A DNA stretch of 64,000 nt, from IMG/VR virus record IMGVR_UViG_3300015371_000015, positions 1-64,000 of that record; one strand, given 5' to 3'. The translations under genes were made by a program, and so were the position numbers. How positions within the stretch are numbered: the first letter of the stretch is position 1; each line of letters opens with the position of its first letter. This DNA is from a virus. Shown piece by piece: positions 1 to 64,000 of the stretch. Under the pieces are notes generated by a model that was not told where the DNA came from, did no database searches, and saw only the letters and a list, made by a program, of their open reading frames with translations.

Positions 1-111
1 CGCTGCCCTCCTCGAAATTTCCCCGGGGGGACAAAAAGTGGGACCAATCCATAAACCCCCATCGGGATTGTGGTCTACAAGGCCCTGAAACCCATCCGAA
101 AGGAGTCTAAC
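1..111 (+). other. Left-edge leader before first gene
   Basis: No complete gene. GGACCAATCC near 41-50 can pair with GGGATTGTGGTC near 64-75, forming a hairpin upstream of the first gene. The ribosome binding site AAAGGAG lies at 99-105. A short frame open from base 1 and stopping at 52-54 could be the tail of a gene cut by the window edge, but it is too short to judge. Confidence 0.4.
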
Positions 112-726
112 ATGGCAGAAGTCACTGGCAAAACTTCTGAAGAGATCGATGAGCTCCTTTTGGAGATGGTCGTTGCCGGTCGAGCGCAGGATGGGAACCT
201 GATTCTCGTCAACAAGGGCGGTGGAGAGATCTTCGGAGGCTTCATCGGCTATGGTGGAGGCACTCCGACCGACCCCGGCCCGGGCGAAGACGCTCTCAAC
301 TACGAGAACGCCGCCCCCAACAGTCTTTTCGTCATCCATCGGGACGCGTTGACCGGCGACTGGCCCGGCACTCGACCCTCGAACCGTGCCGACATCGTCT
401 TCGACGTCACTGGAGTCGATCCATCACCCACCTGGATGCTCGCACGCGACCGTCGTTCCATCCCGATGCCTGAAGGCGGGGCTCTCATCTTCGCGGATGA
501 CCTGCTCACGGACTCCGGTGGCTCGGGCGGCGGCACTGGTACACCCCAGACCTACGAGACCGCACTCGGTACTTCACTGTTCGTCATCTATCGGGACTCC
601 GTCACTGGACTGTGGCCGGCTTCTCGTCCTTCGGCTCGCACTGACATCATCTTCGAGTGCGTAGGCGTCGACCCATCACCGACCTGGATGATCAACCGGG
701 ACCGCCGTGTCATCCCCAAGCCATGA
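112..726 (+). CDS. Minor tail protein with two tandem repeats
   Basis: 204 aa from ATG 112, chosen because AAAGGAG lies just upstream; an upstream GTG at 70 has no such site. The N-terminus (TGKTSEEIDELL) resembles that of the next gene (TGKTSDKIDDLL), so both probably dock to the same tail part. Two copies of a ~50-residue unit follow (about residues 65-125 and 155-204), each with a SLFVI.RD...TG.WP..RPS core and ending GVDPSPTWM..RDRR..P. The unit is not recognised. Its position next to a tail-tip protein suggests an adsorption or decoration role; the exact function is unknown. Confidence 0.6.
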   Translation: MAEVTGKTSEEIDELLLEMVVAGRAQDGNLILVNKGGGEIFGGFIGYGGGTPTDPGPGEDALNYENAAPNSLFVIHRDALTGDWPGTRPSNRADIVFDVTGVDPSPTWMLARDRRSIPMPEGGALIFADDLLTDSGGSGGGTGTPQTYETALGTSLFVIYRDSVTGLWPASRPSARTDIIFECVGVDPSPTWMINRDRRVIPKP

Positions 727-738
727 GAGGAGTCGTAG

Positions 739-1458
739 ATGGCAACCGTAACAGGCAAGACATCTGACAAGATCGACGACCTCCTGGGGCAGACCTTTGT
801 GGGTGCAGATCTGGATTCGGAAGGATCACTCACATTCACTCGCAAGAATGGATCGATCGTCAACGCCGGCTCACTCGGTGCTTCGATCGTTAGCGCGACT
901 ATCAACAGTGCTAAGCACTTGATCTTCACCAAGATGCAGGGCGGCGAGATCGATGCAGGTCAGATCACACCCAACCTCCTTGAGGCTTGGCCTGTGGGCT
1001 CGATCTACATGAGTGTGGACTCAGCCAACCCTGCGACCAAGCTTGGTGGCGGAACTTGGGTTCGGTTTGCGCAAGGCAGGATGGTTGTCGGCGTTGACAG
1101 CGCTGATGCATCGTTCGACGCCGTCGAGGAGACCGGAGGTTCGAAGACTTCCACGCTGGCTGCGCAAAATCTGCCAGCTCACACTCACCCGATGCCGCAC
1201 ACTCACCCGATGCCGCACACGCACGAACCTGGTACTCCGTCCAACAACTTCTTGGTGAACCAGCCAGCACCAAACGTCAGGAACCGTGCGAACGGTGATG
1301 ACTACAACGCAGTTGGTTCCCCCACAACTAGCGGACCATCCAATCCGAACACCGGCGCTTCTAGTGCAGCGAACACTGCGGCAAACAGCGGCACGGCCGA
1401 CCCGTTCAACGTCATGAACCCGTACGTCACCGCCTATCTTTGGAAGCGTACGGCCTGA
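739..1458 (+). CDS. Tail fibre tip protein (collar/His-loop type)
   Basis: 239 aa. The C-terminal half has the pattern of phage receptor-binding tips: WPVGSIYMS, then GGTWVRFAQGRMVVGVD, then NLPAHTHPMPHTHPMPHTH, and a final NPYVTAYLWKRTA. Repeated HTHP motifs of this kind can bind metal ions in trimeric fibre tips. The N-terminus matches the preceding gene. AGGAG precedes the ATG by 6 bases. Likely role is host receptor recognition at the virion surface. Confidence 0.75.
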   Translation: MATVTGKTSDKIDDLLGQTFVGADLDSEGSLTFTRKNGSIVNAGSLGASIVSATINSAKHLIFTKMQGGEIDAGQITPNLLEAWPVGSIYMSVDSANPATKLGGGTWVRFAQGRMVVGVDSADASFDAVEETGGSKTSTLAAQNLPAHTHPMPHTHPMPHTHEPGTPSNNFLVNQPAPNVRNRANGDDYNAVGSPTTSGPSNPNTGASSAANTAANSGTADPFNVMNPYVTAYLWKRTA

Positions 1459-1475
1459 CCTAGGAAGGAGGAGAG

Positions 1476-1847
1476 ATGGCTACTCGTCGTAGAAACTCTG
1501 ACGATGACGCAGACATGGTCCTCCCTCCTCCGGCGGCAACCCTCGAAGGTAGAGAAGACCAGCTCATCCTCGCAGCATACGATCTCGTTGAGAAGCGGAT
1601 CGCTCGAGGTGATGCGTCAGCACAAGAGACCACCCATTTCCTCAAGGCTGGTTCTCGGTTCAACCGAGCCCAGATGGACAAGCTTGAGCATGAGAACGAA
1701 GTTCTGCGAGCTCGAGTCAAGCAGATGGAACAGATGGCGTCTCAGGAAGATCTCTTGGAGAAGGCACTGCGTGCATTCAAGGGGTACTCCGGTCAAGTTG
1801 ACCCCAACGAGATGGGCGATGGCGATGACTATCAGGACATACAGTGA
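1476..1847 (+). CDS. Small coiled-coil protein paired with HNH gene
   Basis: 123 aa, AAGGAGGAG ahead of the ATG. Residues about 25-95 form a charged helical stretch (LILAAYDLVEKRIARGDAS, then KLEHENEVLRARVKQMEQM). Small proteins of this look commonly lie beside an HNH protein in the head modules of phages of Firmicutes and actinobacteria; some are called small terminase-like, but no HTH is visible here. It overlaps the next gene by 23 bases, so translation is probably coupled. Function unknown. Confidence 0.6.
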   Translation: MATRRRNSDDDADMVLPPPAATLEGREDQLILAAYDLVEKRIARGDASAQETTHFLKAGSRFNRAQMDKLEHENEVLRARVKQMEQMASQEDLLEKALRAFKGYSGQVDPNEMGDGDDYQDIQ

Positions 1848-2247
1848 GCTCTCGAGAATTCAGGGACTCACAGCACGCTATGAGTATTTGGCCCTCGGCG
1901 ACAACATCGGCGAGTGCACCTTCGGTTTCAACCGTTGGGTGAATCAAGATTTTTATCGGTCACGTGAGTGGCAAAGCGCCCGACGAATCGTCATCGCACG
2001 AGACGAGGGCTACGATCTAGGCGACCGGGAAACTCCTATCATTGGAGCGCACCTGGTACACCACATGAATCCTTTGACTCTTCAAGACCTCGAGGAAGGT
2101 TCCGACAATCTCCTCGACCCCGAAGGCCTCATCACTTGCGCACTTCGGACTCACAACGCAATCCACTTCGGGGACAAGTCTTTGCTCCCGCAGCCCTACG
2201 TCGAGCGACGTCCAGGGGATACCCAGCTTTGGGTGAGGAAATTCTAG
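1825..2247 (+). CDS. HNH-type endonuclease-like protein
   Basis: 140 aa from ATG 1825, inside the end of the preceding gene. Residues about 70-125 carry the signature LVHHMNPLTLQDLEEGSDN, then LDPEGLITCALRTHNAIHFGD, which is the beta-beta-alpha metal finger of a phage HNH family (HH, N and H...HF). The first helix (SREWQSARRIVIARDEGYD) is also typical. These proteins often sit beside terminase and portal genes and can assist DNA packaging; here the gene is 13 kb from the terminase. A homing role cannot be excluded. Confidence 0.7.
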   Translation: MTIRTYSELSRIQGLTARYEYLALGDNIGECTFGFNRWVNQDFYRSREWQSARRIVIARDEGYDLGDRETPIIGAHLVHHMNPLTLQDLEEGSDNLLDPEGLITCALRTHNAIHFGDKSLLPQPYVERRPGDTQLWVRKF

Positions 2248-2257
2248 GAGGAGAAGC

Positions 2258-2509
2258 ATGGATGTAAAGCGTGGAACCCAAGTCGAGGTGCGGGTACCTC
2301 CGCATCAGAACAACGGCGATGACGTGGCCATGGGCTTTGTCACTAAGGTGGTCGGCGAGGACGAGAATCAGACCGTGAACGTGCGGGCGCTTCTCGACAC
2401 CGGCATGGACCTTCGCCTGACCAACATCAAGCTCGTCGACAGCAAGGACGACGTCGAGGAAGAGGCCCGCGACTACGACGCACCCAAGGTCGCCTGGCCC
2501 TTCCAGTAA
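2258..2509 (+). CDS. Hypothetical small acidic protein
   Basis: 83 aa, AGGAGG before the ATG. Predicted mostly beta (EVRVPPH, MGFVTKVVG, TVNVRALLDT, LRLTNIKLV), compatible with a small SH3-like barrel. No motif recognised. It sits between the HNH gene and the lysin-like gene with short gaps, so it belongs to the same operon. Confidence 0.6.
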   Translation: MDVKRGTQVEVRVPPHQNNGDDVAMGFVTKVVGEDENQTVNVRALLDTGMDLRLTNIKLVDSKDDVEEEARDYDAPKVAWPFQ

Positions 2510-2530
2510 TTCTCCCCGAAAGGAGTTCGC

Positions 2531-3274
2531 ATGACGCTTCGAAATCGTGAAGAGGCGGCCCGCGCCGCTGAGAACACTCACACCAACCGGGTGGGTATGT
2601 GCCAGCAGGTCACTCGTGGATACTACATGGGCGCATCTGCTGGAGATCGTGATCATGACGGTGACGCGGATGCCATCGACGGCTGGCTCTCAGAGCCGTC
2701 TCGCCTCAGGCACCCCGGTGACCGTAACCCGCCCCGAGGCGTCCCCGTCTCCTTCAAGAACGCACGCTCCAATGGACATGGCCATCGTGCCATTTCTCTT
2801 GGTAACGGCGTGATTCGCTCAACCGACTTCAACGGTTCTACCAAGCGGTTTCAGCCGGGCGTTCTCGGAAACGGCACCATCGCTGAGATCGAGCGAGCCA
2901 TGGGACTGGAGTATCTCGGGTGGACCCCGACCATCACCGGTCAGGAGATCCCAATGCCACCCCCGCCGCCCCCGACCAGGCTCGACAACTTCTGGAAGGG
3001 CGGGCCGCAGTGGAATGTCAATATTCTCGATCGAGCTGCAGCGCAGCGTTCCGACATTCGCAAGATCGTAGAACGAATCGACGTAGCTGTGAACAAGCTC
3101 CCACACGACCGGGGCAATTCCCTAGTCAATCAGTTCGTTGCGAGCTACAAGAAGGACCGCCGGTTGAGGATGGGTCTGCTGAACCAAGCGGTGAAGAACG
3201 GCCGCCATGGGACGGTCCAGCATGTGCGGGATGAGCTCCGCCGGCTCCTCTTCCACGATCTGCCCAAGAGCTAG
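2531..3274 (+). CDS. Cysteine peptidase/amidase (CHAP or NlpC/P60-like), endolysin candidate
   Basis: 247 aa, GAAAGGAG before the ATG. Residues about 15-140 resemble actinophage cysteine-type peptidoglycan hydrolases: candidate nucleophile in GMCQQVTRGYYMG (Cys about 24), HPGDRNPPRGVPVSF, and histidine in GHGHRAISLGNGV (about 84). The C-terminal ~90 residues are basic and helical and may bind the wall. A virion-associated lysin is an alternative because of the fibre-gene neighbours. No active-site test is possible here. Confidence 0.6.
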   Translation: MTLRNREEAARAAENTHTNRVGMCQQVTRGYYMGASAGDRDHDGDADAIDGWLSEPSRLRHPGDRNPPRGVPVSFKNARSNGHGHRAISLGNGVIRSTDFNGSTKRFQPGVLGNGTIAEIERAMGLEYLGWTPTITGQEIPMPPPPPPTRLDNFWKGGPQWNVNILDRAAAQRSDIRKIVERIDVAVNKLPHDRGNSLVNQFVASYKKDRRLRMGLLNQAVKNGRHGTVQHVRDELRRLLFHDLPKS

Positions 3275-3282
3275 GAGCTGAC

Positions 3283-4227
3283 ATGACTACTGTGAATCAG
3301 CCCATGCTCGTCAACGCCCCTATCGCAGTCGAGAACCTGCACGGACCTGACAAGAACGTGGGGCACCGGCATGGATCGATCATCGCCCTGCTGGATGCAG
3401 CGAATGGCGGCATCGGCGGCTTCAATGAGCTCAACAGCAAGGACAAGAGCTTTCTCACTGCAGAGGCCAAGAAGCGTGGACTCGCTGTCCGCTCTGCTGG
3501 TCTCAATGGCATGGTCTTCGATCCCACCAAATTCTCGGTGGGTCAGCCTCGCATTCGCAAGATCATGCAGGGCGGCCATGTCGGAGCTGATGGCACAAGC
3601 GCAGGTCCAGACAATCGGAGGGTAGGACCGAACCGATACGGCCTGTACTGGCCTGTCACGGTCCTGGCGCTGGACTTCACTTTCGAGTTCGTGGTTACCC
3701 ACACCATGGCTCGAGCCTTCACCCTGCACAAGTGGCGCCAGCCTCTGTTCTGGAAGTCGATTCGGTCACTGGCCGACGGCGTACTGGACGAAGACGGCGT
3801 GATGATGGGCGACTTCAATACCAATCAGGTTGTCGACCTGCCAGGTGTCGCCGATGTCAACGTGCCTGCACCGCCCGACATGGGCAAGCAGCACTACACC
3901 AAGATGATGCGATGGGGTAAGCGCATATTCATCTCAGCTCTCAAGGCAGTCAACACGCCTTCCGACCACCACATGCTCAAGGGCACTATCACGCTCTATC
4001 GTGAGCCTCAGGGGCACCTGACTGCTCCGCCCGCCTCGCACGTCCCTACGCCGAAGCCGTCGACCCTCCCCCAACCGGGAACACGCGGTGTCAGGTGGAA
4101 GAAGTACGGAGCGCCGGTGGCTCATCCATGGGCGAGTAAGTACAAGCGCCCCCGTTTCAAGAAGCGTCGACCGGTGCTGGCAGGAAAGATTGCCAGGTGG
4201 AAGGCCGCTTACCGCCGACGTCTCTAG
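3283..4227 (+). CDS. EEP-superfamily nuclease/phosphatase
   Basis: 314 aa. Three signatures of the endonuclease/exonuclease/phosphatase fold are visible: GFNELNSKDKSF (metal-binding Glu about residue 47), GDFNTNQV (about 176) and TPSDHHMLKG (about 227, catalytic Asp-His). The last ~55 residues are very basic (KKRRPVLAGKIARWKAAYRRRL), suggesting nucleic-acid binding. It lies between a lysin and an amidase-like gene, so it may be virion-associated or act on host DNA at entry. DNase, RNase or phosphatase activity cannot be separated from sequence alone. Confidence 0.75.
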   Translation: MTTVNQPMLVNAPIAVENLHGPDKNVGHRHGSIIALLDAANGGIGGFNELNSKDKSFLTAEAKKRGLAVRSAGLNGMVFDPTKFSVGQPRIRKIMQGGHVGADGTSAGPDNRRVGPNRYGLYWPVTVLALDFTFEFVVTHTMARAFTLHKWRQPLFWKSIRSLADGVLDEDGVMMGDFNTNQVVDLPGVADVNVPAPPDMGKQHYTKMMRWGKRIFISALKAVNTPSDHHMLKGTITLYREPQGHLTAPPASHVPTPKPSTLPQPGTRGVRWKKYGAPVAHPWASKYKRPRFKKRRPVLAGKIARWKAAYRRRL

Positions 4228-4235
4228 GAGACCAA

Positions 4236-4760
4236 ATGCAAAGTTCATTGATGCGGACTATCCCGTACATCGAAGCCCGTCTACCCAGCCACCTGGGTAA
4301 GAAGCAGAACCCCAAGACGATTTCACTTCAGTTGTCAGGGACCACAGCTGATCGTGGGGCCGCTCTGGGCATCGCCAACTACTGGAATGGGTCTAGCTCT
4401 CAGCTCTCATATTCTCACTACGTCGTAGATGAAGAGCTGATGTTCCAGTGTGTGCCGGACAGCCGTCGGCTCACTGAGCGAGGGATAGTCCGCATCAATG
4501 TCTGTGGTGAACCGGTCACCGACGGTAGTTTGTGGACCGGAACACAGAAGTTCGACGTTTTCCACAACGTCGTTGGGCTCGTCGCAAAGCTTTGCTGGAA
4601 GTACGGTATCCCCGCCAGAGAGATCGGACTGGAGGAGCATCGCAAATTCCTTGGCCGTGGCGGGATCATGTTCGACATTCGTGGTGCATGGCCCAGAGAG
4701 TACTTCTTTGCGGCTCTGCAAGACCAACTCGAGCTCTACAAGTCCGAAGGAGGCCTGTAA
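4236..4760 (+). CDS. Amidase_2/PGRP-fold protein, zinc site degenerate
   Basis: 174 aa from ATG 4236 (TAGGAGA upstream). The order of motifs follows N-acetylmuramoyl-L-alanine amidases: a first strand TISLQLSGT, SHYVVDEELMFQCVPDSR, and ICKRYGIP-like LCWKYGIPAREI. The usual first zinc histidine is replaced by Gln in ISLQLS, and the usual HAG segment reads RLTERG. SHYVVD keeps its His. The protein may therefore bind peptidoglycan without cleaving it. Located among fibre genes. Confidence 0.6.
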   Translation: MQSSLMRTIPYIEARLPSHLGKKQNPKTISLQLSGTTADRGAALGIANYWNGSSSQLSYSHYVVDEELMFQCVPDSRRLTERGIVRINVCGEPVTDGSLWTGTQKFDVFHNVVGLVAKLCWKYGIPAREIGLEEHRKFLGRGGIMFDIRGAWPREYFFAALQDQLELYKSEGGL

Positions 4761-5494
4761 TGCCCGAAGTCGCAAGCATTTTGGACTCTGTCAAGGCTTC
4801 CCTTGGGGTTCAGGACGCTACGGCGTTTGATGCACAGCTCATCATGCACATCAATGGTGCGCTGTCGAATCTCACTCAGCTTGGCATTGGTCCAGAAGAG
4901 GGTTTCCGTGTCAGCGACAATACCAAGACCTGGCACGATCTCTTGGGCGACAACGAGGCTCGTTACGGTGCTGCCAAGGACTACATGTTCTACAGTGTCC
5001 GCCTTGCCTTCGACCCGCCTTCACTTCTCTCGGTGCTCAATGCATTCAAGGAGCTTCGTGATGAGGCTGCTTACCGGGTAAACCGAGCTCGGGAAGATGT
5101 TGTGAACCCCCGTCAGCCCAAACCTGGCGTGGAGATCACTGATGGTTCGGACCTGGACGCTTCAGCGACCAAGCTTGAGGTGGCCCGGGGCTTTCCGTTC
5201 TCCAAGAATGTGCGCATCAGCAACGGCAAGAATGTCTGGCCTACGCTGGATCTGGTCGAGGCGAAGATGCTCATTCGAAAGACCAAGTCGACGGCCAGCG
5301 ACGTCCTCAAGGACTTCACTCCGTACCTACACCTCGACTTCGACGGCAACGATCTTGTTGTCAGCTGGTCGCTGTCGGGTCAGGAGACTCTCGACCTGGT
5401 CTCTGGGTACTACGAGCTCGTCATCTCCGACGCCGGCCCGCAGGACACCCGCGCCATTCGTGCGCTGTACGGTTATCTCAACACTAGTCTTTAG
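4760..5494 (+). CDS. Head-tail connector-like (gp6 family) protein with extra C-terminal domain
   Basis: 244 aa from ATG 4760, overlapping the previous stop by one base. Residues 1-110 look like HK97 gp6-type connectors: ILDSVKASLGV, LIMHINGALSNLTQLGIG, TWHDLLGD, MFYSVRLAFDPPS. Residues about 115-244 form a further beta-rich domain of unknown type. A connector gene among tail-fibre genes, 16 kb from the other connector genes in this order, is unusual. It may instead be an adaptor reused for fibre attachment. Confidence 0.6.
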   Translation: MPEVASILDSVKASLGVQDATAFDAQLIMHINGALSNLTQLGIGPEEGFRVSDNTKTWHDLLGDNEARYGAAKDYMFYSVRLAFDPPSLLSVLNAFKELRDEAAYRVNRAREDVVNPRQPKPGVEITDGSDLDASATKLEVARGFPFSKNVRISNGKNVWPTLDLVEAKMLIRKTKSTASDVLKDFTPYLHLDFDGNDLVVSWSLSGQETLDLVSGYYELVISDAGPQDTRAIRALYGYLNTSL

Positions 5495-5502
5495 GAGGAG
5501 TT

Positions 5503-5760
5503 GTGGCAGACGAGATCACAGTCACCCTCGAAGACAATGAGCCTGACGTAGTCGTGGTGGTGGAGAACCAGTCGCCCGACGTATCGGTGAATGTCTCGGA
5601 GGTAGGCCTCGTCGGCCCCCCGGGACCTCCAGGTCCTCAGGGACCGGCTGGTGTCGACACTGCGTTGGCACTGAATGAGCACATCATGGACGAAAACCCA
5701 CATCCGGTTTACGACAGTGGCATTGACTGGCTTGTCCTCTACGAGAATGCGAAGGTATAA
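5503..5760 (+). CDS. Short fibre protein with collagen-like GPP repeat
   Basis: 85 aa from GTG 5503; AGGAGGAG lies 4 bases upstream. Contains the collagen-type run GPPGPPGPQGPAG (about 43-55) after an acidic beta-rich N-terminus, then ENPHPVYDSGIDWLVLYENAKV. Such repeats form trimeric stalks in phage fibres. It precedes the longer fibre genes by 3 bases of gap and probably forms a stalk segment or adaptor. Confidence 0.65.
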   Translation: MADEITVTLEDNEPDVVVVVENQSPDVSVNVSEVGLVGPPGPPGPQGPAGVDTALALNEHIMDENPHPVYDSGIDWLVLYENAKV

Positions 5761-5763
5761 CAC

Positions 5764-6885
5764 ATGACTTACGAGTCCCGGCAAACAACTCTTGTTACCC
5801 AGCTCGGTACTGACTACAAGGGTCTTCGAACGTTCCTCACCGGCTCTTCGGTAGGCGCCTTCTCCCTGGCCACCACGGCTCAGGACGTCAAGGCTGCTAT
5901 CTCGGAGCTCAAGGATGCCATTACGGCTGCGGCCGCCGGCATGCCTGCCAACGCCACGGAGACTTCAGTCGGTGTGGGCGAGATCGCCACCCAGGCCGAG
6001 ACCACCGCTGGTACGGACGACTTCCGATGGGTCACCCCGCTCAAGCTCGCACAGAAGCTCACTGCTTGGGCGCAGCCCCTGAACACCAACCTGACCAACC
6101 TGGCTGGTGTCACTAACACCGCCTATGGTCGTGCCTTCCTGGCGCTGGCCAACCAGGCTGGTCTGATGGCTCTGCTTCCGGCTTCCTCTGACACCGTAGT
6201 GGGTGTTCAGCGCAACGCTACGCAGGCCGAGACCAACACCGGCACGCTCGACACCGCATCGGTCACCCCGCTCAAGCTGCAGACCCGTATGGCTGCCTAT
6301 GCCATGCCGCTGTCCTACCTGGACACGGACACTCTGCTGGCTGCCAACTCCGACACCAAGGTCGCTTCGCAGAAGGCCGTCAAGGCATATGCGGACGCAC
6401 TCATCGGGGCCAACGACGCGATGGTCTTCAAGGGCGTCATCGACGCTTCGACCACGCCGAACTACCCGGCCGCCAACAAGGGTGACGCCTACAAGATCAG
6501 CGTGGCCGGCAAGATCGGTGGTGCCGCTGGTATCAACGTGGAGGTCGGCGACCTGATCGTCTCCACCGCCGACGGCCAGGCTTCTGGCACGCAGGCTGCC
6601 GTGGGCGCGAACTGGACGATCATCCAGTCCAACCTCGACGGCGCTGTCATCGGTCCCGCCGCTTCGACCTCGGGCAACCTTGCGTCGTTCTCTGGCACCA
6701 CGGGCAAGCTCGTCCAGGACAGCGGTTTGTCCCTGGACACCAGCACCGCCCTGGGTACCTCGAATACCAAGATCCCCTCGCAGAACGCGGTCAAGGTCTA
6801 CGCGGACTCCACCTTCGTCACTCAGGCTGCCATTGGCAACCCGGATGTCGATCTACTGGCGGCTTACACGGCCGCTAAGGCGTGA
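5764..6885 (+). CDS. Tail fibre protein
   Basis: 373 aa. Repeated fibre-shaft units ATQAETTAGTDDFRWVTPLKL (about 79) and ATQAETNTGTLDTASVTPLKL (about 156) are characteristic of trimeric phage fibres. A NAVKVYADS/KAVKAYADAL unit recurs at about 205 and 344. Starts MTYESRQTTL, matched by MTYESRATAL in the next fibre gene, showing a shared docking end. Overlaps the next gene by 4 bases. Confidence 0.75.
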   Translation: MTYESRQTTLVTQLGTDYKGLRTFLTGSSVGAFSLATTAQDVKAAISELKDAITAAAAGMPANATETSVGVGEIATQAETTAGTDDFRWVTPLKLAQKLTAWAQPLNTNLTNLAGVTNTAYGRAFLALANQAGLMALLPASSDTVVGVQRNATQAETNTGTLDTASVTPLKLQTRMAAYAMPLSYLDTDTLLAANSDTKVASQKAVKAYADALIGANDAMVFKGVIDASTTPNYPAANKGDAYKISVAGKIGGAAGINVEVGDLIVSTADGQASGTQAAVGANWTIIQSNLDGAVIGPAASTSGNLASFSGTTGKLVQDSGLSLDTSTALGTSNTKIPSQNAVKVYADSTFVTQAAIGNPDVDLLAAYTAAKA

Positions 6886-8903
6886 CGTACGAGAGCCGCG
6901 CCACAGCCCTTGCAGCTGCGCTGGGTGCGGATTTTAAAACCGCCCAAGCCGATAGGGGCTATCTTCTTCGTCTCGAGCGAGAAACAGATGAGCTCTTGCG
7001 GTTTCAGAACAGCCGGATGGAAGCAGCCGTTGCCGAGGCTACGTGCTTTACGGAGTCCTGGCTCGACTCTCGGAAGTGGACGGGTACAGCGGTTCTCGCC
7101 TCCGGGCGGATGTACTCAACCGCAGGTATCACCCGAGCTATTCCGACCTCATCTCGGTGGGTGGCCCGCGCGCAGCTGCACTGCACGGGTACATCAGGCA
7201 AGTACGCCTACTTCGGCATTGGTGATGGCACCAACTCACTGGCCATCGGTCAGACGTCGAGCTCTGCTACAGCGTTCGTCAACCGCTCGGCAGGCATCAG
7301 CGCTGGTGCTGTGATCATCCCCCGCACCATGCCGGCCTTGCCGGTGGGGGACTATCTGTGCACCATCACCAAGGACGAAGCTTACATCTCGATGACTATC
7401 CAGCCTGCTGCCTCAGCGGGCCAGGCCATCTATGGCTGCCGGGTCAAGATCTCTGATCTTCCGCTGGCGCCTACGGTGCTGTTCTTCTCAGCCAACGACA
7501 CCGCGGCTGGTGGTCTGAACTGGGGACCGTGTGTGATCTACGAAGAGCTCGCTGTTCCGCCACTGGCTAAGCGCTCGGTGGCTGGCGTGAACCTCTTCGG
7601 CTCAGGGCGTCCGCTGGCTCACTGGTGGGCAGACCCAACGACGGGTATTGGCCGCATGCTTCATATTCCTGGAGACAACGACGCTCGAGTCCCGGCACCA
7701 CTTGTGGGGTTCCTGCACCAGTCGTTGAGCGGCCTTGCCTCGTCGATCTACACCGAGTCCAGAATGGCCAACGTCCTGTCTGCTCTTGAGGGAGCAGGCT
7801 ACATGGTCGTGGCATCGGACAACGGTCCGAACGCTACTACCGCCGGAGGCACACAGGACAAGTACGGTAACCAGGCAGGTCTAGACGACTACGCATCCAT
7901 GATCAAGTGGGTGCGAACGCACCAGAACACGTCCGGTTTGAACCTTATCGCCCCATCTATGGGCAACTTCTTTGCGATGAACCTGCTTCAGCAACGCATC
8001 GTTGGCGGAATTACTGCAGTCGCAGGTATCTCCACTGGATACGATCTGGTGGCTGGTCTGTCAAATCCGACGTACCACGACCTGCTCCTGGCGGCATATT
8101 CTGCTGTCGACGATGCTGACTTTGTGACTAAGTCGCTGCTCTATGACCCGGCGCGGACAGCTCCGTACCGGTTCAGAGGAGTGCCTTGGCGTCTCTACGC
8201 CGGTGATTCGGACACGACGGCGCCCATCGCAAACACTCAGGCATTCGCCAACCTTATCCTTCCGTACTCGCCGGAGGCCACGGTTGTCACCTCGGCTGGA
8301 GCAGGCCATCTGGCTGATGCTCTCTACCAGGGCTCTGACATGGTGGCCTTCTTCAACAAGTACAACAGCATCGACGATGCCGTGGCACTGAGCACTGGTC
8401 CCAATGAGCGAAGGTTGCTCAAGAACCAGCCGGCGACGGTGCTTCAGTCGGGCACGGACTACATCGAGAAGTACGAGATCGTCTCAGATGGCTCGTCCTC
8501 ATCGGGCTGGCCGAATAGGCGTGAGATCTACTGCACACCTGTGGGTGGCGGTGCTCCTCGGTTGGTCCAGTACGAGAATGAGTACGGCGAACGTCGACTC
8601 AACGCTCGTCAGAACACAGTACTGTGGCGGGCTTTCGCCAAGGAATTCAATGCTGACACCACGCATGACGTCACGGTTCCGATCTGGGAGATCCAGAACG
8701 ACCGAGACAACCGGGTGCAGCTGCATGGGTTCTTCAGCGATGGCAAATGGTATCACTCTGGCGATGGCACTGTCGGGGGTAACCTTGCCGTGACTGGCAC
8801 AGTCAGTGGTTCCAACATCGGCCCGCAATTCAAGGGCATCTATCAAGCTGGCTCTGAGCCGGCCGGACAACCGACAGGTACCCTTATCCTAGTGAGGCCA
8901 TAA
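6882..8903 (+). CDS. Tail fibre with alpha/beta-hydrolase domain
   Basis: 673 aa from GTG 6882 (GTGA overlap with the previous stop). N-terminal docking end, then a carbohydrate-binding-like beta region (about 40-220). An alpha/beta-hydrolase follows (about 240-495): nucleophile in LIAPSMGNFFAM (Ser about 359), acid in YAGDSDTTAP (about 442) and His in GAGHLADALY (about 475). The C-terminus is beta-rich. Likely an esterase or deacetylase acting on a host surface polymer during adsorption; substrate unknown. Confidence 0.75.
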   Translation: MTYESRATALAAALGADFKTAQADRGYLLRLERETDELLRFQNSRMEAAVAEATCFTESWLDSRKWTGTAVLASGRMYSTAGITRAIPTSSRWVARAQLHCTGTSGKYAYFGIGDGTNSLAIGQTSSSATAFVNRSAGISAGAVIIPRTMPALPVGDYLCTITKDEAYISMTIQPAASAGQAIYGCRVKISDLPLAPTVLFFSANDTAAGGLNWGPCVIYEELAVPPLAKRSVAGVNLFGSGRPLAHWWADPTTGIGRMLHIPGDNDARVPAPLVGFLHQSLSGLASSIYTESRMANVLSALEGAGYMVVASDNGPNATTAGGTQDKYGNQAGLDDYASMIKWVRTHQNTSGLNLIAPSMGNFFAMNLLQQRIVGGITAVAGISTGYDLVAGLSNPTYHDLLLAAYSAVDDADFVTKSLLYDPARTAPYRFRGVPWRLYAGDSDTTAPIANTQAFANLILPYSPEATVVTSAGAGHLADALYQGSDMVAFFNKYNSIDDAVALSTGPNERRLLKNQPATVLQSGTDYIEKYEIVSDGSSSSGWPNRREIYCTPVGGGAPRLVQYENEYGERRLNARQNTVLWRAFAKEFNADTTHDVTVPIWEIQNDRDNRVQLHGFFSDGKWYHSGDGTVGGNLAVTGTVSGSNIGPQFKGIYQAGSEPAGQPTGTLILVRP

Positions 8904-10378
8904 TGGCAGTATCGATCAAGCAAACGGTCACCCAGACGGGGACTACGTCATCGGTGAACACGACGTTCACTACCACGGCGGACATTCTTCCTGGCGAAGA
9001 CATCTTCATTGCTTTGGGTCGAGCTACCCAGACGGGTCACGCTGCAGGCATCTCCAACATCACGACGAGCGCCGGGGCCGGGACATTTGAACGAGTAGCG
9101 ACATCCATCAGGGCGTCGACTTTCGATCTCGTTCTGGCCCGGCTCCGGTGCACGACGCTGATTCCATCAGGCTCCACTATCACCGCAGTGTCTCGTACGT
9201 CTGAGGCCAAGCGTGGTGGAGTCATGCAGGTCGTCTCGGGCCTGAAGGCTACCTATACGGCAGCCAACGCAAGCTCGGGTAACGCTGCTGACAACGCTGA
9301 CGGCGGCACAAGCTCTGGTCCCAACGGCTCTAGCACTGCAGAAAGCGGCTCGACAACCGGTGCGACTACAGCAGCGGACTGTCTGGTCCTGGGTGTGGGT
9401 TCAGTTGGTGGTACCAGCACAGTGAGCGCTGGCTCAGGCTTTACTCAGATGGGTCAAGCCAAGTCGGCCAGCGGCACCTCAGATCGAGGCTGTATCCTCG
9501 AATACAAAATCGTTTCTGCTACCGGTGTTCAGACAGCTACGGCTACGCTGAGCGCTACCGGTGGTTGGGCCATGGCCGTAGCGGCTTTCGAGATCGAGCC
9601 TGATCCGCCGGCCGGACATACTGATGAATTCACTGCCACGCAGAACACTTCGGGCACATCGCTGGCTATTCCCGTACCTCGGGCCGTGCCAGTAGGCAGC
9701 CTTGCTGTCGTGTCGTTCGCGGCACATATTCAGACTGGGTCTTATACCATCACCGACTCACGAGGCAACACCTATACGGTGGATGATGGTCCGAATGACT
9801 TCGGTCTGGGCCCATCGGCTGCAGGCTACGCGCGACAAGGTCAGTCACGATTGAGTACCGCGCTCCAAGCAGGCGACACCATCACTATCACAGCAACTGG
9901 CGCAACACCAGCCAAGTGGGCAGCGGTTGTGGGCATCTTCAGTCTGCCTGCGAATGCATATTTCGGCGACGTTGATGCGCTGGAGACGCTGGGCGAGCTT
10001 GACATGTACGCCCCTCCTGTCACTTCGCAAAGAACGAACGCTCTCGTCGTGATTTCGCACTACATGGTGAACTCCGGTCGAACATTAACGGCGAAGAATG
10101 GCTGGACGCTTAGTGCCAAGGCAGTGACTACTGCCGCATCAGCCAACCGAGCAGTAGTTCAGGCATGGAAGTACTTTCCTTCCGTGATCTCAACGCCCCT
10201 GGCTGAGATGTTCGCCAGCTACGATACGTCTGGTGATGCTGGTCATATTGCTCGAGTCTTCGAGACTCCTGCTCCGGCATTGGTCCTGAAGCGCTGGACT
10301 GGTTCCGCCTGGGAGACCGTTACACCTAAGCGATGGACTGGCTCAGCTTGGGAAACCATTACTGCAAAGGAGCTGTAG
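8903..10378 (+). CDS. Tail fibre/adhesin-like protein, beta-rich
   Basis: 491 aa, ATG overlapping the previous stop by one base. Two similar Ser/Thr/Gly-rich beta domains (about 1-230 and 235-455), each with strands of the type TTADILPGEDIFIALG and a final GWAMAVAAFEIEP-type closing strand. Ends with a duplicated KRWTGSAWETVTP / KRWTGSAWETITA motif. Related in pattern to the 11504-13180 gene. No catalytic motif. Probably a structural or carbohydrate-binding fibre part. Confidence 0.65.
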   Translation: MAVSIKQTVTQTGTTSSVNTTFTTTADILPGEDIFIALGRATQTGHAAGISNITTSAGAGTFERVATSIRASTFDLVLARLRCTTLIPSGSTITAVSRTSEAKRGGVMQVVSGLKATYTAANASSGNAADNADGGTSSGPNGSSTAESGSTTGATTAADCLVLGVGSVGGTSTVSAGSGFTQMGQAKSASGTSDRGCILEYKIVSATGVQTATATLSATGGWAMAVAAFEIEPDPPAGHTDEFTATQNTSGTSLAIPVPRAVPVGSLAVVSFAAHIQTGSYTITDSRGNTYTVDDGPNDFGLGPSAAGYARQGQSRLSTALQAGDTITITATGATPAKWAAVVGIFSLPANAYFGDVDALETLGELDMYAPPVTSQRTNALVVISHYMVNSGRTLTAKNGWTLSAKAVTTAASANRAVVQAWKYFPSVISTPLAEMFASYDTSGDAGHIARVFETPAPALVLKRWTGSAWETVTPKRWTGSAWETITAKEL

Positions 10379-10397
10379 AGCTCGGAAAGGAACATAG

Positions 10398-11504
10398 ATG
10401 AGCTCTCGACTCGATCGCTGGATTGTAAAGGACGGAGCGGAGCGGCGGCGTGGTCATGTCGATCGGCCGCTGCTTCCTCCCGAAACCCCTCCGGACTATG
10501 TGCCCCAGTTCTTGGGCGACCCCGGAGCGAACAAGTACATGCTGGGATGGGCCCTTGGGCCGAACGGCAACGACTCGATAGCTGCGATTCAGGACAACCC
10601 CGGATACCCGGGTGACTCCAAGATCAGTGTCATCCACGACTACTCAAGCAACGGACAGGGAATCGACACCGCATCGGCGAACGCTGCCCTTGCGCTGAAC
10701 ATGATTCCTTCGCAGTCTGTCAAGTTCAAGAGCGCTGGCACCACGCCAGCTGCAATCGCAGCTAGTATTGCCTCAGGCGCGCGCGACGGGTGGATTGATA
10801 CCATGGCTGCCTACCTGGACAGCATCGCACCGCAGTTCATGTATCTGTGTTACCACCACGAGCCCGGTGGCGATTTCGGATCTTCGGCCAACACCCAGGC
10901 AATGAAGGACTACCGAGATGCCACTCGGAGAATGGTCTTGAGAATCCGCGCTGCGGGCGTAACAAACGTCCAGTGGCAGTGCATCTTGGAGACGCCATGG
11001 AACTTCGCTGGAAGCGGCGTTTCTGGGGCTCCTGTGAGTGGTTCTCCGTCATGGATGGACTTCCGTTTCTGGCACGCTGACTGGGATTGGAGGAACAACC
11101 GCTGGTTTGACGATCTGACGATGGACATGTTTGGCATCGACCAGTATGTCCCGATGATTGGAGGTACCAATTATCGGCAGTTCGGCACCGATCTTGGCTA
11201 CGTCAAGACCAAGCTGGCTGCAGCCGGAGCTCCTAACTGGCCTATCACCATTATGGAGCATGGTATGAACAACGACGCCGTGGGCCACAACTGGCCAGAC
11301 TATGCGACCAAGAAGGTTGCGTACATGAAGGCCAACAACGTCAAGCTCACAACCTACTGGGACAACTCAGACGAGCTCGGGCGTTACTCCTTCGGTCCCC
11401 GTCCGGCCGGCGTCACCGACACCACCCTGTACGACCAGGATGGTACCAAGTTGACGGGCTACAACATCGTCCGTGACGGATCTGTAAAGGTGGTGAACAG
11501 CTAG
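10398..11504 (+). CDS. Glycoside-hydrolase-like (GH26-type) tail protein
   Basis: 368 aa, GGAAAGG before the ATG. A TIM-barrel glycosidase pattern is visible: acid/base Glu in YLCYHHEPGGDF (about 155) and a candidate nucleophile Glu in PITIMEHGMNND (about 288), with aromatic substrate-binding stretches WMDFRFWHADWDWRN. The layout resembles GH26 (mannanase-type) enzymes of clan A. It sits between beta-rich fibre genes, which fits a virion depolymerase acting on host cell-surface glycan. Exact glycan unknown. Confidence 0.65.
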   Translation: MSSRLDRWIVKDGAERRRGHVDRPLLPPETPPDYVPQFLGDPGANKYMLGWALGPNGNDSIAAIQDNPGYPGDSKISVIHDYSSNGQGIDTASANAALALNMIPSQSVKFKSAGTTPAAIAASIASGARDGWIDTMAAYLDSIAPQFMYLCYHHEPGGDFGSSANTQAMKDYRDATRRMVLRIRAAGVTNVQWQCILETPWNFAGSGVSGAPVSGSPSWMDFRFWHADWDWRNNRWFDDLTMDMFGIDQYVPMIGGTNYRQFGTDLGYVKTKLAAAGAPNWPITIMEHGMNNDAVGHNWPDYATKKVAYMKANNVKLTTYWDNSDELGRYSFGPRPAGVTDTTLYDQDGTKLTGYNIVRDGSVKVVNS

Positions 11505-13180
11505 TGGTTATTCAAGCTCCTACAGTACTTACCGCAGGAGGCAGCGGCACCGACGGGCTTGAGTACACGACTGCCGTTGTCGGACCCGATGCTGGTTCGC
11601 TGATTGCTGTCTTCGTGGAGGCAGGCGCTCTTGCTTCTGGTGAGAACGACATCCCCACGATCAGCGACACCATCGGTCTGACGTGGACACAGGTAGACAC
11701 CGAGGTTGGCTACACCGGTCTCTGGATGCGTGGAACATGGTTTGTGGCGGAAGCAGATACGTCGGACACAGGAACCATCAAGTTCACATTCGCCCATACC
11801 CAGTCGAACTGTCACTGGCACGTAATCCAGATCAAGGGCGCGAACAATACCGATCCGGTGGTTCAGGTCATCTCGACGGCCTTCAACACTACGGTCAATC
11901 CGAGCGTCACCCTCCCGGCTCCTCCTGACCCCACCAGCCTCGTGCTGGGCGCTGTCATGCGCAATGCCACAACTCCTATGGCGCCGGGAGCGAACCATAC
12001 TCTGCTCTCAAGTGTCAACGGTAACTCTGGCCCCGCTGTGGGCTCGGATGTTACCTACGACATGGCGCCCGCGGCGCAGACGGTTGGCATCACGACTAGC
12101 TCTGGTGTCCAGAAGACCGTCTACGCGCTCGAGATCGCTATGGGTGGCGACGTTGCGCCTCCTCCCACTCCTGCGGAAGCAACGCTGATCCGTAGCTGGA
12201 AGCAGATCGAGACCACTTCGGACAACGTCTTCGAGCTCACTGTTCCTCACGACATCGAGGTCGGCGAGACTCTCGTTATCTCTATCAACCGAGTCACGGG
12301 CGCTTCGCCTCAGCCGATCACTGGCGTGACTGGTATCGGCGCCAACGTGGCGTCGCTGGTCGCTACCTCGACGCGTGCTTCAACGATGATCGCCGGCACA
12401 ATCGTGATTCCGGTCACGGAGAAGATCCTCAACGGCACTGTCCTGAACGTCAACATCACCTCAGGATCGCCATCTCGCAAGGCTGCTGTCTGTAGCGTGT
12501 GGTCTGGCTTGACCGGCGAAGTGAACGCTGACAGTGGGAACGTATTCGGCTCAGGTCCCAACGGATCGTCGGCTGCGCCTTCTGCCAGCACCACAGGATC
12601 GGTTTCTGAGATCCCGGCACTCCTCATCGGTACGTTCGGTCATGGCACTCAGGTGTTCACGCCAGATCCTGGAAACACACTTGTGGACACCATTGCTACG
12701 GCAGTGGGCACCACGGACCGAGGCGTATCACAGGCATATCGCGTGGAGTCTGCGGTTGGGGTAAAGACGATGGGTGGCTCTCTATCGGCCACCGGCAGCT
12801 GGGCAGTGAACGTTATTGCCCTGCCGCTTGCCTCAGCCGCCCCAGGAGCCCCAACAGTAGTCACCAGTGGCAACCAGATCGACATCGAGCCTGGAGATGA
12901 GATCGACTTCACGGCCGAGGACAGCACCGCTGGCGGTGCCATGACCTTTGTCTGGGAGCAAACTGGCGGCGAGCCGGTGGACTTCGTAGCAACAGGTCCT
13001 GACCTTCACATCCCGGAGGCGCCTTGGACCATCGCAGGTACCACGCTCACATTCAAGGTATCGGTCACCTCTGGTGGCGTAACTTCGACTGGCACCGTAA
13101 CAGCAACAGTGTTTCCCGCTGAGGGCCGCATTGTCGTCAACGGAGTCGAGGTACCTCTCAAGACCATTCAAGTCGGATAA
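11504..13180 (+). CDS. Tail fibre/adhesin-like protein, beta-rich
   Basis: 558 aa from GTG 11504, which shares one base with the previous TAG. Two large Thr/Ser-rich beta domains like those of the 8903-10378 gene, then an Ig/PKD-like domain (about 450-540: DIEPGDEIDFTAEDSTAGG, then FVWEQTGGEPVDF). Ends RIVVNGVEVPLKTIQVG. No catalytic residues seen. Likely a surface-exposed virion protein. Confidence 0.65.
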   Translation: MVIQAPTVLTAGGSGTDGLEYTTAVVGPDAGSLIAVFVEAGALASGENDIPTISDTIGLTWTQVDTEVGYTGLWMRGTWFVAEADTSDTGTIKFTFAHTQSNCHWHVIQIKGANNTDPVVQVISTAFNTTVNPSVTLPAPPDPTSLVLGAVMRNATTPMAPGANHTLLSSVNGNSGPAVGSDVTYDMAPAAQTVGITTSSGVQKTVYALEIAMGGDVAPPPTPAEATLIRSWKQIETTSDNVFELTVPHDIEVGETLVISINRVTGASPQPITGVTGIGANVASLVATSTRASTMIAGTIVIPVTEKILNGTVLNVNITSGSPSRKAAVCSVWSGLTGEVNADSGNVFGSGPNGSSAAPSASTTGSVSEIPALLIGTFGHGTQVFTPDPGNTLVDTIATAVGTTDRGVSQAYRVESAVGVKTMGGSLSATGSWAVNVIALPLASAAPGAPTVVTSGNQIDIEPGDEIDFTAEDSTAGGAMTFVWEQTGGEPVDFVATGPDLHIPEAPWTIAGTTLTFKVSVTSGGVTSTGTVTATVFPAEGRIVVNGVEVPLKTIQVG

Positions 13181-13197
13181 AAGGAAGGAGGGCCTGT

Positions 13198-14643
13198 ATG
13201 GCACAGCAAGCAGTCATTGTCGCTTTGCCCCCGGCGCTGGACCCAGTCCGGCTCGTCGGAGACGAGGAGAAGCATGCAACGATCTTGTACTTCGGCGACA
13301 CCGCTTCACTCCCTGCTGATGCGAAGACTACGATTCTGGAGTCTCTTGCTACGGTGGCGAATCTCTTCATGCCTTTCGCGGAAGAGACGATTGGAGTCGA
13401 AAGACTAGGGTCGGATGTACCTCCGGCTCTCGTCGCGAAGCTCTCGAACCGATGCTTGGGTAAGATCCGGGACACGTTCCAGGTCAACCCCTCGATCGTT
13501 AGCTACATGAGCAACGGGACGCAGTACCCGCAGTACACACCGCATGTCACGCTGGGCTATCCCGACTTCCAGGCCGAGGTGGGTCTCAAGGAGTTGACCA
13601 AGACTCTCTACGAGATCCGCTTTGACCGTCTGGCGCTGTGGTGGGATGACGAGCGTATCGAGTTTCCTCTCGGTGCTCAAGACCGGGGCATGATGCGAGC
13701 GCTTTCTCAGGATGCCATGGCGAAGGTCGGAGACTTCCTCGAGCACCACGGTATCAAGGGCATGAAGTGGGGCGTTCGGCGCAAGGATCCCTCGGGGTCA
13801 GGCTCGAGCGGTTCTTCGGATAAGTCCAGCGACGACAAGTCGACCAAGAAGGCCATGGACAAGATGGCTGTGGGCTCAGTGGTTCCGATGAAGCAGTCGG
13901 ACGGCACGACCAAGCTTCTGATCAAGAAGAAAGACGGGTCGTGGAAGGAGACGTATGTCTCTGCCGACGCTGAGAAGTTCATTCGCGCCACGCAGAAGGA
14001 AGGCCACGAGATCAGCGACCGCGAGCTTCGGGAGACCGTGCAGCGGGCGAAGATGGTCAAGGAGTACGACCAGTGGTTCGGAGATGGTCCTAACAAGGAG
14101 CTTCAGCAGCGGGTCGAGCAAATGCGGCTTCAGAAGGAATACAAGCAGCTCAACACCGAGCTCAATCCCCCGAAGAAGTCCATGGTCAAGAAGTTCGTGG
14201 CCGCTAGCGAAGCCGGCTTCAATGCCTATCAGAAGATCGATCAGATCTCGGGCGGCGCGGTGAGCAAGAAGGTCAAGATGAACATGAACGCTGCGCTCTT
14301 CCCGCCGACGAACAATTCGGCACCAAAGAGCAAGCCGTTCGCGGGGCCAGGCCCCAAGACCAAGGGCTTCCGAGGAAAGACGCCTCCTCCGGCTCCTTGG
14401 GGCTCAGGCTCTCCCGCGGGCGCGCACATGCCCGGGGGCGCAAGGATCAAGCCGAACCCCAACTTCAAGCCGCGCTCATCTCAGCAGCCTGTGCCAAACA
14501 TCTCCACTATCGGGCACATGCCGAACAACTTCAAGAACTCGGACGGGTCATTCCGACCTGGCATGTTCATTCGGCCTGACGGCTCGGCCTTCCCGGTTCG
14601 AACGCCAGCAGACCTGCCGAAGGCGCTCCCTAGGGGGTCGTAA
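13198..14643 (+). CDS. 2H-phosphoesterase domain fused to KGMKWGVR-type head protein
   Basis: 481 aa, AAGGAAGGAGG before the ATG. Residues 1-165 have the two H-x-T/S-x motifs of the 2H phosphoesterase fold (HATILYFGD about 26; HVTLGYPD about 116), related to 2'-5' RNA ligase-type enzymes. At about 182 lies HHGIKGMKWGVRRK, a motif common in phage head-associated proteins. The rest is long, basic and low-complexity (Gly/Pro/Lys). Inference: a virion- or prohead-associated enzyme; some phage 2H enzymes destroy cyclic-nucleotide signals, but this has not been shown for this type. Confidence 0.7.
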   Translation: MAQQAVIVALPPALDPVRLVGDEEKHATILYFGDTASLPADAKTTILESLATVANLFMPFAEETIGVERLGSDVPPALVAKLSNRCLGKIRDTFQVNPSIVSYMSNGTQYPQYTPHVTLGYPDFQAEVGLKELTKTLYEIRFDRLALWWDDERIEFPLGAQDRGMMRALSQDAMAKVGDFLEHHGIKGMKWGVRRKDPSGSGSSGSSDKSSDDKSTKKAMDKMAVGSVVPMKQSDGTTKLLIKKKDGSWKETYVSADAEKFIRATQKEGHEISDRELRETVQRAKMVKEYDQWFGDGPNKELQQRVEQMRLQKEYKQLNTELNPPKKSMVKKFVAASEAGFNAYQKIDQISGGAVSKKVKMNMNAALFPPTNNSAPKSKPFAGPGPKTKGFRGKTPPPAPWGSGSPAGAHMPGGARIKPNPNFKPRSSQQPVPNISTIGHMPNNFKNSDGSFRPGMFIRPDGSAFPVRTPADLPKALPRGS

Positions 14644-15053
14644 TGCCAGATCTGACCGTGGACGAGTTCCTTGCACACCACGGCGTTAAGGGCATGAAGT
14701 GGGGAGTCCGCAAGGATCAGCCACCGCCGATGTCTGCGACGGAGAAGCTTCTAGCTCATCCCGCGGTCCAGCTTGCGAAGGGTACGAAGGAAGGCAATGC
14801 TGCCAACCTGGCTATCACCGCAGCTGGTATCGCGGCCGTCGCGGCATCGGCACCTGTGTCCGCGCCAATTCTCATCGGCGGTACCGTCAGCGCGCGAATC
14901 GCCATCAAGTCTTACGAGGCTTACAAGATGTTCTATCAGAAGCACCCAAGCAAGCTGCTACCCAAACCGAATCCTGACCGTATGGCTCGTCTGAAGACCG
15001 GATCTGAGATGCGCAAGCAGCTACTCAAGGAACACGGGTCTAAGAAGCTATAG
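14643..15053 (+). CDS. Small head-associated protein with KGMKWGVR motif
   Basis: 136 aa, ATG sharing one base with the preceding TAA. Residues about 8-21 repeat the motif of the gene before it (HHGVKGMKWGVRK), showing that this is a portable targeting or processing tag. A hydrophobic Ala/Gly-rich segment (about 50-85) may be a membrane or buried helix; the C-terminus is basic. Probably incorporated with the prohead. Confidence 0.6.
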   Translation: MPDLTVDEFLAHHGVKGMKWGVRKDQPPPMSATEKLLAHPAVQLAKGTKEGNAANLAITAAGIAAVAASAPVSAPILIGGTVSARIAIKSYEAYKMFYQKHPSKLLPKPNPDRMARLKTGSEMRKQLLKEHGSKKL

Positions 15054-15068
15054 GAACAGGAGGCCATA

Positions 15069-16832
15069 GTGCTGTCAAACACCGCTGTACCGATCTACTA
15101 TGGCCGCTTCCGAGAGCAGGTCAAGCGGGGAGAGATCCCTGTGTGTCGTGAAATCTCACTAGAGATGAATCGCATTGACGCTCTCATCGAAGACCCTACG
15201 GTCTACTACGACGACCAAGCCATCAACGGCTTCATCGCATTCTGTGAGGGCGAACTGACTCTGACAGATGGTGAGCCACTCCGATTGCTCGACTCATTCA
15301 AGCTGTGGGCTGAGCAGATCTTCGGATGGTGGTACTACGTCGACGAACCGGTCTGGGAGCCGGCTACTCCGCTGAAAGAGGCGGGGTATGTCACAAAGAC
15401 GGTGAAGAAGAGGCTTACAAGCAAGCAGTACCTAATCGTGGCTCGAGGCGCTGCCAAGTCTATGTATGCCGCTTGCTTGCAAGCCTACTTCCTCACTGTC
15501 GATACCGAGACCACGCACCAGATCACCACCGCACCAACCATGAAACAGGCCGAGGAAGTGCTCTCGCCGATCCGGACAGCGATCACTCGCCACCCCGGAC
15601 CGATGTTCGAATACTTAACTTACGGTTCACTTCAAAATACGACTGGAAACAGAGCAGACCGAGTCAAGCTCGCGTCGACCAAGAAGGGTGTCGAGAACTT
15701 CCTGACTGGTTCGATGCTCGAGATTCGTCCCATGGCCATCAACAAGCTTCAAGGCCTGCGTACTAAGATGAACACTGTAGATGAGTGGTTGTCTGGCGAT
15801 CTACGTGAGGACGTTGTCAACGCGATCGAGCAGGGCGCATCCAAGGTGCCCGAGTACTTGATCGTCGCTATCAGCTCTGAGGGTACAGTCCGTAATGGTT
15901 CTGGCGACACCATCAAGCTTTCGCTGGCCGACCGCCTCAAGGGCGACTTCTATGACCCGTTCACTTCGATCTGGCACTACAAGCTGGACGAGCTGGAGGA
16001 GGTTGGAGACCCGTCTAAGTGGCTGAAAGCTAACCCAAACCTGGGCATAACGGTCAGCTATGAGACTTATCAGCGCGACGTTCTGCAGGCCGAGAAGGCC
16101 CCCGCGACGCGGAACGACATCCTCGCCAAGCGCTTCGGCATTCCCATGGAGGGCTACACGTACTTCTTCACATACGAAGAGACGCTGCCCCAGATGCGGA
16201 TTGACGGCACCATCATTCCCATTGACACTCGCGGCATGCCGTGCACGATGGGAGCGGACTTGAGCCAGGGAGACGACTTCTGTGCGTTTACCTTCCTCTT
16301 CCCATTGGCGAATGGGTCGTTCGCAATCAAGACTCGAAGTTACATCACACAGCTCACTTTGGACAACCTCCCCGGCGCCATGTGGCAGAAGTACCAAGAG
16401 TTCATTCAAGAGGGCTCTCTCATCATCATGGACGCCACGGTCCTAGACATGCTCGACGTGTTCGACGATCTCGACGCGTTCATTGTCAAGATGGACTACG
16501 ACGTCAGGGCCATGGGCTTCGACCCATACAACGCCAAGGAGTTCGTCAACCGTTGGGAGCAAGAGAACGGTCCGTACAACATCGAGAAGGTTCAGCAGGG
16601 CGCACGAACTGAGTCGGTTCCGCTTGGCGAGCTCAAGAAGCTTTCCGAGAACCACATGCTTCTGTTCGACGAGGTCTTGCTGACTTTCTGCATGGGCAAC
16701 GCGATCACCATCGAGGACACCAACGGTAACCGGAAGCTGTTGAAGCGCCGGCATGAGGAGAAGGTTGACAACGTCGCCGCCCTCATGGACGCGTGGATCG
16801 TCTTCAAACTACACAAGGAGGAGTTCGAGTGA
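15069..16832 (+). CDS. terL: Terminase large subunit
   Basis: 587 aa from GTG 15069. ATPase part: Walker-A-like LIVARGAAKSMYAA (about 125-138), Walker-B-like MNTVDEWLSGD (about 234-244). Nuclease part begins MGADLSQGDDFCAFTF (about 394-409) with further Asp residues at IIMDATVLDMLDVFDD (about 457-472). Length is usual for the family. It packages DNA through the portal encoded directly downstream. No convincing small subunit lies next to it. Confidence 0.9.
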   Translation: MLSNTAVPIYYGRFREQVKRGEIPVCREISLEMNRIDALIEDPTVYYDDQAINGFIAFCEGELTLTDGEPLRLLDSFKLWAEQIFGWWYYVDEPVWEPATPLKEAGYVTKTVKKRLTSKQYLIVARGAAKSMYAACLQAYFLTVDTETTHQITTAPTMKQAEEVLSPIRTAITRHPGPMFEYLTYGSLQNTTGNRADRVKLASTKKGVENFLTGSMLEIRPMAINKLQGLRTKMNTVDEWLSGDLREDVVNAIEQGASKVPEYLIVAISSEGTVRNGSGDTIKLSLADRLKGDFYDPFTSIWHYKLDELEEVGDPSKWLKANPNLGITVSYETYQRDVLQAEKAPATRNDILAKRFGIPMEGYTYFFTYEETLPQMRIDGTIIPIDTRGMPCTMGADLSQGDDFCAFTFLFPLANGSFAIKTRSYITQLTLDNLPGAMWQKYQEFIQEGSLIIMDATVLDMLDVFDDLDAFIVKMDYDVRAMGFDPYNAKEFVNRWEQENGPYNIEKVQQGARTESVPLGELKKLSENHMLLFDEVLLTFCMGNAITIEDTNGNRKLLKRRHEEKVDNVAALMDAWIVFKLHKEEFE

Positions 16833-16856
16833 TGAAGACAGATGAAGGGGGTGACT

Positions 16857-18218
16857 ATGGCGCAGGCAGAGACACAGGGTAAGTCCCGCCGCGGAGTTAT
16901 CGCTCGCGCGAGAGCAGCAATCCACGCGTTCAACTCGTTCACCGTAAACGAAGTTGCGGCAGCTCCGCCCCAGCAAATGGGCTACAACATGGGCCCTTCG
17001 GTGTGGGCACGCCCCGACCGTCCTCGCTTCCGTGTAAGCGGCGGTGAGCGCACGATCATCTCATCCATCTACACGCGCATGTCAGTCGACGCCGCCGGCG
17101 TTCGCATCGAGCACGTCAGGGTTGACGAGAACGGTCAGTATGTCGACACGATCAAGTCGGGTCTTCACAACTGTCTGAATGTCGAAGCCAACCTCGACCA
17201 GGGCGGACGTCACTTCCGTCAGGACATCGTGCTCACGCTTCTCCAAGAGGGTTGCATCGCGATCATTCCGGTCGACACGACGCTCAATCCGATGTCTGCT
17301 GGAAACTGGGACATCAAGACCATGCGTGTTGGAACCATTCTCGAATGGTGGCCTGAGTACGTCAAGGTTCGGGCCTATAACCAGAAGACGGGTAAGCAGG
17401 AGGATCTCACTCTTCCTAAGACGATGGTCGCCATCGTTGAGAACCCGTTCTACGCAGTCATGAACGAGCCCAACTCGACTCTTCAGCGTCTCATTCACAA
17501 GCTCAGCTTGCTGGACAACGTTGACGAAATCTCGAGCTCGGGCAAGCTCGATGTCATCATCCAGGTTCCTTACTCGATCAAGTCTGAGTCTCGCAAGAAC
17601 CAGGCTGAAAATCGTCGTAAGGAGATGGAAGAGCAGCTCGCCGGCAGTACGTACGGCATTGCCTATGCTGATGGGTCTGAGAAGATCACTCAGCTGAACC
17701 GAGCTGTGGAAAACAATCTTCTCCAGCAGGTCCAGTATCTGACGGAGAAGCTGTACAACGAACTCGGTATTACCGAGGACATCATGAACGGCACGGCCGA
17801 CGATGTAACCATGCTTAACTACATCAACCGAATTATCGAGCCCATCATGGACGCCGTCGTGGAAGCGATGATCCGAACCTTCCTGACCAAGACTGCACGA
17901 ACGCAGGGTCAGACCATGATGTACTTCCAGGATCCGTTCAAGCTGATTCCTATTAGCCAACTGGCTGACGTTGTCGACGTATTCAGTCGCAACCAGATCG
18001 TGACGCCGAATGAGGTTCGCCCCGCACTGGGTCTCAAGCCCTCGAAGCAGCCTCAGGCAAATCAGCTCGTTAACTCCAACATGCCCCTCAAGGATCAGGT
18101 TACCGATCCCAATGCACCGGATGGTTCACAAGACCCGAACGCAACAGACGGGACTAATGACCCATTGGCGCAGGATGAGGCAAACCTTGATCGTACTATG
18201 GCAGATCTGGGGGTCTAA
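16857..18218 (+). CDS. Portal protein
   Basis: 453 aa from ATG 16857; GGGGGTG is correctly spaced before it, better than the in-frame ATG at 16842. Middle region with NIDTALNPMS-type strand and LLDNVDEISSSGKLDVIIQVP, then NMNGTADDVTMLNYINRIIEP-like ILE segment, typical of HK97/SPP1-type portals. Position directly after terL supports the call. The acidic Asp/Asn-rich C-terminus follows. Forms the dodecameric DNA gate of the head. Confidence 0.85.
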   Translation: MAQAETQGKSRRGVIARARAAIHAFNSFTVNEVAAAPPQQMGYNMGPSVWARPDRPRFRVSGGERTIISSIYTRMSVDAAGVRIEHVRVDENGQYVDTIKSGLHNCLNVEANLDQGGRHFRQDIVLTLLQEGCIAIIPVDTTLNPMSAGNWDIKTMRVGTILEWWPEYVKVRAYNQKTGKQEDLTLPKTMVAIVENPFYAVMNEPNSTLQRLIHKLSLLDNVDEISSSGKLDVIIQVPYSIKSESRKNQAENRRKEMEEQLAGSTYGIAYADGSEKITQLNRAVENNLLQQVQYLTEKLYNELGITEDIMNGTADDVTMLNYINRIIEPIMDAVVEAMIRTFLTKTARTQGQTMMYFQDPFKLIPISQLADVVDVFSRNQIVTPNEVRPALGLKPSKQPQANQLVNSNMPLKDQVTDPNAPDGSQDPNATDGTNDPLAQDEANLDRTMADLGV

Positions 18219-18826
18219 TGGCAGTACAAGACTACGACCCGCAGAAGCGCCATGATAGGTATGAGAGGACAAAGCAGCTGAAGGGCCGAGGCAAAGGCTC
18301 GAAAGCTACGTCTGCTAATCCGTCCCATCCTGCTAAGTCAGTACATCCTATTCGTGAACAGACTCAAGCTAGCCATGACCGGGTTATCCGTGTTAGAGGG
18401 AAGATCAAGAAGCTCGAGGGTGCGCTTTCAGAGGCACAGGCTGAGCTATCTACCCGGAGGCAAAAGAGTCGAGCGGCCAAGAAGGCAAGCTCCGATGGGA
18501 AATCTACTGCCGCTGAGAAGCAAGCTTCGCAGGAGTATCGGGACAAGCATAAGACAGAACTCGCTAGCAAGTCCAAGAAGAGCAGTAGTTCTTCGAAGTC
18601 TGGCGGCGGGTCTAAATCTTCGAGCAGCAGCGTTGCTGACATGAGCACGAAAGCTCTAGAAGCTCGAGTTATCAAGATCAAGGGTGCCATTCGTGACGCC
18701 CGGCGATTGCTATCCAGTGCATCAATCGAGCACGGTCAGCTCATGCACTCAGCAATTGTTTCTGATCCAGATGTCAACGAACGCTTTGCTCGATTTAATT
18801 CAGCAGAAAGGGGTCCGTCAAGATGA
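18218..18826 (+). CDS. Basic coiled-coil head assembly protein
   Basis: 202 aa, overlapping portal and protease genes by 1 and 4 bases. N-terminus DYDPQKRHDRYERTKQLKGR is a pattern seen in phage head-associated proteins. Residues about 50-105 form a coiled coil; a Ser/Lys-rich linker and a second helix follow. Lies between portal and capsid protease, the usual site for internal or scaffold-like proteins. Role inferred. Confidence 0.55.
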   Translation: MAVQDYDPQKRHDRYERTKQLKGRGKGSKATSANPSHPAKSVHPIREQTQASHDRVIRVRGKIKKLEGALSEAQAELSTRRQKSRAAKKASSDGKSTAAEKQASQEYRDKHKTELASKSKKSSSSSKSGGGSKSSSSSVADMSTKALEARVIKIKGAIRDARRLLSSASIEHGQLMHSAIVSDPDVNERFARFNSAERGPSR

Positions 18827-21174
18827 CAGATGATGTCAAGCCGGATTTCAGTGGCTACGCCACCAAGAGCGACCTCCAGTGTGCCGATGGACGGACCATC
18901 CTTCGGGGCGCCTTTGCTCACCAGAACGGTGAGCGCGTTCCACTCGTCTGGGGGCACGGTCACGACCGCGCTACCAACGTGCTGGGGCATGTGCTTCTGG
19001 AGAACGTGGAGGATGGGGTTCGCGCGCACGCGTTCTTCAACAACACGGTCGACGGACAGCACGCCAAGGAGATGGTCAAGCACGGTGACGTGCGGTGGCT
19101 TTCCATCTTCGCCAACCAGCTCAAGGAGAAGGCCAAGCAGGTTTCACATGGCTTCATCCGAGAGGTGAGTCTCGTCCTGGCTGGGGCCAACCCCGGCGCA
19201 ACGATCGACAACCGACCCGCGGAGGAGTTCGCTCACGGGGACGATGGCGAGTATTACTACGACGAGGCAGACATCACGACCGGTCTCGAGATCGAGGTGC
19301 CCGAGATGGCCCTTGCTCACGCGGCTGGTAGTGGTACCGCCACGAAGAAGGAGACCGACAGCAACTCAGGCAGTGGTAAGTCCCTGGAGGAGATCCTGGG
19401 CACGCTGAACGAGGAGCAGTCCAACGCGGTCGACTATCTTCTCAGCCAGGCGCTTACGCACTCTGAGCAGAGTGCCGAAGCCGACAGTGACGCCGAGGAC
19501 GAGGGCGATGCTGACGCTGGTGAGGCCGAGGGAGAGAACACTGAGGGCGCCGCCGGCGCTGAGGGTGAGGGCTCCGAGGGCAATGCTGAAGGCGAGAACG
19601 CCGAAGGCACCGACAACGCTGAGGGCTCGGAAGGTGACGGTAACGGCACCGAGGGCACCGAAGGCACTGACAACGCCGAGGGCGCTGAGGGCGACGGCAA
19701 CGCCGCTGAGAGTGTCCAGAGCACTGACAATGCTGAAGGTACCGAGGGTACCGAAGGCGCTGAAGGAACCGAAGGCGGCAACGCCGAGGGCAACACCGCT
19801 GCTGGCGACAGTGTCCAGCACGACAACAACTCTCAGGAGGACAACAGCATGACGCACAACGTGTTCGATCGGTACTCGGCGACCGGCGCCGCCGGCGCCA
19901 CTGGCCCGACTGCTGCTCACACCCAGGTCAAGCTCGGTGAGGATGTCATCAAGGGCATCATCGAGCACGCGGACGAGGTCGGCTCGCTCAAGAAGGCGTT
20001 CAAGGCCTTCATGCGTGACACCGGCGTCACCGTCGACGGTGAGCTGAAGCACGGCATCGAGAACATCGACTACCTCTTCCCCGACGCGAAGCTGCTGGAC
20101 AACAGCCCGCAGTTCCTCTCGCGCCGGATGGAGTGGGTCGACAAGGTTCTCTCCGGTGTCCGGAAGCAGCCTTACGGTCGCATCAAGTCCGTCTCCGCGG
20201 ACATCACGATGGAGGAGGCCCGCGCCAAGGGTTACATCAAGGGCAACATGAAGAAGGAAGAGTTCTTCAAGCTGTCCAAGCGCGAGACCACCCCGCAGAC
20301 CGTCTACAAGAAGCAGGCGCTGGACCGGGACGACGTGATCGACATCGTCGACCTGGACGTCATCGCCTGGATGAAGGCGGAGATGAAGGTCATGCTCGAC
20401 GAGGCCATCGCCGAGGCCATCCTCTTCGGTGATGGTCGCTCCAACGGTGACGAGGACAAGATCCGCGAGGACAAGATCCGCCCGATCGCCACGGACGACG
20501 AGCTCTACGCCACCACGGTGAACGTCAACCTCGACGACTCCAACAGCTCCATCGAGGAGTTCGTGGACGTCGTGATCGACAACCGCCAGTACTACAAGGG
20601 CACCGGCTCGCCGACCTTCTTCACCACCGAGGCCACGGTCTCGAAGTTCCTGAAGCAGAAGGACGGCTTCGGGCGTCGGATCTACGACGACATCACCGAC
20701 ATCCAGAAGGTGCTGCGCGTCTCCGAGATCGTCACGGTCGAGTCGATGGAGCGCGTTCCGGACCTGGTGGGCATCATGGTCAACCTGGTGGACTACACCA
20801 TCGGTACCGACCGTCTGGGCGCCGCGACGATGTTCGACGACTTCGACATCGACTACAACAAGCTGAAGTACCTGATCGAGACCCGCCTGTCGGGTGCTCT
20901 GGCCAAGCTCAAGTCGGCCCTGGTCTTCCGCTCGGTGCCGGCCGCTTCGGTCCTTCGTGAGCCCCTGGCTCCTGACTTCGACGGCACCACCGTGACGGTT
21001 CCGACCGTGACCGGTGTGGTCTACAAGGACGGGCAGGGTAACACTCTGACCACCGCTTCGCCGGTCGCCCTTGACCCGGGTGAGCAGCTCCACGTCGTGG
21101 CCACTCCTGAGGCGGGCTCGTACTTCGAGAACAACGCTGAGGACGAGTGGGACTTCGTGGGCGAAGAGGCCTGA
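18823..21174 (+). CDS. Prohead protease fused to major capsid protein
   Basis: 783 aa. Residues about 1-130 are an HK97 gp4/S78-type protease (RVPLVWGHGHDRATN with His; HGFIREVSLVLAGANPGA with Ser). Residues about 220-340 are a Glu/Gly/Asn-rich repeated linker. From about 343 is an HK97-fold major capsid protein (KLGEDVIKGIIEHADEVGSL, then AEAILFGDGR and DIDYNKLKYLIETRLSGAL). The last ~60 residues form an Ig-like domain (VPTVTGVVYKDGQGNTLTTA). An in-frame ATG at 19849 with AGGAGG upstream may give a separate 441-aa capsid protein. Confidence 0.9.
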   Translation: MTDDVKPDFSGYATKSDLQCADGRTILRGAFAHQNGERVPLVWGHGHDRATNVLGHVLLENVEDGVRAHAFFNNTVDGQHAKEMVKHGDVRWLSIFANQLKEKAKQVSHGFIREVSLVLAGANPGATIDNRPAEEFAHGDDGEYYYDEADITTGLEIEVPEMALAHAAGSGTATKKETDSNSGSGKSLEEILGTLNEEQSNAVDYLLSQALTHSEQSAEADSDAEDEGDADAGEAEGENTEGAAGAEGEGSEGNAEGENAEGTDNAEGSEGDGNGTEGTEGTDNAEGAEGDGNAAESVQSTDNAEGTEGTEGAEGTEGGNAEGNTAAGDSVQHDNNSQEDNSMTHNVFDRYSATGAAGATGPTAAHTQVKLGEDVIKGIIEHADEVGSLKKAFKAFMRDTGVTVDGELKHGIENIDYLFPDAKLLDNSPQFLSRRMEWVDKVLSGVRKQPYGRIKSVSADITMEEARAKGYIKGNMKKEEFFKLSKRETTPQTVYKKQALDRDDVIDIVDLDVIAWMKAEMKVMLDEAIAEAILFGDGRSNGDEDKIREDKIRPIATDDELYATTVNVNLDDSNSSIEEFVDVVIDNRQYYKGTGSPTFFTTEATVSKFLKQKDGFGRRIYDDITDIQKVLRVSEIVTVESMERVPDLVGIMVNLVDYTIGTDRLGAATMFDDFDIDYNKLKYLIETRLSGALAKLKSALVFRSVPAASVLREPLAPDFDGTTVTVPTVTGVVYKDGQGNTLTTASPVALDPGEQLHVVATPEAGSYFENNAEDEWDFVGEEA
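19514..19812 (+). repeat. Glu-Gly-Asn codon repeat linking protease and capsid
   Basis: Imperfect tandem repeats of GAGGGC-type codons encode units such as EGTDNAEG and EGSEGDGN. The strong purine bias creates a long false reading frame on the other strand. The linker probably keeps the protease domain flexible inside the prohead. Confidence 0.8.
19835..19851 (+). promoter_or_regulatory. Internal ribosome binding site and start for major capsid protein
   Basis: AGGAGG at 19835-19840 is followed after eight bases by an in-frame ATG at 19849, exactly at the start of the capsid part (MTHNVFDRYSATG). Independent initiation here would make capsid protein in excess over the fusion. Confidence 0.7.
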
Positions 21175-21183
21175 TAGATCCCG

Positions 21184-21516
21184 ATGGCGCGCTTCTTCGG
21201 CAAAGTAGGGGTTGAACTACCCGGAACTAATGTCGACGGTGTGTGGACGGCACCGGTTGAAGAGCGTGACTATTACGGAGACGAGATCAGCGCATTGCGT
21301 TCGCTTGAATCGTCCGACAAGGTCAATGATGACTATCGGTTGCAGAACCGAATCAGCATCGTGGCCGACGTGGGCGTTGATCTCGTCTCCAAAATCAAGT
21401 ACGTCTCGTTGCATGGGACTAAGTGGATCGTAAACTCAGTCGAGTACGATCGCCCCCGTCTCATCCTCTCGCTGGGAGGTGTATACCATGGCCCGACCCC
21501 GGATAATTCTCCATGA
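21184..21516 (+). CDS. Head-tail joining (stopper) protein
   Basis: 110 aa. Beta-rich pattern of small head-closure proteins: RISIVADVGVDLVSKIKYVSLHGTKW, then VNSVEYDRPRLILSLGGVYHG. The order capsid, this gene, tail terminator, tube protein is the classic head-to-tail order. Overlaps the next gene by 29 bases. Confidence 0.75.
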   Translation: MARFFGKVGVELPGTNVDGVWTAPVEERDYYGDEISALRSLESSDKVNDDYRLQNRISIVADVGVDLVSKIKYVSLHGTKWIVNSVEYDRPRLILSLGGVYHGPTPDNSP

Positions 21517-21799
21517 GAAGCTAGCAATAGCTCTGGGCAACCGCGATGAAGTGCACTTCCAGCCTCCTGAGGATGCCAAGATGGGGGACCCATGCATTGT
21601 GTATGAGCGAGACGATGCTTCTATCGATTACGCGGACAATCTCCCGTATCGGGACGCGCTTCGCTATCAGGTCACGCTCATGACCAAGAATCCGGACAGC
21701 GACGTCTATAAGGAGCTTCAGAAGCTTCCTTACTGTCGTTTCCAACGGCACTTTGCGACGTCCGGTCTCAACCATGACGTCTTCGTGATTTACCACTAG
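21488..21799 (+). CDS. Tail terminator protein
   Basis: 103 aa from ATG 21488, preferred over GTG 21479 because GGGAGG lies 7 bases before it. Pattern of siphophage terminators: HEKLAIALGNRDEVHFQPP, IVYERDDASIDYADN, YQVTLMTKNPDSDVYKELQKL and final HDVFVIYH. It caps the tail tube and joins it to the head. Confidence 0.75.
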   Translation: MARPRIILHEKLAIALGNRDEVHFQPPEDAKMGDPCIVYERDDASIDYADNLPYRDALRYQVTLMTKNPDSDVYKELQKLPYCRFQRHFATSGLNHDVFVIYH

Positions 21800-21812
21800 G
21801 AGGAATCCAAGC

Positions 21813-22688
21813 ATGACTAAGCTCACTTGGGACCAGACCGGCCAGCGTCTCTACGAGACCGGCGTCGATCACGGTGTCCTGTACATCCCGGACGTTTCGG
21901 GTAACTACTCCGACGGAGTGGCCTGGAATGGTCTGACCACGGTCACGGAATCGCCTTCGGGCGCCGAGGCCAACGCCCTGTACGCCGACAACATCAAGTA
22001 CCTGAACCTGGTCTCCGCGGAGGAGTTCGGCGCGACGGTCGAGGCGTACATGTACCCGCCGGAGTTCGGCCAGTTCGACGGCACGGCTATGCCCGTCGTC
22101 GGTCTGTCGGTCGGTCAGCAGGCTCGCAAGATCTTCGGCCTGTGCTACCGCACCCGCCTCGGCAACGATGTCGAGGGTTCGGACTACGGCTACAAGCTGC
22201 ACCTCATCTACGGCGCCCAGGCGGCTCCGTCGGAGAAGGCGTACGCTTCCATGAACGACTCGCCTGAGGCGATCACGTTCTCGTGGGAGCTCACGACGAC
22301 TCCCGTATCGGCCGGAGACGACCTCAAGCCGACCTCCCAGATCGTCATCGACTCCACTCAGGTGGACTCCGACACTCTGGCGGCTCTCGAGGTCATCCTC
22401 TACGGCTCGACCGGCGTGGAGCCCCGGCTTCCGCTGCCCGAAGAGGTCATCGGCATGTTCACCGAGACGCTGCCGACCGTCGAGACCGTGGAGCCGAGCT
22501 ACAACGCGGCCACCGACACCATCACCTTCCCCGACGTCACCGGAGTGATCTACTCGGTGGGCGGCGTGGACAAGGCGCCTGGTTCGACCATGGTCATCAC
22601 CGAGGACACCGTTGTCGAGGCACGTCCGGCTGCCGGTTTCCGGTTCACCGAGACCTCGGACAACGACTGGACGATCGAATACAGCTGA
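21813..22688 (+). CDS. Major tail tube protein
   Basis: 291 aa, AGGAGG before the ATG. Tube-protein body (about 1-215: LYETGVDHGVLYIPD, WNGLTTVTES, EEFGATVEAYMYPPEF, GLCYRTRLGND). Then an Ig-like domain (about 225-291: ITFPDVTGVIYSVGGVDK ... DNDWTIEYS) like the one at the capsid C-terminus. Polymerises into the tail tube. A second tube-like paralogue lies at 23254. Confidence 0.85.
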   Translation: MTKLTWDQTGQRLYETGVDHGVLYIPDVSGNYSDGVAWNGLTTVTESPSGAEANALYADNIKYLNLVSAEEFGATVEAYMYPPEFGQFDGTAMPVVGLSVGQQARKIFGLCYRTRLGNDVEGSDYGYKLHLIYGAQAAPSEKAYASMNDSPEAITFSWELTTTPVSAGDDLKPTSQIVIDSTQVDSDTLAALEVILYGSTGVEPRLPLPEEVIGMFTETLPTVETVEPSYNAATDTITFPDVTGVIYSVGGVDKAPGSTMVITEDTVVEARPAAGFRFTETSDNDWTIEYS

Positions 22689-22718
22689 TCGTCTGCGAAC
22701 TAGAAAGGAGACCGGGGG

Positions 22719-23237
22719 ATGCTTCGGATTTCACTACCGCGGACAGAGTTTGTCAGCGAGCTCGAGTTGGAGCTGGAGCATTCCCTGGTCTCTCTTTCAA
22801 AATGGGAGTCAATGTACGAAAAGCCTTTCTACGGCAAAGAGGACAAGACACCCGAAGAGACCAAGACTTACATTCGCCAGATGATTCTAACTCCAGATGT
22901 GCCTGACAACGTCGTGGAGCGCTTCAAGACCGAACACTACAATCAGGTTACTGAGTACATCAACTCCAAGCAGACCGCTACATGGTTTTCGGAGATGCAG
23001 GAGCCTAAGCGTGGACAGCCGGAGGCCATTACGGCCGAGCTGATCTACTACTGGATGATCTCATTCCAGATTCCGTTCGATCCTTGCGAGCACTGGCACC
23101 TCAATCGTTTGATGACCTTGATCCGAATCGCTGGTATCAAGCAGGCCCCGCCTAAGAAGATGGGCAAGGCGGAGTGGGCTGCCAAACAGCGTGCGCTGAA
23201 CGAGCAACGACGTCAGCAGATGGGATCCTCCGGCTAA
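22719..23237 (+). CDS. Tail assembly chaperone-like protein
   Basis: 172 aa, AAAGGAG before the ATG. Pattern HSLVSLSKWESMYEKPFYGKE, ITAELIYYWMISFQIPFD and HWHLNRLMTLIRIAGIKQAPPKK is shared by proteins found just after the tube protein in many phages. Positioned between tube proteins and tape measure, where chaperones for the tape measure usually lie. No frameshift partner gene is evident. Confidence 0.6.
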   Translation: MLRISLPRTEFVSELELELEHSLVSLSKWESMYEKPFYGKEDKTPEETKTYIRQMILTPDVPDNVVERFKTEHYNQVTEYINSKQTATWFSEMQEPKRGQPEAITAELIYYWMISFQIPFDPCEHWHLNRLMTLIRIAGIKQAPPKKMGKAEWAAKQRALNEQRRQQMGSSG

Positions 23238-23253
23238 CCAGAAAGGGGTAACC

Positions 23254-24045
23254 GTGACTCGTTTGAACTGGAACAATCCAGAGGCTCGAATCTTCGAAGT
23301 GGGCCTAGACCGCGGTGTCCTCTACCCCAAGAGCGCTCCGGCAGTGGCTTGGAACGGGCTGACCGGCGTGGACGAAAACGGCGCTGAAAGCTCCAAGGTG
23401 TACTACCTGGACGGAAGGCCGTACCTGATCGTCCCTACGCCCAAGGAATACCAGGCCACTCTCAAGGCATTCACCTACCCCGATGCTTTCTCGGAGATCA
23501 TGGGACTGGTGGAAGCCACCGACGGCATGTACGTAGACTCCCAACAGGGAGACGCCTTCGACTTGTCGTACCGAACTCTGATCGGCGATGCGAATCAAGG
23601 GTTGGAGGCGGGCTACAAGATCCATCTTGTCTACAACGCAATCGCGGCCCCTCAGGGCAACAGCTACAGCACTATGGGTAGTTCAGTGGATCCCTCGGAG
23701 TTCTCCTGGGACATCCAGGCGTATCCCATGCCTCTGGTTGGCTACCGCTCGACCGCGCACGTCGTGATCGACACCCGTCATATGGACCAGTACAAGCTTG
23801 GAGAGATCGAGGAACTCCTTTACGGCACTGACGCCGCTGAAGCATCCATTCCCGAACCTCAGGTCGTCTTCGACACCCTGAACCACGGTGACGCGATCAT
23901 CATCACCGACAACGGTGACGGTACCTGGGAGGCTTCTGGTTCCTACAAGAACGTGCACCTCATCGGAGACGGCATCTTCGAGATCGAGAACGTCAACGGC
24001 ACCGACAACGGCGATGGTACCTTCACCATCAGTACTACGCTATGA
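23254..24045 (+). CDS. Second tail tube-like protein
   Basis: 263 aa from GTG 23254 with AAAGGGG upstream. Clear paralogue of the 21813 protein: ARIFEVGLDRGVLYPK, WNGLTGVDENG, KEYQATLKAFTYPDAF, SYRTLIGDANQGLEAGYKIHLVYNA. It has a different short C-terminal domain with paired NGDGTWEASG / NGDGTFTIST strands. May form a distinct ring at one end of the tail or a decoration. Confidence 0.75.
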   Translation: MTRLNWNNPEARIFEVGLDRGVLYPKSAPAVAWNGLTGVDENGAESSKVYYLDGRPYLIVPTPKEYQATLKAFTYPDAFSEIMGLVEATDGMYVDSQQGDAFDLSYRTLIGDANQGLEAGYKIHLVYNAIAAPQGNSYSTMGSSVDPSEFSWDIQAYPMPLVGYRSTAHVVIDTRHMDQYKLGEIEELLYGTDAAEASIPEPQVVFDTLNHGDAIIITDNGDGTWEASGSYKNVHLIGDGIFEIENVNGTDNGDGTFTISTTL

Positions 24046-24443
24046 GTCGGGGTTCAAACACTGGCGTCGGCCTCACATTCAGTGGGAGCACCAAACGGAC
24101 GCAGAAGTTCCTAGACGATCTTGCCTCTGGACGTACGGTGTTGGACGGCATCGAGGCACTTGCTCAACAGGGCGTGAACGCTCTGTCGTCCGCCACCCCC
24201 GTAGCCTCCGGTCAAACTGCTGCATCTTGGTCGTATGAGATCGAGCGCGGCAAGGGAGCTATTCGCATATCTTGGATCAACACGCATGTCGTGAACGGCG
24301 TCAACATCGCCGTGATTCTACAGTACGGCCATGGAACTGGAACAGGAGGTTACGTCGCCGGAAGAGACTACATCAACCCTGCCATTAAGCCGATCATGGA
24401 CAAGATCGCAGACGAAGTGTGGAAGAAGGTGACCAGCTCGTGA
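24042..24443 (+). CDS. HK97 gp10-like tail completion protein
   Basis: 133 aa, overlapping neighbours by 4 bases on each side. GIEALAQQGVNALSSATPVASGQTAASWSYEI and INTHVVNGVNIAVILQYGHGTG plus NPAIKPIMDKIADEVW match the HK97 gp10/neck family, which completes the head-tail joint. Its place immediately before the tape measure gene is unusual; the family normally lies before the terminator. Confidence 0.7.
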   Translation: MSRGSNTGVGLTFSGSTKRTQKFLDDLASGRTVLDGIEALAQQGVNALSSATPVASGQTAASWSYEIERGKGAIRISWINTHVVNGVNIAVILQYGHGTGTGGYVAGRDYINPAIKPIMDKIADEVWKKVTSS

Positions 24444-27400
24444 GCAGCGTAGACGACCGCATTGTCAACATGCAGTTCAACAACAAGCAATTCGAGTCTG
24501 GTGCCACCCAGTCCCGAAAGACCCTCATGGGCCTCGAAGGCGCGATCGCTAAGACCGGTCAGTCCAAGGGTATCTCCAATCTCGGCGCTGCGGCGACGGG
24601 TGTTGGTAAGAAGTTCTCTGTCATGCAGGTGGCTGGCGTCACTGCGGTGGCTACGATCGCCAACAAGGCGGTCAACGCCGGCCTCAGTCTCGTCAAGAGC
24701 CTGACGATCGACCCGATCCTCCAGGGTTGGGATGAGTACAACACCAACCTGAAGTCGATCCAGACTGTTATGGCGAACACCGGCAAGGGCATCAAGCCCG
24801 TCCAGGGCGCGCTTAAGCAGCTGAACAACTTCTCTGACCAGACCATCTACAACTTCTCTGAAATGGCCAAGAACGTCGGTACCTTCACGGCCGCCGGCGT
24901 CGGTCTGAAGCAGTCGGTCTCAGCGATCAAGGGTATCGCCAACATGGCGGCGCTGTCGGGCTCGAGCTCACAGCAGGCCTCTGGCGCGATGTATCAGCTC
25001 TCTCAGGCAATTGCTGCTGGGCGAGTGAACCTCCAGGACTGGAACTCTGTGGTCAACGCTGGTATGGGTGGTAAGAACCTCCAGAAGGCGCTGATCCAGA
25101 CCGGTACTGCGATGGGCACGATCGATGCTAAGACGGTCAAGTGGGGCAAGAACATCAAGATCGCTGGTCAGTCCTTCCGAGAGTCGATCTCGGCCAAGGG
25201 AGGCGCTGCGCCATGGCTTACTTCTGATGTTCTGACCAAGACCCTGGCTCTCATGGACGGTCGTCTCTCGAAGACGGCTATCACGGCCAACATCATGGCC
25301 AAGGGCCAGCACACCATGGCCGAAGCCACGAAGATGGCGGATGAGCAGATCAAGGCGCAGCAGAAGACTCTTGCGAAGCAGGGGTACAACAGGGAGCAGA
25401 TCAAGTCCCTGACTTCTATGGCAGATCGGGCTTATCAGTCAGCGACCGTGGTCAAGACTCTGCCGCAGCTTATGGGCGTGGTGAAGGAATCGATCGGTTC
25501 GGTGTGGGCGAACGCCTTCTCTGCGATCGTCGGTAACTTCAACCAGTCCAAGAAGATGTGGACGGCTGCTGCAAACTCCATCTCGAACGTGATCAAGGGC
25601 TTCAGCATGAGGCTCAACAACGCGATCGTCATGTGGAAGAGAGGCATCGACGGGATCGGCGGAAGGTTCGCCGTCATCGAGGGCTTCAAGGCTGTATTCA
25701 AGACAATCGGCTCGATCCTTGGTGTGGTGGGCAAGGCCTTCCGCGATGCGTTCCCGCCTGGCGGCGAAAGCACTCTTGCCAAGATCTCGATCGGGTTCAT
25801 GCACCTTGCTCAGGCACTCGTGCCTAGTGAGGCGACCTTGAAGAGCCTGCGAAGCATCTTTGGCGGCATCTTTGCTGTCCTGCACATCGGCGTCTCACTG
25901 GTCACTGGCATTGCTGCCGGATTCAAGGCGCTCTTCGGCGCTATGTTCGAAGGATCCGGACAGGCTGGCGGCGGAGTTCTCGCTCTACTGGGCAGCGTCG
26001 GCGAGCTTCTGCTCAAGATCAATGAGATGCTCACCGGTGGCGGCAAGATGAAGGACTTCTTCGTCACTCTCGGCACCGCAATCGGCACGTCTCTGCATCC
26101 GGTGGTAGCCATCGTCAGCAGCGTTGTGGGAGCCATTGGCGCCCTTGGCGGTGTTGGTGGCGGACCTACAGCGTTCTTCGAGTCGATCCAGTCCTCCCTA
26201 GGTGGGCTTGCCGGCGTCGGAGACAAGGTCACCGCGGTGTTCACTTCCATCAGCGCATCGTTCAAGTCACTCGATCCAAGCAAGGTACAGGCTGCATTCG
26301 GCACGATCGGCAACATGGTCGGTCAGTTCGCCGGCGAAGGCGCCAAGATCGCTACCGGTCTCATCACTGGGCTGGTACAGGGTCTGGCTGGAGCAGCTCC
26401 TGCTATATTTGCCGCTATCGGCTCGCTTGGTTCATCGATCATCGAGGGCATCAAGAGCGCGCTTGGCGTGCATTCGCCCTCCTACAAGATGATCCCCGTC
26501 GGTGCTGGTCTGATTGCAGGACTGATCATTGGTATCTCTGGAGGCATCGGCGAGGCGCTCAGCGCTATGGGCACCATTGCCAAGAAGATGTTCCAGGGGT
26601 TCATCAACATGTTCAAGCAGCTCTTCAGCGGCATGAACTCGCTCGACATCGCGTCGATGTTCAACGCACTTCTTACCGGTGGTCTTCTGCTCAGCATGAA
26701 GAAGGTCTCAGACACCGTTCTGGACTTCAAGAAGATCATCAACGACGTGGTCGGCGGCTTGACCAACTCGCTCAAGGCGATGCAGCAGGGCGTCAAGGCT
26801 TATGCCATCAAGCAGATCGCAATCGGTGTCGCGCTCCTTGCGGCATCTGTTATCGCGCTGTCGTTCATCGACCCCAAGAAGATCGCTATCTCCATCGGTG
26901 CCATCGGTGCTATGGTGGGCATTCTGGTTGGGGCTATTGCCGCGCTCGGCAAGCTCGCCAAGGGCGAAGTGAATCTCGCTCTGATTGGTGCAAGCATGAC
27001 GATGATTGCTGCGGCAGTCTTGACTCTTGCCGGCGCAATCGCAATCCTGGGCAACCTGGACATGATGACGCTGGTCAAGGGCATTGGCTCTCTGGCGTTC
27101 ATCATGGGCATTCTGACTGCGTCTTTGGCTTTGCTGTCGAAGGCGGGAAAGACGTCTCTGGGTGTTGGTCCGGCCGTTCTCGCAATGGCCGTGGCAATCA
27201 ACATCATGGCGGTAGCAGTTGCTGCTCTGGGCATGATGGACATGAGTACTCTAGCCAAGGGGCTTGGCGCAATGGCCATCGGTCTGGGACTTATGGTCGG
27301 CGCGCTGATGATCCTTTCATCGGGAACATTGATGAAGCAGCTTGTAGCATCTGGTACAGCTCTGGTCCTTGTCGCTACATCGTTGACTATTCTTGCTGGC

Positions 27401-29764
27401 GTTATTGCTCTGTTCGGTAACATGGACATGGGCACGTTGGTCAAGGGCTTTGCTGCTATGGCCATCGGTCTGACTCTTATGACCGCATCGTTGATGCTCT
27501 TGGGCAATACTGGCCCGTTCGTGATTCTAGCGGCGGCTGGTATGGTCATGATGGCTAAGGCAATGCTGCTCATGGTCCCAGTCATTGGCATTCTCGGCAG
27601 CATGGACTGGGGAACTCTAGCCAAGGGCCTTGGTGCTGTCGCTATCGTGATGGCCATATTTGTCGCTGGCGTTGCAGCTCTTGGGGCTGTGGCTATGGTC
27701 GTCGGGCCTGGTCTAATCATGCTCGGCACCGCGCTATTGCTCGCAGGCGCGGGCATGCTTGCGTTCGGCACGGGCTTCGCGCTCATGGCGGCCGCTGGTA
27801 CTGCTGGCGTGGCCGTGCTTACCGCAGCATTCGTGGCGTTTATGGGTCTTCTGCCTGCACTGGCACAGCAGCTGGCTTCGGCCATTGTTGCGACTTTGGA
27901 GACGTTCGCTAAGGCGGCTCCACGCTGGCGTGCTGCGATGTCGACCATCATTAAGAACATGATCGGCGTGCTGAGGGACAACATCCCGCAATTCGGCAAG
28001 CTGCTCAAGACCATGATCGCTACTGGTCTGTCCGTTCTTAAGTCGGCCGTGCCTCGGTTCATCGAGACAGGGTTCACGATCATCGACAAGTTCCTGGCGA
28101 GCGTTGCGGCCCACGTGCCCAACATTGTCAAGTCGGCGGTCAAGATCGCTGTCAGCTTCATGCAGACAATCGGTAATCAGGCAGGCAAGCTGGCTGATGC
28201 TGGCGCCAAGATGATCATCAAGTTCATCACGGCAACGGCCAAGGCTATCGACAACAACAGCAAGCAACTTGGAACGGCCGCAGGCAAGCTGGGCGTCGCC
28301 ATCGTCAAGGGCATCGTCAAGGGCATCGGGGGCATCGCTCACGAGGTCATGGACGCGGCCGGCGAGCTGGCACAGAAGGCTATCAACAAGATCAAGGACA
28401 AGCTCAGTATCTTCTCGCCTTCGAAGGTGACCGAAGAGCTGGGTATGTACTTCGGCATGGGCTTTGCGCAGGGTATCGCTGGCCATCAGAAGCCGGTAAG
28501 CGATGCTTCGGGCTCTCTTGCTGATGCGTCCATCAACGCCATCGAATCGGCTCTGCTGATTCAGTCCCCATCCAAGAAGGCTCAGTGGTGGGGCGAGATG
28601 ATCGGTGCAGGACTGGCAGCTGGCTTGAAGAAGGCTAACATGCCTGCAGTTAAGTCTATGCTGGACTTCATTAACTCGATTACAGCCGCGGGCGATAGTA
28701 CCGTGCTGTCTAGGTCGAGGGCTGCGGAGAAGGCAGAGGCCACCGCGGCAAAGTCAGCAGTTCGAGCAGACATCGCCAAGAAGCGTGCAGCAGCAGTCCC
28801 GGCGAAGAACAAGAAGGCCAAGAAGGCGGCAAACGCAGCAGCTACCAAGGCCGCTAATCAGGCCAAGAAGGATGCTGCAGCTGCAGCTACTGCTAATAAG
28901 TCTGTGGAGAATGCGATCGCTATGCGCGACGCGGACGCCAAGGGCCGAGGCGACATCTATCAGAGTTACGCCACGTCGAATGCTGACAAGGCAACGAAGC
29001 TGTTGGCGAAGGCTGCGCAAGAGTCGGCTTCGGCCAAGGCACTTGCTAGAACCAATGCCAGGCTGGCAGCTCAGCTTCGCGCACAGGCGGTTAAGGATGC
29101 CAAGGCAGCCAAGACCGCGGCAGACAATGCTAAGAAGTACCAGCAGACGGCGCTGAATTACTACGCTGTCGAGGTTAACGATCGCATCAAGGCCATGAGG
29201 GATGCTCAAGACGCGGAGGCGAAGGCAAAGGCCGATCAGGCTGAGCTGGACGCCGCGACAGATCCTCAGGCTAAGGCGGACATCCTCAACAAGAGGGCGG
29301 CTGCCAACGACGTGCTCGCAGCGCAGTACAAGGCCGACATGGAGACCTTGATTGCTCAGGCGCAAGCCGAGGCAGGAAAGAACGCCACGAAGGCCCTTGC
29401 TTTGCTTGATCAGGCGGATGCAGCTGCTGCGGCGGCTAAGGACGCTGCGGATCAGGCGGAACAGCAGCGCAAGGATGCAGAAGCAGCACTGGGAACTGAC
29501 ACTACTAGCTCGGGCTCTGGTCCGGGCACCATCACGCCATCCGACGACGTGCTCGCACAGGCTGCGAAGATCGTCGACAACTACACGGCGTCGATGCAGC
29601 AGGCCGAACAGGCCGCTTTGGCTGACCAGCCTATCCAGCAGTTCGTCCAGAACAACTACTCTCCGGAAGCCTTGAGCGTTTCGGAGGTTTATCGACAGAC
29701 CAACAACCTTATGTCGCTCGCCCAGCTCAAAATGGGAGGAATCAAGCGACCTGGAGACTCGTAA
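24440..29764 (+). CDS. Tape measure protein
   Basis: 1,774 aa from GTG 24440 (GTGA overlap). Typical tape measure N-terminus (AANSISNVIKG, tape-measure core QSVSAIKGIANMAALSGSSSQQ). Residues about 830-1100 hold four ~70-residue hydrophobic repeats with cores LGNLDMMTLVKGIGSLAF, LGMMDMSTLAKGLGAMAI, FGNMDMGTLVKGFAAMAI and LGSMDWGTLAKGLGAVAI. The last ~350 residues are an Ala/Lys/Asp-rich coiled coil. At about 1.5 Angstrom per residue it implies a tail of roughly 270 nm (inference). Confidence 0.95.
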   Translation: MSSVDDRIVNMQFNNKQFESGATQSRKTLMGLEGAIAKTGQSKGISNLGAAATGVGKKFSVMQVAGVTAVATIANKAVNAGLSLVKSLTIDPILQGWDEYNTNLKSIQTVMANTGKGIKPVQGALKQLNNFSDQTIYNFSEMAKNVGTFTAAGVGLKQSVSAIKGIANMAALSGSSSQQASGAMYQLSQAIAAGRVNLQDWNSVVNAGMGGKNLQKALIQTGTAMGTIDAKTVKWGKNIKIAGQSFRESISAKGGAAPWLTSDVLTKTLALMDGRLSKTAITANIMAKGQHTMAEATKMADEQIKAQQKTLAKQGYNREQIKSLTSMADRAYQSATVVKTLPQLMGVVKESIGSVWANAFSAIVGNFNQSKKMWTAAANSISNVIKGFSMRLNNAIVMWKRGIDGIGGRFAVIEGFKAVFKTIGSILGVVGKAFRDAFPPGGESTLAKISIGFMHLAQALVPSEATLKSLRSIFGGIFAVLHIGVSLVTGIAAGFKALFGAMFEGSGQAGGGVLALLGSVGELLLKINEMLTGGGKMKDFFVTLGTAIGTSLHPVVAIVSSVVGAIGALGGVGGGPTAFFESIQSSLGGLAGVGDKVTAVFTSISASFKSLDPSKVQAAFGTIGNMVGQFAGEGAKIATGLITGLVQGLAGAAPAIFAAIGSLGSSIIEGIKSALGVHSPSYKMIPVGAGLIAGLIIGISGGIGEALSAMGTIAKKMFQGFINMFKQLFSGMNSLDIASMFNALLTGGLLLSMKKVSDTVLDFKKIINDVVGGLTNSLKAMQQGVKAYAIKQIAIGVALLAASVIALSFIDPKKIAISIGAIGAMVGILVGAIAALGKLAKGEVNLALIGASMTMIAAAVLTLAGAIAILGNLDMMTLVKGIGSLAFIMGILTASLALLSKAGKTSLGVGPAVLAMAVAINIMAVAVAALGMMDMSTLAKGLGAMAIGLGLMVGALMILSSGTLMKQLVASGTALVLVATSLTILAGVIALFGNMDMGTLVKGFAAMAIGLTLMTASLMLLGNTGPFVILAAAGMVMMAKAMLLMVPVIGILGSMDWGTLAKGLGAVAIVMAIFVAGVAALGAVAMVVGPGLIMLGTALLLAGAGMLAFGTGFALMAAAGTAGVAVLTAAFVAFMGLLPALAQQLASAIVATLETFAKAAPRWRAAMSTIIKNMIGVLRDNIPQFGKLLKTMIATGLSVLKSAVPRFIETGFTIIDKFLASVAAHVPNIVKSAVKIAVSFMQTIGNQAGKLADAGAKMIIKFITATAKAIDNNSKQLGTAAGKLGVAIVKGIVKGIGGIAHEVMDAAGELAQKAINKIKDKLSIFSPSKVTEELGMYFGMGFAQGIAGHQKPVSDASGSLADASINAIESALLIQSPSKKAQWWGEMIGAGLAAGLKKANMPAVKSMLDFINSITAAGDSTVLSRSRAAEKAEATAAKSAVRADIAKKRAAAVPAKNKKAKKAANAAATKAANQAKKDAAAAATANKSVENAIAMRDADAKGRGDIYQSYATSNADKATKLLAKAAQESASAKALARTNARLAAQLRAQAVKDAKAAKTAADNAKKYQQTALNYYAVEVNDRIKAMRDAQDAEAKAKADQAELDAATDPQAKADILNKRAAANDVLAAQYKADMETLIAQAQAEAGKNATKALALLDQADAAAAAAKDAADQAEQQRKDAEAALGTDTTSSGSGPGTITPSDDVLAQAAKIVDNYTASMQQAEQAALADQPIQQFVQNNYSPEALSVSEVYRQTNNLMSLAQLKMGGIKRPGDS

Positions 29765-29778
29765 GAGAGGAGACTACC

Positions 29779-30606
29779 TTGCTAACGCGAATTGACGTCG
29801 ACAGCGAGAACGCATTCTACATCCCGATTGCCGGCGCTACGCCGAAGGATAGTCTCATCGTCCAGAAGATTGAGGGTCTGAACCCACCGGATGTCACTCT
29901 GTTCATGGGTGATTACGCAAGAGACGGCGGGAACTACCAGGGGCGCAGGGTTGGGAACAGGAACGTGGTCATCACCTTCGACCTTAATCCCAACCCTGCG
30001 CTCGGGGAGACCGTAGATGGCCTTCGTGAGCTCCTTTACAAGGCCTTTCTGGATCCTCAGCCCGACGCCGACTACATCAAGCTGAACTTCCTCGATGACG
30101 CAGGACGTACAAGGTACGTGGTCGGCTACACGGAAAAGATCGAGACTTCACCCTTCGACATTGACACCTCTGCGCAGGTGTCAATCATCTGTCCGGACCC
30201 CTACATCCGAGACGACATCAAGACGGTCAAGGCAGACCCTAGTGGATGGATCAACGTTCCATTCAGCTACAAGGGCACGGCGGAGACGGGCTTTGAGGCG
30301 GAGATCTACATCACTGCGCCGACCGATACTCTCACGCTGGAGAACAACGGTCGCACTATGGTCTTTAACCGCTCGTTCTTTGCGGGCGACGTTATCAAGA
30401 TCAACACCAATGCAGGTTCTCGTAGCATTACAGTTGCTCACGCCGGCGAACCCGTTAAGTCGATCGTTGCGAGCATGAGCGCTCTGTCCCCGTGGCTGCA
30501 GCTTCACTCCCAGAACAACAACATGAAGGTCTATGGAGAGCAGACGACCGATCTGGTCGCCGCAGTTCGCTCTTTGGGGTACACCCAGTCCTATTGGGGG
30601 ATTTAA
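29779..30606 (+). CDS. Distal tail protein (Dit-like)
   Basis: 275 aa from TTG 29779; GAGAGGAGA precedes it and the first residues LTRIDVDSENAFYIPI fit a real start. Pattern of siphophage tail components: IQKIEGLNPPDVTLFMG, YQGRRVGNRNVVITFDLNP, GLRELLYKAFLDP, VQVSIICPDPYIRD-like SIICPDPYIRDD. Forms the hub at the tail tip below the tape measure protein. Confidence 0.8.
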   Translation: MLTRIDVDSENAFYIPIAGATPKDSLIVQKIEGLNPPDVTLFMGDYARDGGNYQGRRVGNRNVVITFDLNPNPALGETVDGLRELLYKAFLDPQPDADYIKLNFLDDAGRTRYVVGYTEKIETSPFDIDTSAQVSIICPDPYIRDDIKTVKADPSGWINVPFSYKGTAETGFEAEIYITAPTDTLTLENNGRTMVFNRSFFAGDVIKINTNAGSRSITVAHAGEPVKSIVASMSALSPWLQLHSQNNNMKVYGEQTTDLVAAVRSLGYTQSYWGI

Positions 30607-31697
30607 TGGAGTTCCAGACACTCAACGAGGACTTCCAGGCAGAGCATGTCGTAGAGAACTACGAGACTCTCATCTGGACCGAACGTTACTCAACCAACGG
30701 CGAGTTCCAAGCCACCTTCAACAACATTCCTGCCGGCCTAGCGCAGCTTCCGGAAGGCTCGTACGTCACTCTTCGTGAGTCGACGGTGCCCATGAAGGTC
30801 GAAACTCACAAAATCGAAAAGAAGAAGAACGCTGTCCCAGTATTGACTGTTACCGGTCGAACCTGTGAGGCCTGCTGGCTTGAGCAGCGCCAAAGCGTTA
30901 AGGATCTGCCTAGCGCTGCGGGTCGCCCTGCGTGGACCATTACGGCAGACAAGCAATCAGATGCTGCCTACAAGGCCATTCGCACCGTCATTGGAGATGA
31001 AGAGCGCTTCAAGGATGGCGTTTCGGTATTGGCCGCTATTGCTCCCTCGATCTCAGCTAAGCGAGCTATTCCACAGGCGAGTCTCATCTTGCCTCAGGAT
31101 TACAGCACGTTGACAACGAATACTTACGAGATCAAGGCCGGCAATCTCTACACGGTAATCATGGAGCTGATCACGGCGAATTTCCACGGCATTAAGTCGG
31201 TTCGCCCAAACACAAGCGACACTCGTGTAGACATCGAGATCTACAACGGCTCTGATCGAACTGATGAGCTCGTCTTCGACGCACGATTCGATCAGATCGA
31301 CGACGCCACATATTTGTTGAGTAAGCAAGGATCTTGCGACATTGCTCTTGTCTACGGTCCCAACGGTAGCCAGCAAGTCTTGAAGAATGCTACCGAAGAG
31401 CCGGAAGGTCTTGAGCGACGCGAGCTCCTGGTCGACGACTCAGGCTCTACGTCCGAAATCCGAACGAACCACGGTCTTGTCGAGCTATACAAGTACAACG
31501 CTACGGCGCTGTTCGACGGACAGATCGCTGAGCAGGTAGCTTCGGGCTACAACAAGGACTACTTCCTTGGCGATTTGCTTAAGCTGACGGGACAGTACGG
31601 TCTTTCGCAGATCGTGCGGGTTGCTGAGTTCATTCGGTCTTCTGACAACACCGGAACAAAGGCATACCCCACGTTCGAGGCAATCACCACCTCATAG
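30606..31697 (+). CDS. ReqiPepy6 Gp37-like baseplate protein
   Basis: 363 aa from ATG 30606, sharing a base with the previous stop. Tail-associated hub pattern: YETLIWTERYSTNGEFQATFN, ESTVPMKVETHKIEKKKN, LTVTGRTCEACWLEQR and DYFLGDLLKLTGQYGLSQIVRVAEFIRS. Follows the Dit gene as expected for the tail-tip hub. No lytic domain seen. Confidence 0.8.
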   Translation: MEFQTLNEDFQAEHVVENYETLIWTERYSTNGEFQATFNNIPAGLAQLPEGSYVTLRESTVPMKVETHKIEKKKNAVPVLTVTGRTCEACWLEQRQSVKDLPSAAGRPAWTITADKQSDAAYKAIRTVIGDEERFKDGVSVLAAIAPSISAKRAIPQASLILPQDYSTLTTNTYEIKAGNLYTVIMELITANFHGIKSVRPNTSDTRVDIEIYNGSDRTDELVFDARFDQIDDATYLLSKQGSCDIALVYGPNGSQQVLKNATEEPEGLERRELLVDDSGSTSEIRTNHGLVELYKYNATALFDGQIAEQVASGYNKDYFLGDLLKLTGQYGLSQIVRVAEFIRSSDNTGTKAYPTFEAITTS

Positions 31698-31713
31698 AAA
31701 GGGGGGTCGTCGA

Positions 31714-31977
31714 GTGAGTCATAGGCAGGAGGGGCCAAAACTTCCCCGTAAGCTCGACCCTCATACCGTTCAGCTCATTGTGAAGATTTTTCGAGACATG
31801 GCGATCTTCATTCTCGGCGCATATGGGTTCGTCCACGAATTATCACGAACCGGCGCTGAGCGTCCACAAATCCTGATCTTGTGCGGCATGATGATGGGTC
31901 TGCCGCTGATCATCCGGGGGGACGAGAAGAAACAAGAGGAGGTGAAACCAGATGACAGCAGCAAGGCCGCTTCCTAG
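31714..31977 (+). CDS. Small membrane protein
   Basis: 87 aa from GTG 31714, with AAAGGGGGG upstream. One or two hydrophobic segments (MAIFILGAYGFVHEL about 29-43; ILILCGMMMGLPLIIRG about 52-68) and a charged tail. First gene of the lysis-type membrane cluster between baseplate and holin. May be a holin or holin regulator. Confidence 0.55.
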   Translation: MSHRQEGPKLPRKLDPHTVQLIVKIFRDMAIFILGAYGFVHELSRTGAERPQILILCGMMMGLPLIIRGDEKKQEEVKPDDSSKAAS

Positions 31978-32104
31978 GCGTGCGCTTGAGTGCGTCCATC
32001 GGGTTCACCGGAAGTATTACAACACTACCAACTACATCGCGATCATGGTCACGATTCTCGTGATCCTGCAGATCTGGTGGATGTATGGAGGAGGGCATAG
32101 ATGA
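31952..32104 (+). CDS. 50-residue membrane peptide
   Basis: Short gene from ATG 31952, with AGAGGAGGTG ten bases before it, overlapping the previous gene by 26 bases and the next by 4. One transmembrane helix (YIAIMVTILVILQIWWMYGG) after a basic N-terminus (LPRRALECVHRVHRKYY). Cytoplasm-in orientation is expected. A lysis accessory role is plausible but unproven. Confidence 0.6.
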   Translation: MTAARPLPRRALECVHRVHRKYYNTTNYIAIMVTILVILQIWWMYGGGHR

Positions 32105-32520
32105 ATCATCGTGCTAAGCAGCATTGGCTGAAAGAGTTCTTGAACAAGTACCCACAGGCCATTGCATACTTAGGCCTTGGTTTGATCTTGGTTCTGATCT
32201 TCACTCTCCAGACCATTAGCAACCACAATACGTTCAAGAGTCTGTGCGTTTCCGGCATCGATTCTCGAAACGTAGATCGGGATCAGACGCAGCGAATTTA
32301 CAACCTCGCTGTCAGCACGCTTCCGAAGAACAACGAGGGTCTTACTAAGGACCAGATCAAGCGACTCAATGCTTACGTGAAGCAGGTTCAAAAGTTTCGC
32401 GATGAGTCTTTCGCTACGATCAAGCCGTCGGAAGCGTGTAAGCCTTTCGTCGATGACGATGTGGTCACGCCGGAGCAGTGGGCGAAAGAACACCCGCCCA
32501 AGCCGCTCAACGAATCCTAG
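32101..32520 (+). CDS. Membrane-anchored periplasm-facing protein
   Basis: 139 aa, AGGAGG before the ATG. One N-terminal membrane helix (AYLGLGLILVLIFTLQTI about 22-39), then a soluble helical domain with two cysteines (SLCVSGIDSRN and SEACKPFVDDD) that may form a disulfide outside the cell. Sits immediately before the holin; a lysis accessory protein is the simplest reading. Confidence 0.55.
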   Translation: MNHRAKQHWLKEFLNKYPQAIAYLGLGLILVLIFTLQTISNHNTFKSLCVSGIDSRNVDRDQTQRIYNLAVSTLPKNNEGLTKDQIKRLNAYVKQVQKFRDESFATIKPSEACKPFVDDDVVTPEQWAKEHPPKPLNES

Positions 32521-32528
32521 GAGCATAC

Positions 32529-32972
32529 ATGGCAAACCCCGAGCCGGTTAACGGCGCACACAAGGCTGAAGAGGTCGGAAACCCTCTATTCAGCGGGCCT
32601 GTCTACGACAAGCTCAAGTTCATCGCCCAGGTAGTCCTGCCTGCGGTTGCTACCTTCTACATCACGGTGGGCAATCTGTGGCATTGGCCAGAGCCTGAGA
32701 AGGTGTCAGGCACGATCATGGCCTTCGACTTCCTGCTGGGTGTGATCCTGGGGATTTCATCCAACCAGTTCAAGGCAATCGACCGCGCTCAAAAGGTCAT
32801 CGAGCAGAATACCACTGCTGCCACGATCATCACCGACAGCGTGGATCCGGACACTGGGATCCCCAACATCGGGCTGAAGATCACCCAGCCTTTGGAAGAG
32901 GTGTTGAAGTCCAACACCATCCGGGTGAAGGTCGACAACCAGCTACCTCCAGAGCATCAGTTACCAGGCTGA
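32529..32972 (+). CDS. Holin, r1t-like
   Basis: 147 aa from ATG 32529 with TAGGAG upstream. YDKLKFIAQVVLPAVATFYITVG and a second hydrophobic stretch AFDFLLGVILGISSNQF match r1t-type phage holins (two membrane helices with a short WHWPEPEKV turn). The soluble C-terminus is longer than usual. Forms membrane lesions that release the lysin. Confidence 0.8.
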   Translation: MANPEPVNGAHKAEEVGNPLFSGPVYDKLKFIAQVVLPAVATFYITVGNLWHWPEPEKVSGTIMAFDFLLGVILGISSNQFKAIDRAQKVIEQNTTAATIITDSVDPDTGIPNIGLKITQPLEEVLKSNTIRVKVDNQLPPEHQLPG

Positions 32973-32999
32973 AAACTTCAAAATGGGAGTGACGACTAA

Positions 33000-33293
33000 G
33001 TGCATGTAGAAGACATTCTCCGAATCATCAATCTCGTTCTCGCGATTCTCACGATTGTGTGGCTGGTAATCCGCCGGTTGCGAAATCGTGGAGATTACGG
33101 AAGAGGCTCTCTTCGACGCGACATCTGGACGTCATCGTTTTTGTGGTTCTTAGCCGCCATCGTCGGTACCTACGAGCAGCTGTTCGATACGGGCACCTAC
33201 TTCCGTGTCGTCTTTACTCTGGGAGCGATTCTGACAACGATCAGCATTCTCGCCAGACCGAACAAAGAGTGGGTTGATGGTACCCAGGGATGA
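33000..33293 (+). CDS. Small membrane protein, possible second holin
   Basis: 97 aa from GTG 33000. The ribosome site is the recurring element TTCAAAATGGGAG. Three hydrophobic segments (IINLVLAILTIVWLVI, SFLWFLAAIVGTYEQL, VVFTLGAILTTISILA) separated by basic loops. Located directly after the holin, where a second holin or antiholin is common. Confidence 0.6.
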   Translation: MHVEDILRIINLVLAILTIVWLVIRRLRNRGDYGRGSLRRDIWTSSFLWFLAAIVGTYEQLFDTGTYFRVVFTLGAILTTISILARPNKEWVDGTQG

Positions 33294-33304
33294 TCTGTCC
33301 GCCT

Positions 33305-33333
33305 TCGCGCTAGAAACAAGTACTTAAATGAGA
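33305..33333 (+). promoter_or_regulatory. Class-29 phage promoter, copy 1
   Basis: Starts TCGCG, has AACAA 6 bases later and ends TTAAATGAGA; all 19 copies are exactly 29 bases. First copy after the late genes, 27 bases before the next gene. Confidence 0.8.
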
Positions 33334-33360
33334 ACTATCCTCTAGCGAAAGGCACAGCCT

Positions 33361-33711
33361 ATGGACCCCGACCGCTTTGAAGCGATCCAGAACGGATTCC
33401 TCGACCAGATCGACCAGGAGCCGCTCGAAGCCGACAAGACCGCCACCATGATCAAGAACCTCGAAGCGTTCTCGAAGCTCCAGCCTCGCGTACCCGCGCC
33501 TGAGCCCGCAACCACTCCTCCCCTTCCGGAGACCAAGTGGGACCGGTTCAAGTGCGGCGTCGCGAAGGTCTGGGACAACGAGACGACCCGAGTCGCGATC
33601 AAGGCAGGCGCGTCTGTCGGCGGAGTGATCTTCGTCGGCTGGCAGACGATCCACAAGGACCGCGTCATCGAACGTCAGGCGCTCGCGCAGGCCAACCAGC
33701 GCAGTCTGTAG
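33361..33711 (+). CDS. Hypothetical protein with C-terminal hydrophobic helix
   Basis: 116 aa, GCGAAAGG upstream. Acidic N-terminal half (FEAIQNGFLDQIDQEPLEADK), Pro-rich linker (VPAPEPATTPPLPETK), then a possible membrane helix VAIKAGASVGGVIFVGWQTI and basic tail. First gene of the right-arm small-gene region, transcribed alone between its promoter and a strong terminator. Confidence 0.6.
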   Translation: MDPDRFEAIQNGFLDQIDQEPLEADKTATMIKNLEAFSKLQPRVPAPEPATTPPLPETKWDRFKCGVAKVWDNETTRVAIKAGASVGGVIFVGWQTIHKDRVIERQALAQANQRSL

Positions 33712-33722
33712 TTCCAAGAAGG

Positions 33723-33757
33723 GTGGGCCTCTGTGAAAACAGGGGCTTACCTTTTTG
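33723..33757 (+). terminator. Intrinsic terminator
   Basis: GGTGGGCCTCTGT pairs with ACAGGGGCTTACC (13 pairs, several G-T) around a GAAA loop and is followed by TTTTTG. Confidence 0.8.
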
Positions 33758-33805
33758 TTCAGATCGAAAATCCCCCGGGGCAATTTTGCCGAAAACTTTT
33801 GTGAA

Positions 33806-33834
33806 TCGCGTAGGTAACAATGACTAAAATGAGA
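33806..33834 (+). promoter_or_regulatory. Class-29 phage promoter, copy 2
   Basis: TCGCG, AACAA and TAAAATGAGA with the invariant 29-base length; 22 bases before the next gene. Confidence 0.85.
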
Positions 33835-33856
33835 CACCTACCCCAAGGAGATTCCT

Positions 33857-34105
33857 ATGCAAGACGAGGACCTTAGCACCCTCGCGTACTGGAGTGAAAT
33901 GCTCACCAAGACCGTCAAGCGTCTGGAGCCGTACCAAGAGAAGCTGATTCAGATCCCGATCGAGACCTTCACCTACGAAGATCACGTGAGGCTGCGTCAT
34001 ATCCTCCTGGACATCCAGGTCGAGACCGGCCTTCTCGAGCGTGACATCCAGAAAGCGAAGAAGCGCAAGCCGCCCACCTTCCTGCAACGCCTCTTCAACA
34101 AGTAG
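33857..34105 (+). CDS. Hypothetical helical protein
   Basis: 82 aa, CAAGGAGA before the ATG. Predicted all-alpha and charged: WSEMLTKTVKRLEPYQEKLIQ, then VRLRHILLDIQVETGLLERDI and a basic end. Its beginning and size resemble the 62606-62869 protein only loosely. Single-gene transcription unit. Function unknown. Confidence 0.65.
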   Translation: MQDEDLSTLAYWSEMLTKTVKRLEPYQEKLIQIPIETFTYEDHVRLRHILLDIQVETGLLERDIQKAKKRKPPTFLQRLFNK

Positions 34106-34113
34106 CACATCAA

Positions 34114-34139
34114 GCCCGCCCCGCAAGGGGTTAGGGTTT
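34114..34139 (+). terminator. GGTTAGGGTTT-class terminator 1
   Basis: CCCC-GCAA-GGGG hairpin followed by TTAGGGTTT, immediately ahead of a promoter copy. Confidence 0.8.
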
Positions 34140-34142
34140 CGC

Positions 34143-34171
34143 TCGCGCTGGAAACTGCTACTAAGATGAGA
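34143..34171 (+). promoter_or_regulatory. Class-29 phage promoter, copy 3
   Basis: TCGCG, AAACT in place of AACAA, and TAAGATGAGA. No gene follows for 180 bases; it drives the structured RNA at 34168. Confidence 0.8.
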
Positions 34172-34295
34172 CCCAGAACCCACCGAAGTTCTGGCCTAGC
34201 CTTACTGCCGTATTAAATCGTCCCGAACGATCCAGAACACAAGTTCCTAAGTGCGCTTTAAGAGTGGGCGCACAGGTCTCAACTGTTCATATTTT
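34168..34295 (+). ncRNA. Structured RNA with switching hairpins
   Basis: GAGACC at 34168-34173 pairs with GGTCTC at 34275-34280, closing the molecule, and ATATTTTTC follows. GTTCTGG (34188-34194) can pair with CCAGAAC either before it (34173-34179) or after it (34232-34238), so two folds compete. GTGCGC (34251) pairs with GCGCAC (34268). No reading frame. Driven by promoter copy 3. Confidence 0.6.
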
Positions 34296-34299
34296 TCTC

Positions 34300-34328
34300 T
34301 CGCGCTGATAACAACTACTGTAATGAGA
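34300..34328 (+). promoter_or_regulatory. Class-29 phage promoter, copy 4
   Basis: TCGCG, AACAAC and TGTAATGAGA at the invariant length; directly after the T-run of the upstream RNA. Confidence 0.85.
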
Positions 34329-34350
34329 CCATCCCAGTTTAGGAGCCACC

Positions 34351-34437
34351 ATGATCCGTCGAACCGTGTTCGTCATCGTCTTCTACGAAGGCGTGCCGAC
34401 GCTCGTCATCGCCACGATCTACATCCCCCTCTACTGA
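34351..34437 (+). CDS. 28-residue membrane peptide
   Basis: ATG 34351 with TTAGGAG upstream, 22 bases after a promoter copy and before a terminator. Encodes RRTVFVIVFYEGVPTLVIA and a hydrophobic end. One membrane helix. The clean promoter-RBS-ORF-terminator arrangement supports a real microprotein. Confidence 0.55.
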   Translation: MIRRTVFVIVFYEGVPTLVIATIYIPLY

Positions 34438-34445
34438 CCCACCAC

Positions 34446-34475
34446 CTTAGCCCATTTCCCCTGGGCTTAGGTTTT
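34446..34475 (+). terminator. Terminator 2
   Basis: AGCCCA pairs with TGGGCT around TTTCCCC, then TAGGTTTTGG. Confidence 0.7.
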
Positions 34476-34482
34476 GGCGGCC

Positions 34483-34511
34483 TCGCGAGTAAAACAATCA
34501 CTGTAATGAGA
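34483..34511 (+). promoter_or_regulatory. Class-29 phage promoter, copy 5
   Basis: TCGCG, AACAA and TGTAATGAGA at the invariant length. Confidence 0.85.
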
Positions 34512-34538
34512 TACCAACCCATCCCTCAAGGAGAAATC

Positions 34539-34631
34539 ATGCACATCGTCTTCAAGATCCTGCTCGTCCTCGCCGCCCTGCTCGGACTGGCCGGACTCGT
34601 GAAGTTCATCGTGAACCGCCTCGAGAGCTGA
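34539..34631 (+). CDS. 30-residue membrane peptide
   Basis: ATG 34539 with CAAGGAGA upstream. IVFKILLVLAALLGLAGLVK is a single membrane helix, followed by a basic end. Own promoter and terminator. Function unknown; one of several such peptides in the right arm. Confidence 0.6.
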   Translation: MHIVFKILLVLAALLGLAGLVKFIVNRLES

Positions 34632-34642
34632 ACCCCTCGGCC

Positions 34643-34690
34643 CTAGCCCATTGCACCCTCCAAGCCACATCGCAATGGGTTAGGGTTTAG
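34643..34690 (+). terminator. GGTTAGGGTTT-class terminator 3
   Basis: CTAGCCCATTGC pairs with GCAATGGGTTAG (12 pairs, one G-T), then GGTTTAG and TTTTT. Confidence 0.85.
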
Positions 34691-34735
34691 CTTTTTCCCA
34701 CCATCCCACAAGCACCACCTAACAAGGAGACATAC

Positions 34736-35179
34736 ATGAACGACCAGCCCATCCCGACCCCCGCCCTGACCGAGCAGCTTCGGAAGGTCAAGAACCACCG
34801 CTACTTCAAGGCCGCGATCATCGGCGTCGCCGCAGCCGGCGGTGCGTTCCTCGCTGTCCGTGCCTCGCTCAAGCAGATCACCGATGACGTCCACCACATG
34901 GCCGGTCACGTGCACAACCTCGACCACAACGTCTACAACGAGGCCAGCCACGTCATCGACGAGATCCACGCTCAGCAGCGCCTGCGCAACACCAGCCGTC
35001 GTACGATCGACATGGCGATGCACGCCAACGCCGACTTCGACTACTACCCCGGTCTCGGGGTGCGCTACGCCTCGATCGAGCAGGCGGACAAGGCCGAGCG
35101 CAAGTGGCTGGAGCGTCAGCAGGAGATCGAGTCGGGCAACGTCACGCCCATCTCCAAGAACAAGAAGAAGGCGAGCTGA
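34736..35179 (+). CDS. Hypothetical membrane-anchored protein
   Basis: 147 aa, AAGGAGA before the ATG. One membrane helix (KAAIIGVAAAGGAFLAVRA about 24-42), then a long amphipathic helix rich in His, Asn and Asp (HHMAGHVHNLDHNVYNEASH) and a Lys-rich end. First of three genes translated nearly end to end (34736-35918). Confidence 0.6.
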   Translation: MNDQPIPTPALTEQLRKVKNHRYFKAAIIGVAAAGGAFLAVRASLKQITDDVHHMAGHVHNLDHNVYNEASHVIDEIHAQQRLRNTSRRTIDMAMHANADFDYYPGLGVRYASIEQADKAERKWLERQQEIESGNVTPISKNKKKAS

Positions 35180-35181
35180 TC

Positions 35182-35424
35182 ATGCAGAACTACGCAGTGA
35201 CGACCTATGTCACCGCCCCGAGTGCTGAGCTGGCGGCGCAGGCCATCGCTCAGGCGCAGACCACCCAGCAAGTCGTCGTGCCAGTCACCATCGGGGCTCA
35301 GTCCGTGGAGCCCACGTGGATGGAGATCGACACCACAGTCGTGGACAGGATCGTGCGCAAGGTCATCGCCGGCGTCGCCATCTACTACATCAGCAAGTCG
35401 CTGAAGAAGTGGGCGAAGTCATGA
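35182..35424 (+). CDS. Hypothetical small protein
   Basis: 80 aa from ATG 35182, GAGCTGA upstream. Ala/Gln-rich helix (SAELAAQAIAQAQTTQQ), beta strand VVVPVTIGAQS, then a C-terminal hydrophobic helix KVIAGVAIYYISKSLKK. Overlaps the next gene by 4 bases. Confidence 0.6.
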   Translation: MQNYAVTTYVTAPSAELAAQAIAQAQTTQQVVVPVTIGAQSVEPTWMEIDTTVVDRIVRKVIAGVAIYYISKSLKKWAKS

Positions 35425-35918
35425 GCGGCGAGGGTCTGAGGGCGCTTCAGGAGGCCCTGGTCAAGTGGGTTCGACTCGAGCGCAAGCCCGAGACCCCCGA
35501 GGTCGAGACCAAGGACGTCGGTGGCGTCCAGGTCACCACGGTCATGGCCTTCCCGGAGGCGAAGGAGGGTGAGCGTCACGCTGACCTTCATTTCATGCTC
35601 GCATCCAAGGACGAGTCCTTCCCCACCAAGGAAGAGCTCATCGCCACGGTGCAGGCAGCCATCGGCGAAGGTGAGTTCGTGACCATGGAGGCGCAGCGTC
35701 TCGCCGGCGGCCTCTCCTACATCGATCTAGGCGGATGGCTGGGTTCCCAGGACCTGGCCGTTCGTCTGATCGGTGCCATGGAGTTGGCTGAGATCGGACC
35801 TGCCATCACGCCTGCCACTCTCGGGATCACAGGCACACAGGCCAACGAGCTGGCCGGCATGGGGATGGTCATGATGACTCCCTATGACGGGTGGACGCCG
35901 GCCGAGGTCAAGGCGTAG
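35421..35918 (+). CDS. Hypothetical soluble protein
   Basis: 165 aa from ATG 35421 (ATGA overlap). Alternating beta and alpha stretches (VGGVQVTTVMAFPEAK, ADLHFMLASKDESFPTK, EELIATVQAAIG, SYIDLGGWLG, LAVRLIGAMELAEIG). The predicted layout is that of a small alpha/beta fold; no family recognised. Confidence 0.6.
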   Translation: MSGEGLRALQEALVKWVRLERKPETPEVETKDVGGVQVTTVMAFPEAKEGERHADLHFMLASKDESFPTKEELIATVQAAIGEGEFVTMEAQRLAGGLSYIDLGGWLGSQDLAVRLIGAMELAEIGPAITPATLGITGTQANELAGMGMVMMTPYDGWTPAEVKA

Positions 35919-35925
35919 GTACGAA

Positions 35926-36339
35926 ATGGGCGAGCGCATCGATCGATTCAAGTCCACGATCAAGGTTGCTGAGGTCAAGGCTCATATCCAACGCAACCAG
36001 AAGGCATACATCACCGGTGGTGTGTGTCTGGCCATCGGCGTTCTCGGGACGCTGGCGGCAGCCAAGAACAACAGCACTACGGTGATCAGCAGCATCGAAG
36101 GCAACCGGAACAACTTCGTCGGAACGGCGGAGCACGTCACGGTCGTTGTTGCCGAGCTTGAGCGACGAGGTCACCCGGGCAACGTCGTGCGTTGTCTCGA
36201 GACGGGCGAAGTGTTCGCCAGTCAGAGGCGCGCCGCAGAGATGCTCGGCGTCAACCCAGGAGAGATCTCGAAGCAGCTGCGCGGTCTGACCGATAAGGCC
36301 GGCGGCTACACCTTCGAGAATCTCGGCGAGGCTGCCTAG
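35926..36339 (+). CDS. Membrane protein with NUMOD1-like DNA-binding end
   Basis: 137 aa from ATG 35926. Residues about 26-46 are hydrophobic (AYITGGVCLAIGVLGTLAAA). Residues about 85-135 read VVRCLETGEVFASQRRAAEM, LGVNPGEISKQLRG, AGGYTFEN, which matches the NUMOD1/IENR1 helix-turn-helix repeat normally attached to homing endonucleases. No nuclease domain is present. A membrane-tethered DNA-binding protein is the inference. Confidence 0.65.
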   Translation: MGERIDRFKSTIKVAEVKAHIQRNQKAYITGGVCLAIGVLGTLAAAKNNSTTVISSIEGNRNNFVGTAEHVTVVVAELERRGHPGNVVRCLETGEVFASQRRAAEMLGVNPGEISKQLRGLTDKAGGYTFENLGEAA

Positions 36340-36368
36340 TCGCGAAAAGAACAAGCACTAAGATGAGA
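36340..36368 (+). promoter_or_regulatory. Class-29 phage promoter, copy 6
   Basis: TCGCG, GAACAA and TAAGATGAGA. Its end is part of the inverted repeat that closes the four-hairpin RNA. Confidence 0.85.
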
Positions 36369-36499
36369 CCCCTCTTACTTGGACGATCATTGCGATAGTC
36401 CTATGCCATCAAGACGATCATTGCGATAGTCGAGCGATCATTGCGATAGCAGGCATGCCCAACGGTCATTGCGACAGTTCGGTAAGTGAGAGGGGTCTC
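36365..36499 (+). ncRNA. Four-hairpin RNA with identical ATTGC loops
   Basis: Closing stem 36365-36380 with 36484-36499 (16 pairs, one G-T). Inside are four hairpins at 36381-36401, 36413-36431, 36434-36450 and 36461-36479. Each has an outer stem of different sequence (GGAC/GTCC, GAC/GTC, GC/GC, AAC/GTT), a G-A mismatch, a 3-bp stem and loop ATTGC. The inner stem is ATC/GAT in three and GTC/GAC in the fourth, a compensated change. ATGCC (36403) and GGCAT (36452) can enclose hairpins 2 and 3. ATTATTTTTT follows at 36525. Confidence 0.8.
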
Positions 36500-36551
36500 A
36501 TCTCTTGGACTTACATCAAGTGAATTATTTTTTCTATCAGCAAGGAGCATC

Positions 36552-36968
36552 ATGAGCAACGATATCGAGGACTTCTTGGCCACCCGTGACCAGTTGTCGA
36601 AGGAGTACGAAGGCATCGGTCTGAGGATCGATGAACTGCAGGCCGAGCTCAACGACCTCAAGGCCCGCAAGCGCCTTCTGGACAAGGCATTCGGCGTGCC
36701 CGTCAAGAAGACGGCGAGGAAGAAGCCGGCTGCCAAGAAGGCCGCACCCAGGGGCGGAAGCACGCCCAAGGACGACCCCAACGTCGAGCGTCTGGTCGAG
36801 CTGCTGAAGGGGTCTCCCACCATGGGGAGGGACGAGATCGCAACCCACTTCCCCAAGCTGGACAGCAAGGGCCTGGGTCTGCTGCTGAGCAAGTGCAAGA
36901 AGCGCGGTCTCATCGACAACGCCGGCGGTAAGCGGCACCCGGCATGGTTCGCTGTGGAGCAGGCATGA
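36552..36968 (+). CDS. Winged-helix-like DNA-binding protein with coiled coil
   Basis: 138 aa from ATG 36552, CAAGGAG upstream. Coiled coil (about 4-50: IEDFLATRDQLSKEYEGIGL), a Lys/Ala/Pro basic linker (KKTARKKPAAKKAAPR) like histone-type tails, then a helix-turn-helix domain (about 78-138: VERLVELLKGSPTMGRDEIA, LGLLLSKCKKRGLIDNAG, RHPAWFAVEQA). Probably a nucleoid-like or regulatory DNA-binding protein. It lies directly downstream of the four-hairpin RNA. Confidence 0.65.
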   Translation: MSNDIEDFLATRDQLSKEYEGIGLRIDELQAELNDLKARKRLLDKAFGVPVKKTARKKPAAKKAAPRGGSTPKDDPNVERLVELLKGSPTMGRDEIATHFPKLDSKGLGLLLSKCKKRGLIDNAGGKRHPAWFAVEQA

Positions 36969-37117
36969 TCATTCCTGCTGAACATCGTGACCACTGGATG
37001 GAGCCGAAGAACATCTCTCGCAAGCGTGACAAGAGCGAGAAGTTCTGCGAGTCCTGTGGCGTGGCGATTCCCTTCCATGACCGGAAGTGCTCCTTCCTCA
37101 AGGGCCAGACTCGGTGA
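36965..37117 (+). CDS. 50-residue zinc-ribbon-like protein
   Basis: ATG 36965 overlaps the preceding stop by 4 bases. Contains FCESCGVAIPFHDRKC, a Cys-x2-Cys ... His-x3-Cys arrangement fit for one zinc ion, among Arg/Lys residues. Function unknown; translation coupled to both neighbours. Confidence 0.6.
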   Translation: MIIPAEHRDHWMEPKNISRKRDKSEKFCESCGVAIPFHDRKCSFLKGQTR

Positions 37118-37425
37118 CGGTCGGCATCCCGTGGGGAGAAGACCTCGAGCGTGATTGCTTGGAGATGCGCAAGTTGGAGTCGTGGGGCCTCTTCGCCAGG
37201 GGTCACCACGACGCCACTTGCACTCTCCACCATATGAAAGGATCGACCATGACACCGGAAGAAGCACCGATCGGAACAGTCTGTCACATCGGCCCTCCCA
37301 GGAACGGGAAGCTCGCTCGCAAGGAGCCCGATGGCAAGTGGATCTACCTCAGAGCCGATGGTGGCGAAGTCGATTACGACGATGCTCACAAGTCCATGAC
37401 CGTCGCCTTCATGCCTCAGGGCTGA
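37114..37425 (+). CDS. Hypothetical protein, start ambiguous
   Basis: 103 aa from GTG 37114 (GTGA overlap with the previous stop). An in-frame ATG at 37249 with AAAGGA upstream would give 58 aa (TPEEAPIGTVCHIGPPRNGK...). The upstream part has Cys and His residues (HHDATCTLHH) that could extend a metal site. Both products are possible. No family recognised. Confidence 0.5.
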   Translation: MTVGIPWGEDLERDCLEMRKLESWGLFARGHHDATCTLHHMKGSTMTPEEAPIGTVCHIGPPRNGKLARKEPDGKWIYLRADGGEVDYDDAHKSMTVAFMPQG

Positions 37426-37430
37426 AAAAC

Positions 37431-37459
37431 TCGCGGTCAAAACAACGACTGTAATGAGA
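37431..37459 (+). promoter_or_regulatory. Class-29 phage promoter, copy 7
   Basis: TCGCG, AACAAC and TGTAATGAGA at the invariant length. Confidence 0.85.
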
Positions 37460-37509
37460 GAGAAGAAGCCAGTAGTCTGGCCTACGCCTATAAGCGTAGC
37501 TTCTCTTTT
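37457..37509 (+). ncRNA. Short three-way-junction leader RNA
   Basis: AGAGAAG near the promoter end pairs with CTTCTCT at about 37499-37505 and encloses two hairpins, CCAG-TAGT-CTGG and CTACGC-CTATAA-GCGTAG. A TTTTT run follows. Same layout as the RNA at 57077. It may be a free small RNA or an attenuator of the downstream gene. Confidence 0.6.
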
Positions 37510-37552
37510 TGTCTCGCTATATTTCAACAATCGCTCACGAAAGGGCAACCGA

Positions 37553-38380
37553 ATGAAGTTCGACATCGCCAAGGGGATGAAGGCTGCGAAGTCCCTCATC
37601 ACCGCCAACTCGCCTGTCTTGCTGACCGGTGCATCCATCGCCGGCATCGTTGCGACGGGCGTCCTCGCTGCCAAGGGCGGCTACAAGGCGCGAGGTATCG
37701 TCGACGAGGAGCGCATGCGTCGTGTGGCTTCCCCGGAGCCTCCGTTCGACACCTTCGCCGAGTACTACAAGACGTACGTGGAGAAGGCGCCGGACCTGAC
37801 CTTGCAGGAGAAGGTCAAGCTGACTTGGCTCTGCTACGCCGCACCTGCGGTGACTGGTGTGACCGCGATTAGTTCGACCGCTGGTGTGCACCTGATCCAC
37901 ACCAAGCGGCATGCTGCCCTGGCTGGTCTGTACGCCATGACCAGCGCCAAGCTCGATGACGTGAGCGAGAAGGCCGAGGAGCTGCTCGGTCCGAAGAAGG
38001 CACAGGAGCTGAAGAACGAGATTTCCCAGAAGGCGGTCGACCGTGACGGTCCGATCGTCAACACAGAGGTCATGATCACTGGCGACGGCACGGCTCTGAC
38101 CCATGACCAGGGAACCGGTCGATGGTTCATGAGTTCGGTCAACAAGATCGAAGCGGCCGTCAACGAGGTCAATGCTGAGCTGGCCAACAACTCCGGCGCA
38201 GTCTGCCTCAACGACCTGTACGACAAGCTGGGCATGGAGCCCGTCGAGCTCGGCAACAAGGTCGGTTGGTCCGGCACGCTGATCACGGCCAAGTTCGGTG
38301 AGGTGAGGGCCTCGGACGGACAGGTGGCCAACAGCGTATGGTTTCAGCCCGCACCCTCGTTCGGTTACAACAAGCGTTGA
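37553..38380 (+). CDS. Two-helix membrane protein of a right-arm paralogue family
   Basis: 275 aa from ATG 37553, AAAGGG upstream. Two hydrophobic segments (VLLTGASIAGIVATGVLAA about 22-40; WLCYAAPAVTGVTAISSTAG about 96-115), then TKRHAALAGLYAMTSAKLDD. The C-terminal domain VNEVNAELANNSGAVCLNDL ... LGNKVGWSG parallels VQQHMNNVLNTRGYVFLNDV in the 42664 protein and the 39496 protein. These four-way similarities suggest a phage membrane-associated family. Function unknown. Confidence 0.65.
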   Translation: MKFDIAKGMKAAKSLITANSPVLLTGASIAGIVATGVLAAKGGYKARGIVDEERMRRVASPEPPFDTFAEYYKTYVEKAPDLTLQEKVKLTWLCYAAPAVTGVTAISSTAGVHLIHTKRHAALAGLYAMTSAKLDDVSEKAEELLGPKKAQELKNEISQKAVDRDGPIVNTEVMITGDGTALTHDQGTGRWFMSSVNKIEAAVNEVNAELANNSGAVCLNDLYDKLGMEPVELGNKVGWSGTLITAKFGEVRASDGQVANSVWFQPAPSFGYNKR

Positions 38381-38624
38381 CGAAGCGGACGAGGCCTGGC
38401 ATCAGCTGATCGAAGAAGGGCATGCGCTCGAGGAGAACCGTCGGTGGCGGCGAAAGCTCCTCGGGCGTCACGCTCGAAACATCGAAGAGCTCATGAGTGA
38501 ACAGCAAAGAGGTGAGCTCGACGCTGTGATCGGAGAAGTGTCTTTGTGGGATCCCTACAAGGCAATCGACGATCTGCACGAAGACATGTTTCCACGCGCG
38601 GAGGGGTGCTGGCCGTTTGCATAG
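38379..38624 (+). CDS. Helical protein with no clear start codon
   Basis: Open frame entered at the stop of the previous gene: DEADEAWHQLIEEGHALEEN, RRWRRKLLGRHARNIEELMS, GELDAVIGEVSLWDPYKAID. It looks coding from 38379 on, but there is no ATG, GTG or TTG between the upstream stop at 38304 and ATG 38493. Either translation starts at 38493 (43 aa), or a +1 shift at CGT-TGA-C fuses it to the 37553 protein, or a rare start is used. Confidence 0.4.
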   Translation, partial: DEADEAWHQLIEEGHALEENRRWRRKLLGRHARNIEELMSEQQRGELDAVIGEVSLWDPYKAIDDLHEDMFPRAEGCWPFA

Positions 38625-38669
38625 GCTGGCGCCCCTCTGGGGCGTGCCCGCATCAAAGGAGTAAGGCGT

Positions 38670-38789
38670 ATGGACGAAGAAGCACGTGAACTGCTGTGGA
38701 AGAGCATGGGACTCGCTATTCTCGGAGGCGCATTCGTCTTCATGTGGTGGCGAGGCCTCTACGAGCTTCGGGAGAAGGAAGCGAGCTAG
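38670..38789 (+). CDS. 39-residue membrane peptide
   Basis: ATG 38670 with AAAGGAG upstream. One membrane helix (GLAILGGAFVFMWWRGLYEL) and charged ends. A GCCCC-TCT-GGGGC hairpin lies at about 38632-38642 between it and the previous frame. The next gene starts 4 bases after its stop with the same GCGTATGGACGAA sequence, a small local duplication. Confidence 0.55.
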   Translation: MDEEARELLWKSMGLAILGGAFVFMWWRGLYELREKEAS

Positions 38790-38793
38790 GCGT

Positions 38794-39399
38794 ATGGACG
38801 AAGGACACATCAATACGAAGTTCGCTGTGTTCTGTTTGTCAGGTATTGCGGCCAATACGGCCTATTACCTACACATCCTCAACAAGCAAAAGCGCACAAT
38901 TGCTGATCTCGCCAAGTACGGAGGCGAAGTAATCCGTGTTGCCGAGGAAGGACGCTTCATTCTTGACAAGGTAATGGAGTGCGCCATCATGTCCGTCGAA
39001 GATGCGGCCCGAATCAACGACGACATCACCCTCTACAAGCACGATTGGGAGATGATGCAGGTCCCGGGTATCGCGGAGAAAACAAGCCTTTTAATGAGAT
39101 CATCCCCTCACATCCAAGGAGAAAACATGACCGACCAGACCCCCGAGACCACTCCCGAGGTCCCGGTCCAGCCGTCCGAGCCCGCACCCAAGCCCTCGCG
39201 ACTGCGCCAGTTCACCGCCAACCACCCGAAGATCGTCAACGCCGCCAAGCTCACCGCCGCGGCCGTCGGCATCGTCGCCGTGACCCGCGCCGTGACCAAC
39301 GCGCAGCACAACAGGGAGCAGGTGCAGGCCGGCCTGGACCAGACCAAGGAGGGTCTCGAGACCCTGTCGGACTCCGTCACCTCCACGACGGAGGACTGA
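38794..39399 (+). CDS. Membrane protein whose frame runs into the next promoter and gene
   Basis: 201 aa. N-terminal part has a weak membrane helix (FAVFCLSGIAANTAYYLHIL) and a helical region ending QVPGIAEKTS. From residue about 93 the frame passes through a class-29 promoter and continues in frame into the product that starts at ATG 39127. So a long and a short product share the same C-terminus. See the nested entry. Confidence 0.55.
   Translation: MDEGHINTKFAVFCLSGIAANTAYYLHILNKQKRTIADLAKYGGEVIRVAEEGRFILDKVMECAIMSVEDAARINDDITLYKHDWEMMQVPGIAEKTSLLMRSSPHIQGENMTDQTPETTPEVPVQPSEPAPKPSRLRQFTANHPKIVNAAKLTAAAVGIVAVTRAVTNAQHNREQVQAGLDQTKEGLETLSDSVTSTTED
39071..39099 (+). promoter_or_regulatory. 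Class-29 phage promoter, copy 8, inside a reading frame
   Basis: TCGCG, AACAA and TTTAATGAGA at the invariant length, lying within the open frame that starts at 38794. Confidence 0.8.
39127..39399 (+). CDS. Small membrane protein, nested short form
   Basis: 90 aa from ATG 39127 with CAAGGAGA upstream and promoter copy 8 behind it. Acidic Pro-rich start (TPETTPEVPVQPSEPAPKP), a hydrophobic helix (KLTAAAVGIVAVTRAVTN) and an acidic helical tail. Most likely the main product of this promoter. Confidence 0.6.
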   Translation: MTDQTPETTPEVPVQPSEPAPKPSRLRQFTANHPKIVNAAKLTAAAVGIVAVTRAVTNAQHNREQVQAGLDQTKEGLETLSDSVTSTTED

Positions 39400-39409
39400 T
39401 CCAAGAGCC

Positions 39410-39445
39410 CTAGCCCATCGCCACCACCACGATGAGTTAGGGTTT
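39410..39445 (+). terminator. GGTTAGGGTTT-class terminator 4
   Basis: CTAGCCCATCG against CGATGAGTTAG with one mismatch, then GGTTTTCTC. Confidence 0.75.
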
Positions 39446-39495
39446 TCTCTTCGCCGCTTATCGCCACCTATCAGTTCAAAATGGGAGACAAATCT

Positions 39496-40044
39496 ATGAA
39501 GACTCGGCTCAACTACGCCATCCTCAACAACGGAGAGGTCAAGGAGGTCATCGATTCCTCAGTGGTTTTGGATGATGACTCTCACCACACCAAGATCGCA
39601 TGGATCAACAGCCTGGTGGAGTCCAATCCAGGGTGCATCTTCTTCCTCGTGACCGACACCACCGACATCTTCGAGGCTGAAGACGAGCCTGAGATCGAGA
39701 GCGTCTCGATGATGTTCGATGCGAACAGTCCCAACTGGGGTCCAGACCCGAAGTACGCCCTTTCCTTCCTCAAGGCTACGCAGAACCACATGAACAATGT
39801 GCTGCAGATCCGTGGATGGCTCGTGCTCAACGACGTGCTGGACGCTGTGGGACTAGAGCGCACGGCACAGGGCATGACGGTGGGCTGGCGTAGGGACGCA
39901 GACGAGGATGGAACCGGAGACGGCTTCATCGACTTCGGACTCGACAGCGAGGACGAGTACACGCTCGCCTTTATTCGTGGAGAAGAGAGCACCGTGCTGT
40001 TGGACTTCAACGTCGACGGCGACATATCAAGCAAGGTCTCTTAG
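39496..40044 (+). CDS. Soluble paralogue of the right-arm C-terminal domain
   Basis: 182 aa from ATG 39496; TTCAAAATGGGAG is 8 bases upstream, better than ATG 39481 inside that element. Residues about 75-180 (SPNWGPDPKYALSFLKATQN, HMNNVLQIRGWLVLNDVLDA, GDGFIDFGLDSEDEYTLAF, LDFNVDGDISS) match the C-terminal domain of the 42664 protein almost segment by segment. No membrane helix. Function unknown. Confidence 0.65.
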   Translation: MKTRLNYAILNNGEVKEVIDSSVVLDDDSHHTKIAWINSLVESNPGCIFFLVTDTTDIFEAEDEPEIESVSMMFDANSPNWGPDPKYALSFLKATQNHMNNVLQIRGWLVLNDVLDAVGLERTAQGMTVGWRRDADEDGTGDGFIDFGLDSEDEYTLAFIRGEESTVLLDFNVDGDISSKVS

Positions 40045-40074
40045 GCCTTCTACAAGCAAAAAGGAGTAACTATC

Positions 40075-40521
40075 GTGAGTGTTCGTTCTGAAGCTCGCAG
40101 GGACGCTGAGGAGTACGCTCGGGCCCAGATGTATTACGGAGATGGCGCGGGCACCAGGCGAAAGCTGATCGATGCCACCGTCACTTCCAAGATGATGAAG
40201 GACCCCATCTACGCCACGTACTTCCGTCAGGAGTACGCCAAGCAAGACATGGGGGAGCACGCCATGCGCGCACGCAAGGAGCGGGAGCGTCGTGATCACA
40301 ACAGCGCGATCATGCGCAACGCCAAGGGTCTGGCCACCGGCAACATCAACCAGGTCAGCCCTGTCGTGCTCTTCGTCGTGGTGGGCGCAGCCATCGCACA
40401 CAAGACCGGTCTGGACAAGAAGGCTCTCGACGAGCTGAAGGTCCAAAAGCACCGGTTTGACCTGTGGCGAGACAACCGGAGGCGTAAAAGGCGCCACCTC
40501 AAGCCAGTGAAAGAGGCTTAA
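40075..40521 (+). CDS. Hypothetical basic protein with hydrophobic helix
   Basis: 148 aa from GTG 40075, AAAAGGAG upstream. Charged helical first half (ARRDAEEYARAQMYYGDGAG), a hydrophobic helix SPVVLFVVVGAAIAHKTG (about 99-116) and a very basic end (RDNRRRKRRHLKP). Shares one base with the next gene. Confidence 0.6.
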   Translation: MSVRSEARRDAEEYARAQMYYGDGAGTRRKLIDATVTSKMMKDPIYATYFRQEYAKQDMGEHAMRARKERERRDHNSAIMRNAKGLATGNINQVSPVVLFVVVGAAIAHKTGLDKKALDELKVQKHRFDLWRDNRRRKRRHLKPVKEA

Positions 40522-40895
40522 TGAACCAAGATGAGTTCGAAGAGGTCTTCGAGCACATGATCGGGGCGTCGCGAGACGTTCTGGTCGAGAAGGCTCGGGA
40601 GTATGCCAACGACGGCGACCGCATGCACAACTTCAAGCGTGCGGCAGGTCTGAGTGGGCGTACTCCCGAGCAGATGTGCTGGGGCTTCAACATCAAGCAC
40701 CTGGTCAGCATCACTGACATGGTTGAGAGCGGGGAGTCCTACCCCGAAGAGAAGTGGGACGAGAAACTAGGAGATGCTCTCAACTACCTTATCCTCCTGA
40801 AGGCCTTGATCACCGAGGCTAACGCACCAGACCGTATCGCCCTCCACGATGGAACGGGCACCGTCATTGCTACGCACGAAGCGCAAGGAGAATAG
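40521..40895 (+). CDS. All-alpha phage protein, nucleotide-metabolism-like
   Basis: 124 aa. LVEKAREYANDGDRMHNFKR, GRTPEQMCWGFNIKHLVSIT, EEKWDEKLGDALNYLILLKA has the look of phage all-alpha proteins related to MazG/nucleotide-modification families (conserved Asp/Glu and DALNY). The catalytic EExxE set of true MazG is not evident. Context gives no further help. Confidence 0.5.
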   Translation: MNQDEFEEVFEHMIGASRDVLVEKAREYANDGDRMHNFKRAAGLSGRTPEQMCWGFNIKHLVSITDMVESGESYPEEKWDEKLGDALNYLILLKALITEANAPDRIALHDGTGTVIATHEAQGE

Positions 40896-41417
40896 GTGTA
40901 CCAGATCAAGGTTCCCTACAAGAACTACAACAACCAGCCCAAGACCCGCACCATCAGCTTCAACCTCGAGACTCGTGAGATCATGAAGCTCCTCGAAGAG
41001 TTCTACGTGGCCTTCCAGTGGCAGGAGCAGGCCCGCGAGGAAGAGGTCCGGGAGTACACGCCGGCTGAGACCGTGGTCTTCTACAACGCCTTCGAGGCCA
41101 TTCTGTTGGCCGCCTACGGTGTGGTCAGCGCAGACGGGGAGCGCTTCGAGAAGACCGGACGCTTCGAGTTCGAGGAGTCCAAGGTGTTCGCCGCGGTCAT
41201 GGACATCTTCATCCAGGACCCTGCGCGTACCAACGAGCTCATCAACGGCATTCTGCCTGAGGGTCTCGACAAGCTCATCAAGTCCTCTGAGGGCAACATG
41301 CAGAAGATGATCGAGAACCCCGACACCCCGGACTACATCCGTCGCGAGGTCGAGCGACAGCTGGCCCAGTCCCGAGCTGCCGCGGAGGGCATCGCCCCGG
41401 GCACGGAGCAGGCGTAG
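40896..41417 (+). CDS. Tail-assembly-chaperone-like protein outside the tail module
   Basis: 173 aa from GTG 40896, CAAGGAG upstream. YKNYNNQPKTRTISFNLETR, then ILLAAYGVVSADGERFEKTG, KVFAAVMDIFIQDPARTNEL and INGILPEGL follow the order seen in a large family of phage tail assembly chaperones (AYG-KS-DG-RF core, final NGI-P). Yet it lies 10 kb right of the tail genes among early-type genes. A recruited function is possible. Confidence 0.6.
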   Translation: MYQIKVPYKNYNNQPKTRTISFNLETREIMKLLEEFYVAFQWQEQAREEEVREYTPAETVVFYNAFEAILLAAYGVVSADGERFEKTGRFEFEESKVFAAVMDIFIQDPARTNELINGILPEGLDKLIKSSEGNMQKMIENPDTPDYIRREVERQLAQSRAAAEGIAPGTEQA

Positions 41418-41430
41418 GTACGGCTGGGTC

Positions 41431-41459
41431 TCGCGAAGAAAACACCTCATTAAATGAGA
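41431..41459 (+). promoter_or_regulatory. Class-29 phage promoter, copy 9
   Basis: TCGCG, AACA and TTAAATGAGA at the invariant length. Confidence 0.85.
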
Positions 41460-41497
41460 GCCTATCCAGTGCTCACTTTTATCACTAGGAGCATCGA

Positions 41498-41650
41498 ATG
41501 AAACTCGGAAAGTATCAGGTCCTCTCAGGGCTTCTCGTGCTTGCGTCTTGGTACGTGGGCTCGAAGAAGGAAGAGGAGGACATCCGCGAAGCTGTCAGCG
41601 AAGAGCTCGATAACCGCGGGCTGTCGAAGCCGCGCGAGACCCAGTCGTAA
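41498..41650 (+). CDS. 50-residue membrane peptide
   Basis: ATG 41498, TAGGAG upstream. Hydrophobic start (YQVLSGLLVLASWYVG) then a strongly acidic and polar tail (KKEEEDIREAVSEELDN). Own promoter, followed by a hairpin. Function unknown. Confidence 0.6.
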   Translation: MKLGKYQVLSGLLVLASWYVGSKKEEEDIREAVSEELDNRGLSKPRETQS

Positions 41651-41667
41651 CCAAACCCCAACCAAGT

Positions 41668-41697
41668 GAGAGCGGCCGTAACGGCTACTCTCCTTTT
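41668..41697 (+). terminator. GAGAG hairpin before 41717 gene
   Basis: GAGAG pairs with CTCTC and an inner GCCG-TAA-CGGC hairpin; CTTTTC follows. Terminator or attenuator. Confidence 0.65.
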
Positions 41698-41716
41698 CTC
41701 TCGAAAGGACTCTCGC

Positions 41717-42430
41717 ATGACAAGCGAGCCCGTAGGCAACGGACCTCGACAGGAAGCCGTGCCCAAGAACTCCATGAAGGATCAGGAGGAGCGCAAGAAG
41801 CGCACTGTCGCTAGCGCAGCGCCTAGTTCATCGGCGCCAACTCCTGAATCAGAGCGGGAGCCGGCAACCAAGATCATCTCTGGCGAGGTCACGACCCGAA
41901 AGCCTGCGTGGTGGCGGCGACTGGGACGTAGCATCTTCGCCGAAGACGTGTCTTCGATTGGTAGCTACCTCTACGACGACCTGTTCATCCCCACCATTCG
42001 TAACGCGCTTCGTGAGTTCGGCGTCGGCGCGATCGATAGAGCCATCTACGGTGCCAAGATGGGCCCCCGACGCATGGGCGCCCCAGGCATCATGGGTCTG
42101 AGCGGACAGGTCAGCAACATCAGCACCCGGTATGACCGGATGACAGAAGGACAGCGAGTCGTCTCTAGGGAGGCTCGTGAGCGTCACGACTTCAGCGAGA
42201 TCGTCTTCCCCGACAGGGAGGAGGCCATGATCGTCCTCGAGGGCCTTGTTGCCCGTATCGAGCGCTTCCGTGTAGCCACGGTGCGTGACTTGTACAACCT
42301 ATGCGGCGTCTCGAACGCCGATTTCGCCGCAGGAGGGTACGGCTGGACCGACCTGAACACTGCTGCCATCCGTCAGCGCTACGGCGGCTGGCTGCTGGAT
42401 CTGCCCGAACCTGAGCCGATTCGCAACTAG
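41717..42430 (+). CDS. Conserved phage protein of unknown function
   Basis: 237 aa from ATG 41717, GAAAGGA upstream. Disordered first 60 residues, then RRLGRSIFAEDVSSIGSYLY DDLFIP-type segment, RAIYGAKMG, a Tyr-rich NISTRYDRMT, FSEIVFPDREEAMIVLEGLV, and ATVRDLYNLCGVSNADFAAG with GWTDL. This order is familiar from phages of Firmicutes and actinobacteria, often near DNA replication genes. Role not known to me. Confidence 0.6.
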   Translation: MTSEPVGNGPRQEAVPKNSMKDQEERKKRTVASAAPSSSAPTPESEREPATKIISGEVTTRKPAWWRRLGRSIFAEDVSSIGSYLYDDLFIPTIRNALREFGVGAIDRAIYGAKMGPRRMGAPGIMGLSGQVSNISTRYDRMTEGQRVVSREARERHDFSEIVFPDREEAMIVLEGLVARIERFRVATVRDLYNLCGVSNADFAAGGYGWTDLNTAAIRQRYGGWLLDLPEPEPIRN

Positions 42431-42456
42431 GAGAAAACTTCAAAATGGGAGTAGAA

Positions 42457-42654
42457 GTGAGCCGCATCGCAATCGTCATGAGTGCTTGCAGATGCAAGAG
42501 ACATGGCGCCGGGCTCAATGAACCATGCTGGGTGCTTCCTGCCCGCGACGGGCAGCAGAACAATGCCGCTGTATGCGGTAACCGTGTCAAGAGCGCCGGC
42601 TTCAACGGCGGCTACCACGGACCAGCCGAATCCTCCACCGGAAACCACAAGTAA
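42457..42654 (+). CDS. Small Cys-rich protein
   Basis: 65 aa from GTG 42457; the element TTCAAAATGGGAG lies 5 bases upstream, which argues against ATG 42445 inside it. ACRCKRHGAGLNEPCWVLPA and AAVCGNRVK give Cys and His residues suitable for one metal site. Function unknown. Confidence 0.5.
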   Translation: MSRIAIVMSACRCKRHGAGLNEPCWVLPARDGQQNNAAVCGNRVKSAGFNGGYHGPAESSTGNHK

Positions 42655-42663
42655 GGAACACAG

Positions 42664-43554
42664 ATGAAGTTCGTACCAAACTCAGTGTCTCGGCTCGCTA
42701 GCCGTGGAGCACTCCAGGTGAGTGCCAAGAGCCCCACCATTCTCGTCGTCTCCGGTGTCGTAGGACTCGGGGCGGCTGCGGTCATGGCCGCACGTGCCAC
42801 TCGCAAGATCGACCCCGTGATCGAGTCTCACCAGAAGGAGCGGTGGGACATCAAGGCGCACATGCCGGCGACGCAGGTGGAGAAGAAGGAGCAGCAGCGC
42901 AAGCTGTTCGACCTCTACATGAACACCGGATGGGAGCTGGGTAAGATCTACGGCCCCACCATCCTCGTGGGCTCGCTGTCCGCGGTCTCGGTCCTCTACG
43001 GTCACCGGATCCTTCAGCGTCGCCACGCGGCGTCCCTGGCGGCGTACTCCAGCCTGTTCGAGCTGTTCACCTCCTACCGCAAGCGCGTTGCGCAGACGGT
43101 GGGTGAGGAGAAGGAGCGGGCCATCTACGACGGTGCGACGCTCCAGTACGTCGAAGACCCAGACCACAAGGGTGAGTACAAGCTCGAGCCGAAGTTCCCC
43201 GACGAGGCGGAGGTCACGTACTTGCGTCCCTGGTTCGGCCCCGACAACCCGAACTGGGTCAACGACCCGATCTCCACGTTCTCCTTCCTCAAGGGAGTCC
43301 AGCAGCACATGAACAACGTGCTGAACACCCGCGGCTACGTCTTCCTCAACGACGTGCTGGACGCTCTGCGCTTGCCTCAGGTCAAGCAGGGACAGGTGGC
43401 CGGCTGGCTGCTCAAGGACGTAGGGGAGGGTGACGGCTTCATCGACTTCGGCCTCTACAGTGACGACCCGCACACGGTCGCATTCCGCGACGGCATGTCC
43501 AAGACCGTTCAACTCCACTTCAACATCGACGGCAACATCTACGACCTGCTCTGA
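42664..43554 (+). CDS. Two-helix membrane protein of the right-arm paralogue family
   Basis: 296 aa. Hydrophobic segments about 22-43 (PTILVVSGVVGLGAAAVMAA) and about 98-117 (GPTILVGSLSAVSVLYGHRI), then RRHAASLAAYSSLFELFTSY. C-terminal domain (about 195-296: NPNWVNDPISTFSFLKGVQQ, HMNNVLNTRGYVFLNDVLDA, GDGFIDFGLYSDDPHTVAF) is the membrane-anchored version of the 39496 protein. Probably forms a complex at the membrane; function unknown. Confidence 0.65.
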   Translation: MKFVPNSVSRLASRGALQVSAKSPTILVVSGVVGLGAAAVMAARATRKIDPVIESHQKERWDIKAHMPATQVEKKEQQRKLFDLYMNTGWELGKIYGPTILVGSLSAVSVLYGHRILQRRHAASLAAYSSLFELFTSYRKRVAQTVGEEKERAIYDGATLQYVEDPDHKGEYKLEPKFPDEAEVTYLRPWFGPDNPNWVNDPISTFSFLKGVQQHMNNVLNTRGYVFLNDVLDALRLPQVKQGQVAGWLLKDVGEGDGFIDFGLYSDDPHTVAFRDGMSKTVQLHFNIDGNIYDLL

Positions 43555-43585
43555 CCGCCCACCATGCACGATCGTTAGGAGAATC

Positions 43586-44401
43586 ATGCAGCGCAACAAG
43601 CTCATTGCCGTGGGAGCTGGTCTCTTCGGCTACGGAGTGTTCATCGGGTGGTCAGTTACCGCGGATCTGCTCAACAAGAAGCACAAGGAGCACACCGAGA
43701 CGCTCCTGGACCTTGTGGAGTTCCAGTCCCGTGTCATCGAGGAGAAGCAGGCTCTGCTGGAGTCGATCCCCCTCACGGATGAGGAGCTGGAGCAGATCCA
43801 GTCCGACAACAGGCAGATGCAGGCTGAAGATGCTGCCGTAGGTACGACTCCCGAGGGAACGGTCGCATATTCGGATGCAGATGAGACTGTCGAAATCGAA
43901 AATTCCCCGGCGGTACCTCCTGGAGAAACAATCCAGGAAACCAGGGCAAAGCTCCTGGAAAAGATCGATCCGTACATGCCGGACGATTCGACCGCACACG
44001 AGTTTGACCGTGTGGTACGACTCAATGACATCGCGGATCAGACTCCACCTTTCATCATCCCCGAGTCTGACTATCAGATCGAGGACGTCGACGGCGAGAA
44101 GTACGAGAAGATCGCCGTGACTTACTATCCCAACGAACGCGTCCTTGTCTACGAGGAGGACGAATCAGAAGTCGAAGACATCAACGCCGTCATCGGATGG
44201 GAGAACCTCAATAGCTGGGGCGACCGATCCGGCGACCCGAACGTCGTCTTCGTCCGCAACCATCGCATCCGCGCTGACTACGAGGTCATCCGCGATGAGG
44301 AAAACCGACCGCCTGCCCATGTCATCTACGGCATGGACAAGGAACAGTTTGCAGTGGAGAAGGCGGCCAACACACTGCGATTTCGACCGGAGGACATGTG
44401 A
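43586..44401 (+). CDS. Membrane-anchored acidic protein
   Basis: 271 aa from ATG 43586, TAGGAGA upstream. One N-terminal membrane helix (LIAVGAGLFGYGVFIGW), a coiled coil, a long acidic region, then a folded end (EKIAVTYYPNERVLVYEEDE, VIGWENLNSWGDRSGDPNVV, VRNHRIRADYEVIRDEEN). The pattern recurs next to the two-helix membrane proteins in other phages. Overlaps the next gene by 4 bases. Confidence 0.6.
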   Translation: MQRNKLIAVGAGLFGYGVFIGWSVTADLLNKKHKEHTETLLDLVEFQSRVIEEKQALLESIPLTDEELEQIQSDNRQMQAEDAAVGTTPEGTVAYSDADETVEIENSPAVPPGETIQETRAKLLEKIDPYMPDDSTAHEFDRVVRLNDIADQTPPFIIPESDYQIEDVDGEKYEKIAVTYYPNERVLVYEEDESEVEDINAVIGWENLNSWGDRSGDPNVVFVRNHRIRADYEVIRDEENRPPAHVIYGMDKEQFAVEKAANTLRFRPEDM

Positions 44402-44976
44402 TCGCTCTCGAAGACCTGTACTTCGAGTGGCTGTTGACATGCATCGATCCTGATGGAGTGACGGAGGGGGTCGGCTACTTGGCTGGCCTCCTCCATCGCT
44501 GTGAATTCGAACGTCGAGTGGGTAACGACATCAACCGAGCCGTTGACGGCGCCGATCTGAGAAAGGAGTTCTTTGCTCAGTTCCCGTCGGCTACGTTCGA
44601 CCCGGCTGAAGTCGAGACTCTTTCGATGAAGGAATGCACCTGGCTCGAGATGCTGATCGCGCTCTCGCGACGCCTTGACTACCTGTATGACGGTGGCGTT
44701 TTCTCTCGATTCGTCGAGATGGTAAACAACATGCGACTTGGCGAGATCGCCGGGTTCGTGCCGTACAGGTCAAGGCAGACCGTAGAGCTAGATCAGCGGT
44801 ATGTCGACACCGTTACAAGTGCAATAGACAACAACAAGTTCAGACCAAATGGCCACGGAGGGATATTTCCCCTTCGCCACCAGCACCGAGTGGACCAGAG
44901 GAGGGTAGAAATCTGGGAACAGTGCGGCCTTTACTTCAGTGAGAAACTAGGACTAGAAGAGGGGGTGTATCACTAA
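44398..44976 (+). CDS. Conserved phage protein beside the replicase
   Basis: 192 aa from GTG 44398 (GTGA overlap). EDLYFEWLLTCIDPDG, CEFERRVGNDINRAVDGADL, CTWLEMLIALSRRLDYLYDG and NGHGGIFPLRHQHRVDQRRV EIWEQ form a recognisable helical phage family of unknown role. It is placed immediately before the replicase gene, so a replication or DNA-handling role is plausible. Confidence 0.55.
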   Translation: MIALEDLYFEWLLTCIDPDGVTEGVGYLAGLLHRCEFERRVGNDINRAVDGADLRKEFFAQFPSATFDPAEVETLSMKECTWLEMLIALSRRLDYLYDGGVFSRFVEMVNNMRLGEIAGFVPYRSRQTVELDQRYVDTVTSAIDNNKFRPNGHGGIFPLRHQHRVDQRRVEIWEQCGLYFSEKLGLEEGVYH

Positions 44977-44978
44977 AG

Positions 44979-47900
44979 GTGGACTTCTACCACATCAGAA
45001 CCAAGCGAACGAAGGAAGGCCTTTACGTATACCCCGACTTCATTGTTCAGAGCTCGCAAGATCTTCTCGTCAAGGGCGGTGGCTTCTACGCCGTCTGGGA
45101 CGAGGAGAAGGGCCTCTGGTCGCGCAATGAGATGGACGTTGCCCGGATGGTCGACAAGGAGCTGTATGAGAAGGCGGATGAGCTAGACGCCATTCCCTTG
45201 CTTATGAGCAGCTATGAGTCGACCAGCTGGAAGACGTGGAAGCAGTACGTAGGCTCGCTTGATGACTCAGACGTCGACCTTGACCTGTCTCTCACCTTCG
45301 CCGACGCAGTTCCAGATAGAAAGCGCTACGCCTCTCGCAAGCTCCCATATTCCCTGACGGACGCACCTTGTCCTGCTTGGGATGAGCTTGTGGGAACTCT
45401 GTACAACCCCGAGGAGCGAGAGAAGATCGAGTGGTCCATTGGCTCGATCATTGCTGGTGACTCTAAGACGAACCAGAAGTTCCTGGTCTTCTATGGCCAG
45501 AGCGGATTCGGTAAGTCGACGATCCTGGGGATTATGGAGAAGCTCTTCGAGGGATACTACATTCCCATCGACATGAAGGCCCTGGGTATGGCGAGCAACT
45601 CGTTCGCCATGGCCGGATTCAAGAACAACCCGCTCCTTGCCTTGCAGCATGACGGTGATCTGAGTCGGATCGAGGACAACACTCGTCTGAACTCCATCGT
45701 CAGCCACGAAATGATGGCTATCAACGAGAAGTTCCGCTCTGAGTACTACACCAGGGCTTACGCTTTCCTGGCATTGGGCACCAACGAGCCTGTGAAGATC
45801 ACAGGTTCAAAATCAGGCATCATCCGGCGTCTGATCGACGTTCACCCTTCGGGCATGCTGCTCCCGAATCGTCACTATCACGCAATGCTCTCGCAAGTCG
45901 ATTTCGAGCTAGGCGCCATCGCAAATCACTGCCTTGGCGTCTACTACAAGCTCGGAAAGAACTACTACTCCGGCTACAAGCCCACGCTGATGATGTATGA
46001 GACCGACGTCTTCTACAACTTCGTCGAGCACGCCTACGACCTGTTCTACACACAGGACGGAGTCACGCTTGATCGAGCATGGCACTTGTACAAGGAGTTC
46101 TGCGAAGACTCAAAGATCAAGGTCGGGAGCATTCTGCAGAAGAACCAGTTCCGAGCAGAGCTTCAGAGCTACTTCGAACGCCTAGACGATAGGGCAACCG
46201 TTGATGGACATCGCGTCAGGAACTATTACTCCGGTTTTAAGACTCATCGGTTCATGAAGGTCGACGACACTAAGGCGATCTCTCTGACCCTCGATGAAAC
46301 GACCTCGTTGCTGGACGAAGTGCTCAAAGACCAGCTTGCGCAGTATGCAAATGACGAGGGAACGCCGAAGTTCAAGTGGGAGAACGTCAAGACCCACCTG
46401 CATCAGCTTGATACGACGAAGCTTCACTACGTCAAGATGCCTGAGAACCATATTGTCATCGATTTCGACCTCAAGGACGAGCACGGAGTAAAGTCTAGAG
46501 AGCGGAATCTGGAGAAGGCCGCTGAATGGCCGCCCACCTACGCTGAGTACAGCCAGGGTGGTGCGGGTATCCACCTTCACTACATCTATGACGGACCTCA
46601 TGACGTCGCCGATCTCAAGCCCTTGCACGAAGAGGGCATCGAGGTCAAGACCCTAGTGGGTAACGCCTCCCTTCGACGACGCTTTACGAAGGCTAATGGC
46701 ATCCCCATTTCCACTATTACCAGCGGCCTGGCCGTGAAGGAGAAGCCTATGCACGACCCAACGGCTATGGGTAATGAGAAGATCTTGCGCTCTCAGATCA
46801 TCAAGAACCTGCGCAAGGAAGTTCACCCGTCCACGAAGTCCTCCATCGACTTCATCAAGCATCTCTTGGATGAAGCAATCGAGCAGGGATATTCGTTCGA
46901 CGTGAGCGATCTCTACCCAGACACCCTCGCTTTCGCCATGGATTCAACCAACCAGGCGCGTTACTGCATGGACCGTGTCAAGGAGATGACGTGGCAGAGC
47001 GAAGACATGGACTTGAAGACTCAGTCCGATGATGACCGACTGGCGTTCTACGACGTCGAGGTGTTCCCCAACCTGTTGGTCATTTGCTGGAAGTTCATCG
47101 GAGAAGAGGCCTCCACGGTCAAGATGATCAATCCGACCCCCGACCAGGTGCAGGAATTGCTGCATCTCAAACTCGTGGGGTTCAACTGCCGTAGGTACGA
47201 CAACCATATTCTCTACGCGCGGGCAAATGGCTACTCGATTGAGCAGCTGTACGAACTATCCCAGCGGATCGTCGAGCACAACGACCGGTCTGCCATGTTC
47301 GGTGCGGCGTACGACGTCAGCTACACCGATATTTACGACTTCTCCTCGAAGAAGCAGAGCCTGAAGAAGTTCGAGATCGAGCTTGGGCTCAAGCACTCCG
47401 AGCTGGGCTTGCCGTGGAACGAACCGGTGCCCGAAGAGAAGTGGGACCTGGTTGCGGACTATTGTGTGGACGATGTCATCGCAACCGAAGCAGTCTTCGA
47501 GGCCCGCAGGGCAGACTTCACAGCACGGCAGATCCTTGCTGAGCTCTCCGGTCTCTCTGTCAACGCCTCGACGCAACAGCACACCGCTCGGATCCTCTTC
47601 GGCAAGGAGAAGCGTCCCCAGAGCAAGTTCATCTACACCGACCTGTCGCAGATGTTCCCGGGCTACAAGTTCGATTTCGGCAAGTCCACCTACCAAGGGG
47701 AGGAAGTCGGTGAAGGCGGTTACGTGTACGCTGAGCCGGGTGTGTATACAAACGTTGCACTGTTGGATGTGGCGTCAATGCATCCTACAAGTATCGAGCT
47801 CCTCGAGCTCTTCGGGCCCTACACCCAGAAGTTCACCGAACTCAAGCAGGCCCGTATCTCAATCAAGCGAGGCGACTTCGATTCAGCCAAACGGATGCTG

Positions 47901-48704
47901 GACGGTCGACTCACGCCATATCTCGAGGACGAAGATCAAGCGGAAGCACTGAGCTACGCTCTGAAGATCGTCATCAACATTGTCTATGGCCTCACCTCGG
48001 CCAAGTTCGAGAACGCGTTCCGCGACCCTCGTAACAAGGACAACATCGTCGCCAAGCGCGGCGCCCTATTCATGATCGACCTCAAGAAGTTCGTGCAGGA
48101 GCGCGGCTTCCAGGTCGTCCACATCAAGACCGACTCGATCAAGATCCCGAACGCAACACAGGAGATCATCGAGGACGTCATGAAGTTCGGCGAGAAGTAC
48201 GGCTATGAGTTCGAGCATGAGGCAACTTATGACGAGTTCGTGCTGTTCAACGACGCCGTTTATATCGCCAAGACTGACGATGGTCTCTGGCACGCTACGG
48301 GAGCTCAGTTCCTGCACCCGTATGTCTTCAAGACTCTGCTGAGTGGTGAGGAGATTACTTTCGATGACCTTGGTGAGACTCGGAACGTCGTCAAGGGTGA
48401 GATCTACATCGATAAGGAGGGTGAGCGCCGGTTCATCGGAAGAATTGGTCGCTTCATCCCCATCACTCCCGGGCATGGCGGTGGAACTCTGCTGCGCGTT
48501 GCTGACGTTACCTTCGAGAATGAAGAAGGCCAGCGCGTCACGGAGAAGCGTGCATACGCAGTCACCGGCACCAAGGGGTATGAGTGGCTCGAAGCAGAGC
48601 AGGTCCTGAACCTGGATCTGCAGGAGCACATCGACTACTCCTACTACGACAGCCTGGTCGAGAAGGCCAAGAACAACCTGCAAGCGGTCGGTTACCCGAT
48701 CTGA
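44979..48704 (+). CDS. Helicase-primase-DNA polymerase fusion
   Basis: 1,241 aa from GTG 44979. Order: D5/P4-like SF3 helicase (Walker A GQSGFGKST about 172-180; later ALGTNEPVKITGSKSGIIRR); a primase-like AEP segment (about 480-590: VIDFDLKDE with DxD, then SQGGAGIHLHY with His and GIEVKTLVG); DnaQ-type 3'-5' exonuclease (FYDVEVFPNL about 690, FNCRRYDNHI, YCVDDV); family B polymerase (motif A DVASMHPTS about 929, motif B KIVINIVYG about 994, motif C HIKTDSIKI about 1048). One protein could thus unwind, prime, copy and proofread. Motif C has KTDS in place of DTDS. Confidence 0.85.
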   Translation: MDFYHIRTKRTKEGLYVYPDFIVQSSQDLLVKGGGFYAVWDEEKGLWSRNEMDVARMVDKELYEKADELDAIPLLMSSYESTSWKTWKQYVGSLDDSDVDLDLSLTFADAVPDRKRYASRKLPYSLTDAPCPAWDELVGTLYNPEEREKIEWSIGSIIAGDSKTNQKFLVFYGQSGFGKSTILGIMEKLFEGYYIPIDMKALGMASNSFAMAGFKNNPLLALQHDGDLSRIEDNTRLNSIVSHEMMAINEKFRSEYYTRAYAFLALGTNEPVKITGSKSGIIRRLIDVHPSGMLLPNRHYHAMLSQVDFELGAIANHCLGVYYKLGKNYYSGYKPTLMMYETDVFYNFVEHAYDLFYTQDGVTLDRAWHLYKEFCEDSKIKVGSILQKNQFRAELQSYFERLDDRATVDGHRVRNYYSGFKTHRFMKVDDTKAISLTLDETTSLLDEVLKDQLAQYANDEGTPKFKWENVKTHLHQLDTTKLHYVKMPENHIVIDFDLKDEHGVKSRERNLEKAAEWPPTYAEYSQGGAGIHLHYIYDGPHDVADLKPLHEEGIEVKTLVGNASLRRRFTKANGIPISTITSGLAVKEKPMHDPTAMGNEKILRSQIIKNLRKEVHPSTKSSIDFIKHLLDEAIEQGYSFDVSDLYPDTLAFAMDSTNQARYCMDRVKEMTWQSEDMDLKTQSDDDRLAFYDVEVFPNLLVICWKFIGEEASTVKMINPTPDQVQELLHLKLVGFNCRRYDNHILYARANGYSIEQLYELSQRIVEHNDRSAMFGAAYDVSYTDIYDFSSKKQSLKKFEIELGLKHSELGLPWNEPVPEEKWDLVADYCVDDVIATEAVFEARRADFTARQILAELSGLSVNASTQQHTARILFGKEKRPQSKFIYTDLSQMFPGYKFDFGKSTYQGEEVGEGGYVYAEPGVYTNVALLDVASMHPTSIELLELFGPYTQKFTELKQARISIKRGDFDSAKRMLDGRLTPYLEDEDQAEALSYALKIVINIVYGLTSAKFENAFRDPRNKDNIVAKRGALFMIDLKKFVQERGFQVVHIKTDSIKIPNATQEIIEDVMKFGEKYGYEFEHEATYDEFVLFNDAVYIAKTDDGLWHATGAQFLHPYVFKTLLSGEEITFDDLGETRNVVKGEIYIDKEGERRFIGRIGRFIPITPGHGGGTLLRVADVTFENEEGQRVTEKRAYAVTGTKGYEWLEAEQVLNLDLQEHIDYSYYDSLVEKAKNNLQAVGYPI

Positions 48705-48712
48705 TAGACGTG

Positions 48713-48752
48713 GAAGGCGGGTCTAGACCCCCCGAGCTGGGCCCGTCTTCCG
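48713..48752 (+). terminator. Terminator after replicase gene
   Basis: GGAAGGCGGG pairs with CCCGTCTTCC; CGCCTATATTTC follows. Confidence 0.65.
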
Positions 48753-48780
48753 CCTATATTTCTACACAAAAGGGGACATA

Positions 48781-48990
48781 ATGTCGTTGGTTTTGACCAC
48801 AGAAGACAATATCAAGATCCATCTCGAGAAACCGGAGAAGAACTACACCGAAAAGACCATGGTACTGACTGTCCCTGGGCCTGTGGTCACGCACCCAGAT
48901 CGACCCGATGAGAAGAAGCCGGACCTGATTCTGAAGGTCAACCTGTCCCCGGGCGACCTCGCCCACCTCAAGCACATGCTCAGTTCGTAA
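48781..48990 (+). CDS. Hypothetical small beta protein
   Basis: 69 aa, AAAGGGG before the ATG. Likely beta strands (SLVLTTEDNIKIHLEK, KTMVLTVPGPVV, LILKVNLSPGDLAHL). Sits between replicase and thymidylate synthase in one operon. No family recognised. Confidence 0.6.
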   Translation: MSLVLTTEDNIKIHLEKPEKNYTEKTMVLTVPGPVVTHPDRPDEKKPDLILKVNLSPGDLAHLKHMLSS

Positions 48991-48998
48991 GGAGCACC

Positions 48999-49808
48999 AT
49001 GGAAGAGAACTATCTTGCGTTGTTGAAGCATATCCGCGACGACGGCGTTGACAAGACCGACCGCACCGGCGTAGGGACGCGCAGCATCTTCGGTGCTCAG
49101 CTCCGCTTCGACCTGTCCCAAAGCTTTCCGCTCCTGACCACCAAGAAGATCTACACCCGAGGAGTGCTCGGCGAGCTGTGCTGGCTGATCCGTGGCGAGA
49201 CCAACATCCGTTGGCTGCAGAACAACAACGTCCATATTTGGGACGAGTGGGCAGACAAGAACGGCGACCTCGGGCCCGTCTACGGTGCTCAGTGGCGAGG
49301 ATGGCGCGGTCACAGGGGCGAAGAGATCGATCAGCTTCAGGAAGCAGCCAACCTCATCCGTCGGCAGCCCGATTCCAGGCGCATCTGCGTCTCGGCGTGG
49401 AATGTCAGCGAACTTGAGGACATGGCGCTCATGCCGTGCCACGCGTTCTTCCAGTTCGAGGTCCACGACAACAAGCTTTCCTGCCACATGTACCAGCGTA
49501 GCGCGGACGTCTTCCTCGGCGTGCCGTTCAACATCGCTTCGTATGCGGCGCTGACTCACTACATGGCCTGGAACACCAAGACCGAGTTGGGCGACCTGAT
49601 CATCTCGTTCGGAGACGTCCATATTTATAACAACCACTTCGACCAGGTGGACCTGCAGCTCACTCGCCGGCCCCGTCTGTTCCCGCACCTGGAGTACAAG
49701 CCAGGCAAGAAGCCCGAATCACCCATTCTGGACAAGCCGGAGATTGAGGACTTCGTCCTGACCAACTACTCCCCCTACCCATCTATCAAAGCGGAGGTCG
49801 CTGTATGA
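48999..49808 (+). CDS. thyA: Thymidylate synthase, ThyA type
   Basis: 269 aa. Classic ThyA features: N-terminal YLALLKHIRDDGVDKTDRTG, RSIFGAQLRFDLSQSFPLLT, GELCWLIRGETNIRWLQ, catalytic Cys in MPCHAFFQFEV (about 146), LSCHMYQRSADVFLGVPFNI and GDVHIYNNHFDQV. Makes dTMP from dUMP with methylene-tetrahydrofolate. Full length, all main residues present. Boosts thymidine supply for phage DNA. Confidence 0.95.
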   Translation: MEENYLALLKHIRDDGVDKTDRTGVGTRSIFGAQLRFDLSQSFPLLTTKKIYTRGVLGELCWLIRGETNIRWLQNNNVHIWDEWADKNGDLGPVYGAQWRGWRGHRGEEIDQLQEAANLIRRQPDSRRICVSAWNVSELEDMALMPCHAFFQFEVHDNKLSCHMYQRSADVFLGVPFNIASYAALTHYMAWNTKTELGDLIISFGDVHIYNNHFDQVDLQLTRRPRLFPHLEYKPGKKPESPILDKPEIEDFVLTNYSPYPSIKAEVAV

Positions 49809-50212
49809 GCCAAGCCGACCATGTCGAGACGCTCGACACTCCCATGCCGGTATATTTGCCGGGGCAATCTCGAGACTGGCATCGGTACTCGGGCATCGCC
49901 AAGATCAGCAAGACCGGCGACATCGTCATCAAGCTGATGGACAAGCGTGCAGCAGTCGGTCTGATCGACATGGCGCTTGAGAAGAATCTCCTCGCGGTCT
50001 CCTTCGACTACAAGCTGAGCGAAAAGCAGGTCGAGGAGCTGAATCAGAGGTACACCAAGAAGATCGTGTCCCGAGTGGGAGCACATCCTATCCAGGCTGA
50101 CGGTAAAGACGTAGGTACGGCCTATTTCTTCACTGACGGCACCATCCAGGTCAAGCTTGACGGCAACGACCTGACCTACACCATCGACTCAACCCAGAAG
50201 AAGGACGTATGA
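49805..50212 (+). CDS. Hypothetical protein
   Basis: 135 aa, ATGA overlap with thyA. Beta-rich first part (SRDWHRYSGIAKISKTGDIV), helix AAVGLIDMALEKNLLAVSFD, and C-terminal strands DVGTAYFFTDGTIQVKLDG. Overlaps the next gene by 4 bases, so co-translated with it. Not recognised. Confidence 0.6.
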   Translation: MSQADHVETLDTPMPVYLPGQSRDWHRYSGIAKISKTGDIVIKLMDKRAAVGLIDMALEKNLLAVSFDYKLSEKQVEELNQRYTKKIVSRVGAHPIQADGKDVGTAYFFTDGTIQVKLDGNDLTYTIDSTQKKDV

Positions 50213-50676
50213 CACTGCAGCGATTCCGCCACGTACCTAACGAGATCGTGGCTGTTCAGTACACCGGCAAGAACGCGGGCGAGATCATCGACATCTTCGG
50301 CCTTGGCAAGATCTCTGAGACTGTCAGCGCGGTCGATGACGAGAATGTGCTGGAGTTCGTCACGGCGCACGGAGACGTCGCTTACGCCCGCTCCGGCGAC
50401 TGGGTCGTCCCCGACTCCAAGCCGGACACGTTCTACCCCATCTTGGGAGAGGTCTTCGAAGACACTTATCTCGAGGTGGGCGAGGATGCGCCCAAGGAGA
50501 CTCTGTCCATGCCGTGGCCGCGCATCGTCACGGGTCAGCCGGTGACCGCAGCCATGCTCAAGGAGGCTTGGACGGAGTTCATGACGCCTCTGCAGGAGGC
50601 TGGTCGTGGCTCGGAGCCGAATGTCCAGGTCATGCTCGCGGTCCTCCGTCACGTCTACGGCGGAATGCAGGGTTAG
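50209..50676 (+). CDS. Conserved phage protein (SGDWVVPDSKPDTFYP type)
   Basis: 155 aa, ATGA overlap. N-terminal half carries IVAVQYTG, ARSGDWVVPDSKPDTFYPI and EVFEDTYLEV, a widespread small phage beta domain of unknown role. The second half is helical (AAMLKEAWTEFMTPLQEAG). Function unknown. Confidence 0.6.
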   Translation: MTLQRFRHVPNEIVAVQYTGKNAGEIIDIFGLGKISETVSAVDDENVLEFVTAHGDVAYARSGDWVVPDSKPDTFYPILGEVFEDTYLEVGEDAPKETLSMPWPRIVTGQPVTAAMLKEAWTEFMTPLQEAGRGSEPNVQVMLAVLRHVYGGMQG

Positions 50677-50687
50677 GAAGGAGCTAG

Positions 50688-51272
50688 ATGACAGACCTTA
50701 GTGATGGCTTCGGTGACGATCTATCGATCGAAGAACGAATCATCGCTAACGAACGGCTGCTGAAACTCAAGGCAGCTGAGCGAAACAGAATCCCTGAATT
50801 CTGGGACGACGTGTTGCAGGAAGGCCGCATCGTCCAATGGCAAGTCATGGAGAAGAGACCCGAGGCTGCGCCTGCCTATATTTCCGCGTCCATGTCAAAT
50901 CGGATACAGGAAGTGATCAATAGACAGACGTGGACCGGGTATGAGTCAAGACACGGACGTCCTACGGATCCCATCCGACGCAAAGACCGAGACTCATTCG
51001 ATGATCCTGACTTCCACACCGTGGCAAGCGCTGCCGAGACCTTAGACAAGGTCATATTTGCTTACCACCACGGAGAGATTCTACAAGCTCTCAACTCGCT
51101 CACTGAGCGACAGCGAGAGTACGTATATTTGCGATTCTGGCAAGGCCTGACCAATCCAGAGATCGCTGCACGCTTCGAGATGTCCAGATCGGCTGTCGAG
51201 CGTGAATGGAACACCAAGACCAAGCCTGCTCTACTCGAGCAGCTGGAACACTTGCACGAACTAGTGGGTTGA
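50688..51272 (+). CDS. Sigma-factor-like protein
   Basis: 194 aa, AAGGAG before the ATG. Region-4 helix-turn-helix is clear: ALNSLTERQREYVYLRFWQG, LTNPEIAARFEMSRSAVERE (about 138-178). Upstream helices include LQEGRIVQWQVMEKRPEAA and PAYISASMSNRIQEVINRQT, which is like sigma region 2 (FxxxxxxNRI). An alternative sigma factor for the class-29 promoters is a reasonable hypothesis but is not shown. Confidence 0.65.
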   Translation: MTDLSDGFGDDLSIEERIIANERLLKLKAAERNRIPEFWDDVLQEGRIVQWQVMEKRPEAAPAYISASMSNRIQEVINRQTWTGYESRHGRPTDPIRRKDRDSFDDPDFHTVASAAETLDKVIFAYHHGEILQALNSLTERQREYVYLRFWQGLTNPEIAARFEMSRSAVEREWNTKTKPALLEQLEHLHELVG

Positions 51273-51283
51273 GAGGGGGATAT

Positions 51284-51490
51284 ATGTGGCGGCGAAACAA
51301 GATCAACGCAGAAGAGGTCCAGGCTCTTCTTGATCAACTCGATGTGAAGCTTGCAAACGTCAAGTCGGCAACGGAGGCGCTCAATCGAGCCGCCATTGCT
51401 TCTGGTACGGCGGAAAAGCAGCTGAAGGCGACTATCGAACGTGCTGAAGCGGCGAACGCAAGGCTGAGGCGTAGTACTCAGGGTCGGTAA
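51284..51490 (+). CDS. Small coiled-coil protein
   Basis: 68 aa from ATG 51284, GAGAGGGGG upstream. Almost wholly helical with heptad pattern (EVQALLDQLDVKLANVKSA, AEKQLKATIERAEAANARLR). Function unknown; between sigma-like and SSB-like genes. Confidence 0.6.
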   Translation: MWRRNKINAEEVQALLDQLDVKLANVKSATEALNRAAIASGTAEKQLKATIERAEAANARLRRSTQGR

Positions 51491-51517
51491 CAACTATCTA
51501 TCGAGGAGATCATCTAC

Positions 51518-52057
51518 ATGACAAAGGACGTCGTCAATCGCCCGTTGCGGGGCATCGCATATCACGAGGCTGCGGTGCACTACAACAAGGAGATGGCGAA
51601 GGTGGCCCGGGCACTGGCCAAGTCCGAGGATACTCCAGACAAGCAGCTTGCACGTGCTGCTCGTGATCTGGCGAACTCCGACGAGGTATCGGACAAGGAG
51701 GTCAAGCGTTGGTGTAACTCCGTTGCGAAGCAGCACGAAGAGGCTGCTCGTGAACAGGAGCGAAGTCTGCGAGCCATCGCCAAGCAGCACGACGAGCACG
51801 TGGTCGTACACGAGCGAACACTGCGAAAGCTTCGAAAGAAGAAGCAAGAGAAGAAGCCGTACAACAAGAACAAGCCGCGCAAGACAACCGCCGGCCCCAA
51901 GCCCGGCCCTCCGCCGAATCGGAAGGAGGTGCCGAGTGTGCACGACAAGAACCAGACTCCTGCTCGGCCCATCCCCCGTGATCCGCGGTTGGGTCGAAAC
52001 CCTGCTGCCCGAACTGGCGTAGGGACGAACATCGAGAAGCAGGAGGCTTCAGCATGA
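51518..52057 (+). CDS. Basic helical protein
   Basis: 179 aa, GAGGAG upstream. Helical first 110 residues (YNKEMAKVARALAKSEDTPD, KQHDEHVVVHERTLRKLRKK), then a Lys/Pro-rich disordered tail. Likely binds nucleic acid or a partner through the basic region. Overlaps the SSB-like gene by 4 bases. Confidence 0.6.
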   Translation: MTKDVVNRPLRGIAYHEAAVHYNKEMAKVARALAKSEDTPDKQLARAARDLANSDEVSDKEVKRWCNSVAKQHEEAAREQERSLRAIAKQHDEHVVVHERTLRKLRKKKQEKKPYNKNKPRKTTAGPKPGPPPNRKEVPSVHDKNQTPARPIPRDPRLGRNPAARTGVGTNIEKQEASA

Positions 52058-52542
52058 CCGAAAGTCCAGATCGCCCCGGGTGGATTCCCAAGCTGGAGAT
52101 TGCAGACGCCCAGATCAAGTGGGTGTTCTCGCACTTCGACGGACGTGAAGACACGTTCAACCAGGAAGGCGACCACAACTTCACTGTCATCATCCCCGAG
52201 CGTGAGGCGCTCGAGCTCAAGGAGCAGGGATGGTCGATCCGTGAGGTACCGGGGTACGAAGAGGGCGACCCGCCGGAGTTCCTCCTCAAGGTCAAGATCT
52301 CCTCGCGTTTCTTCGACGAGCTGAAGATCTACCTCATCAAGAACAACCGCAAGTACCGCGCTGAGAAGCGTGACCTTGCAGACATCAAGCGCTCGACGAC
52401 CACCAGGATCGATCTGGTCATCAAGCCGTCTCGATGGACCCACGGCAACAACTCGGGCGTCACCGCCTACGTCGAGGAGCTGTACGCTCACATCGAGCAG
52501 TCGCGCTTCGCCGACATGTACGACGACCTGGAGACCATCTGA
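52054..52542 (+). CDS. Single-stranded DNA-binding-like protein
   Basis: 162 aa (ATGA overlap). LEIADAQIKWVFSHFDGRED, DHNFTVIIPEREALELKEQG, LLKVKISSRFF, STTTRIDLVIKPSRWTHGNN and VTAYVEELYAHIEQS match a phage OB-fold family commonly taken as SSB. The acidic C-terminus (FADMYDDLETI) is typical of SSBs that recruit partners. Fits the replication block. Confidence 0.65.
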   Translation: MTESPDRPGWIPKLEIADAQIKWVFSHFDGREDTFNQEGDHNFTVIIPEREALELKEQGWSIREVPGYEEGDPPEFLLKVKISSRFFDELKIYLIKNNRKYRAEKRDLADIKRSTTTRIDLVIKPSRWTHGNNSGVTAYVEELYAHIEQSRFADMYDDLETI

Positions 52543-52664
52543 TGCGACGCAATCAGGGTACTCAGGCAAAGGACCGCACGCGCTCCCGTCGCTTTCGAGC
52601 CGGTAGCCGTCGGAACAAGAAGCTGAGGAACGTAGGTTCTTTCGGCTCGGACCGGAGGGCATAA
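52542..52664 (+). CDS. 40-residue very basic protein
   Basis: ATG 52542 shares one base with the SSB-like stop region (TGATG). RRNQGTQAKDRTRSRRFRAG and RRNKKLRNVG give about 15 Arg/Lys in 40 residues, so nucleic-acid binding is likely. Upstream region of the preceding gene supplies the ribosome site. Confidence 0.55.
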   Translation: MRRNQGTQAKDRTRSRRFRAGSRRNKKLRNVGSFGSDRRA

Positions 52665-52669
52665 GCGAT

Positions 52670-52810
52670 ATGCTCGTCTGGGTCTATTACTCCAAGGATG
52701 GTCATTCTTGGGTATCTCAAACCTCGGAGGAGGAGGCGCAAGTAGCGTCTGAAACTCAACCTTCTCACATCTATTTCTTCGCGGAGCTTGACGAGCTACA
52801 GGCAGCATAG
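52670..52810 (+). CDS. 46-residue hypothetical protein
   Basis: ATG 52670, GGAGGG upstream. LVWVYYSKDGHSWVSQTSEE and PSHIYFFAELDELQ suggest a small beta-alpha unit. The next gene starts 2 bases after the stop. Function unknown. Confidence 0.5.
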   Translation: MLVWVYYSKDGHSWVSQTSEEEAQVASETQPSHIYFFAELDELQAA

Positions 52811-52812
52811 CC

Positions 52813-53058
52813 GTGGCGCAAGCCTACGCGATTCGGGTTACGCCGAGCAACTTCGGCGCCATATCAAGTGAGAACCCCTATTTCAACCTTGAAGAGCTCC
52901 ATGAGTGGCTAGACGCCCACGGCGACGGATATTTCATCAGAGATGAAGACCACGAGCCGTTCGATAATGTGTACATGGACATGACAATCTTCGAGGAAAT
53001 TTATCGGTTTGAGGGCTACCGCCCCGACCAAATGTTCCACCCCATCACATTCAAGTGA
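52813..53058 (+). CDS. Hypothetical protein
   Basis: 81 aa from GTG 52813. AYAIRVTPSNFGAISSENPY, NLEELHEWLDAHGDGYFIRD and YMDMTIFEEIYRFEGY. Mixed alpha/beta; aromatic-rich. No clear ribosome site, so translation may be coupled to the preceding gene. Confidence 0.55.
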   Translation: MAQAYAIRVTPSNFGAISSENPYFNLEELHEWLDAHGDGYFIRDEDHEPFDNVYMDMTIFEEIYRFEGYRPDQMFHPITFK

Positions 53059-53070
53059 ACAGGAGACACC

Positions 53071-53292
53071 ATGAGCGAGGACAACAAGTACGACGAGGTC
53101 GAGAAGGCCTCTGCTCCGCCGCAGCCCGAGAACCCCCTGGGTGAGGCCACGGATCCGGCGGCCACCGTCGGTGACGCGGTCACCAATCCCTCGGCGGTCG
53201 AGGACGCTCCGGACCCCGAGCAGGCTGCTGCGCCGGTCGAGGACGCGCCGGACCAGCCCACGCCCGAGTCGGGTAGCTCCGACGAGAGCTGA
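53071..53292 (+). CDS. Disordered acidic protein
   Basis: 73 aa, CAGGAGA upstream. Composed mainly of Pro, Ala, Glu, Asp and Ser, with two similar blocks VEDAPDPEQAAAP and VEDAPDQPTPE. No folded domain expected. A DNA-mimic or linker function is possible; nothing more can be said. Confidence 0.6.
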   Translation: MSEDNKYDEVEKASAPPQPENPLGEATDPAATVGDAVTNPSAVEDAPDPEQAAAPVEDAPDQPTPESGSSDES

Positions 53293-53383
53293 CATGTGAG
53301 CATGGGGGATCGGGATTAAAAGAACCAAGATTGGGGCCGGTACCCGCCTCAGCGCCCGGTCCCCCGTGTGCATATTTCAGAAC

Positions 53384-53412
53384 TCGCGCGAAAAACAACT
53401 TCTATAATGAGA
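53384..53412 (+). promoter_or_regulatory. Class-29 phage promoter, copy 10
   Basis: TCGCG, AACAAC and a perfect TATAAT followed by GAGA, invariant length. Confidence 0.9.
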
Positions 53413-53508
53413 CGTACTGAAGCCAATCAGTTCAAATGTCGTAAGAAGCCAACTACCGAGCTATCCCTAGCTTAACTGTAGGTTGCGAAGACGACGTCTC
53501 ATTCTTTG
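53408..53508 (+). ncRNA. Structured leader RNA
   Basis: TGAGACGT at 53408-53415 pairs with ACGTCTCA at 53494-53501. Inside are ACTGA-agccaa-TCAGT and a longer arm with CAACTAC against GTAGGTTG (one bulge) capped by AGCTA-TCCC-TAGCT. TTCTTTG follows. It lies between promoter copy 10 and the 53537 gene: small RNA or attenuator. Confidence 0.6.
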
Positions 53509-53536
53509 TTTCACTCCCACCACCTAAGGAGACAGC

Positions 53537-53794
53537 ATGGCACTTCCCGATGGAACCGGCCGCGCCGGTCGCATGATGGCCAACATGAGCTCGCTTAACC
53601 TCGGGCGACTGATGAAGGCCCTGATCGATCCCGATCGAAAGCTCAGCCCTGCGGAGAAGCACCTCGCCGAGTACGTCATGGACGAGATCGTCCCGGGCAC
53701 TCGCACTGCAGAGCACCCGAACTACAAGCACAAGGGCGACGGCAAGCCCGGGGTGAAGAAGACCAAGGAGCACTCTGGTCGACGAGCAGCCTGA
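53537..53794 (+). CDS. Hypothetical small protein
   Basis: 85 aa, TAAGGAGA before the ATG. Helical first half (RMMANMSSLNLGRLMKALID), then LSPAEKHLAEYVMDEIVPGT and a basic His/Lys-rich end. Expressed from promoter copy 10. Function unknown. A GAGTC-type hairpin (ACTCG-ACTGAG-CGAGT) follows the stop. Confidence 0.6.
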   Translation: MALPDGTGRAGRMMANMSSLNLGRLMKALIDPDRKLSPAEKHLAEYVMDEIVPGTRTAEHPNYKHKGDGKPGVKKTKEHSGRRAA

Positions 53795-54614
53795 CACTCG
53801 ACTGAGCGAGTCTAAATAGGCCTTAAGCTCAGAGCGGCCCTCTTCGGAGGGTGTGGACTGTCTGGCGAGACAGAACTTTCTCAGCGAAACTGATCTGGCA
53901 TACCGGAATCCGGCGTGCTTGCGGGAGTAGGTGTACAACTGAGGATTGGTTAAACAAAAACACGTGGTGGCAAGTTCGAGGCAGCCCTGGAGTTGGCCGC
54001 TAAGCAGTCGGGTCTCCAGCCCTCTCGGTCTCTGACTCTTCATAGAGAAGAACCGAGGCACTACCACCGCTCGCCCAGCACCTGAGGCGTGCAATAAACG
54101 GGGTGGCCCCAGTATCAGGCCATGTCAAAAGGCACCCCACCTTGACGTATGTCATATTTGTTAGAGACCTAGGAGGTGAGAGCGATGCAAGCCCGAGGGT
54201 TGTAATCACCCTCCTACAAGTCAACATAGTCTTGGTCATGGCAAGGACCCCCATTACGATGGTAAGGCCCCTCCCATGATCATATTCGCATGGAGGCACT
54301 ACACTCCGTGCGGCAAACCCGTCCCCTACAAACACCCAAGCTTCCGCATAGACGGTCATGAACGTAAAAGCGGACTGCTGAACTCTAGTGAGCCCAGACA
54401 ACCTGCGTAGCGGCTTTATGTGGCGCCATCAGGAATCTGCAAGCCTAGAGCAACTGGAGCGGCCCATAGTGGCCTGGTTACAAATGCACGAGACAAGCAC
54501 ACCGGTCAGGTTAATGTATCCATATTCGTTGTGAATCACTGGACTAAACTGAACCGCGTACATGAGGTGAGCTGCCACCATGGTTGATTCCAAGCGCAGT
54601 GAAGTTTAAGCATT
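53795..54614 (+). other. 820-base structured non-coding region
   Basis: No credible reading frame. Many perfect hairpins: CTCGGT/ACCGAG at about 54022-54052 with inner TCTCT/AGAGA; GGGGTG/CACCCC around TGGCC/GGCCA at about 54098-54141; TAGGAGG/CCTCCTA near 54170-54214 with competing GAGGGT/ACCCTC; GCATGGAG/CTCCGTGC at about 54287-54312. Contains CATATTTG and CATATTCG elements at about 54149, 54281 and 54517. Probably several RNAs of unknown class. Confidence 0.55.
53833..54001 (+). ncRNA. Multi-hairpin RNA candidate
   Basis: AGCGG at 53833-53837 pairs with CCGCT at 53997-54001. Inside stand four clean hairpins in a row: CCCTC-TTCG-GAGGG, CTGTCT-GGCG-AGACAG (53858-53873), TCAG-CGAAA-CTGA (53881-53893) and GCATaCCGG-AAT-CCGGcGTGC. 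It is not a match to RNase P RNA or tmRNA by eye. Confidence 0.5.
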
Positions 54615-54615
54615 A

Positions 54616-54746
54616 CCCGTTCGGGTCGAATGCAGTCGGTTAACTTGAGTTATTGGTTCGAGTCCAATATGCCTTCTTTGAGGGCATTGGCGCAATTGGC
54701 AGCGCAAAGTACATAAAACCCGGCAGCACCCTTACATCCGAACGGG
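54616..54746 (+). ncRNA. Y-RNA-like RNA A with permuted tRNA head
   Basis: Stem 1 CCCGTTCGG (54616) with CCGAACGGG (54738), 9 pairs. Then GTCGAA on the 5' side and TTACAT on the 3' side. Stem 2 TGC-TCGG with CCGG-GCA. Then TTAAC. The 5' strand GGGTCGAATGCAGTCGG resembles vertebrate Y RNA GGUCCGAGUGCAGUGG. Head: T arm ATTGG-TTCGAGT-CCAAT, closed acceptor ATGCCTTC-TTT-GAGGGCAT, D arm GCGC-AATTGGCA-GCGC. Ends 30 bases before the Ro60 gene. Confidence 0.9.
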
Positions 54747-54775
54747 CTTCATCTATCCCACGCAGAGGAGAACGC

Positions 54776-56548
54776 ATGACCACGACTGACCCGTACGCGG
54801 GTTTCGGTACGCGACAGACCCACCAGCAGCACCGTGCTCCCGACCGACCGGAGCAGGTCAAGAACAACGCCGGCGGCTACGTCTTCCAGATCGATCCCCT
54901 GACCCAGCTCAAGCGGTTCCTGACCATCGGGACCGTCGGGGGATCCTACTACGTCGGCGAGAAGGAACTGACCCGTGAGAACGGTGAGATGATCCTGAGC
55001 TTCACGCGCAACCCCACCACGCACGCCCAGCTCGTCGACACCATCGTCGAGATCAGTCTCGCGGGCCGTGCACCCAAGCAGAACCCCACGCTGTTCGCCT
55101 TGGCCATCGCGTGCCAGCACGGCGACACCGCTTCCAAGCAGTACGCGCGCAAGCAGCTCACGAAGGTCGTCCGCACCGGTACCCACCTGTTCCTCTTCGT
55201 GGGTTACGTCCGGCAGTTCGGTGGCTGGAATCGTGGCATGCGGCGTGCAATCGGTGCGTGGTACTCCGAGAAGGACCCGGACAAGCTGGCCTACCAGCTG
55301 ATCAAGTACCGGCGTAGGAACGACCTCACCCACCGTGATGTCTTGCGGATGGCTCACCCGAAGATCAAGATGGACGAGGTCAACGAGCGGATCGCCATGC
55401 TCGATGCCGCGTTCCGGGCGAACGAGGACGACCCGAACACCAAGGAGCTCATGGCGGATGCTCTTCGGGCTCGCAACGAGCGGCTGAAGCTCCGGTCGAA
55501 CATCGACTGGACCATCAAGTACCAGAACCGGGACTACTCGGCGCTGGAGGGTGGAACCTCGAAGATCATCGAGGCGTTCGAGGCCTGCTGGCGTGAGCCG
55601 GAGAACATCCCGGCAATCATCAGCGACAACCCGGGGCTCCCCTGGGAGGCCTTGCCGGACGAGGCTCTGACCAAGGTGGAGACGTGGGACCGGCTGCTGG
55701 ACAACGGCATGCCCATCCACGCTCTGCTGCGTCAGCTCCCCCGTCTGACCAACCTCGGGATGCTGCCTCCGATGGGGGCCGGGCGTACGGACGATGTCAT
55801 CCACCAGCTCCTGAACCGTGAGGCGCTGGAGAGGGCTCGGATGCACCCGATCAACGTCCTGGTGGCGCTCAAGACCTATGCCTCCGGGCAGGGCGAGCGC
55901 AACCACTGGTCGCCGAACACCAAGATCATCGACGCGCTGGACGAGATGTTCTACCGCTCGTTCGGTTTCATCGAGCCCACAGGCAAGCGCATCTTGCAGG
56001 CCTGTGACATCTCGTACTCGATGATGGGAGCGAGGACCTTCGGTGGGAAGAAGCCTTTCCCGCTCTCACCGGCTGAGATCACCGGTGCGATGGCGTTGGC
56101 GACGGCTCACATCGAGCCCAACCACCACATCGTCGGGTTCTCCTCGCTCTCGGGGCAGAACAACCGGGATCCGCGGGACTCGAAGCTGATCGACCTCAAC
56201 ATCAGCAAGCGGCAGCGCATGGACGACGTCATCAACACGATGTACAACCGGACCTTCGGTGGTACGGACGTCGCGCTGCCCATGGTCGCCGCCTTGGAGC
56301 ACGGGTGGAAGATCGACACGTTCGTGATCTACACGGACAACGAGACCTGGCACGGGGATATTCATCCTCACCAGGCGCTCGAGCGTTACCGCCGGCAGAC
56401 CGGAATCGACGCACGCCTCGTGGTGTGTGCGATGTCTGCCTCCCACTTCAGTGTGGCCGACCCGAAGGACCCCCGTCAGCTCGACATCAGCGGCTTCGAC
56501 AGCGCGATGCCTCAGCTGATCTCGGAGTTCTCGGCCGGCAACATCTGA
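54776..56548 (+). CDS. rsr: Ro60/TROVE-domain RNA-binding protein
   Basis: 590 aa from ATG 54776, GAGGAGA upstream. TROVE HEAT-repeat ring about 30-385 (LKRFLTIGTVGGSYYVGEKE, THLFLFVGYVRQFGGWNRGM, AIGAWYSEKDPDKLAYQLIK, YRRRNDLTHRDVLRMAHPK, EPTGKRILQACD). C-terminal vWA domain with MIDAS residues DISYSM, GGTDVALPM and VIYTDNETWHGDIHP, closely like animal Ro60. Known role of the family: binds Y RNAs and misfolded or single-stranded RNA ends, often with an exonuclease. All main landmarks are intact. Y-RNA-like genes lie on both sides. Confidence 0.97.
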   Translation: MTTTDPYAGFGTRQTHQQHRAPDRPEQVKNNAGGYVFQIDPLTQLKRFLTIGTVGGSYYVGEKELTRENGEMILSFTRNPTTHAQLVDTIVEISLAGRAPKQNPTLFALAIACQHGDTASKQYARKQLTKVVRTGTHLFLFVGYVRQFGGWNRGMRRAIGAWYSEKDPDKLAYQLIKYRRRNDLTHRDVLRMAHPKIKMDEVNERIAMLDAAFRANEDDPNTKELMADALRARNERLKLRSNIDWTIKYQNRDYSALEGGTSKIIEAFEACWREPENIPAIISDNPGLPWEALPDEALTKVETWDRLLDNGMPIHALLRQLPRLTNLGMLPPMGAGRTDDVIHQLLNREALERARMHPINVLVALKTYASGQGERNHWSPNTKIIDALDEMFYRSFGFIEPTGKRILQACDISYSMMGARTFGGKKPFPLSPAEITGAMALATAHIEPNHHIVGFSSLSGQNNRDPRDSKLIDLNISKRQRMDDVINTMYNRTFGGTDVALPMVAALEHGWKIDTFVIYTDNETWHGDIHPHQALERYRRQTGIDARLVVCAMSASHFSVADPKDPRQLDISGFDSAMPQLISEFSAGNI

Positions 56549-56560
56549 GTACGTAGAGAA

Positions 56561-56700
56561 GCAGGGCCGGGTCGAAGATGATCGGTTAACTGGATAACAT
56601 TGGTTCAATCCCAATCCAGGTCTGGGCCCACAAGCCTGCCTGGCTCGCCACTTCGGTGGCAGATGAAAACATCCGGTCGTCACCCCACATCCGGCCCTGC
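56561..56700 (+). ncRNA. Y-RNA-like RNA B, tRNA-like head with UUCG arm
   Basis: Stem 1 GCAGGGCCGG with CCGGCCCTGC, 10 pairs. GTCGAA and CCACAT side elements. Stem 2 GATGATCGG with CCGGTCGTC, 9 pairs. TTAAC follows. Head: T arm ATTGG-TTCAATC-CCAAT, acceptor-like CCAGG...CCTGG with inner GGGC/GCCT, and a third arm GCCAC-TTCG-GTGGC in place of a D arm. Begins 12 bases after the Ro60 stop. Confidence 0.88.
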
Positions 56701-56703
56701 CTC

Positions 56704-56732
56704 TCGCGTAGCAAACAACCTCCATAATAGGA
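56704..56732 (+). promoter_or_regulatory. Class-29 phage promoter, copy 11
   Basis: TCGCG, AACAAC and CATAATAGGA at the invariant length; directly after RNA B. Confidence 0.8.
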
Positions 56733-56742
56733 GGTACCTATC

Positions 56743-57003
56743 ATGCCAAATCCCGACCGCCCGTTCAAGATCAGTGACCATGCCCGAACCAAGATGAGTT
56801 TGCGCGCGATTACGAAGGACGAAGTGTTCGACACCATCCTCGCCTACGAGAAGACAGACAAGAAGAGTAACCAGAAGCGTTATTTCAAAGGACGTCTTTG
56901 CGTAGTCGTGGGAGAAGGTCGCACCTTCGACACCATCATCACCGTGCTCCTCAACGAGTTCGACACATGGACTGATCACCACGCAAGAGATCGCAAGAAG
57001 TAG
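56743..57003 (+). CDS. DUF4258/BrnT-like small protein
   Basis: 86 aa, AGGAGGTACC before the ATG. FKISDHARTKMSLRAITKDE, VFDTILAYEKTDK, RYFKGRLCVVVGEG and FDTIITVLLNEF fit the DUF4258 pattern, a RelE/BrnT-like RNase fold. No antitoxin gene is adjacent. Its place between Ro60 and the Y-RNA cluster suggests an RNA-related role, but a simple ParE-like scaffold is equally possible. Confidence 0.55.
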   Translation: MPNPDRPFKISDHARTKMSLRAITKDEVFDTILAYEKTDKKSNQKRYFKGRLCVVVGEGRTFDTIITVLLNEFDTWTDHHARDRKK

Positions 57004-57011
57004 TACCCAAG

Positions 57012-57041
57012 CCTCACCCCGTTTCCACAAGGGGTTAGGTT
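57012..57041 (+). terminator. GGTTAGGGTTT-class terminator 5
   Basis: ACCCC pairs with GGGGT around GTTTCCACAA, then TAGGTTTCG. Confidence 0.75.
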
Positions 57042-57050
57042 TCGCTGCGG

Positions 57051-57079
57051 TCGCGAGGAAAACAACGCTTGTAATGAGA
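57051..57079 (+). promoter_or_regulatory. Class-29 phage promoter, copy 12
   Basis: TCGCG, AACAAC and TGTAATGAGA; heads the RNA-only segment 57077-57884. Confidence 0.85.
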
Positions 57080-57131
57080 GGTAGGGTAGTAATACCCGGT
57101 AACCCGCCAGTTACGACCTCTTATTTCTTTG
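57077..57131 (+). ncRNA. Short three-way-junction RNA
   Basis: AGAGGT (57077-57082) pairs with ACCTCT (57116-57121) and encloses GGGTA-GTAA-TACCC and GTAAC-CCGCCA-GTTAC. TATTTCTTTG follows. Same architecture as the RNA at 37457 with unrelated stem sequences. Confidence 0.65.
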
Positions 57132-57148
57132 TCTCGGCTTGACTTAAA

Positions 57149-57285
57149 CAGCTCTGGGTCGAAGATGCATCGGTTATCAAATTGCCAGGGAGAAATCCCA
57201 CCCCCCTAGATAGGCTAATTACCTATCGACTTACTGATCACACTATTAGTAAGCAAACCGGTCATCACCTCTACATCCAGAGCTG
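57149..57285 (+). ncRNA. Y-RNA-like RNA C with three-hairpin head
   Basis: Stem 1 CAGCTCTGG with CCAGAGCTG (9 pairs). GTCGAA and CTACAT side elements. Stem 2 GATG-TCGG with CCGG-CATC. TTATC follows. Head hairpins: GGGA-GAAA-TCCC, GATAGG-CTAATTA-CCTATC and CTTACT...AGTAAG. These replace the T, acceptor and D arms, in the same order and number. Confidence 0.88.
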
Positions 57286-57295
57286 CCTAAATTTC

Positions 57296-57369
57296 GATGC
57301 GGGTCGCTAGTCTTCGGTTATCAAACTCTCAATTTGAAGCCATCCGGAGACGTCAACCACATCCGCATC
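57296..57369 (+). ncRNA. Y-RNA-like RNA D, minimal form
   Basis: Stem 1 GATGCGG with CCGCATC (7 pairs), GTCGCT in place of GTCGAA, CCACAT on the 3' side. Stem 2 TCTTCGG with CCGGAGA (7 pairs). TTATC, then a TCAAA/TTTGA hairpin. Only 74 bases, starting 10 bases after RNA C. Confidence 0.8.
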
Positions 57370-57374
57370 ACCTA

Positions 57375-57481
57375 AGACGGACCTTGGGCTATAGCAGGCG
57401 GCCCTTGGACGAAGGCCTCTAGGATACCGTCCAGAAGAGGACCAAGGCCGGTCGGGATGACCTCCCGCGGTATCCAAGTCT
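57375..57481 (+). ncRNA. Structured RNA between Y-like genes
   Basis: AGAC...TTGG can pair with CCAAGTCT at the far end, and GGATACCG (57422) pairs with CGGTATCC (57468), with an inner GGTC-GGGAT-GACC. Lacks the Y elements. Two bases of the two long stems overlap, so they may compete. Confidence 0.4.
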
Positions 57482-57497
57482 GCCCCCTAAGCTTCAG

Positions 57498-57634
57498 CGA
57501 CGTGGGTCGAAAGAGAATCGGTTAACTTTCCTCTCAAGAAAAAGACCCGGGTTCGAATCCCGGCGGGTGCATAGCACCTGTAGTTTAGTGGCCTAAAACT
57601 CAAAACATCGGTCCTCACCACTACATCTACGTCG
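57498..57634 (+). ncRNA. Y-RNA-like RNA E with near-complete permuted tRNA
   Basis: Stem 1 CGACGTGG with CTACGTCG (8 pairs). GTCGAA and CTACAT. Stem 2 GAG-ATCGG with TCGGT-CTC. TTAAC. Head: anticodon-like CTTTC-CTCTCAA-GAAAAAG (7-base loop), T arm CCGGG-TTCGAAT-CCCGG, acceptor of exactly 7 pairs CGGGTGC-ATA-GCACCTG, then D arm GTTT-AGTGGCCTA-AAAC. This is a tRNA cut at the anticodon side and closed at the acceptor end. Confidence 0.9.
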
Positions 57635-57645
57635 TTTAGTTTTGT

Positions 57646-57786
57646 GTCAGAGCGGGTCGAACTGGAATTCGGTTACCTCTGCGGAAGGAGTATTGTCGGT
57701 TCGAGTCCGGCCGTCCCCGTTAGGGGATGTAGTGTAATTGGCAACACGCTAAAATCCCGGAATCCTCCCTTTACATCCGCTCTGAC
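57646..57786 (+). ncRNA. Y-RNA-like RNA F with permuted tRNA head
   Basis: Stem 1 GTCAGAGCGG with CCGCTCTGAC (10 pairs). GTCGAA and TTACAT. Stem 2 GGA-TTCGG with CCGGA-TCC around one mismatch. TTACC. Head: T arm GTCGG-TTCGAGT-CCGGC, acceptor CGTCCCC-GTTA-GGGGATG (7 pairs), D arm GTGT-AATTGGCA-ACAC. Confidence 0.9.
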
Positions 57787-57801
57787 CCATATTTGCACAA
57801 C

Positions 57802-57884
57802 CCTGTTCGGGTCGAATTGAATCGGTTATCATTCGACTGCTAATCGGAAACCGACGCCGGTTCAAACCCCTACATCCGAACAGG
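57802..57884 (+). ncRNA. Y-RNA-like RNA G, minimal form
   Basis: Stem 1 CCTGTTCGG with CCGAACAGG (9 pairs). GTCGAA and CTACAT. Stem 2 TTGAATCGG with CCGGTTCAA (9 pairs). TTATC, then a small TCGG-AAA-CCGA hairpin. 83 bases. A CATATTTGC element lies just upstream (57787). Confidence 0.88.
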
Positions 57885-57910
57885 TCTAATCAAGTGATCA
57901 AAGGAGAATC

Positions 57911-58387
57911 ATGTCCGACCCCTACAAGGAGTTCGACCGCAATGCCCGGAGGAGCGCCCCACGTGTGCTTCTCTGGTCTGTTGTTGCAGTGCTCGGCGTT
58001 CTTGCTCTCATCGCCGTGGTGATGGGCATCAAGTACGCAACCGCCAACTGGCGGGGAGCGGCAGACCAGCGTGAAAAGACCGTCGCAAACGGCAACTACC
58101 GTATTGCCAGCTACGACGCGTTCTTCGACAAGTGCAATGAGATCGTCGCCAAGGAAGCCATCATCGCCGACTTCCAGAAGCAGTACGAGGACGCTGCGCC
58201 AGGTAAGCCCAAGCAGGACGCGCTCATCAACCTGAACGCGATGAAGAACACCCGTATCGAGATGGTCCAGGACTACAACTCGGATGCCCAGAAGGCTGGC
58301 ACTCGAGCTCTGTTCCGCTCCGACGACCTGCCCTACCAGATCAGCATCCCTATCAATCCTGAGGAGCCAACCAAGTGCGCAGCTTGA
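57911..58387 (+). CDS. Membrane-anchored extracellular-facing protein
   Basis: 158 aa, AAAGGAGA before the ATG. Basic N-terminus, membrane helix (VLLWSVVAVLGVLALIAVVM about 20-40), then a helical soluble domain (YDAFFDKCNEIVAKEAIIAD). Two cysteines outside the membrane. Overlaps the next gene by 13 bases; the pair is probably one functional unit at the cell surface, perhaps in superinfection exclusion (inference). Confidence 0.6.
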   Translation: MSDPYKEFDRNARRSAPRVLLWSVVAVLGVLALIAVVMGIKYATANWRGAADQREKTVANGNYRIASYDAFFDKCNEIVAKEAIIADFQKQYEDAAPGKPKQDALINLNAMKNTRIEMVQDYNSDAQKAGTRALFRSDDLPYQISIPINPEEPTKCAA

Positions 58388-58986
58388 TCAAGAAGCACCC
58401 CAAGTGGAAGAAGTTCCTGATCGCCATTCCAGCGGTCTTCGTTCTGCTCGCCACCCAGGCGGAGAGCTGTGACGGCAGCACGCCGGATCCCGACAAGGGC
58501 GCCGGCAAGGAACAGACCACGAAGCTCGAGCAGCAGGACACGGTCATCGAGAAGCAGCCGGCAGAGATCATGCCGTACTCCCCGACTCGCAACACCATCA
58601 AGTCCTGGGGCAAGTACTGGTCGGTGCCGGGTCGTCTGGCCTACACCTACATCACCGATGGCCCCAACGACTTCTCGGGCGGATACTACGTGTTCGTCGG
58701 CCCGCCGGTGAGCATGTGCGTCGGCCTGACCAGTCCGGTCAAGAAGGTGCCCGTGGACATGGGCGAGTTCGGGGGAGAGACCTACGTCCCCGCGCCTGGC
58801 ATCGACACGGCCTACGGCGGTGGTGACTGCTCGAACTTCTACGGCATCGATGCGGTGACCAAGCTGCCGATCGGATTCTCGGTTGGTATGGGGCAGAACA
58901 TGCAGTACTTCCCCCAGCCCAACCTCCGCTACAAGGCTGAGCCACTCGGCGAAGCCACATTCGAATCCGCCAAGAAGGGACGCTGA
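58375..58986 (+). CDS. Exported protein, possible lipoprotein
   Basis: 203 aa from GTG 58375. Signal-peptide-like start (KKFLIAIPAVFVLLATQAES) followed by Cys, an imperfect lipobox. Mature part has a polar linker, then a beta-rich domain (LAYTYITDGPNDFSGGYYVF, VGPPVSMCVGLTSPVK, GGGDCSNFYGIDAVTKLPIG). Two further cysteines may pair. Surface exposure of a phage product hints at host-surface modification. Confidence 0.6.
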   Translation: MRSLIKKHPKWKKFLIAIPAVFVLLATQAESCDGSTPDPDKGAGKEQTTKLEQQDTVIEKQPAEIMPYSPTRNTIKSWGKYWSVPGRLAYTYITDGPNDFSGGYYVFVGPPVSMCVGLTSPVKKVPVDMGEFGGETYVPAPGIDTAYGGGDCSNFYGIDAVTKLPIGFSVGMGQNMQYFPQPNLRYKAEPLGEATFESAKKGR

Positions 58987-58987
58987 G

Positions 58988-59404
58988 ATGTCGAAGAGCA
59001 ATCCAGGGGCCAAGGTCGTTCTCCAACTGACCGACAGCCAGGTCAAGATCCTCGCTGAGGCCGCCAAGATGGGGGTTCCAGAGATGATCGTCCGTCTGGT
59101 GGCCATCAGCTCGGTCACCAAGTTCGGCATGTTCGCACTCGGTCGGCTCTGGCCCTCCAAGCAGCAGCCGGAGATCCACCTCACGCAGTACGTCAACGGG
59201 ACGAACGTGGACCCGAAGACGGTCGCCGACTACACCAGGGACCTCATCAAGAAGGGGGTTGCCGATGTCGCCACCGGCGCTGCCGAGAGGGTGGTCAAGG
59301 GCGAAACCGTGGATGAACCACGGCAGAAGTCAGGTCCGTCAGGAGGTCTTCCCGATGTCGGCCTGCAGATCCCGCAACAGCCGGAGGGCAACGGCGGGAA
59401 GTAG
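58988..59404 (+). CDS. Hypothetical protein with hydrophobic segment
   Basis: 138 aa from ATG 58988, GCTGAGATG upstream (weak site). KVVLQLTDSQVKILAEAAKM then GVPEMIVRLVAISSVTKFGM may be a membrane-proximal helix; a Pro/Gly/Gln-rich tail ends it. Follows the exported protein by one base of gap. Function unknown. Confidence 0.55.
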   Translation: MSKSNPGAKVVLQLTDSQVKILAEAAKMGVPEMIVRLVAISSVTKFGMFALGRLWPSKQQPEIHLTQYVNGTNVDPKTVADYTRDLIKKGVADVATGAAERVVKGETVDEPRQKSGPSGGLPDVGLQIPQQPEGNGGK

Positions 59405-59467
59405 TACCTGGGGGCCCTGTTAGCAGGCAGGGAATAGGTGGCCCTGATGCGCCACGCGCTGCCCCTG

Positions 59468-59549
59468 GTACCTACGTAAGCTCAGTGGTAGAGCTCTCCA
59501 TGGTGTCTCCACGTAGGAGGGTCCCGGGTCCGATTCCCGGCGTAGGTAC
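59468..59549 (+). tRNA. tRNA-like gene with abnormal anticodon arm
   Basis: Acceptor GTACCTACG with CGTAGGTAC (9 pairs, two more than normal), D arm AGCTC-AGTGGTA-GAGCT, T arm CCGGG-TCCGATT-CCCGG. The anticodon region is 28 bases instead of about 22. TCTCC/GGAGG closes a 16-base loop, which itself can form TGG-TGTCT-CCA. No 7-base anticodon loop can be drawn, so the amino acid cannot be assigned. CCA is not encoded. Confidence 0.6.
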
Positions 59550-59606
59550 GAACCTGGACGTTAGAACTGGGTACTAATGAATGACGCGTAATTGTAGCGG
59601 TACGCA

Positions 59607-59665
59607 AGTATGAACCTCAGTTGGCCACGGCGCGTTGGTCTTCTAACGGGCTGAGTCTTCATATT
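59607..59665 (+). ncRNA. Long hairpin RNA
   Basis: AGTATGAAcCTCAG pairs with CTGAGtcTTCATATT (13 pairs with small bulges). The inner part holds CGTT...AACG with the loop GGTCTTCT. TTG follows. Could be a terminator-like structure or a small RNA. Confidence 0.5.
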
Positions 59666-59674
59666 TGTAAGGGC

Positions 59675-59774
59675 AGGGCGCTGGGCAAATCCGGTGGAAC
59701 TTTCGTGGATCAGTGACCGTGGTTTGCTGCCGAGGCGGCTGATCATCACACGTCTGCGGTGAACCCAGCGCTCT
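59675..59774 (+). ncRNA. Three-arm structured RNA
   Basis: Closing stem AGGGCGCTGGG with CCCAGCGCTCT (11 pairs, one G-T). Arms: CAAATCCGGT with ACCG-t-GGTTTG; GCCG-AGG-CGGC; TCAC...GTGA. About 100 bases, preceded by a CATATTTGT element. Lacks the Y-RNA side elements. Confidence 0.6.
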
Positions 59775-59803
59775 GTCATCCCATATTTGCAAAGGAGTCT
59801 TGA

Positions 59804-60028
59804 GTGTCATTCTTAGGAGAAGGTCTCTTCGGAGATTCCGGACCCAGCGGATTCGGTACGCAGTTCGGCAAGCAGCCAGAAGAGAAGGGCGTAGCCTGGG
59901 AAGCCAAGGAGATCGACGGCAAGCTGTACGTCTCCCTTGAGCAAGTCCTGGAGCTGCTGGAGAACAACAACATTCTTCCCAAGATGCGGGAGCGTCTTCG
60001 GGCACGAACTCAGACAACGCAGGGTTAG
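59804..60028 (+). CDS. Hypothetical small protein
   Basis: 74 aa from GTG 59804, AAAGGAG upstream. Gly-rich start (SFLGEGLFGDSGPSGFGTQF), one beta hairpin (KEIDGKLYVSLEQVLELLEN) and a basic helix. Function unknown. Confidence 0.55.
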   Translation: MSFLGEGLFGDSGPSGFGTQFGKQPEEKGVAWEAKEIDGKLYVSLEQVLELLENNNILPKMRERLRARTQTTQG

Positions 60029-60072
60029 TACGCCGGACCCGAGACCTGGCTGGAAAGCCTTGCGTTGTCTGT

Positions 60073-60112
60073 CTGGTCGCCATTGTCACGTGGCGGCTTT
60101 GGGGCTGGAACA
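60073..60112 (+). repeat. Repeat copy 1: GGCGGCTTTGGGGC block
   Basis: CTGGTCGCC, a 10-base loop, then GGCGGCTTTGGGGC and GGAACA. GTCGCC can pair with GGCGGC. Matches the block at 60866. Possible terminator plus promoter. Confidence 0.6.
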
Positions 60113-60188
60113 ATTTCAAGTGGCCGGGATAGGATCTCATAATGGCCAGCCCACACATATTTGCACCACCTAATCAAAGGAGAACAGC

Positions 60189-60806
60189 ATGAAGCGCATC
60201 AGCGCACTTATCGCCATGGTGGCGTTGGTCCTCAGCGGCCTCGTCTTCGTGGCACCCTCGGCTTCGGCCAAGGTCGACAAGAGGCCCTGCGTCTCGAGAG
60301 CGGAGTTCCGAGCGGTCCACCGCGGCATGACCCAGACCCAGGTCAAGAACGTCTTCGACACCTGGGGCTACCAGATCAACCGCTGGGACGACTACGTCGA
60401 GGACGGCTACTGGGAGTCCACCTACTACCCCGACGGGTACTACGACTCCTACGACTGGGACGGCAACGGCGTCATCACCCCGGACGAGACCGAGTGGATC
60501 GACAGCGGGTTCTGGTACGACGAGTGGGTCGACACCAGCTACTGGCTGACCGATACCTTCCGTACCTACAAGAAGTGCAAGGCCAAGAACTTCGACCGGG
60601 GTCGTGGACGAGTTGCCATCAACTTCGACAACTACTCGAGTCCATATTCTGGCTTGAGGCTGTTCTCCAAGTTCCGCAACAACCCTTGGACGGCATGGGC
60701 TCGCACCTTCGCTGAGGACAAGGCGAAGCCGAAGTCGCACACGCCGAAGAACACGCCGGCACCACACGCGGGACTCAAGAACACCCGCATCAACAAGACG
60801 GGCTGA
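60189..60806 (+). CDS. Secreted protein, SmpA/BLIP-like core with EF-hand-like insert
   Basis: 205 aa, AAAGGAGA before the ATG. Signal peptide with AxA site (ISALIAMVALVLSGLVFVAP then SASA). Core SRAEFRAVHRGMTQTQVKNV looks like the SmpA/BLIP repeat (GMT...V), and YRTYKKCKAKNF with Cys42/Cys-type pair closes it. Between them is a Tyr/Trp/Asp-rich insert (YWESTYYPDGYYDSYDWDGN) with DWDGNGVITPDE, like a calcium-binding loop. Such cores occur in Streptomyces secreted proteins. Possible host-derived, surface or inhibitor role. Confidence 0.65.
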   Translation: MKRISALIAMVALVLSGLVFVAPSASAKVDKRPCVSRAEFRAVHRGMTQTQVKNVFDTWGYQINRWDDYVEDGYWESTYYPDGYYDSYDWDGNGVITPDETEWIDSGFWYDEWVDTSYWLTDTFRTYKKCKAKNFDRGRGRVAINFDNYSSPYSGLRLFSKFRNNPWTAWARTFAEDKAKPKSHTPKNTPAPHAGLKNTRINKTG

Positions 60807-60829
60807 GCCTCAGCCTGCTCCTGTCATTT

Positions 60830-60848
60830 ACTCCTTTGATCCAGGAGT
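60830..60848 (+). terminator. Hairpin after secreted-protein gene
   Basis: ACTCCT-TTGATCC-AGGAGT, six perfect pairs, no strong T run. Confidence 0.5.
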
Positions 60849-60865
60849 AGGCGGGAGCTCAGTCA

Positions 60866-60903
60866 CTGGTCGCCCTAGTACACGGCGGCTTTGGGGCGGG
60901 ACA
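60866..60903 (+). repeat. Repeat copy 2: GGCGGCTTTGGGGC block
   Basis: Same CTGGTCGCC ... GGCGGCTTTGGGGC GGGACA layout as at 60073, with a different loop. Lies 62 bases before the 60965 gene. Confidence 0.6.
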
Positions 60904-60964
60904 CAGTAGTGTATGTGCCCACGGGTAAAGACCCGCCCACTCCCACCACCTATCAGGAGACAAA

Positions 60965-61246
60965 ATGCAAGTGCGTGTAGACACACTATCCGTCGAGCAG
61001 CGAGCTGCCTTGTATGAGATGACCCTCGATCTCATGACGCAAGGAGCCATGTGGACGCTGGACCCCGACAACCAGGAGCTTCTTCGGGAGCGTTCGTTGC
61101 GAGCCAGCGAAAACACCACCGTAGCCGATATCTTCCGTGACCTCATGGGAGATTTCCCGCACAGGACGGCCGACCTCAAGCCGTCCACCTTCAACGACTT
61201 CCTCATGACACTCGACACAACACCCACCAAGGAGACACAAGCATGA
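60965..61246 (+). CDS. Hypothetical helical protein
   Basis: 93 aa, CAGGAGA upstream. Helices VEQRAALYEMTLDLMTQGAM, QELLRERSLRASENTTVADI and DLKPSTFNDFLMTLDTT. Overlaps the next gene by 4 bases. Function unknown. Confidence 0.6.
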   Translation: MQVRVDTLSVEQRAALYEMTLDLMTQGAMWTLDPDNQELLRERSLRASENTTVADIFRDLMGDFPHRTADLKPSTFNDFLMTLDTTPTKETQA

Positions 61247-61722
61247 CGGACTACATCAGCCAGGTCGAGCTCGGCAAGCTCTACAAGGACCGGCGCACCG
61301 GACTCGAGGGTCACGCGGTTGCGGTCGCCTTCCAGCCCCACGGATGCGTGGAGATCTGCCTGGAGTACATGAAGGACGGCGAGCCCAAGCGCATCTACAT
61401 GAACGAGCTGCGCCTCGTCACGCCCAACGACGCCGAGCTCACTGGCGATCACGTCTACACCTCCGAGCTCATCCAGGGCCACGAGTACGAGGACATCGAG
61501 ACCGGCATCCGGGGCTGGTGTTCCATCGTCGAGTTCCACGAGAACATGGCCACTCGCGGCATCCTGCGCAAGCTGGAGTCCAAGAAGGGCGACTCGGTCA
61601 AGTACAACTCCATCGACGAGTTCCTGCTCAAGGACATCACCGCCCAGGCACCCGAGCCGGTCAAGGACTCCTCGGGCAAGAAGTCGCCGGTGCGTACGGA
61701 CATCACGCACTTCCAGCGGTGA
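61243..61722 (+). CDS. Duplicated small phage beta domain
   Basis: 159 aa (ATGA overlap). Two copies of one unit: ELGKLYKDRRTGLEGHAVAV (about 8) and ELIQGHEYEDIETGIRGWCS (about 75), each followed by a strand pair with GCVEICLEY or RGILRKLES. Single-copy relatives are common small phage proteins. Ends with a disordered basic tail. Function unknown. Confidence 0.6.
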   Translation: MTDYISQVELGKLYKDRRTGLEGHAVAVAFQPHGCVEICLEYMKDGEPKRIYMNELRLVTPNDAELTGDHVYTSELIQGHEYEDIETGIRGWCSIVEFHENMATRGILRKLESKKGDSVKYNSIDEFLLKDITAQAPEPVKDSSGKKSPVRTDITHFQR

Positions 61723-61837
61723 CACAGACTTCCGTCAAAAGGCGGGAGAACAAACACAGGCTACTTCATCTGTGTTGGTAAAAGTGGGGGGCACTAACTT
61801 CCCAAAGTGATGGACCACCGTTTATACTAGGTCCCTA

Positions 61838-61916
61838 GAGTGCCCTGCGAGCAAAAGCGTGCTGGGGGCGGGTTCCAATGCCTGCCTCCAGCGCGTGCTT
61901 CGCGGGGCAAACACTC
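61838..61916 (+). ncRNA. Long nested hairpin RNA
   Basis: GAGTGCCCTGCG with CGCGGGG-CAAA-CACTC, then AGCA/TGCT, then a 12-pair hairpin GCTGGGGGCGGG-TTCCAATG-CCTGCCTCCAGC. TATACT at 61822 suits a promoter -10 and TATTTTTG follows at 61921. So it is a self-contained RNA unit of about 85 bases. Confidence 0.6.
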
Positions 61917-61931
61917 ATCCATATTTTTGTC

Positions 61932-61960
61932 TCGCGTTCAGAACAACGCCTTTAATAGGA
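61932..61960 (+). promoter_or_regulatory. Class-29 phage promoter, copy 13
   Basis: TCGCG, AACAAC and TTTAATAGGA at the invariant length. Confidence 0.8.
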
Positions 61961-61983
61961 GTACCTACCCCAAGGAGATTCGA

Positions 61984-62205
61984 ATGAACAAGAGAAGATT
62001 TCTGATCGCTGCCACTGCAGCCATCGTCGGAGTCATCGTCCATCGGAACCTCAAGACCAGCACGCCCACCGTCCTGGAGCCCCCGGAACTTTCCCCGGAG
62101 CTTCAGAAGTGGGTGGACTACGTCGACGAGTACCCGAACCTGGAAGACGACCCGAAGATCGCACGCGCCATCGAAGTCCTCAACGAGACCGAAGACCCCG
62201 AGTAG
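61984..62205 (+). CDS. Membrane-anchored small protein
   Basis: 73 aa from ATG 61984, CAAGGAGA upstream. Basic start and membrane helix (FLIAATAAIVGVIVHRNLK), Pro-rich linker, then acidic helix (WVDYVDEYPNLEDDPKIARA). Own promoter and terminator. Confidence 0.6.
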   Translation: MNKRRFLIAATAAIVGVIVHRNLKTSTPTVLEPPELSPELQKWVDYVDEYPNLEDDPKIARAIEVLNETEDPE

Positions 62206-62210
62206 TACCA

Positions 62211-62238
62211 AGCCCGCCCCGAAAGGGGTTAGGGTTTC
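62211..62238 (+). terminator. GGTTAGGGTTT-class terminator 6
   Basis: CCCC-GAAA-GGGG then TTAGGGTTTC. Confidence 0.85.
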
Positions 62239-62267
62239 TCGCGGATATTTCAACGGCTTAGATGAGA
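62239..62267 (+). promoter_or_regulatory. Class-29 phage promoter, copy 14
   Basis: TCGCG, TTCAAC in place of AACAAC, TTAGATGAGA; invariant length despite the divergence. Confidence 0.75.
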
Positions 62268-62291
62268 TACCCATCCAGAAGGAGTAACACA

Positions 62292-62486
62292 ATGACCAAG
62301 ATCGTTGCTTTCTGCCTGATCCTTGCCGCCCTCGTCATGGGCACCCGCTACGTCAACGAAGTGGTCGACCAGTACAACACGCTGTCCCCGACCGCCAAGA
62401 TCTACACGTACACGTGGTGCCAGAGTGACATCGGCGTCAAGGACTTGCAGGACCACATCGACTGCGCCATCCTCAACGTCCTCTGA
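62292..62486 (+). CDS. Small membrane/exported protein
   Basis: 64 aa from ATG 62292, AAGGAG upstream. Hydrophobic start (IVAFCLILAALVMGTRY) then a soluble part with two Cys (TWCQSDIGVKD and HIDCAIL), possibly disulfide-linked outside the cell. Confidence 0.6.
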   Translation: MTKIVAFCLILAALVMGTRYVNEVVDQYNTLSPTAKIYTYTWCQSDIGVKDLQDHIDCAILNVL

Positions 62487-62492
62487 TCCATC

Positions 62493-62528
62493 CAAGCCCG
62501 CCCCGTTTCCACAAGGGGTTAGGGTTTC
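62493..62528 (+). terminator. GGTTAGGGTTT-class terminator 7
   Basis: CCCC around GTTTCCACAA with GGGG, then TTAGGGTTTCG. Confidence 0.8.
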
Positions 62529-62550
62529 GCAACTGCTTATATTTTTGCCT

Positions 62551-62579
62551 TCGCGGTGCTAACAACGGCTTAAATGAGA
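62551..62579 (+). promoter_or_regulatory. Class-29 phage promoter, copy 15
   Basis: TCGCG, AACAAC and TTAAATGAGA at the invariant length. Confidence 0.9.
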
Positions 62580-62605
62580 CTATCCCATCTACCAAGGAGA
62601 CAACT

Positions 62606-62869
62606 ATGTTGCCCTACGAGATCAAGCCCTTCGCCGACCACCACAGAGAAGAGCTGGAGAAGGTACACAAGTTCCTTGACCTCATCCACCAGTCCTTCAC
62701 GTCAAACGTCGTTGGCATCAGCGCCGAAGACGTACTGGCTGAGATGGACCGAGTTCAGAACGCTCGTGAAGCCCTTCGCCGGTTCGAGATCTGCATGGCA
62801 GACGAAGTCCAGCAGAAGATCCGCATGCGCGACCGCTGGTTCGAAGCCACTGGCAAGAACAAGCCGTAG
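62606..62869 (+). CDS. Hypothetical helical protein
   Basis: 87 aa, CAAGGAGA upstream. Charged helices (HREELEKVHKFLDLIHQSFT, AEDVLAEMDRVQNAREALRR). No membrane segment, unlike most neighbours. Single-gene unit; function unknown. Confidence 0.65.
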   Translation: MLPYEIKPFADHHREELEKVHKFLDLIHQSFTSNVVGISAEDVLAEMDRVQNAREALRRFEICMADEVQQKIRMRDRWFEATGKNKP

Positions 62870-62874
62870 CCTCA

Positions 62875-62905
62875 GACCCGCCCCTATATTCTAGGGGTTA
62901 GGGTT
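62875..62905 (+). terminator. GGTTAGGGTTT-class terminator 8
   Basis: CCCCTA-TATTC-TAGGGG then TTAGGGTTTCG. Confidence 0.85.
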
Positions 62906-62934
62906 TCGCGAGTGAAACACCGCCTTAAGTGAGA
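62906..62934 (+). promoter_or_regulatory. Class-29 phage promoter, copy 16
   Basis: TCGCG, AACACC and TTAAGTGAGA at the invariant length; abuts terminator 8. Confidence 0.85.
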
Positions 62935-62953
62935 CCCTATCTAAGGAGACACC

Positions 62954-63124
62954 ATGCCTACACCCAAAGTGCACTGGCGTTGTGCCAACGTCGATGAACC
63001 CACGTGCATCATTCCCAATCCAAATCGGGAATACATCACGACGGACGACCCGACGAAGGTCACTTGCAAGAAGTGCATCAACGGCATATTCTTCCCGAAC
63101 CACAGGGAGATTCGAAATTACTGA
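62954..63124 (+). CDS. 56-residue zinc-ribbon-like protein
   Basis: ATG 62954, TAAGGAGA upstream. WRCANVDEPTCIIPNPN and VTCKKCINGIFFPNHRE give Cys-x7-Cys ... Cys-x2-Cys, suited to one zinc ion. Complete promoter-to-terminator unit. Function unknown. Confidence 0.6.
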   Translation: MPTPKVHWRCANVDEPTCIIPNPNREYITTDDPTKVTCKKCINGIFFPNHREIRNY

Positions 63125-63125
63125 G

Positions 63126-63152
63126 CTAGGCCCTTTCGAGGGCTTAGTTTTT
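63126..63152 (+). terminator. Terminator 9
   Basis: CTAGGCCCT-TTCG-AGGGCTTAG then TTTTTG. Confidence 0.85.
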
Positions 63153-63161
63153 GCTCTCTGA

Positions 63162-63190
63162 TCGCGTAGGAAACAATGCATATAATGACA
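63162..63190 (+). promoter_or_regulatory. Class-29 phage promoter, copy 17
   Basis: TCGCG, AACAA and TATAATGACA at the invariant length. Confidence 0.85.
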
Positions 63191-63213
63191 CCTACACCAT
63201 TCAGGAGACCACA

Positions 63214-63429
63214 ATGTTCAACGACGTTTGCGGTAACTGGACCGTCTACCACAGCCTCGCCGTTTCGCTCTTCGTCGGAATGAGCATCTTCACCGGTAGC
63301 AGTGTGCTGATCGCCATCAACGAATGGCTCGCACGCCGCGCCGACAAGAAGCTCGCCAAGAAGAACGAGCAGCAGCCCGTGGTCGTCGACCCCGACACCG
63401 CCTACAACCACGCCATTCACGGCATCTGA
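63214..63429 (+). CDS. Small membrane protein
   Basis: 71 aa from ATG 63214, CAGGAGA upstream. One membrane helix (SLAVSLFVGMSIFTGSSVLI) flanked by a short outer end and a Lys/Arg-rich inner helix (RRADKKLAKKNEQQ). Own promoter and terminator. Confidence 0.65.
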   Translation: MFNDVCGNWTVYHSLAVSLFVGMSIFTGSSVLIAINEWLARRADKKLAKKNEQQPVVVDPDTAYNHAIHGI

Positions 63430-63439
63430 CATGTAGACA

Positions 63440-63470
63440 ACCCGCCCCAGCATATCTAGGGGTTAGGGTT
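63440..63470 (+). terminator. GGTTAGGGTTT-class terminator 10
   Basis: CCCCAG...CTAGGGG then TTAGGGTTTCG. Confidence 0.8.
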
Positions 63471-63499
63471 TCGCGTAGGTAACAACTCCTTAAATGAGA
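63471..63499 (+). promoter_or_regulatory. Class-29 phage promoter, copy 18
   Basis: TCGCG, AACAAC and TTAAATGAGA; abuts terminator 10. Confidence 0.9.
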
Positions 63500-63522
63500 T
63501 ACCCATCCATAAGGAGAAGCCA

Positions 63523-63741
63523 ATGAACATCTTCGACCTCTTCATCGCCTACATCCAGCTACTGAGCCACGTGTTCCCGTACGCCGTCGTGTTCTGCCTG
63601 GGGTACTTCTTCTGCGACCACCAGTCCAAGAAGCAGTCCCGCCAGAGCAAGCGCCACGCCGTCGACGCATACGTCGCACAGTTCCCGGCTGTCAGCCGCC
63701 GAGAAGCCAAGAAGCTCATCACGTCCGACCCCATCCAGTAG
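63523..63741 (+). CDS. Small membrane protein
   Basis: 72 aa, TAAGGAGA upstream. One long hydrophobic segment (LLSHVFPYAVVFCLGYFFCD) and a basic helical tail (SKKQSRQSKRHAVDAYVAQF). Own promoter and terminator. Function unknown. Confidence 0.65.
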   Translation: MNIFDLFIAYIQLLSHVFPYAVVFCLGYFFCDHQSKKQSRQSKRHAVDAYVAQFPAVSRREAKKLITSDPIQ

Positions 63742-63748
63742 TACCTCA

Positions 63749-63781
63749 GCCCTGCCCCAGCATTTCTAGGGGTTAGGGTTT
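63749..63781 (+). terminator. GGTTAGGGTTT-class terminator 11
   Basis: CCCCAGCATTTCTAGGGG then TTAGGGTTT. Confidence 0.8.
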
Positions 63782-63788
63782 AGTCTCC

Positions 63789-63817
63789 TCGCGGAGGGAA
63801 CAACTCATATAATGAGA
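63789..63817 (+). promoter_or_regulatory. Class-29 phage promoter, copy 19
   Basis: TCGCG, AACAAC and TATAATGAGA at the invariant length. Confidence 0.9.
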
Positions 63818-63845
63818 TCCCATCCATTCTACGAAGGAGACCACA

Positions 63846-63998
63846 ATGACACGCACGACCATTCGCACCGTCGGTCGTGGCGCCAGCCAAGTGATCACCG
63901 GAACCGTCAAGAAGTTCCTGTGGTTCGTGCTGGGCGTCGCGCTCGCCGCTGCGTTGCTCGGAAGCCTCGTCATGGGCGTCATCATCAAGAACGTCTGA
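63846..63998 (+). CDS. 50-residue membrane protein
   Basis: ATG 63846, GAAGGAGA upstream. Basic N-terminus (TRTTIRTVGRGASQVITG) and one membrane helix (FLWFVLGVALAAALLGSLVM). Ends two bases before the window edge. Last of the single-gene units seen. Confidence 0.65.
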   Translation: MTRTTIRTVGRGASQVITGTVKKFLWFVLGVALAAALLGSLVMGVIIKNV

Positions 63999-64000
63999 TC

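What the first reader, a model, noticed from the sequence alone, without database searches (positions are those of the whole stretch)
36365..36499. Four-hairpin RNA with repeated ATTGC loops and a 16-bp closing stem
Four hairpins share loop ATTGC and a G-A mismatch while their outer stems differ; the inner stem changes from ATC/GAT to GTC/GAC in the fourth, a compensated change. ATGCC/GGCAT can nest hairpins 2 and 3. This looks like a decoy or scaffold with four copies of one binding site, comparable in logic to protein-sponge RNAs (CsrB type). I know of no described family with this loop.
Basis: partly seen in the sequence, partly recalled or inferred. Interest (0 to 1): 0.88.

Follow-up and report, generated by a model that had tools for sequence, protein, structure and literature searches.

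The report
Phage hairpin RNA paired with membrane protein
Phages of soil actinobacteria make small RNAs that display two to four copies of one hairpin, and in most cases these sit beside a gene for a membrane protein whose nucleic-acid-reading helix changes together with the hairpin, which points to an undescribed matched RNA-protein pair.

Summary
The four-hairpin RNA is real. At window 36361-36503 a 20-bp stem closes four hairpins that share C[AUUGC]G, with an inner compensated change and varied but complementary outer stems. It starts at a phage promoter and matches no Rfam family. The same architecture occurs in phages of Arthrobacter, Gordonia and Rhodococcus and in environmental phages, often in arrays. 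Each RNA repeats one hairpin module, and the module differs between RNAs. In almost all cases the RNA lies next to (3', 5', or apparently nested inside) a gene for a small protein: one transmembrane helix plus an I-HmuI/NUMOD-like helix-turn-helix. Among near-identical proteins the recognition helix changes when the RNA module changes. Artorias gp55 equals Avazak gp56 over residues 1-95; its ten differences lie in the helix-turn-helix domain, and all three hairpin modules have switched on the same scaffold. Over 30 protein-RNA pairs, helix similarity tracks module identity (p = 0.0004) while the N-terminal part of the domain does not. Best reading: a multivalent RNA bound by the neighbouring membrane-anchored protein, as sponge or scaffold. 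RNA structure is well supported; binding is inferred; the purpose (for example superinfection exclusion) is unknown.

The parts
35926..36339 (+). Gene for the small membrane protein (137 aa): basic N-terminus, one transmembrane helix, variable linker, C-terminal I-HmuI/NUMOD-like helix-turn-helix (recognition helix near residues 108-117, GVNPGEISKQ)
   Evidence: PF22083 E 2.7e-7; phrog_27818 E 6.5e-20, function unknown; confident C-terminal fold, PDB matches 8b6e and 1u3e
36340..36364 (+). Phage promoter: TCGCG (36340-36344), AACAA (36350-36354), -10 TAAGAT (36359-36364)
   Evidence: The same pattern stands before many small genes in the window; relatives use TACACGYCCTATAATGAGA, + strand only in 11 records; reported as a promoter motif in cluster DJ phages (PMC9671010, PMC10868162)
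36361..36503 (+). Multi-hairpin RNA: 20-bp closing stem (36361-36380 / 36484-36503) around four hairpins
36381..36401 (+). Hairpin 1, GGAC-G-AUC[AUUGC]GAU-A-GUCC
   Evidence: covariation
36413..36431 (+). Hairpin 2, GAC-G-AUC[AUUGC]GAU-A-GUC (can alternatively pair with hairpin 3)
   Evidence: covariation
36434..36450 (+). Hairpin 3, GC-G-AUC[AUUGC]GAU-A-GC
   Evidence: covariation
36461..36479 (+). Hairpin 4, AAC-G-GUC[AUUGC]GAC-A-GUU (compensated inner stem)
   Evidence: covariation
36403..36456 (+). AUGCC/GGCAU pairing (36403-36407 / 36452-36456) that nests hairpins 2 and 3
36528..36533 (+). Run of six T about 25 bases after the closing stem, possible end of the transcript (weaker than in relatives, where the T run follows the stem at once)
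   Evidence: sequence; relatives; not called by the terminator scan

Best explanation
The locus encodes a matched RNA-protein pair. A phage promoter drives a 120-145 nt RNA in which one long stem presents two to four copies of a hairpin module: outer stem, a purine-rich mismatch or small internal loop ending in A on the 3' side, a 2-4 bp inner stem, and a 3-7 nt loop (AUUGC here). The neighbouring gene encodes a membrane-anchored protein whose NUMOD-like helix-turn-helix recognises that module; the mismatch would widen the RNA major groove to admit the recognition helix. One RNA can thus gather or sequester several protein copies at the membrane. Shown: the RNA structure, its conservation and covariation, the gene linkage, the co-variation of module and recognition helix. 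Inferred: transcription, direct RNA binding, stoichiometry. Speculative: the output, most likely a polymorphic self-specific control such as superinfection exclusion or an RNA-neutralised membrane toxin.
For: Structure: (z -5.4); hairpin units from four phages, 92% of cells paired, 14 both-side changes, 0/500 shuffles, slid controls near zero; three-hairpin scaffold in eight phages, 98% paired, 11 both-side changes, 0/500. Linkage: L185 was fetched by RNA pattern alone and has the gene within 15 nt upstream; most gene copies have an RNA 3', 5' or inside the ORF linker; among nine held-out gene copies, seven have an adjacent closing-stem RNA, five of them with repeated modules; Poco6 lacks the gene and no RNA was detected in its early region. 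Specificity: identical proteins Avazak/Captrips, identical module; Artorias differs from Avazak only at residues 96-127 and all three modules switch to CCUUUAUGAGG, the module of Perkunas, which has the same helix HSLxKISRN; 30 pairs, helix r = 0.22, p = 0.0004, domain residues 84-107 r <= -0.05.
Against: No transcript or binding data. The domain's solved relatives (I-HmuI, sCTP-23166) bind DNA. The Avazak/Artorias module switch lies in one block of divergence that spans the 3' end of the gene and the RNA, so linkage could contribute. The permutation test corrects for relatedness only through the rest of the domain. Exceptions: L124 has an RNA without the gene; L459, L466 and a divergent third gene copy in Avazak have no visible RNA; Conley shares the AUUGC module with an unlike helix, and L460/L462 share a module with differing helices. 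Several phages carry more RNAs than proteins.
Confidence: 0.57

Rival explanations
1. Decoy or sponge for a host or competitor RNA-binding factor: each module mimics a natural binding site and the multivalent RNA titrates that factor. The membrane gene is only a neighbour.
For: Multivalency; a limited vocabulary of modules shared by phages of different hosts (CAUUGCG in Arthrobacter and Gordonia phages and environmental contigs; CUUUAG and CUUUAUGAG in Rhodococcus and Gordonia phages).
Against: Does not explain linkage to one gene family or the helix-module co-variation. No matching tandem hairpins found in bacterial genomes; look-alikes are an unrelated repeat, GTCATTGCGAGG..GAAGCAATC.
Confidence: 0.15
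2. DNA-level element: the helix-turn-helix binds the repeated modules as duplex DNA (operators or membrane-anchored centromere-like sites), and the hairpins are a by-product of palindromic sites.
For: Relatives of the domain bind DNA; some modules are DNA palindromes (CCGTTATACGG).
Against: Outer stems and the closing stem differ in sequence yet stay complementary, with compensatory changes on both sides; this is not needed for duplex binding. Each element starts at a promoter and usually ends at a T run.
Confidence: 0.13
3. Antisense regulator: the repeated loops pair with messenger RNAs or with complementary loops (kissing).
For: Exposed identical loops in several copies; independent transcription unit.
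Against: No complementary 9-mer in the window and matches in the rest of the genome at chance level (one exact). Repetition and inner-stem identity are not needed for antisense pairing.
Confidence: 0.08
4. Leader or transcription-control element (attenuator, terminator, or put-like RNA acting on RNA polymerase) for the flanking small genes.
For: It lies between a promoter and the next gene, with a T run; HK022 put RNAs also sit just after promoters (from own knowledge).
Against: Relatives have a separate promoter for the next gene after the RNA. A terminator does not need repeated conserved loops. Modules are nearly confined to the neighbourhood of one gene family although each isolate genome has 9-21 such promoters.
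Confidence: 0.07

Closest known systems
Type III toxin-antitoxin systems (ToxIN, TenpIN, CptIN)
   Same: An RNA with tandem copies of one unit beside a small protein gene; matched RNA-protein specificities that diverge between paralogues; found in phages.
   Different: The protein has a transmembrane helix and a NUMOD-like domain and no ToxN-like endoribonuclease; the units are mismatched hairpins inside a closing stem, not processed pseudoknots; the RNA is mostly 3' of the gene.
CsrB/RsmZ protein-sponge RNAs
   Same: Several copies of a hairpin binding site on one RNA.
   Different: No GGA loops; the module changes from RNA to RNA; the putative partner is encoded next door and is a membrane protein.
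OLE RNA with membrane protein OapA
   Same: Structured RNA encoded near a membrane protein thought to hold it at the membrane.
   Different: OLE is about 600 nt with one conserved sequence; no Rfam similarity here.
I-HmuI/NUMOD DNA-binding modules and sCTP-23166
   Same: Same fold and sequence family as the protein's C-terminal domain.
   Different: Those bind DNA, and I-HmuI carries an HNH nuclease; here a transmembrane helix replaces the nuclease and a hairpin RNA is the proposed ligand.
Anti-CRISPR RNAs (Racr)
   Same: Phage RNAs that mimic a repeated hairpin.
   Different: No likeness to CRISPR repeats was noted (not tested systematically); two to four hairpins with different outer stems in one transcript.

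Membership tests
Any Rfam 15 family | Covariance-model match at the gathering score | tested here: not met
   Only Pistol elsewhere in the window; no match at the locus even at E<=10 beyond weak snoRNA noise; none in nine related loci
Type III toxin-antitoxin | RNA made of tandem repeats beside the protein gene | tested here: met
   (repeats are hairpin modules)
Type III toxin-antitoxin | ToxN-like endoribonuclease toxin | tested here: not met
   Pfam and PADLOC give only NUMOD/homing-endonuclease-like hits
Type III toxin-antitoxin | Free protein is toxic and the RNA neutralises it | not testable with these tools
   needs expression in a laboratory strain
CsrB/RsmZ sponge | Repeated GGA-loop hairpins that bind CsrA | tested here: not met
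   Loop is AUUGC with no GGA in the loops
Free-standing homing endonuclease / NUMOD DNA-binding protein | NUMOD-like helix-turn-helix | tested here: met
   PF22083 above its cut-off; folds 8b6e and 1u3e
Free-standing homing endonuclease / NUMOD DNA-binding protein | HNH or GIY-YIG nuclease domain | tested here: not met
   137-aa protein: N-terminal helix, linker and C-terminal domain only
OLE RNP | OLE covariance model and OapA homologue | tested here: not met
   No Rfam match; protein assigned to phrog_27818, function unknown

The most novel reading that the evidence does not exclude
A new class of polymorphic RNA-protein recognition system in actinobacterial phages: membrane-anchored helix-turn-helix proteins, each matched to a multivalent hairpin RNA encoded beside or inside its own gene, with RNA module and protein helix switching specificity together, used for self/non-self discrimination between phages (superinfection exclusion or an RNA-neutralised membrane toxin).
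Probability: 0.4. Interest if true: 0.93.

Novelty: categorically new. Interest (0 to 1): 0.82.

Why it matters
It would be a natural set of orthogonal hairpin/protein pairs read by a small DNA-binding-type domain, in which one can see how RNA recognition specificity evolves step by step: near-identical phages differ by a few helix residues and by the loops of all hairpins. It gives a function hypothesis to an uncharacterised phage protein family (phrog_27818) and to intergenic regions so far described only as promoter repeats. It is directly testable with laboratory Gordonia and Arthrobacter phages such as Avazak, Artorias, Conley and Qui.

Tried and rejected
TCATTGCGA pairs or triplets in bacterial genomes and viral contigs: nearly all are the unrelated widespread repeat GTCATTGCGAGG..GAAGCAATC, so this motif alone does not identify relatives. 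Single CGATCATTGCGATAG matches in 39 viral stretches: chance, no repeated hairpins. AATGAGA-anchored double-CATTGCG search: most of the 34 hits have no such fold; L185, L072/L075 and L047 are real. Anticodon-arm mimicry was considered and dropped: loops lack U33 and vary in length. A rule 'N-x-G in the helix means AUUGC loop' was dropped after L453 and L454 (same helix start, CGUUAAG module). A closing-stem scan inside ORFs did not separate nested RNAs from controls, so the two nested cases rest on the promoter plus fold z-scores. Homologues of the downstream gene 36552-36968: none in the phage collection.

Full report
WHAT IS THERE. The window is part of a 79,660-base virus record; homologues of its proteins are in phages of Microbacterium, Arthrobacter, Gordonia and Streptomyces. 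The motif occurs four times here and nowhere else in the window. The fold is far more stable than shuffles (z -5.4, 0/200). The energy model prefers to pair hairpin 2 with hairpin 3, which only probing can settle. No Rfam family matches.

TRANSCRIPTION UNIT. The RNA begins at a phage promoter, TCGCG-N5-AACAA-N4-TAAGAT-GAGA, a pattern repeated upstream of many small genes in the window. In relatives the equivalent is TACACGYCCTATAATGAGA; TATAATGAGA is present 9-21 times per isolate genome, always on one strand. Cluster DJ phage papers describe this promoter repeat (PMC9671010, PMC10868162, PMC9753669); the passages read do not mention the RNAs. In Qui and the Gordonia phages a T run follows the closing stem and the next gene has its own promoter; in the window the T run lies about 25 bases further on and is less convincing.

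RELATIVES. Arthrobacter phage Qui carries, at the same place after a homologous gene, a closing stem with three hairpins, two of them AAC-G-AUC[AUUGC]GAU-A-GUU. Record G001 carries an array of such RNAs with CAUUGCG in two of them and other modules in the rest. Gordonia phages Conley, Pherobrine and Perkunas, and contigs L072/L075 and L185, have further CAUUGCG RNAs. Other RNAs repeat other modules: CCGUUAUACGG (Avazak), CCUUUAUGAGG (Artorias, Perkunas, Pepy6), GCCGUUUGGGU (Rickmore), CCCGUUAAGGG (L453, L454), CCCUAUUGCAGGG (L460, L462), GCUGCAUUAGCAG (L064). A loop-agnostic detector run on 1.9 Mb of strand sequence found such repeated-module hairpins almost only at these sites, and none in 348 kb of shuffled sequence.

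COVARIATION. In nine hairpin units from four phages, 92% of cells are paired, with 14 both-side changes; 0 of 500 shuffles reach these values and slid controls collapse to near zero. In the three-hairpin scaffold of eight phages, 98% of cells are paired with 11 both-side changes. Outer stems are therefore selected for pairing rather than sequence, which argues for RNA structure and against a plain duplex DNA site. Both structures were read off these sequences, so part of the excess over slid versions is expected; and the shuffles do not model relatedness.

PARTNER GENE. The gene immediately upstream (35926-36339) encodes 137 residues: a basic N-terminus, one predicted membrane helix (from the sequence; relatives are annotated 'membrane protein'), a variable linker, and a C-terminal I-HmuI/NUMOD-like helix-turn-helix (PF22083; phrog_27818; AlphaFold blocks above 90 pLDDT in residues 91-130; PDB matches 8b6e sCTP-23166 and 1u3e I-HmuI, both DNA-binding). 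L185 was found by its RNA alone and has this gene within 15 nt upstream. Qui, Avazak, Artorias, Pherobrine and G001 carry two or more gene-RNA pairs. The RNA lies 5' of the gene in L064 and L072/L075. In L077/L438 and G002/L445 an RNA with its own promoter appears to sit inside the ORF, in the linker between membrane helix and helix-turn-helix (fold z -3.4 and -5.5); a second scan did not confirm these independently. As a held-out test, a new profile scan gave nine further gene copies: seven have an adjacent closing-stem RNA, five with repeated modules, and two have none. Rhodococcus phage Poco6 has neither the gene nor a detected RNA in its early region. Exceptions are L124 (RNA, no gene) and a divergent third copy in Avazak (gene, no RNA).

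SPECIFICITY SWITCH. Captrips gp54 is identical to Avazak gp56 and has the identical module three times. Artorias gp55 is identical to Avazak gp56 through residue 95; its ten differences lie in residues 96-127, five of them in 105-112 (HHLSQISKH to HSLAKISRN), and all three hairpins have switched from CCGUUAUACGG to CCUUUAUGAGG on an otherwise almost unchanged scaffold. Perkunas, with helix HSLQKISRN, has the Artorias module. Gravy, Pherobrine and Pepy6 share both a helix type and the CUUUAG module. Over 30 protein-RNA pairs, recognition-helix similarity tracks module identity after conditioning on the rest of the domain (r 0.22, p 0.0004); residues 84-107 show none, residues 118-133 a weak signal (r 0.12-0.14, p 0.01-0.02). 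Caveats: the Artorias change lies in one block of divergence, relatedness is only partly corrected, and Conley and L460/L462 do not fit a one-to-one code.

MECHANISM. The best-supported reading is that the helix-turn-helix binds the hairpin module of the adjacent RNA. The conserved mismatch next to the inner stem would open the narrow RNA major groove to a helix, as purine mismatches and bulges do in other helix-RNA contacts (own knowledge). With two to four sites per RNA and a membrane anchor on the protein, the RNA would either gather proteins at the membrane or keep them occupied. Many matched pairs and a helix that is among the most variable parts of near-identical proteins suggest selection for distinct specificities, as in self/non-self or toxin-antitoxin systems. 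Which of these it is cannot be told from sequence.

NOVELTY. It shares logic with type III toxin-antitoxin RNAs, CsrB-type sponges and the OLE-OapA complex, but fails a tested defining feature of each. No earlier description was found in the paper searches made, which cover only openly licensed papers. RNA reality about 0.95; matched recognition about 0.57; the specific biological role is open.

Noticed in passing
window 53796-53858 (+): Pistol self-cleaving ribozyme (RF02679, 60.8 bits).
   Followed up: no
window 33324-63808, + strand: A repeated phage promoter, TCGCG-N5-AACAA-N4-TNNAATGAGA, stands before many small genes.
   Followed up: partly
window 34165-34340, 37456-37509, 53406-53503, 57073-57125 (+): Further promoter-driven short RNAs with a closing stem and one to three hairpins but no repeated loops.
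   Followed up: partly
L438 about 1593-1700; L445 about 1596-1703: An RNA gene with its own promoter appears to lie inside the coding sequence of the membrane protein, between membrane helix and helix-turn-helix.
   Followed up: partly
L048 1879-1990, L050 1885-2000, L058 1882-2010: A second conserved RNA type (CCUUGAGUC-hairpin-GGCC..GCACUG..UUGGAAGGUA) next to the same gene, with one variable hairpin on a conserved scaffold.
   Followed up: partly
Genome-contig loci L279-L358: The widespread intergenic repeat GTCATTGCGAGG..GAAGCAATC in many bacterial phyla mimics the CATTGCG motif.
   Followed up: partly
L081 7912-8070 (- strand): A truncated copy of the membrane protein that keeps the membrane helix but lacks the helix-turn-helix, with a structured RNA upstream.
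   Followed up: no
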